From NCBI GenBank assembly GCA_003021335.1, contig PXQL01000108.1:1-16132 (forward strand): a DNA stretch of 16,132 bases, given 5' to 3'. A program made the position numbers and the translations under genes. Below, one piece after another: positions 1-16,132 of this stretch (positions are counted from its first letter, which is position 1; the number at the start of each line of letters is the position of its first letter). This DNA comes from Halobacteriales archaeon QH_10_67_13 (lineage in GTDB: Archaea > Halobacteriota > Halobacteria > Halobacteriales > Haloarculaceae). Under the pieces are notes generated by a model. The model ran no database searches. It was not told where the DNA came from and worked only from the letters and a program-made list of their open reading frames with translations.

Positions 1-208
1 GGGTCGTGTGGTAGTTCGTAGTTGGTAAATGGTAAGTCGTGTTCATCGATCGCTCGACACGCGCCGCTCGACGGCGAGGTAACGGCCGTAACCGACCGGT
101 CGATCGAGATCTGCCGGCGGTGAGACCGGCGACAGTCGCCGCGATCTTGGAGGCCCTGTCTGTGAACCCCCACAAAAACGTCAATACGACTGTCGCCGAA
201 GCCCGCGC

Positions 209-709
209 ATGGACGTATCGATCCGCGAGGCGACCGCCGAAGACGTAAAACGGATCCGCGACGTTCACCTGCGGTCGATCGAGGAACTCAGCGGCCAGGC
301 CTACGACGAGACGCAGGTCGAGGCGTGGGCTCACGACCGCGACCCCGAAGAGTACCCCATCGACGCCGACGAGACACACGTCCTCGTCGCCGAGGCCGAC
401 GGGGTGGTCGGGTTCGGCTGGCTACGCGAGGGCGCCCGAGAACACCTCCGTGCGGCCGTCGAGGGTGAACTCGTCGCGGTGTACGTCCACCCGTCGGTCG
501 CGCGCCGGGGGATCGGATCGCGGCTCTGCGATGCGCTTGAGGCCGAGGCCGACAGTCGGGGACTCGGGTCGCTCGGCTTGTGGGCGTCGCTGAACGCCGT
601 TCCCTTCTACGAGGATCGGGGCTACGACCGCGTGACGGCACACGCTTACGAGTACCGCGACGGCGTCGAACTCACCGTGATCGAAATGCGAAAGCCACTC
701 TCTCGGTAG
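209..709 (+). CDS. GNAT family N-acetyltransferase
   Basis: This 166-residue protein is a complete single-domain GNAT acetyltransferase, which moves an acetyl group from acetyl-CoA to an amine. The N-terminus (MDVSIREATAEDVKRI) is the usual first strand and helix. Motif A lies near residues 90-115: a VAVYVHPSVARRGIGSRL strand-loop-helix whose R-R-G-I-G-S is the Q/RxxGxG/A pyrophosphate-binding loop. The C-terminal part (ASLNAVPFYEDRGYDR) is motif B, with the conserved N..A..FYE..GY pattern. The substrate cannot be told from sequence and could be a small molecule or a protein N-terminus. The ATG at 209 is chosen because the fold begins directly after it. The gene stands alone: the next gene is more than 300 bases away and has different base composition. 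Family assignment is firm; the specific function is open. Confidence 0.9.
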   Translation: MDVSIREATAEDVKRIRDVHLRSIEELSGQAYDETQVEAWAHDRDPEEYPIDADETHVLVAEADGVVGFGWLREGAREHLRAAVEGELVAVYVHPSVARRGIGSRLCDALEAEADSRGLGSLGLWASLNAVPFYEDRGYDRVTAHAYEYRDGVELTVIEMRKPLSR

Positions 710-1036
710 TGGACGACTCGGCGTGTCATGGAATCATTCGTTATTGGTCAGTTGCTCTGTGTATTGGCCGGTGAGGGTGCTGATAATCTTCGTATGTTTT
801 TGGAGACCGTGCGAGATACAGGGCGCGTCTCTTGTATGCCATCCCGGTGACAGCGTCATTATCCAAATTTTCAATACCACGTAATAAGCGAACGCATGTA
901 TTCTGAATTCTAACACGTATCGAACAACAGTAAGCACACTTTCATTAAACGCAACTTAAAGAGAAGATAATAGCTATTTTAGACGACGGGCGATCCGTTT
1001 ATAATTGGTGAAAACGAGAGACACATGTAGATAGTA
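710..1036. other. AT-rich intergenic stretch
   Basis: These 327 bases between the acetyltransferase and the low-GC membrane gene are much richer in A and T than the surrounding chromosome. I see no coding frame with haloarchaeal codon use, no tRNA-like fold and no transposon end. The only interpretable signal is the promoter at the right-hand edge. The stretch looks like the leading part of a foreign, lower-GC segment that continues to about 1860. Confidence 0.55.
998..1005 (+). promoter_or_regulatory. TATA box of the low-GC membrane gene
   Basis: The string tttataat is centred about 35 nt before the ATG at 1037. A start point 25-27 nt downstream would give a leader of only about 9 nt. Confidence 0.55.
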
Positions 1037-1858
1037 ATGAAGATACTATCGCGTATCTTCTCGAAAGTGACTGGCGTTGTACTCGGTATTATTGATTATA
1101 TTGCTGTCCATACCATACCAGTTATTCTTGGGTTCGTCGGCGTTGTTATTGTGGCTGTTGTGACCGGTCTTTTTTATCCGCTTATTATGGGTTCAGGAGT
1201 TACACAACAACAGTTCGCCGGTGTTACTGGAGCTATTGTAATTGCCACGTTCTTTTTTGCTGGTGTTAAACTCTTTATCTGGATCGATTCAATCGGAGGT
1301 TCAGGTAACGAACAGTATCATCTCGAACTGTCAGATGAGACGGTGAATGAACTCGTGACAGAGCTTACTGCGCTTGAACAGTCGCTTACAAAAATCCGTC
1401 ACCACCAACGGCAAGTACAGACTGCGGCGTGGGATGGTGATACGCAGGCGCTTTATATGGAACTGAACGCGCTAGCAACGGAGTGGGAAGATGTCGAGAC
1501 CCGTGCAAATGGCATCAACAAGCTGCTATCTAATGTCTACAGTAAGGCCCCAGTGACTGACGACAGCATCATGACTGTGTGGGGAAAAGTAACCGCACAC
1601 TGGACTGAACTCGGTCCAAACGAGGAAACTCCGCTAATAACTGTCCCACTCCCACAGATAGAGACGGTTGATGATCTTGACACCAGTACGCTAACGATCG
1701 TTGCGTGGGCGCAGGATCGAGCACAATTCAATGAGGATGTATCACTCGTTGCGGCTGACGACCCGGAGACGATCAGTACTGCGATCAAATATAGATGGTC
1801 ACCGGAGCGAATTTCTCGTGCTATTGCTGATAGTCAAGAAACTGACTATATACGCTGA
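1037..1858 (+). CDS. Unrecognised two-helix membrane protein, low GC
   Basis: I do not recognise this 273-residue protein. A short basic amphipathic start (MKILSRIFSKVTG) leads to two hydrophobic helices at about residues 27-51 and 61-83. A soluble domain follows: residues 95-165 are helical and coiled-coil-like (repeated Leu/Val with Glu, Gln and His), and 175-273 is mixed, with a WAQDRAQFNEDV stretch and an RWSPERISRAI segment near the end. A hairpin anchor with a cytoplasmic domain is the likeliest topology. GC is visibly lower and codon use more relaxed than in every other gene here, which suggests horizontal acquisition from a virus, plasmid or lower-GC halophile. It has its own TATA box and no co-oriented neighbour. 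Without a recognisable domain I give no function. Confidence 0.72.
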   Translation: MKILSRIFSKVTGVVLGIIDYIAVHTIPVILGFVGVVIVAVVTGLFYPLIMGSGVTQQQFAGVTGAIVIATFFFAGVKLFIWIDSIGGSGNEQYHLELSDETVNELVTELTALEQSLTKIRHHQRQVQTAAWDGDTQALYMELNALATEWEDVETRANGINKLLSNVYSKAPVTDDSIMTVWGKVTAHWTELGPNEETPLITVPLPQIETVDDLDTSTLTIVAWAQDRAQFNEDVSLVAADDPETISTAIKYRWSPERISRAIADSQETDYIR

Positions 1859-1902
1859 CCTCCAACAGAGTAATTACCTGCCGGCGTGAAATAAACAACA
1901 TA

Positions 1903-1948
1903 GTATCTCAGATCGGTTCGTGCGTCTGGGCGTCGGTCTGTGAGATAC
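1903..1948. repeat. 8-bp inverted repeat with 30-nt spacer
   Basis: GTATCTCA at 1903-1910 is matched by its exact complement TGAGATAC at 1941-1948. The repeat lies just downstream of the low-GC gene, near the edge of the AT-rich segment. It could be a weak terminator hairpin, an operator or the scar of an insertion. Confidence 0.35.
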
Positions 1949-1977
1949 CAGTTGCCAGTTAATTCGGCGGGGTGGGT

Positions 1978-2202
1978 TCACACAGACCGGCGGGCAATGT
2001 ATCCACCGGCACTACCGAGTACGAGCGGGTAGGCTATTCCGACCGCAACGTACGCAACAATCATCTCTACGAGAGGCGGTGTCACCTGAGTATAGATTGC
2101 CGCCAACGCAACCGACGCACAGATGATATACCCAATGGCGATCGCCGCACCTTGTTCCAGTCCGCCGGCAGTCTCTCGCGCCGAATGATACGCTCCCCGA
2201 GA
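1978..2202 (-). pseudogene. Remnant of a small membrane protein, start missing
   Basis: One minus-strand frame is open from just after a stop at 2203-2205 to a TGA at 1978-1980, about 74 codons. It reads as a believable integral membrane protein: a first helix around AIAIGYIICASVALAAIYT, a short loop (QVTPPLVE), and a second helix around MIVAYVAVGIAYPLVLGSAG ending in basic GYIARRSV. There is no ATG, GTG or TTG in this frame before the first helix, so the N-terminus is missing or displaced into another frame. The upstream side abuts the stop of the broken MmgE/PrpD gene. I infer a truncated gene, probably damaged by the same kind of small deletion seen elsewhere in this window. The family is not recognised. 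Confidence 0.5.
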
Positions 2203-2225
2203 TCAATCGGCGGCCTCGGAGACGG

Positions 2226-3496
2226 TCAGGCGAGCAGCCCCGTCAGGTCCGCTGTCGTCTTCGATTCGAGGTCTTTGATCGTCTCGACGATCTCCTCGCG
2301 GCGCTTTTGCCCGTAGACGTTCGCAGCCATCGGGTGGAACTTCTCCTCGAGTTCGGCCCAGTCCATGGGGTCGGTCGGGTGCCCCCGGAAGGCATCTTTT
2401 TCGACGTGGTGGACGGTACCGTCTTCGAGTTCGACGTCGATCGCGGCGGGCATCTCGCCGTCCTCGAAGCGCTCGGTGAAGCTCTCGTTTTCGGTGACGG
2501 TGACCGTCCCGAGTAGCTCTTGTACGTCCGGGGACTGTATCCGGTCGGGCTCGTACTGTGCGTTGTGCATCTCCCGGTCGAGCAGCGCCGCCGCGAGCAT
2601 GTAGGGAAGGGAGTGATCGGCCTGGGCTTTCGTCTCAACGACGTGGCGGTCGCCCTCGCCGCCGCCGATGATCAGCTTCGCGCCGTGGAACGTCTCGAGG
2701 TGGTTTCGGCGACGTACCGCTTTGCCATCACGTCCTCGACACGGCGACAGGCCGGATCGAGGTCCACCTCGAACTCTCCCGAGATGATCTGCTGCCAGCC
2801 TTTCTGTCCCTCGAAGAGGTTCTTTGGGCCCTCCATGCCCTCGTCCGCGAGCAGGGCGGCGTAGGCCCCGTTGCGGGCGGCGTTGCCGGCCGCGACGCCT
2901 TTCCACTCGTTGATGCCCCCGGTCCGGGTCACCCGGAGAGCGTTGTGGGCGGTGCCGGCGATCCCGATCGCGTCCCGGATCGCCTCGCGGTCGAGATCGA
3001 GCAGCGCGGCCGCCGCGGCCGCCTGGGTGATGACGGTGTGGGTAACGTGATCGAACCCCCGGTCGCGGACGGGCGCGTTCCAGGCCAGCTCGCCCTGTAG
3101 CTCGTAGGCGATCGCGGCCGCCTCGATCAGCTCCCGGCCGGTCGCCCCGACGGCTTCCCCGACCGCGACGATCGTGCCGACGTTGTCACTCGGGTGTGGC
3201 GTCTCGCCCGGGGCGAGAAACGAGTCCATGAAATCCAGGTATCGGGTCAGCGTCGTATTGTACATTGCCGCGCCGGCCGGCGAGGCGGTTTCGCCGGCCG
3301 CCCACAGCGACGCCCCGTCTCCGCCCTCCCTGGTGACCGTCTTCCGGACGGCCTCAACCGGCGGTTCGCCGACCGCCCCGAGCCCGATCCCCACCGAGTC
3401 CAGCAGCCGGCGCTTGAGCTGGTCGACGACCTCCGCCGGCAGGTCATCGTACTCGACGGTCTCGACGAACGCCGCGATTTCGGCTGTCGTCGTCAT
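2226..3496 (-). pseudogene. MmgE/PrpD family protein, internally deleted and frameshifted
   Basis: This is the MmgE/PrpD family, which includes 2-methylcitrate dehydratase and cis-aconitate decarboxylase relatives acting on small tricarboxylic acids. Residues 1-265 from the ATG at 3496 read MTTTAEIAAFVETVEYDD and include family landmarks: LLDSVGIGLGAVGEPP, GETPHPSDN near 97-105, and GGINEWKGVAAGNAARNG near 193-210. The frame fails after AKRYVAET at about 2700. The family pattern resumes in another frame with LETFHGAKLIIGGGEGDR, through ETKAQADHSLPYMLAAALLD, to a stop at 2226. Relatives carry roughly 25-30 more residues between YVAE and LETF, so this is a deletion of about 75-95 nt, not a one-base slip. 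The gene has its own TATA box and lies 64 nt downstream of pantoate kinase. The exact substrate is not assignable. Confidence 0.85.
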
Positions 3497-3517
3497 GTGC
3501 GTCGTTCGCGCGGCCCG

Positions 3518-3524
3518 AATAAAA
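3518..3524 (-). promoter_or_regulatory. TATA box of the MmgE/PrpD gene
   Basis: On the minus strand TTTTATT is centred about 25 nt before the ATG at 3496. It supports that start and a leaderless transcript separate from the upstream pantoate kinase gene. Confidence 0.5.
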
Positions 3525-3560
3525 GCCCCGGGCGAGCCCGGGCCCGTCGCACACGGGCGG

Positions 3561-4397
3561 TCAGGGCCGCTCTTCGAGGCTGGCCCCGCCGGGGTGGATC
3601 CGACAGGCTGCCGGCTCGTAGCCCGCGTCGGAGAGCCCGGTCCCGAGTGCAACGACGGTCTCGCCGAGCATCCCCATCGTCGCGCTGCCGCCGGCCTCGG
3701 CGACCGCCTCGATCGCCTCCCGGACCCGGTCGGTCAGCAGGCCCGACTCCCGGGCGAACCGCCGCGAGGCCCGCATGAACCGGTCGACCGTCGGCTCGGC
3801 TACGACCGCCGAAAGGGCCCGCTCGCCGGCTGCGTCGATCGCCTCGGTTTCCTCGCCGACGACCGCGGCGGTGTCTACCTCCCCGAAGCTGTGGTACTCG
3901 ATTCGACCCCGCGCCGGGATCGCGTCGAGCAGGTTGTCCTGTGGCCCGCCCGGCTCGAGCCGGATTGGCACGCCGCCCCGGGCCTGGGCGACCACGTCCC
4001 CGAGCCCGGTGCCCGACTGGACTTCGGCGCCGTGGGCGATCGTACACAGTTCGTTTTCCGAGAGCCGGCGGTCGAAGGCGGCGTTCGCGGCGAGTGCGGC
4101 CCCCAGTGACGCGGCCCCGGAGACGCCAAAGCCCGCGCCGACCGGTAGGTCCGTCGCGATCTGTACCTCGGCGGTCGCCTCGAGGGCATCGAGCACCCGC
4201 TCGACCGGGGCCATCTCGATCGATTCGCCGTCCAGGAGAACCTGTCGCCGGTCGGCGGGCCGGACGGTCACCGTCGCGCCCGAAGAGAGGACGATCCCGC
4301 CGCCCCGCGAGCCCGCCCTGGTCGGGTCGTCGTCTTCCTCGACGCTGAAGAAGCCGGTCACGTGTCCCGGGACGAACGCCCGCGCCAGATCCGTCAT
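3561..4397 (-). CDS. pok: Archaeal pantoate kinase (GHMP family)
   Basis: This 278-residue protein matches the archaeal pantoate kinase family. It phosphorylates pantoate with ATP to 4-phosphopantoate, the step archaea use with phosphopantothenate synthetase in place of bacterial PanC/PanK on the way to coenzyme A. The N-terminus MTDLARAFVPGHVTGFFSV is the family signature. The GHMP ATP-binding loop is PVGAGFGVSGAASLG at about 85-99. The third GHMP motif is represented by GGSATMGMLGETVVALGTG near residues 236-254. The C-terminus (GYEPAACRIHPGGA) is also typical, and the length fits a complete gene. It is divergent from the small gene at 4519 and upstream of the MmgE/PrpD gene. Other GHMP kinases are less likely, given the start signature. 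Confidence 0.88.
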   Translation of the reverse strand: MTDLARAFVPGHVTGFFSVEEDDDPTRAGSRGGGIVLSSGATVTVRPADRRQVLLDGESIEMAPVERVLDALEATAEVQIATDLPVGAGFGVSGAASLGAALAANAAFDRRLSENELCTIAHGAEVQSGTGLGDVVAQARGGVPIRLEPGGPQDNLLDAIPARGRIEYHSFGEVDTAAVVGEETEAIDAAGERALSAVVAEPTVDRFMRASRRFARESGLLTDRVREAIEAVAEAGGSATMGMLGETVVALGTGLSDAGYEPAACRIHPGGASLEERP

Positions 4398-4420
4398 GGC
4401 CCCAGCCCGGTGCTCCGTCG

Positions 4421-4426
4421 ACTAAA
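4421..4426 (-). promoter_or_regulatory. TATA box of pantoate kinase
   Basis: TTTAGT on the minus strand is centred about 26 nt before the ATG at 4397, the spacing expected for a leaderless haloarchaeal transcript. Confidence 0.5.
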
Positions 4427-4518
4427 CGCCGGCGGCTCGCCCGCCGGCCCTCGACGGATCCGGGGTCCCTCGGTGGTCCTGAGGACAAGAGCCAGGTGTC
4501 TCCGGGGCAACCGTCGGT

Positions 4519-4845
4519 ATGGACGAACCCGAACCCGTCGAGGATTGGCCGGATCGCCCGCTCTCGGAACCCGAAGCCGTAGATCGGGTCGAGGACGGTA
4601 TCGCGGTCTGGGTCATGGACCACGAAAGCGGCGTCCGGTCGGTCGCGGTGCCGCCGGACGCCCCCGAGGACGCGGTCGTCGACCTCGTTCTTGAGACCGA
4701 ACGCGCGTTCGAGATGTACAGCTACACTCGCGGGGAGTGGCTGGATTACGGTACCCAGCGCAAGGACGACGAGGAGGCCCCGCCGATGGCCGGCACCCTC
4801 GAGAGCTACCGGCTGCTCGCCGGCGAGTCGGAGACCGCCGAGTAG
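4519..4845 (+). CDS. Small acidic haloarchaeal protein of unknown function
   Basis: This 108-residue, strongly acidic protein (MDEPEPVEDWPDRPLSEPEA start) has the charge and codon use of a genuine haloarchaeal cytosolic protein. It has no membrane segment, no signal peptide and no Cys or His cluster. The middle (GIAVWVMDHESGVRSVAVPPDAPEDAVVD and an ERAFEMYSYTRGEWLDY stretch) looks like a compact alpha-beta domain. I read it as a conserved uncharacterised haloarchaeal family but cannot name it. It is divergent from pantoate kinase with about 120 bases between them, and its stop lies 14 bases before the structured element that starts near 4859. No clear promoter is visible. Confidence 0.75.
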   Translation: MDEPEPVEDWPDRPLSEPEAVDRVEDGIAVWVMDHESGVRSVAVPPDAPEDAVVDLVLETERAFEMYSYTRGEWLDYGTQRKDDEEAPPMAGTLESYRLLAGESETAE

Positions 4846-4858
4846 TTACGGAAGTTCG

Positions 4859-5314
4859 AGGAGAAAGCCCCGCCGCTTACCGCGGGGATGAATCCGACAC
4901 CTCCGCCACAACCGCCGGAGTTAAGAATCCTGACAGCATATTGTCGAACAAGCACAACGGGCAAAACCTGGCGGTTGGATTGGGGTCCGTCCGGACGACG
5001 AAGGCCACCATACTGTTCCCGAGAGGGCGTGCAGGCAGGCCGATGGCACGGCCCGTGCTCGGACGCCCCGAAAGGGGTGACCGGGGGCATCCCAGCCGTC
5101 TCTCCGAGACGAATGGGATGCACGGTGCAAGCGGATACCGTGTCCGAACGGACGCGCAACACGCCACACCCCTCGCGGGGCCGACGTATCGCGCACGAAT
5201 CCGGTATCGCCTCGCCGGACCCCATCCGGCAGGCGAGACGTTGCCAGCAGGGACACGGGACCGGCCCGCTGTCCCGCGCTGGAATCCTCGCCCTTCAGCG
5301 CGGGGAGGATGTCA
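4859..5314 (+). ncRNA. Candidate structured RNA / transposase-less IS200/IS605-like element (element 1)
   Basis: This 456-base block has no convincing coding frame but many strong stems: 4868-4873/4882-4887, 4901-4905/4916-4920 competing with 4910-4916/4970-4976, 5046-5050/5054-5058, CCCC-GAAA-GGGG at 5066-5077 inside 5058-5062/5081-5085, 5087-5094/5114-5121 around 5098-5102/5106-5110, 5134-5140/5202-5208, 5169-5172/5177-5180, 5211-5216/5232-5237, and a long hairpin 5244-5259/5265-5282. It opens with GGAGAAAGCCCCG plus a hairpin and closes with TGGAATCC, a TTCA-loop hairpin and GGGGAGGATGTCA, which resembles the right end of haloarchaeal TnpB elements. No tnpA or tnpB is present. It may be a non-autonomous (PATE-like) element, an internally deleted element keeping its omega-RNA, or a free-standing RNA. 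The RNA call is inference from folding. Confidence 0.5.
5281..5314 (+). mobile_element. IS200/IS605-type right end (element 1)
   Basis: The end comprises GGAATCCTCG, a CCCTTCAGCG loop region and GGGGAGGATGTCA; TCCTC and GAGGA pair across it. The last three bases (TCA, 5312-5314) are the complement of the aspS stop codon, so the element ends exactly at the end of aspS. The same terminal octamer GGATGTCA closes the elements at 13979 and 14802. Confidence 0.6.
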
Positions 5315-6625
5315 AGGGGAGAGTCGCTGGCGGTCCCTGGGGAAGAGCACGGCCTCGCGGACGTTCTCCAGCCCGAGCATCGTCATGACCAGCCGGTCGG
5401 CCCCCAGTCCCCAGCCGGCGTGGGGGGGCATCCCGTACCGGAACATCTTCGTGTAGTACTCGAAGGCCGCCGGATCCAGCCCCTGTTGTTCGAACCCCAC
5501 GACCAGCCGGTCGTGGCGGTGCTCGCGCTGTCCGCCCGAGGCCAGTTCGAGGGAGGGATGCATCAGGTCAAAGCCCGTCGAGACGTCCGGATCGTCCGCC
5601 AGATCGCGGATGTAGAAGGGCTTGATCTCGCTGGGCCACTCGGTGACGAAGTAGTGTTCACCGACGGCCCCGCCGAGGGCCCGTTCGGCCTCCGTCGAGA
5701 GGTCGTCGCCCCAGACCAGCGGCTCGGCGAGCTCGCCGGTGGCGTTGACCCGCTCGATCGCCTCCTCGTAGGTGAGCCGCGGAAAGTCGCCGTCGGGAAC
5801 AGAAAACTCCGCGAGCCCGAGCGCCTCCAGTTGGGACCGACAGTTCCGGGCGACGGCCTCGTAGGCCCCGGTGACGATCGCCTCGGCGGCGTCCATCGCG
5901 TCGCCGGCGTCGAAAAACGCCGCCTCGAGGTCGATCGAGGTCGCCTCGTTGAGGTGCCGGGGGGTGTTGTGTTCCTCGGCACGGAAGATCGGCCCGACCT
6001 CGAAGACCCGCTCTAGCCCCGACCCGATCATCAGCTGCTTGAACAGCTGCGGGCTCTGGTTCATAAACGCCTCCTGTCCAAAGTAGGTGATCGGGAACAG
6101 CTCGGTGCCGCCCTCGGTGCCGGTGGCGACGATCTTCGGCGTGTTGATCTCCGTACAGCCAAGCTCGCGGAACTGCTCGCGGACCGCGCGCAGTACCTCC
6201 GCGCGGATTTCGAAGATCGCCTCGACCTCGGGTTTGCGGAGATCCAGCGTGCGGTTGTCGAGCCGCGTCGGGAGTTCGGCCTCGACCTTCCCGGAGGGAT
6301 CGAGTGGCAGCTCCGGATCGGCCGGCGAGATCACTTCGAAGGCGTTGGGAACGACCTCGACGCCGGTCGGCGCCCGGTCTTCGGCCTCGACAGCCCCCGC
6401 GACCGAGACCACGCTCTCGCGGTGGATGTTCAGGGCGGTCTCGACCAGCTCGTCGTCGAGCTCGTCTTTCTCGAATTTCACCTGGATCTTGCCGGTCGTG
6501 TCTCGCAGGATGAGAAAGGCGATACCACCAAGATCGCGGATCTCGTGGACCCAGCCGGCAAGGGTCGCCTCCCGGCCGGGCTCGGCGTCCGCGGCGTAGG
6601 TTCGGGTTTCGGGATCTACAGCCAT
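5312..6625 (-). CDS. aspS: Aspartyl-tRNA synthetase, archaeal, probably non-discriminating
   Basis: This complete 437-residue class IIb synthetase charges tRNA-Asp with aspartate. The OB-fold anticodon-binding domain spans about 1-105 ([19 protein letters not shown]). The catalytic domain has motif 2 [11 protein letters not shown] near 214-224 and motif 3 [14 protein letters not shown] near 406-419. The C-terminus [13 protein letters not shown] is the normal archaeal ending. Residue 27 is His and residue 86 is Pro. From published work on archaeal AspRS, discriminating enzymes carry Trp and Lys at these anticodon-reading positions, so this enzyme should also charge tRNA-Asn with Asp, feeding the GatB-containing amidotransferase encoded nearby. 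No internal deletion is visible, unlike topA and gatB. The stop codon overlaps the right end of element 1. Confidence 0.95.
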
Positions 6626-6648
6626 ACCCGCGGTTTCGCTCGCCGGAA

Positions 6649-6654
6649 CTTAAG
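6649..6654 (-). promoter_or_regulatory. TATA-like box of aspS
   Basis: CTTAAG lies about 26 nt upstream of the aspS ATG at 6625, in the gap between the topA stop at 6672 and aspS. aspS can therefore be transcribed separately and leaderless. Confidence 0.5.
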
Positions 6655-6671
6655 CCCCCTCTTTCGGACGC

Positions 6672-8769
6672 TCAGCCGGCGAGCTGGCCCTGCCAGTCCT
6701 CGAGCCGCGCGGCGCTTACCCCCTCGACGGTCTCGGCGACGGTTTCGGGGTCGGCGCTCGCGAGCGCCTGCGGGGAGTCGATGCCGGCGTCCGCGAGCTT
6801 CTCGGCGGTCGCCGTGCCGATGCCGTCGATGTCTTCGAGTTCCTCGGCGGCCTCCCGGGCTCGGTAGGCCCGATAGTTACAGACCGGACAGCCGATCTCC
6901 CAGGGCTCGTCGTCGTCGGCGTCGATCACCAGCTCGGGCAGGTCGTGGTCCTCGCAGCGCTCCTCGGTGACGGTGATCTCGCCGTTCCTGGGAAGCGGTA
7001 GCGAGTACTCGCAGTCGGGGTACCGCGTGCATCCGGCCATCCGCGAGCCCGACCGCAGACGCTTTATTGCGAGTTCGCCGCCCTCCCCGGCCCCACCCTC
7101 CGGGCAGGGGCCGATGACCTCGTCGTCGGTGTTCTCGGCCTCGGCGGCGGCACACCGCGGACAGCCGTGGACGAACGTGTCCCGGCCGGCCAGCAGCTTC
7201 ACGTGACGCAGGTCGTGGTCCGCGCAGGTCTCCTCGAGCACCAGCGGCTCGCCCGTGCTCGGCAGCGGGAGCGTGAACCGACAGTCGGGGAACCCGTCAC
7301 AGCCGACGAAGTACGACCCGCCCTGAGACTGCCGGACCAACAGGTCCTCGCCACACTCCGGGCAGGGACCGAGCCGGCGGTCCTCTTTCAGCGACTCCTG
7401 GAGGTGCTCGCCGATCGCCTCCCGGGAGCTTCGTAACTCCTCGAAGACCCGCCCGAGCATCTCCCGGGACTCCGCAGTCACCGCTTCGAGGCTCTTCTCG
7501 CCGTCCGCGATCGCCGTCATGTCGGCCTCGAGCCGGGCGGTCATCTCCTCGCTGACGACGTGTTCGGCGAACTCCTCGGCGGCCGCGACGACCGCCTCCG
7601 CCAGTGCCGTCGGGCGGGGCGGATCGCTCTCGATGTACCCGCGATCGTACAGCTTCTCGATGGTCCGGTGGCGGGTCGCCTTCGTGCCGAGCCCGCGATC
7701 TGCCATCGTCTCGATCAGCCGCGACTGGCCGTCGCCCTCGGCTAAGGCCGGCAGGCTCGTCTCGGTCGCGTTCGGGTACGGGTAGACCGCGTAGTAGCCC
7801 TCCTCGACCAGGCGCTTGCCGTTTGCCTTGAGCCGCTCTTGTTCGACCGTCGCGACGACCCGGAGCCGCTTCCAGGTCGCGGGCTCGGCAACGGTCGCGA
7901 AGAACCGCCGGACGATCAGCTCGTAGACTTCCCACTCGTCGTCGCTCAGCTCCCCGCGCTCGGGCAGGTCGCCGGTCGGGTGGATCGGCGGATGGTCGGT
8001 CGTCTCCTCCTCGCCACGGGTGGGCTCGATCTTCCTCCCAGATCCGCTCTTGCTCGCCGTCGTCCTCGTAGAAGTACTGTGCCTCGAAGCTACCGTCGTC
8101 GTCGGCCAGTTCGGCGGTCAGCTCCCAGTAGTTCTCGGGCTCGAAGGCCTCGATCTCGCGCTCGCGGTCGACGATCAGCTTCAGCGTCGGCGACTGGACC
8201 CGGCCGACCGAGATGAAGTCGTTCCCGAGCTGGCGGGCAGCCAGCGACAGGAACCGGGTCAGTGCGGCCCCCCAGACCAGATCGATCACCTGCCGGGCCT
8301 GGCCCGCGGCGGCCAACTCGAAGTCGAGCTCGTCGGGATCCGCGAACGCCTCCCGGACCTCCCGATCGGTGATCGAGGAGTACCGCACCCGCTTGATTTC
8401 CGCGACCGCGTCGGCGATCAGCTCGTAGGCCTCCTTGCCGATCAGCTCGCCCTCCCGGTCGTAGTCGGTCGCGATGATCGCCCGATCCGCCTCCGCCGCG
8501 AGCTCTTCTAAGGTTCTGACGATCGCCTCTTTGGTCGGCTCGGTGACGATCTCGGCGTCGATCAGCTCGACGGGCTCGGCGTCCCGCCAGTTCTCGTACT
8601 CCTCGGGGAAATCCAGTCCGACGACGTGTCCGGAGAGTCCGACGACGTGGGTGTCGCCCCACCGGTAGACGCTCACGCCGTTGTGCCGCGTGACGCTTGC
8701 GGCCCCCTCGCTCAGTATCTCCGCGATCCGCCGGGCGGCGTTTTCCTTCTCCGTGATGATCAGCTCCAC
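6672..8769 (-). pseudogene. topA: DNA topoisomerase I (type IA), two internal deletions
   Basis: Type IA topoisomerase relaxes negative supercoils by breaking one strand through a tyrosine. The start at 8769 is GTG ([19 protein letters not shown]). The TOPRIM domain has ATDYDREGELIG at about 100-111, and the frame is normal (LVWGAALTRFLSL, ISVGRVQSPTLKLIVDRER) up to residue 246. At about 8032 it breaks, and homology resumes in another frame at KIEPTRGEEETTDHPPIHPT. About 100 residues are missing, including the segment with the catalytic Tyr (the YPRTDNTVYP region). A second, in-frame gap follows LAEGD at about 7730, where roughly 20 residues with the xPPxRY motif before GQSRLIETM are absent. 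Downstream are zinc ribbons (CPECGEDLL; one degenerate as CPEGG) and a helix-hairpin-helix end (LEDIDGIGTATAEKLADAGI). As written it cannot be active. Confidence 0.92.
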
Positions 8770-10334
8770 CGCCGATCACCTCGAACGTACATTACCCACT
8801 GATAGCTCCTCGGCGGTGCTAAGACTTTCGTCGGGAACCGACCGACGACGCGGGCACGCGCTCGCGAGGGTGCACGACGATTGCCCGAACGGGTCGAGGG
8901 GATTTCTCGCGTCGACCTACGCGAGTGCCCGACGAGAAAGTTGAGCGCGCCGTCCTCGCCGTCGCGGTAGTCCGCAACCGCATCGGGGTTCTCGTCGATC
9001 GCGGCCGCGACCGCCCGCTCGACTGCGTCGCCGCTCGTCTTCCCGAGCCCCTCGCCCTCGACGATCGCGTCGGGATCCCGGCCGTCGTCGAGCATCCCTC
9101 TGAGGACCGTCTCGCGGGCGTTTTTCGCCGTGATCTCCTCGGTGGCGACGAGCTCGACCAGCCGCTCGATCTCGCCGAGGCGATCGGCGACGTCGGTGAT
9201 CGTCACGTCGCGGTAGTTGAGCTCGCCGAGCAGCTCGTCGGCGACCCACGTCGCGGCGAGCTCGGGATCGAACGTCGCGGCCAAGTCCTCGTAGAAGTCG
9301 GCGACCTGTTTGGTGCTCGTGAGCTTCTCCGCGGCCTCCGCGCCGAGGCCGTACTCGCCTTTGAACCGCTCGCGGCGGGCCTCTGGCAGCTCTGGGATCG
9401 CGATCTCCTCTGTCCAGTCTGCCACCTCGAGCGCCGGCAGGTCGGCCTCCCGGAAGTACCGGTAGTCCTTTTCGGCCTCCTTCGAGCGCATCGAGACGGT
9501 GATTCCGCGGGACCCGTCCCAGTGGCGCGTCTCCTGATCGACCGCCCGGCCGCGCTCGACGGCGTTTTTCTGTCGCTGAGCCTCGTAGGCGAGTGCCTTC
9601 TCGGCGGCCTTGTGACTCGAGATGTTCTTGACTTCGGTTCGGTTCGCGGCCGCTAAGGCCGCCTCGTCGAGCCCGTCCTCGAGGGTCGTCTGCTCGACGA
9701 CGGAAATGTTCGCGTCCACCCGCAGACTCCCGTCCCGTTCGGGGTCGAACACGCCGAGATACTCGAGCACTTCCTCGAGTTTCGCGAGGAAGGCACGGGC
9801 CTCCGCCGGCTCACGGAAGTCGGGTGCGGTGACGATCTCCATCAGCGGCGTGCCCGCGCGGTTGTAATCGATCAGCGTGTACTCGGCGTCGTCGATCGAT
9901 CCGCCCTCGTGGCGGAGACTGCCCGGATCCTCCTCGAGGTGGGCCCGCTCGATCGTTATCTCGCGACGGTCGCCCTCGTGGGACAGCTCCAGGCTACCTG
10001 CCCGACAGATTGGGGCGTCGTACTGGGTGATCTGGAAGTTCTTCGGCAGGTCGGGGTAGTAGTAGTTTTTCCGGTGAAACCGGGTCCGCTCGGGGATGTC
10101 GGCGCCGATGGCCTTCCCGATCTTGACTGCGGCCTCGACTGCGGCCTCGTTGAGCACCGGCAGCGCCCCCGGCAGCCCCAGACAGACCGGGCAGGTGTTC
10201 GTGTTCGGCTCCGCCGCCGGCTCGGTCGAGCAGCCACAGAAGATCTTCGTGTCGGTCTCGAGCTGGACGTGGACCTCCAGCCCGATGACGACCGCGAGTT
10301 CGCTGTGATCCTGCTGGGCGCGTGCCATTGCCAT
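8760..10334 (-). CDS. gatB: Asp/Glu-tRNA amidotransferase subunit B, C-terminus disrupted
   Basis: GatB is the tRNA-binding and kinase subunit of GatCAB, which amidates Asp-tRNA-Asn (and in many organisms Glu-tRNA-Gln). The N-terminal signature [20 protein letters not shown] is present. Zinc-ligand cysteines are at about 33, 35, 48 and 51 (CGC and CPVC). [18 protein letters not shown] and the C-terminal tRNA-binding domain follow. Homology runs intact to GALNFLVG at residue 469 (about 8928). The family normally continues with about 21 residues (QVMQ..GGSADPG..VN..LLRE). Here that is missing, and the natural end ALA-stop is found out of frame with its TAG at 8917-8919. The frame instead runs on as an unrelated 55-residue tail to 8760, overlapping the topA start. 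The deletion is about 64 nt. The ATG at 10328 is an alternative start that better fits the TATA spacing. Confidence 0.92.
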
Positions 10335-10352
10335 CGGTTCGGCAGCCGCCGG

Positions 10353-10357
10353 CTAAA
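10353..10357 (-). promoter_or_regulatory. TATA-like box of gatB
   Basis: TTTAG on the minus strand (inside GCGTTTAGCC) is centred 27 nt before the ATG at 10328 and 21 nt before the ATG at 10334. The spacing slightly favours the inner start ([11 protein letters not shown]). It lies in the gatB-uvrB divergent region. Confidence 0.45.
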
Positions 10358-10468
10358 CGCTTTTGTCACGCCCGACCCGGCGGGTCCGAGAGCCGGATCG
10401 CGCCGGCTGTGAGTTCCGTGGTCGTCGCCGCGACCGTGGCGGTCAAGACGCTGGCGACCGACGAACGG

Positions 10469-12450
<1,982 letters not shown>

Positions 12451-12500
12451 GCCCGACCCCGGGGGTCCCGCTCGCGGACCGTCGACGCCGGATCGCAGTG

Positions 12501-12507
12501 ATATAAG
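12501..12507 (+). promoter_or_regulatory. TATA box of the RCK-DHH gene
   Basis: The string atataag is centred about 29 nt before the ATG at 12533. It is one of the clearest promoters in the window and supports that start over the ATG at 12557. Confidence 0.6.
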
Positions 12508-12532
12508 AGCCTCCGCACCGATCGTTCCAACG

Positions 12533-13981
12533 ATGAGCGCTACCACGGGTGTGACGATGGCGTCGCTGTCGACCTACGCCATCCTCGGGTGCGGGAGTGT
12601 GGGACACGCCGTCGCCGAACAGCTCGTCGCGGAGGATAAAGACGTCCTCATCGTCGACGGGGACGAGGACCGCGTCGAGGCGCTCCGGGACCAGGACATG
12701 AACGCCCGGCAGGGCCGAATCGAGACCGACACCGTCGTCGACGCCGTCGCCGACCGGGACGTAATCATGATCCTGGCGGCCGGCGGGGAGCCGACCGTCA
12801 CCGCGATCGAGAAACTGCGCGCACGCGAGGGCGACCGGTATATCGTCGCCCGGGCCGGCGACCCGGTCTCGGCCGACCGGATCCGCGAGGTCGGCGCCGA
12901 CGTCGTGATCAACCCAGCCTCGGTGATCGCCGACTCGGCGCTGCGAGCGCTCGAGTCCGGCGAGCTCGAGTACAAGGCGGAGCAGCTCGTCGAGGCCGTC
13001 GACGCCACCGACGGGCGGCTCGCGATCCGGATCTATCGGAGTCCCGACCCCGACTCGATCGCGAGCGCGATCGCGCTGCAGGCAATCGCCGCCAGCCGGG
13101 ACGTCGAGGCCGACATCGTCTACGACGGGGAGATCGGCCACCGGGAGAACCGCGCCTTCGTCAACCTGCTCGGAATCGACCTGGTGCCCATCGAGGAGGC
13201 CGAGACGACCACATACGACACCGTCGCGGTCCTCGATCACGCCAAGGCGACCGAGAGCCAGGGACGGGTCACCGCCGACATCGTCATCGATCACTACGAA
13301 CACGAGCACGACCACGACGCCGTCTTCACCGACGTTCGGACGGATGTCTCGGCCACCTCGACGATCCTGACGAAGTACATCCAGGAGCTCGATCTGACCC
13401 TCGACGAGCAGGTCGCGACCGCGCTGCTTTATGGTATCCGAGCGGAGACCCTCGATTTCAAGCGCGACGCCACCCCGGCCGATCTCACCGCGGCGGCGTA
13501 TCTCTATCCGTTCGCCGATCACGACACCCTGGAGCAGGTCGAGTCTCCGTCGATGTCCCCGGAGACGCTCGACGTGCTCGCCGACGCGATCCGCAACCGG
13601 GAGGTACGAGGCTCGCACCTGCTCTCGACGGCCGGGTTCATCACCGACCGGAACGCACTCTCCCAGGCCGCCCAACACCTCCTGAATCTTGAGGGCATCA
13701 CGACGACGGCCGTGTTCGCGGTCGTCGAGGACACGATCCACGTCAGCGCCCGCTCGAAGGACATTCGCCTCGACATCGGGGACGTGCTCGTCGACGCCTT
13801 CGGCGACACCGGCGAGGCGGCCGGGCACTCGACGGACGCGAGCGTCGAGATCCCGCTCGGGATCTTCACCGGCGTTGAGGTCGACGAGAGCAACCGCGAG
13901 ACCTTACTCGCCCTGGTCGAGCAGGCCGTCCGGACGCGGCTGTTCGACGCCCTTGGCGTCGAGAACGGGAACGGCTCCTGA
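12533..13981 (+). CDS. RCK_N (TrkA-N) plus DHH-DHHA1 protein with degenerate catalytic motifs
   Basis: The 482-residue protein has an N-terminal Rossmann/RCK domain (YAILGCGSVGHAVAEQL; GxGxxG at 19-24), then a DHH phosphoesterase domain from about 160 and a DHHA1-like domain to the end. Archaea encode several such fusions; active members hydrolyse phosphodiesters such as cyclic dinucleotides or short oligonucleotides, gated by nucleotide or ion binding. The catalytic motifs have drifted. Motif I is YRSPDPDS (168-175) where relatives have HDNPDPDS. The name-giving DHH is DHY (253-255), followed by a His/Asp run (EHEHDHD). The DHHA1 GGH..AG element reads AAGHSTDASVEIP. Both metal-ligand His changes suggest weak or lost hydrolase activity and a possible regulatory role. 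The frame is intact. The TGA stop is also the terminal TGACATCC of element 2. Confidence 0.85.
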   Translation: MSATTGVTMASLSTYAILGCGSVGHAVAEQLVAEDKDVLIVDGDEDRVEALRDQDMNARQGRIETDTVVDAVADRDVIMILAAGGEPTVTAIEKLRAREGDRYIVARAGDPVSADRIREVGADVVINPASVIADSALRALESGELEYKAEQLVEAVDATDGRLAIRIYRSPDPDSIASAIALQAIAASRDVEADIVYDGEIGHRENRAFVNLLGIDLVPIEEAETTTYDTVAVLDHAKATESQGRVTADIVIDHYEHEHDHDAVFTDVRTDVSATSTILTKYIQELDLTLDEQVATALLYGIRAETLDFKRDATPADLTAAAYLYPFADHDTLEQVESPSMSPETLDVLADAIRNREVRGSHLLSTAGFITDRNALSQAAQHLLNLEGITTTAVFAVVEDTIHVSARSKDIRLDIGDVLVDAFGDTGEAAGHSTDASVEIPLGIFTGVEVDESNRETLLALVEQAVRTRLFDALGVENGNGS

Positions 13982-14231
13982 CATCCTCCCCCGACCGAAC
14001 TCCGGAGTTCCACGGTCACGGACCGCGCCCCGACTTGGGGGGTTCCTCACTTGTACACGGTGAGGTCGTGGGTCATGCTAGTGTGCCTTCGACCGAGAGA
14101 GCGGGTTTCATTTACCCGAAAGGAGTGCGTGTCCGTACTCGGACTCGGTATCGCGACCGACGAAAGTCACGAGACTGAATGTTTCGGCGGTTGTCGACTC
14201 CGTACCACGGCTCACGTCGTGGGCTTTCGCC
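13979..14231 (-). mobile_element. Short transposase-less IS200/IS605-like element (element 2)
   Basis: Read on the minus strand, this segment begins GGCGAAAGCCCACGACG with a hairpin (14205-14209/14218-14222) and ends GTGGAACTCC, GGAGTTCGG and GGGGGAGGATGTCA at 13979. Element 1 has the same architecture: GGnGAAAGCCCnCGnCG at the left, a shared internal ACAACCGCCG, TGGAAnTCC before the right end, and GGGGAGGATGTCA at the end. The right end contains the perfect palindrome GAACTCCGGAGTTC. There is no tnpA or tnpB; a nine-codon frame (MTHDLTVYK) is too short to interpret. The element fills the gap between the RCK-DHH gene and the PRC-barrel gene. The left boundary is approximate. It is either a non-autonomous copy or a collapsed autonomous one. 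Confidence 0.5.
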
Positions 14232-14252
14232 TCGAAACTCCGTAACCGGAGG

Positions 14253-14555
14253 TCAGGCCGTGGCTTCTTCGGGCTCGTTTTCGTCCTGGCGCTTGATCCG
14301 CTCTGCGAGGTCGTTGACGATGACGACGTCGCCGACCGACTGTACCCACCGGTAGGGGACGATCACGCCCTGGGCCTCGCGGTGCTCTTGCTTGAATAGC
14401 TCGCGGTTCAGATCGTGCAGTGCGAGCCCGGTAACCTGCTGTTGGTCGACATTCAGCCGGAGGTCCTCGACTTCGCCGAGAAAGACCCCGTCGTTCGTGT
14501 AGACCTCTCGGCCGACCAGGTTCGTGATCTCCTGTGGCCCTGCGCTGTGGTCCAT
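14253..14555 (-). CDS. PRC-barrel domain protein
   Basis: This 100-residue protein consists almost entirely of one PRC-barrel domain. ITNLVGREVYTNDGVFLGEV and EDLRLNVDQQQVTGLAL are the characteristic first strands, and VIVPYRWVQSVGDVVIVNDL is the closing strand with the usual D.V.V motif. The tail is acidic (RQDENEPEEATA). Small haloarchaeal PRC-barrel proteins include CdpB1 and CdpB2, which link SepF to the Haloferax division machinery, and this protein resembles that group in size and domain content. Which paralogue it is cannot be told here. It has no membrane segment. Promoter spacing supports the ATG at 14555. Its stop lies about 20 bases from the left end of element 2. Confidence 0.85.
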   Translation of the reverse strand: MDHSAGPQEITNLVGREVYTNDGVFLGEVEDLRLNVDQQQVTGLALHDLNRELFKQEHREAQGVIVPYRWVQSVGDVVIVNDLAERIKRQDENEPEEATA

Positions 14556-14580
14556 ACGTCTGGTATATCAGAGCGGAGGC

Positions 14581-14584
14581 TTAA
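14581..14584 (-). promoter_or_regulatory. TATA-like box of the PRC-barrel gene
   Basis: TTAA (in GAGTTAAGCC on the minus strand) is centred about 27 nt before the ATG at 14555. A second AT-rich string at 14564-14569 is too close to the start codon to serve. Confidence 0.45.
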
Positions 14585-14585
14585 C

Positions 14586-14801
14586 TCTTGGCTCGCCGCT
14601 CGGTCGTCGGACCGGGTCGTCGACCGCTCCGGGGTGCTCGAAGACTCGCGCGGACGACCCGAAGACGCTCTCGATCCCCGAGCGACCGACGTCGGCCTCC
14701 CCGTCGTGTGCGATCTCACGGGACGTTCGACGATGCCGGGGACGATCGCGGGCGGATACGCTCCGCGGGTGCCGGACGGCCCGAGCGAGCGCGGCGGCGA
14801 G
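14586..14801. other. Intergenic stretch with one doubtful open frame
   Basis: Between the PRC-barrel promoter and the solo right end at 14802 I see no recognisable gene. One plus-strand frame is open to the TGA at 14802-14804, with fairly GC-rich third positions (CDLTGRSTMPGTIAGGYAP near its end), but it has no credible start, family or promoter. It may be a truncated gene end or chance. Confidence 0.35.
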
Positions 14802-14840
14802 TGACATCCGCTCCGTCGTGAACGACGGGGTTTCTTCTCC
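14802..14840 (-). mobile_element. Solo TnpB-type right end
   Basis: Read on the minus strand: GGAGAAGAAACCCC, a perfect six-bp hairpin CCGTCG-TTCA-CGACGG (14823-14828 with 14813-14818), then GGATGTCA. This combines the start seen in element 1 (GGAGAAAGCCCC) with the shared terminus GGATGTCA. It is the expected 3' end of an IS200/IS605 TnpB element and its guide-RNA scaffold. No tnpB lies upstream of it on this strand within the window, so it is a remnant. Confidence 0.55.
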
Positions 14841-14954
14841 GACGTGGGAGTCTCAGTTGGTCTACGATTCCCCGGAGGCAACATTCCCGTCATGATGGAC
14901 GGTACTCGGGTCTGTGTGCTGTTCGTTGGGACTTTCGTGAGGGTGGAGTCGCTG

Positions 14955-14960
14955 TTATAC
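14955..14960 (+). promoter_or_regulatory. TATA box of lplB
   Basis: The string ttatac is centred about 26 nt before the ATG at 14983, giving a leaderless start for the lplB-lplA unit. Confidence 0.55.
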
Positions 14961-14982
14961 GCATCGAGGCCAATAAACTCGT

Positions 14983-15169
14983 ATGGACGGAGCGGCGACA
15001 GTCAAAGTCCCTGACGGCAAACTCATCGAACTCCGAGCGACCTACGACGACCAGTACGAGGACGTGATGATCACCGGCGACTTCTTTCTCGAGCCGCCGG
15101 CCGCGCTGGCCGATCTTGAGGCGGCAATCGAGGGCCAGCCGACCGACGCCGACCGCGAGCAACTCACCG
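14983..15169 (+). pseudogene. lplB: LplB, accessory domain of a bipartite lipoate ligase, 3'-truncated
   Basis: This is the small partner protein of archaeal two-part lipoate-protein ligases, equivalent to the C-terminal accessory domain of bacterial LplA. In Thermoplasma, LplB is needed with LplA to activate lipoate. The start MDGAATVKVPDGKLIELRAT and the TGDFFLEPPAALADLEAAIE stretch are family signatures. Family members run to about 90 residues. Here recognisable sequence stops after about 62 (DREQLTE), where the lplA reading frame begins abruptly. The frame itself continues with unrelated residues to 15237. The end of lplB and the start of lplA have therefore been removed together. The TATA box fixes the start. 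Confidence 0.8.
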
Positions 15170-15907
15170 AAGGTCTACGCGGAGCCGACCCACCACGCGC
15201 TCGACAAGACGCTGATCGAGGGCCTCGACGCGGGTGAGAGTCCGCCGACGCTGCGGATCTGGTACCGCGAGGCTCCCTCGGTCCCGTTTGGACGGTTCCA
15301 GGCCTACAGCGACGAGGTCGCCGTCGAGTACGCACGGGACAACGACGTGGAGGTCGTCCGGCGGATCACCAGCGGCGGCGCGATGTACACCGAACCGGGC
15401 TCGGTGATCACGTACTCGCTGTATCTCCCGCGAGCGGCCGTCTCCGACGACATCGAGGAGAGTTACGCCGAGCTCGACCGGTGGGCCGTCGACGCCCTGC
15501 AGGACGTGGGGCTCGATGCCGCCCACGAGCCGCTGAACGATATCGTCCACCCCGAGGGCAAGATCGGCGGCTCGGCGCAGCTGCGAACCGGCGATGCCGT
15601 GTTACACCACGCGACGATGAGCTACGACCTCGACCTGGCGGAGATGCTCCGAGTGCTCCGGATTGGCGAGGAGAAAGTCTCGGACAAGGCAGTCAAGTCC
15701 GCCGAACAGCGGGTCGCGCGGATCGCAGATCATATCGATCACTCGCGCGGGGCGGTGATCGATGCGCTGATCGAACGGGCCCGGGAGACCTACGGCGGTC
15801 ACGACGGCTCGCTGACCGACGCCGAGCTCGCCCGTGCCCGCGAGCTTGTCGACGAGCAGTTCGCAACCGAGGCCTGGAACCGCAAAATCGACGTTGAGGC
15901 GGAGTGA
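15170..15907 (+). CDS. lplA: Lipoate-protein ligase A catalytic subunit, N-terminus missing
   Basis: The protein belongs to the biotin/lipoate ligase family and transfers lipoate (as lipoyl-AMP) to E2 or GcvH lysines. Recognisable sequence begins at VYAEPTHHALDKTLIEG and proceeds through the ligand-binding RRITSGGAMYTEPGSVITYS, the KIGGSAQLRTGDAVLHH segment with the adenylate-contacting Lys, and MSYDLDLAEMLRVLRIG. It ends FATEAWNRKIDVEAE. Only the first few residues and the start codon are missing. The frame is open upstream to an ATG at 15116, but that stretch is lplB sequence in the wrong frame. In intact haloarchaeal loci lplB is followed directly by lplA, as here. The joint deletion is roughly 100 nt or more. 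Confidence 0.85.
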   Translation, partial: KVYAEPTHHALDKTLIEGLDAGESPPTLRIWYREAPSVPFGRFQAYSDEVAVEYARDNDVEVVRRITSGGAMYTEPGSVITYSLYLPRAAVSDDIEESYAELDRWAVDALQDVGLDAAHEPLNDIVHPEGKIGGSAQLRTGDAVLHHATMSYDLDLAEMLRVLRIGEEKVSDKAVKSAEQRVARIADHIDHSRGAVIDALIERARETYGGHDGSLTDAELARARELVDEQFATEAWNRKIDVEAE

Positions 15908-15931
15908 GACCACGCGACGAGCGCCCGAGGA

Positions 15932-16132
15932 TCAGGAGTCAAAGAGCGTTATTAGCGTCGCTCGGTAGTAGTAGCCGACGACCGACAGCGCGACCACGAG
16001 CGTCCCCAACCCGAGAGCGAGCCCGACCTGGCCGGCCTGGAACGACTCACCGACGACGTTGACGAGAAAGAACGCGGGGGCGCGTCCGATGACGGCGATC
16101 GCGACCAGCTGCCGGAGCGGCAGCGTCGTGAG
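15932..16132 (-). CDS. VTT/TVP38-like membrane protein, C-terminal part
   Basis: The gene runs off the right edge, so only the last 66 residues are seen. LPLRQLVAIAVIGRAPAFFL matches the conserved amphipathic re-entrant segment of the TVP38/TMEM64 (VTT, DedA-like) family, including the LR..L....GR.P pattern. A transmembrane helix follows (VGLALGLGTLVVALSVVGYY), then a short tail RATLITLFDS. Members are polytopic membrane proteins, several of which act as lipid scramblases or transporters. The stop at 15932-15934 lies 24 bases from the lplA stop on the opposite strand. The family call rests on one short motif plus topology. Confidence 0.65.
   Translation of the reverse strand, partial: LTTLPLRQLVAIAVIGRAPAFFLVNVVGESFQAGQVGLALGLGTLVVALSVVGYYYRATLITLFDS

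Follow-up and report, generated by a model that had tools for sequence, protein, structure and literature searches.

The window, that is, the whole stretch of 16,132 nucleotides analysed here (Halobacteriales archaeon QH_10_67_13, contig PXQL01000108.1), carries a 466-bp mobile element against the end of the convergent gene aspS, and the features of this locus are collected in Table 1. The limits of the element, directly after TTAC and up to a TCAA end, were taken from an alignment with 15 oriented relatives, in which the right end reads ...GGAGGATGTCAA. Of 15 copies, with the window counted and L040 excluded because its left end is disrupted, 13 have TTAC 5′ of the element, and a hairpin similar to the left-end palindrome of the window was seen by eye in most aligned copies, L040 not being one of them. 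The target TTAC occurs once at the window element, so there is no target duplication, and the near-terminal palindromes are of IS605 type, without terminal inverted repeats. The element is too short for a transposase and contains no transposase gene, neither tnpA nor tnpB being found in the ORF list or by Pfam.

Table 1. Coordinates of the element, its internal features and the adjoining gene (positions in the window).
Feature	Position	Strand	Remarks and basis
Whole element, PATE class A	4850-5315	+	466 bp, TTAC then GGAAG...GTCAA; alignment, family and order searches
TTAC target site, IS200/IS605-type insertion	4846-4849	+	Overlaps former stop codon of convergent aspS (by eye)
Left-end near-terminal palindrome CCCCGC...GCGGGG	4868-4887	+	Window sequence
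Deletion point, upstream of RNA core	5030-5031	+	~74 nt lost versus full-length 530-bp element; alignment
Expanded omega-RNA-like scaffold, reaching right end	5038-5315	+	278 nt; R1 matches tnpB 3′ tails
P1 hairpin GGCCG-AUGGCA-CGGCC	5038-5053	+	99.4% of cells paired; C-G/U-A exchange at one pair
Pseudoknot strand UGGCA, P1 loop	5044-5048	+	Last base covaries with −6 base
P2 closing helix, CGUGC (5054-5058) with GCACG (5193-5197)	5054-5197	+	95% of cells paired (both alignments)
Two PATE-form hairpins, 5059-5084 and 5087-5121	5059-5121	+	Alignments
Core hairpin GUGUCC-GAAC-GGACGC	5140-5155	+	Both alignments
Right-end hairpin CCUCGCCC-UUCA-GCGCGGGG	5286-5305	+	89.8% of cells paired in 16 class A copies
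Pseudoknot partner UGUCA, −6 to −2 from element end	5310-5314	+	Covariation count
Putative 16-nt guide, host DNA directly 3′ of right end (end of aspS)	5316-5331	+	Analogy with ISDra2
aspS, aspartate--tRNA(Asn) ligase	5312-6625	−	NCBIfam NF003483, 592.5 bits; ORF list

The locus is almost certainly a PATE, a transposase-free IS200/IS605-type element, with an omega-RNA homologue in its 3′ part. An earlier note on this DNA had marked out a gene-free block at 4859-5314 as possibly an undescribed large ncRNA spread in the form of a non-autonomous IS200/IS605 derivative. The block is a real element, drawn slightly short by comparison with the alignment of 15 relatives, and its non-autonomous nature is borne out by its PATE features and by ORFs without Pfam matches (none for any of the five ORFs of ≥80 aa that lie over the block), but the class itself had already been described from haloarchaea in 2011. 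The PATEs of Haloquadratum walsbyi, introduced as a transposase-free class by Dyall-Smith et al. (PMC3119063), likewise lack a transposase gene and terminal inverted repeats, have near-terminal palindromes and IS605-type ends, and occur as many divergent copies, of which HqIRS71 retains tnpB C-terminal sequence; they differ from the present case in that omega-RNA, a conserved internal RNA fold and a pseudoknot go unmentioned in the available text of that paper.

The window element is absent beside aspS from all 15 genus relatives with the flank (L239-L253). On the aspS side, YTAC lies directly before the aligned GG in eight of these 15, with L249 reading exactly TTAC followed by GGGG at the aspS end, and six others have different bases there. 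At the same aspS end, positions 1-158 of L240 are the right end of a different IS605-type element (GGAAGTCAA), by which the aspS stop codon, now inside the right end of the window element, appears to be a recurrent insertion site. Four relatives (L038, L039, L042, and L043) hold 74 extra nucleotides between query positions 172 and 173, and other copies in the alignment of relatives also carry deletions or inserts.

Elsewhere in the window, a second PATE-like element of ~264 nt occupies 13978-14241 on the − strand (TTAC, then GGAGTTTCGAGGCGAAAGCCC...GGGGGAGGATGTCAG), and the covariance model R1, described below, has no match there. Two further − strand genes are each divided between overlapping frames: a PrpD-like gene at 2226-3652 (2226-2906 and 2672-3652, which match different parts of the profile) and DNA topoisomerase I at 6672-8769 (7297-8769 and 6672-7706). 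Both splits are frameshifts or assembly errors.

RNA fold and pseudoknot

TnpB-less elements with the same core as the window element fall into classes A, B, C, and D, which have different ends. Class A is bounded by TTAC and TCAA, class B elements are ~600 bp long, and class C has the left end CTACCTGATTCAAGGAGAGAGTCCC and the right end GATGTCATT. In L034, a class D copy, inverted repeats are inserted in the near-terminal palindromes, which recalls the SMR-A insertions of Dyall-Smith et al. (PMC3119063).

The dense structure attributed to the 456-nt block is real: on the + strand it folds to −228.6 kcal/mol, compared with −192.3 ± 7.4 kcal/mol in dinucleotide shuffles (z −4.9), and is more stable than 100 of 100 shuffles, while the − strand gives z −4.2. 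All of the stems named in the earlier note exist in the window, including CCCC-GAAA-GGGG at 5066-5077, AACCGCC/GGCGGTT, GATACCG/CGGTATC, and the terminal hairpin, but not all belong to the shared fold: the pairing of 5134-5140 with 5202-5208 is kept whole by 10 of 16 class A copies and lacks a counterpart in the class C elements compared. The proposal of a single RNA of ~450 nt also gave way. As a conserved unit a continuous 450-nt RNA was rejected, the core shared between classes being 5038-5201 and the omega-RNA-like part being only the 3′ ~278 nt, 5038-5315.

Compensatory changes above the level of shuffles were found in two alignments. For 33 TnpB-less cores (5038-5201), aligned by sequence only across classes A-D with the variable class B hairpins partly misaligned, 88.1% of cells are paired over 51 pairs, in a structure folded from the same alignment on which it was scored. 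These cores show 124 two-sided changes, where shuffles give 53.2 ± 5.5 and slid versions no more than 51, and a covariation score of 0.266 versus 0.170 ± 0.006 in shuffles; neither the count of pairs changed on both sides (20 versus 18.4) nor that of further pair types (65 versus 63.3) exceeds the shuffles. Over the whole 3′ part of 16 class A copies, with 79 pairs including the pseudoknot, 95.6% of cells are paired, and the 19 two-sided changes (8.1 ± 2.1 in shuffles) are spread over 10 pairs (4.3 ± 1.3 in shuffles). Of the 79 pairs, one is non-standard in the window copy and 16 are so in L098, the most diverged copy.

The fold itself consists of elements common to PATEs and tnpB genes and of others that are peculiar in form to the PATEs. 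The P1 loop reads GAUGGCA in 33 of 33 cores, an invariance that is partly by construction because the pattern used to collect cores demands GATG[GA]CA. The P2 helix appears by eye in tnpB-linked copies as GTGCG/CGCAC, GTATG/CATAC, and GTGTA/TACAC, and the right-end hairpin is present in PATEs and in tnpB elements. The two PATE-form hairpins are skipped in the alignment of the tnpB-linked locus L112, L113 has an unlike insert in their place, and in class D PATEs the second of them, the counterpart of 5087-5121, is shorter.

The predicted pseudoknot joins the P1 loop to positions −6 to −2 from the element end (UGGCA and UGUCA in the window). In general form, a P1 loop GAUGGCN is followed, at most 330 nt on, by a hairpin and the element end NGUCA. 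A pattern search for loops with T, C or G at N covered 142 genomes and, with L113, L150, and L157 added, gave 111 regions. By one rule, a right end was found in 58 of the 111 and none in 53, the latter probably being chance matches to the loop pattern. The varying position pairs in 55 of the 58 loci with a right end (22 U-A, 23 C-G, 7 G-C, 2 U-G, and 1 G-U) and is broken in three (L157 C-A, L164 C-T, and L188 T-T). Among distinct loci with loop A, the partner is U in all 46 that have a right end, another 21 being without one by the rule. Taken over loops A, T, C, and G, these counts comprise all four Watson-Crick combinations at one position, and the pseudoknot predicted from these sequences is supported by covariation at that one pair. 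The one-rule count supersedes earlier ones based on 68 loci and on 40 hand-picked regions, the latter chosen partly as R1 matches; in the count of 68 loci, another base of the element end was changed in three. In L229, the right end at 193 nt is better than the doubtful one used earlier.

A decayed coding region was considered and rejected: of 16 class A copies, 9 have an open frame inherited from tnpB (MARPV...) and 7 have a stop in it, and variable sites in the 3′ part fall on the three codon positions without bias (48/90, 53/90, and 49/89). A known Rfam family was rejected as well, with no family reaching its gathering score anywhere in the window. Families resembling omega-RNA match below the threshold only: HgcC (RF00062) scores 24.6 bits at 5229-5327 (threshold 50) and sot0042 (RF02656) 17.4 bits (threshold 88). 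The sub-threshold HgcC matches on the 3′ ~100 nt have E values of 0.00065 in L053, 0.057 in L038, 0.067 in the window, and 0.35 in L050, and such matches also occur in 2 of 10 tnpB loci, at 0.014 and 0.018.

Relatives and homology with tnpB 3′ ends

Homologues were found in haloarchaeal genomes at the level of both family and order. A DNA search of the same family gave matches to some part of the block in 119 of 146 genomes, the own genome included; many of the matches listed span only the ~34-42 nt of the right end, and at least nine stretches in other genomes match over the full block or almost all of its 3′ half at 77-94% identity. When the full-length relative L038 was searched against 392 genomes of the order, 55 gave a match at E ≤ 1e-15, and copies 81-92% identical over nearly the full length occur in families f1, f4, f7, and f12. 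R1, a covariance model of the core built from TnpB-less copies only, has matches at E ≤ 1e-12 in 46 of 392 genomes of the order, in 29 of 95 genera. In 392 genomes drawn from the phylum and scanned with stricter filters (E ≤ 1e-6), all 40 matching genomes belong to the same order.

Extrachromosomal records gave mostly partial matches. A phage collection held no match with class A or class C queries and short pieces in 16 records with a class B query. Among plasmid records, the class A query has partial matches in 18, none covering 80%, and the class B query matches 923, seven of them over at least 80%; the bulk of these are from Klebsiella and are probably right-end hairpins of bacterial IS200/IS605 elements. 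Terminal-only PATEs of ~50 bp were also observed, one being L004 on contig 1 of the own genome (~1497-1550, − strand; TTAC, then GGAAGATTCGAGGCG...GGATGTCAAG).

R1 matches were obtained in 25 of 25 genomes, all of which had been preselected for a DNA match. Ten of these genomes hold 80 matches, 43 shorter than 120 nt (24-53 bits) and 37 longer (34-174 bits). At least 19 of the 43 short matches lie within 101 nt behind a TnpB zinc-ribbon match, as judged against 151 TnpB matches listed for these 10 genomes, so that the number of short matches without TnpB is an upper bound. Among the same TnpB matches listed, one of the 37 long matches lies within 300 nt behind TnpB (contig 71 of the own genome, 34 bits), and none above 60 bits does so. 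Six further short matches without a listed TnpB were examined, and five proved to lie on a tnpB tail (...MARPV...WDDH.W...). In the 22 loci inspected (20 fetched ones and two in the own genome), the core homologue is found where a long frame ends, and in 20 of the 22 it lies within the tnpB C-terminal tail (MARPV...WDDH.W or variants); L154 and L162 have a different frame as their longest.

Since R1 finds the 3′ tails of tnpB genes, the conserved RNA of PATEs is homologous to the tnpB 3′ end, which is the site of omega-RNA. The window element has no tnpB gene in cis, and its RNA is therefore called an omega-RNA homologue rather than a proven omega-RNA. The earlier suggestion of an omega-RNA that outlived its TnpB holds insofar as the omega-RNA is there without TnpB. 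It is not simply the leftover of one lost tnpB, because the expanded form is common to TnpB-less elements with different ends and bears compensatory changes; the sequences compared thus argue for a mobile lineage that has been conserved, and against a recent relic.

Among 27 scanned loci, seven have a PATE-like left end before the tnpB gene, resembling class C in L145, L147, L158, and L160 and class A in L153, L155, and L157, so PATEs and autonomous elements have ends in common and, judging from these, probably also a target or TAM. At 52% completeness, the own genome yields seven matches to TnpB and none to TnpA. R1 also matches at two of these seven loci, and the one on contig 58 (L112) has the same UGGCA/UGUCA pair as the window.

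A possible guide for TnpB in trans

Stand-alone omega-RNAs of Ktedonobacter IscB are encoded in trans, and, like the putative guide RNA of the window element, they have no nuclease gene beside them; that system is of the IscB/HNH type, whereas the window RNA is of the TnpB type and lies on a mobile, repeated element. In ISDra2, the omega-RNA forms a pseudoknot between positions −6 to −2 before the guide and nucleotides near the scaffold 5′ end, as is predicted here (PMC10097598), and the reRNA ends with ~16 nt of flank (PMC8612924). In ISDra2 the flank behind the right end serves as guide and the TAM is the TnpA target, as would hold for the window element, but the ISDra2 scaffold has 116 nt with TnpB in cis, against 278 nt in the window (PMC10097598, PMC8612924). 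Haloarchaeal omega-RNAs, or sotRNAs, resemble the window RNA in their 3′ position at the right end, in the right-end hairpin and in a pseudoknot from a loop to the transposon end; they differ in belonging to IS200/IS605 tnpB genes, whereas the window element is without tnpB and has two extra hairpins (PMC12558985).

A PATE of 489 bp in the Halorubrum virus HRTV-DL1 is strongly transcribed over its ~300-nt 3′ part and was likened to a Halobacterium ncRNA, and the available text of that paper draws no link to omega-RNA (PMC10544981). R1 has no match in the HRTV-DL1 record (OP630575.1), whether in three stretches or over the whole record, so the 489-bp PATE belongs to another family, and its transcription was set aside as transcript evidence for the family of the window element. 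The same viral genome contains a terminal-only PATE at 16049-16097 (L234).

The mobile element, its ends, the empty neighbouring sites, the RNA fold, the pseudoknot and the homology with tnpB 3′ ends were all obtained by sequence comparison. The explanation that we consider likely is that PATEs are mobilised by TnpA in trans and that their omega-RNA homologue guides TnpB in trans for retention and drive; that the PATE RNA functions as a guide in trans is a component we regard, from its sequence, as somewhat more plausible than not. TnpA supplied in trans would mobilise the PATE, and transcription running through the right end would add ~16 nt of host flank as a guide. The TnpB of another element would load this RNA and cut element-free copies of the site, recognised as TTAC and then the flank, and repair from an element-bearing copy would restore the element. 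Haloarchaeal cells are polyploid and contain many genome copies, among which such a cycle would amount to retention and drive, and the RNA would thereby persist despite the loss of the nuclease gene. TnpB has been reported to drive spread through multi-copy plasmids (PMC11870625). The comparison suggests a gene-less element that borrows the enzymes of other elements both to move and to stay put. In its widest form, with PATEs as a guide-RNA-only transposon lineage that parasitises TnpA for movement and the TnpB of other elements for retention and drive, the guide RNA being the inherited selfish unit, the proposal seems to us evenly poised.

The element could instead be a decaying deletion derivative of a single tnpB element whose omega-RNA part is an inactive remnant, as might be read from the 74-nt deletion of the window copy, from the deletions or inserts of other copies, from the deletion derivatives described in 2011 and from HqIRS71, in which tnpB C-terminal sequence survives with no frame open (PMC3119063). 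We find this unlikely, given that the expanded core is common to TnpB-less elements with different ends, with compensatory changes among them, and that all but one of the 79 pairs of the window copy are standard. On a still less likely account, the RNA does not work as a guide but acts on TnpB or on transposition as a decoy or regulator; this would agree with a scaffold longer than in TnpB-linked copies, with the retention of the parts expected to be bound and with the proposal of circular omega-RNAs as decoys (PMC12558985). A decoy, however, would need neither the guide-positioning pseudoknot nor the right end at its 3′ edge, and both are kept.

Terminal hairpins of IS200/IS605 elements are recognised by TnpA, and the structure might consist only of DNA hairpins that serve TnpA in single-strand transposition, an account to which the near-terminal palindromes already described in PATEs lend themselves. 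These palindromes were reported by Dyall-Smith et al. (PMC3119063). It is nevertheless scarcely credible, for the conserved fold is internal, has a pseudoknot that ties it to the right end and recurs in tnpB 3′ tails, and the existence of terminal-only copies of ~50 bp (L004 and that of HRTV-DL1) means that the inner sequence is unnecessary for the ends alone.

PATEs have been known since 2011, and the literature searched held no explanation for why their inner sequence is kept; nor did that literature, drawn mostly from outside subscription journals, join PATEs with omega-RNA, apart from the comparison with a Halobacterium ncRNA in the available text of the HRTV-DL1 paper. If the inner sequence is a TnpB guide in trans, PATEs would be natural guide-only mobile elements, and the persistence of transposase-free repeats would become directly testable. 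The known range of omega-RNA scaffolds would also grow by a long form whose pseudoknot has the support of covariation, a possible aid in the design of TnpB tools.
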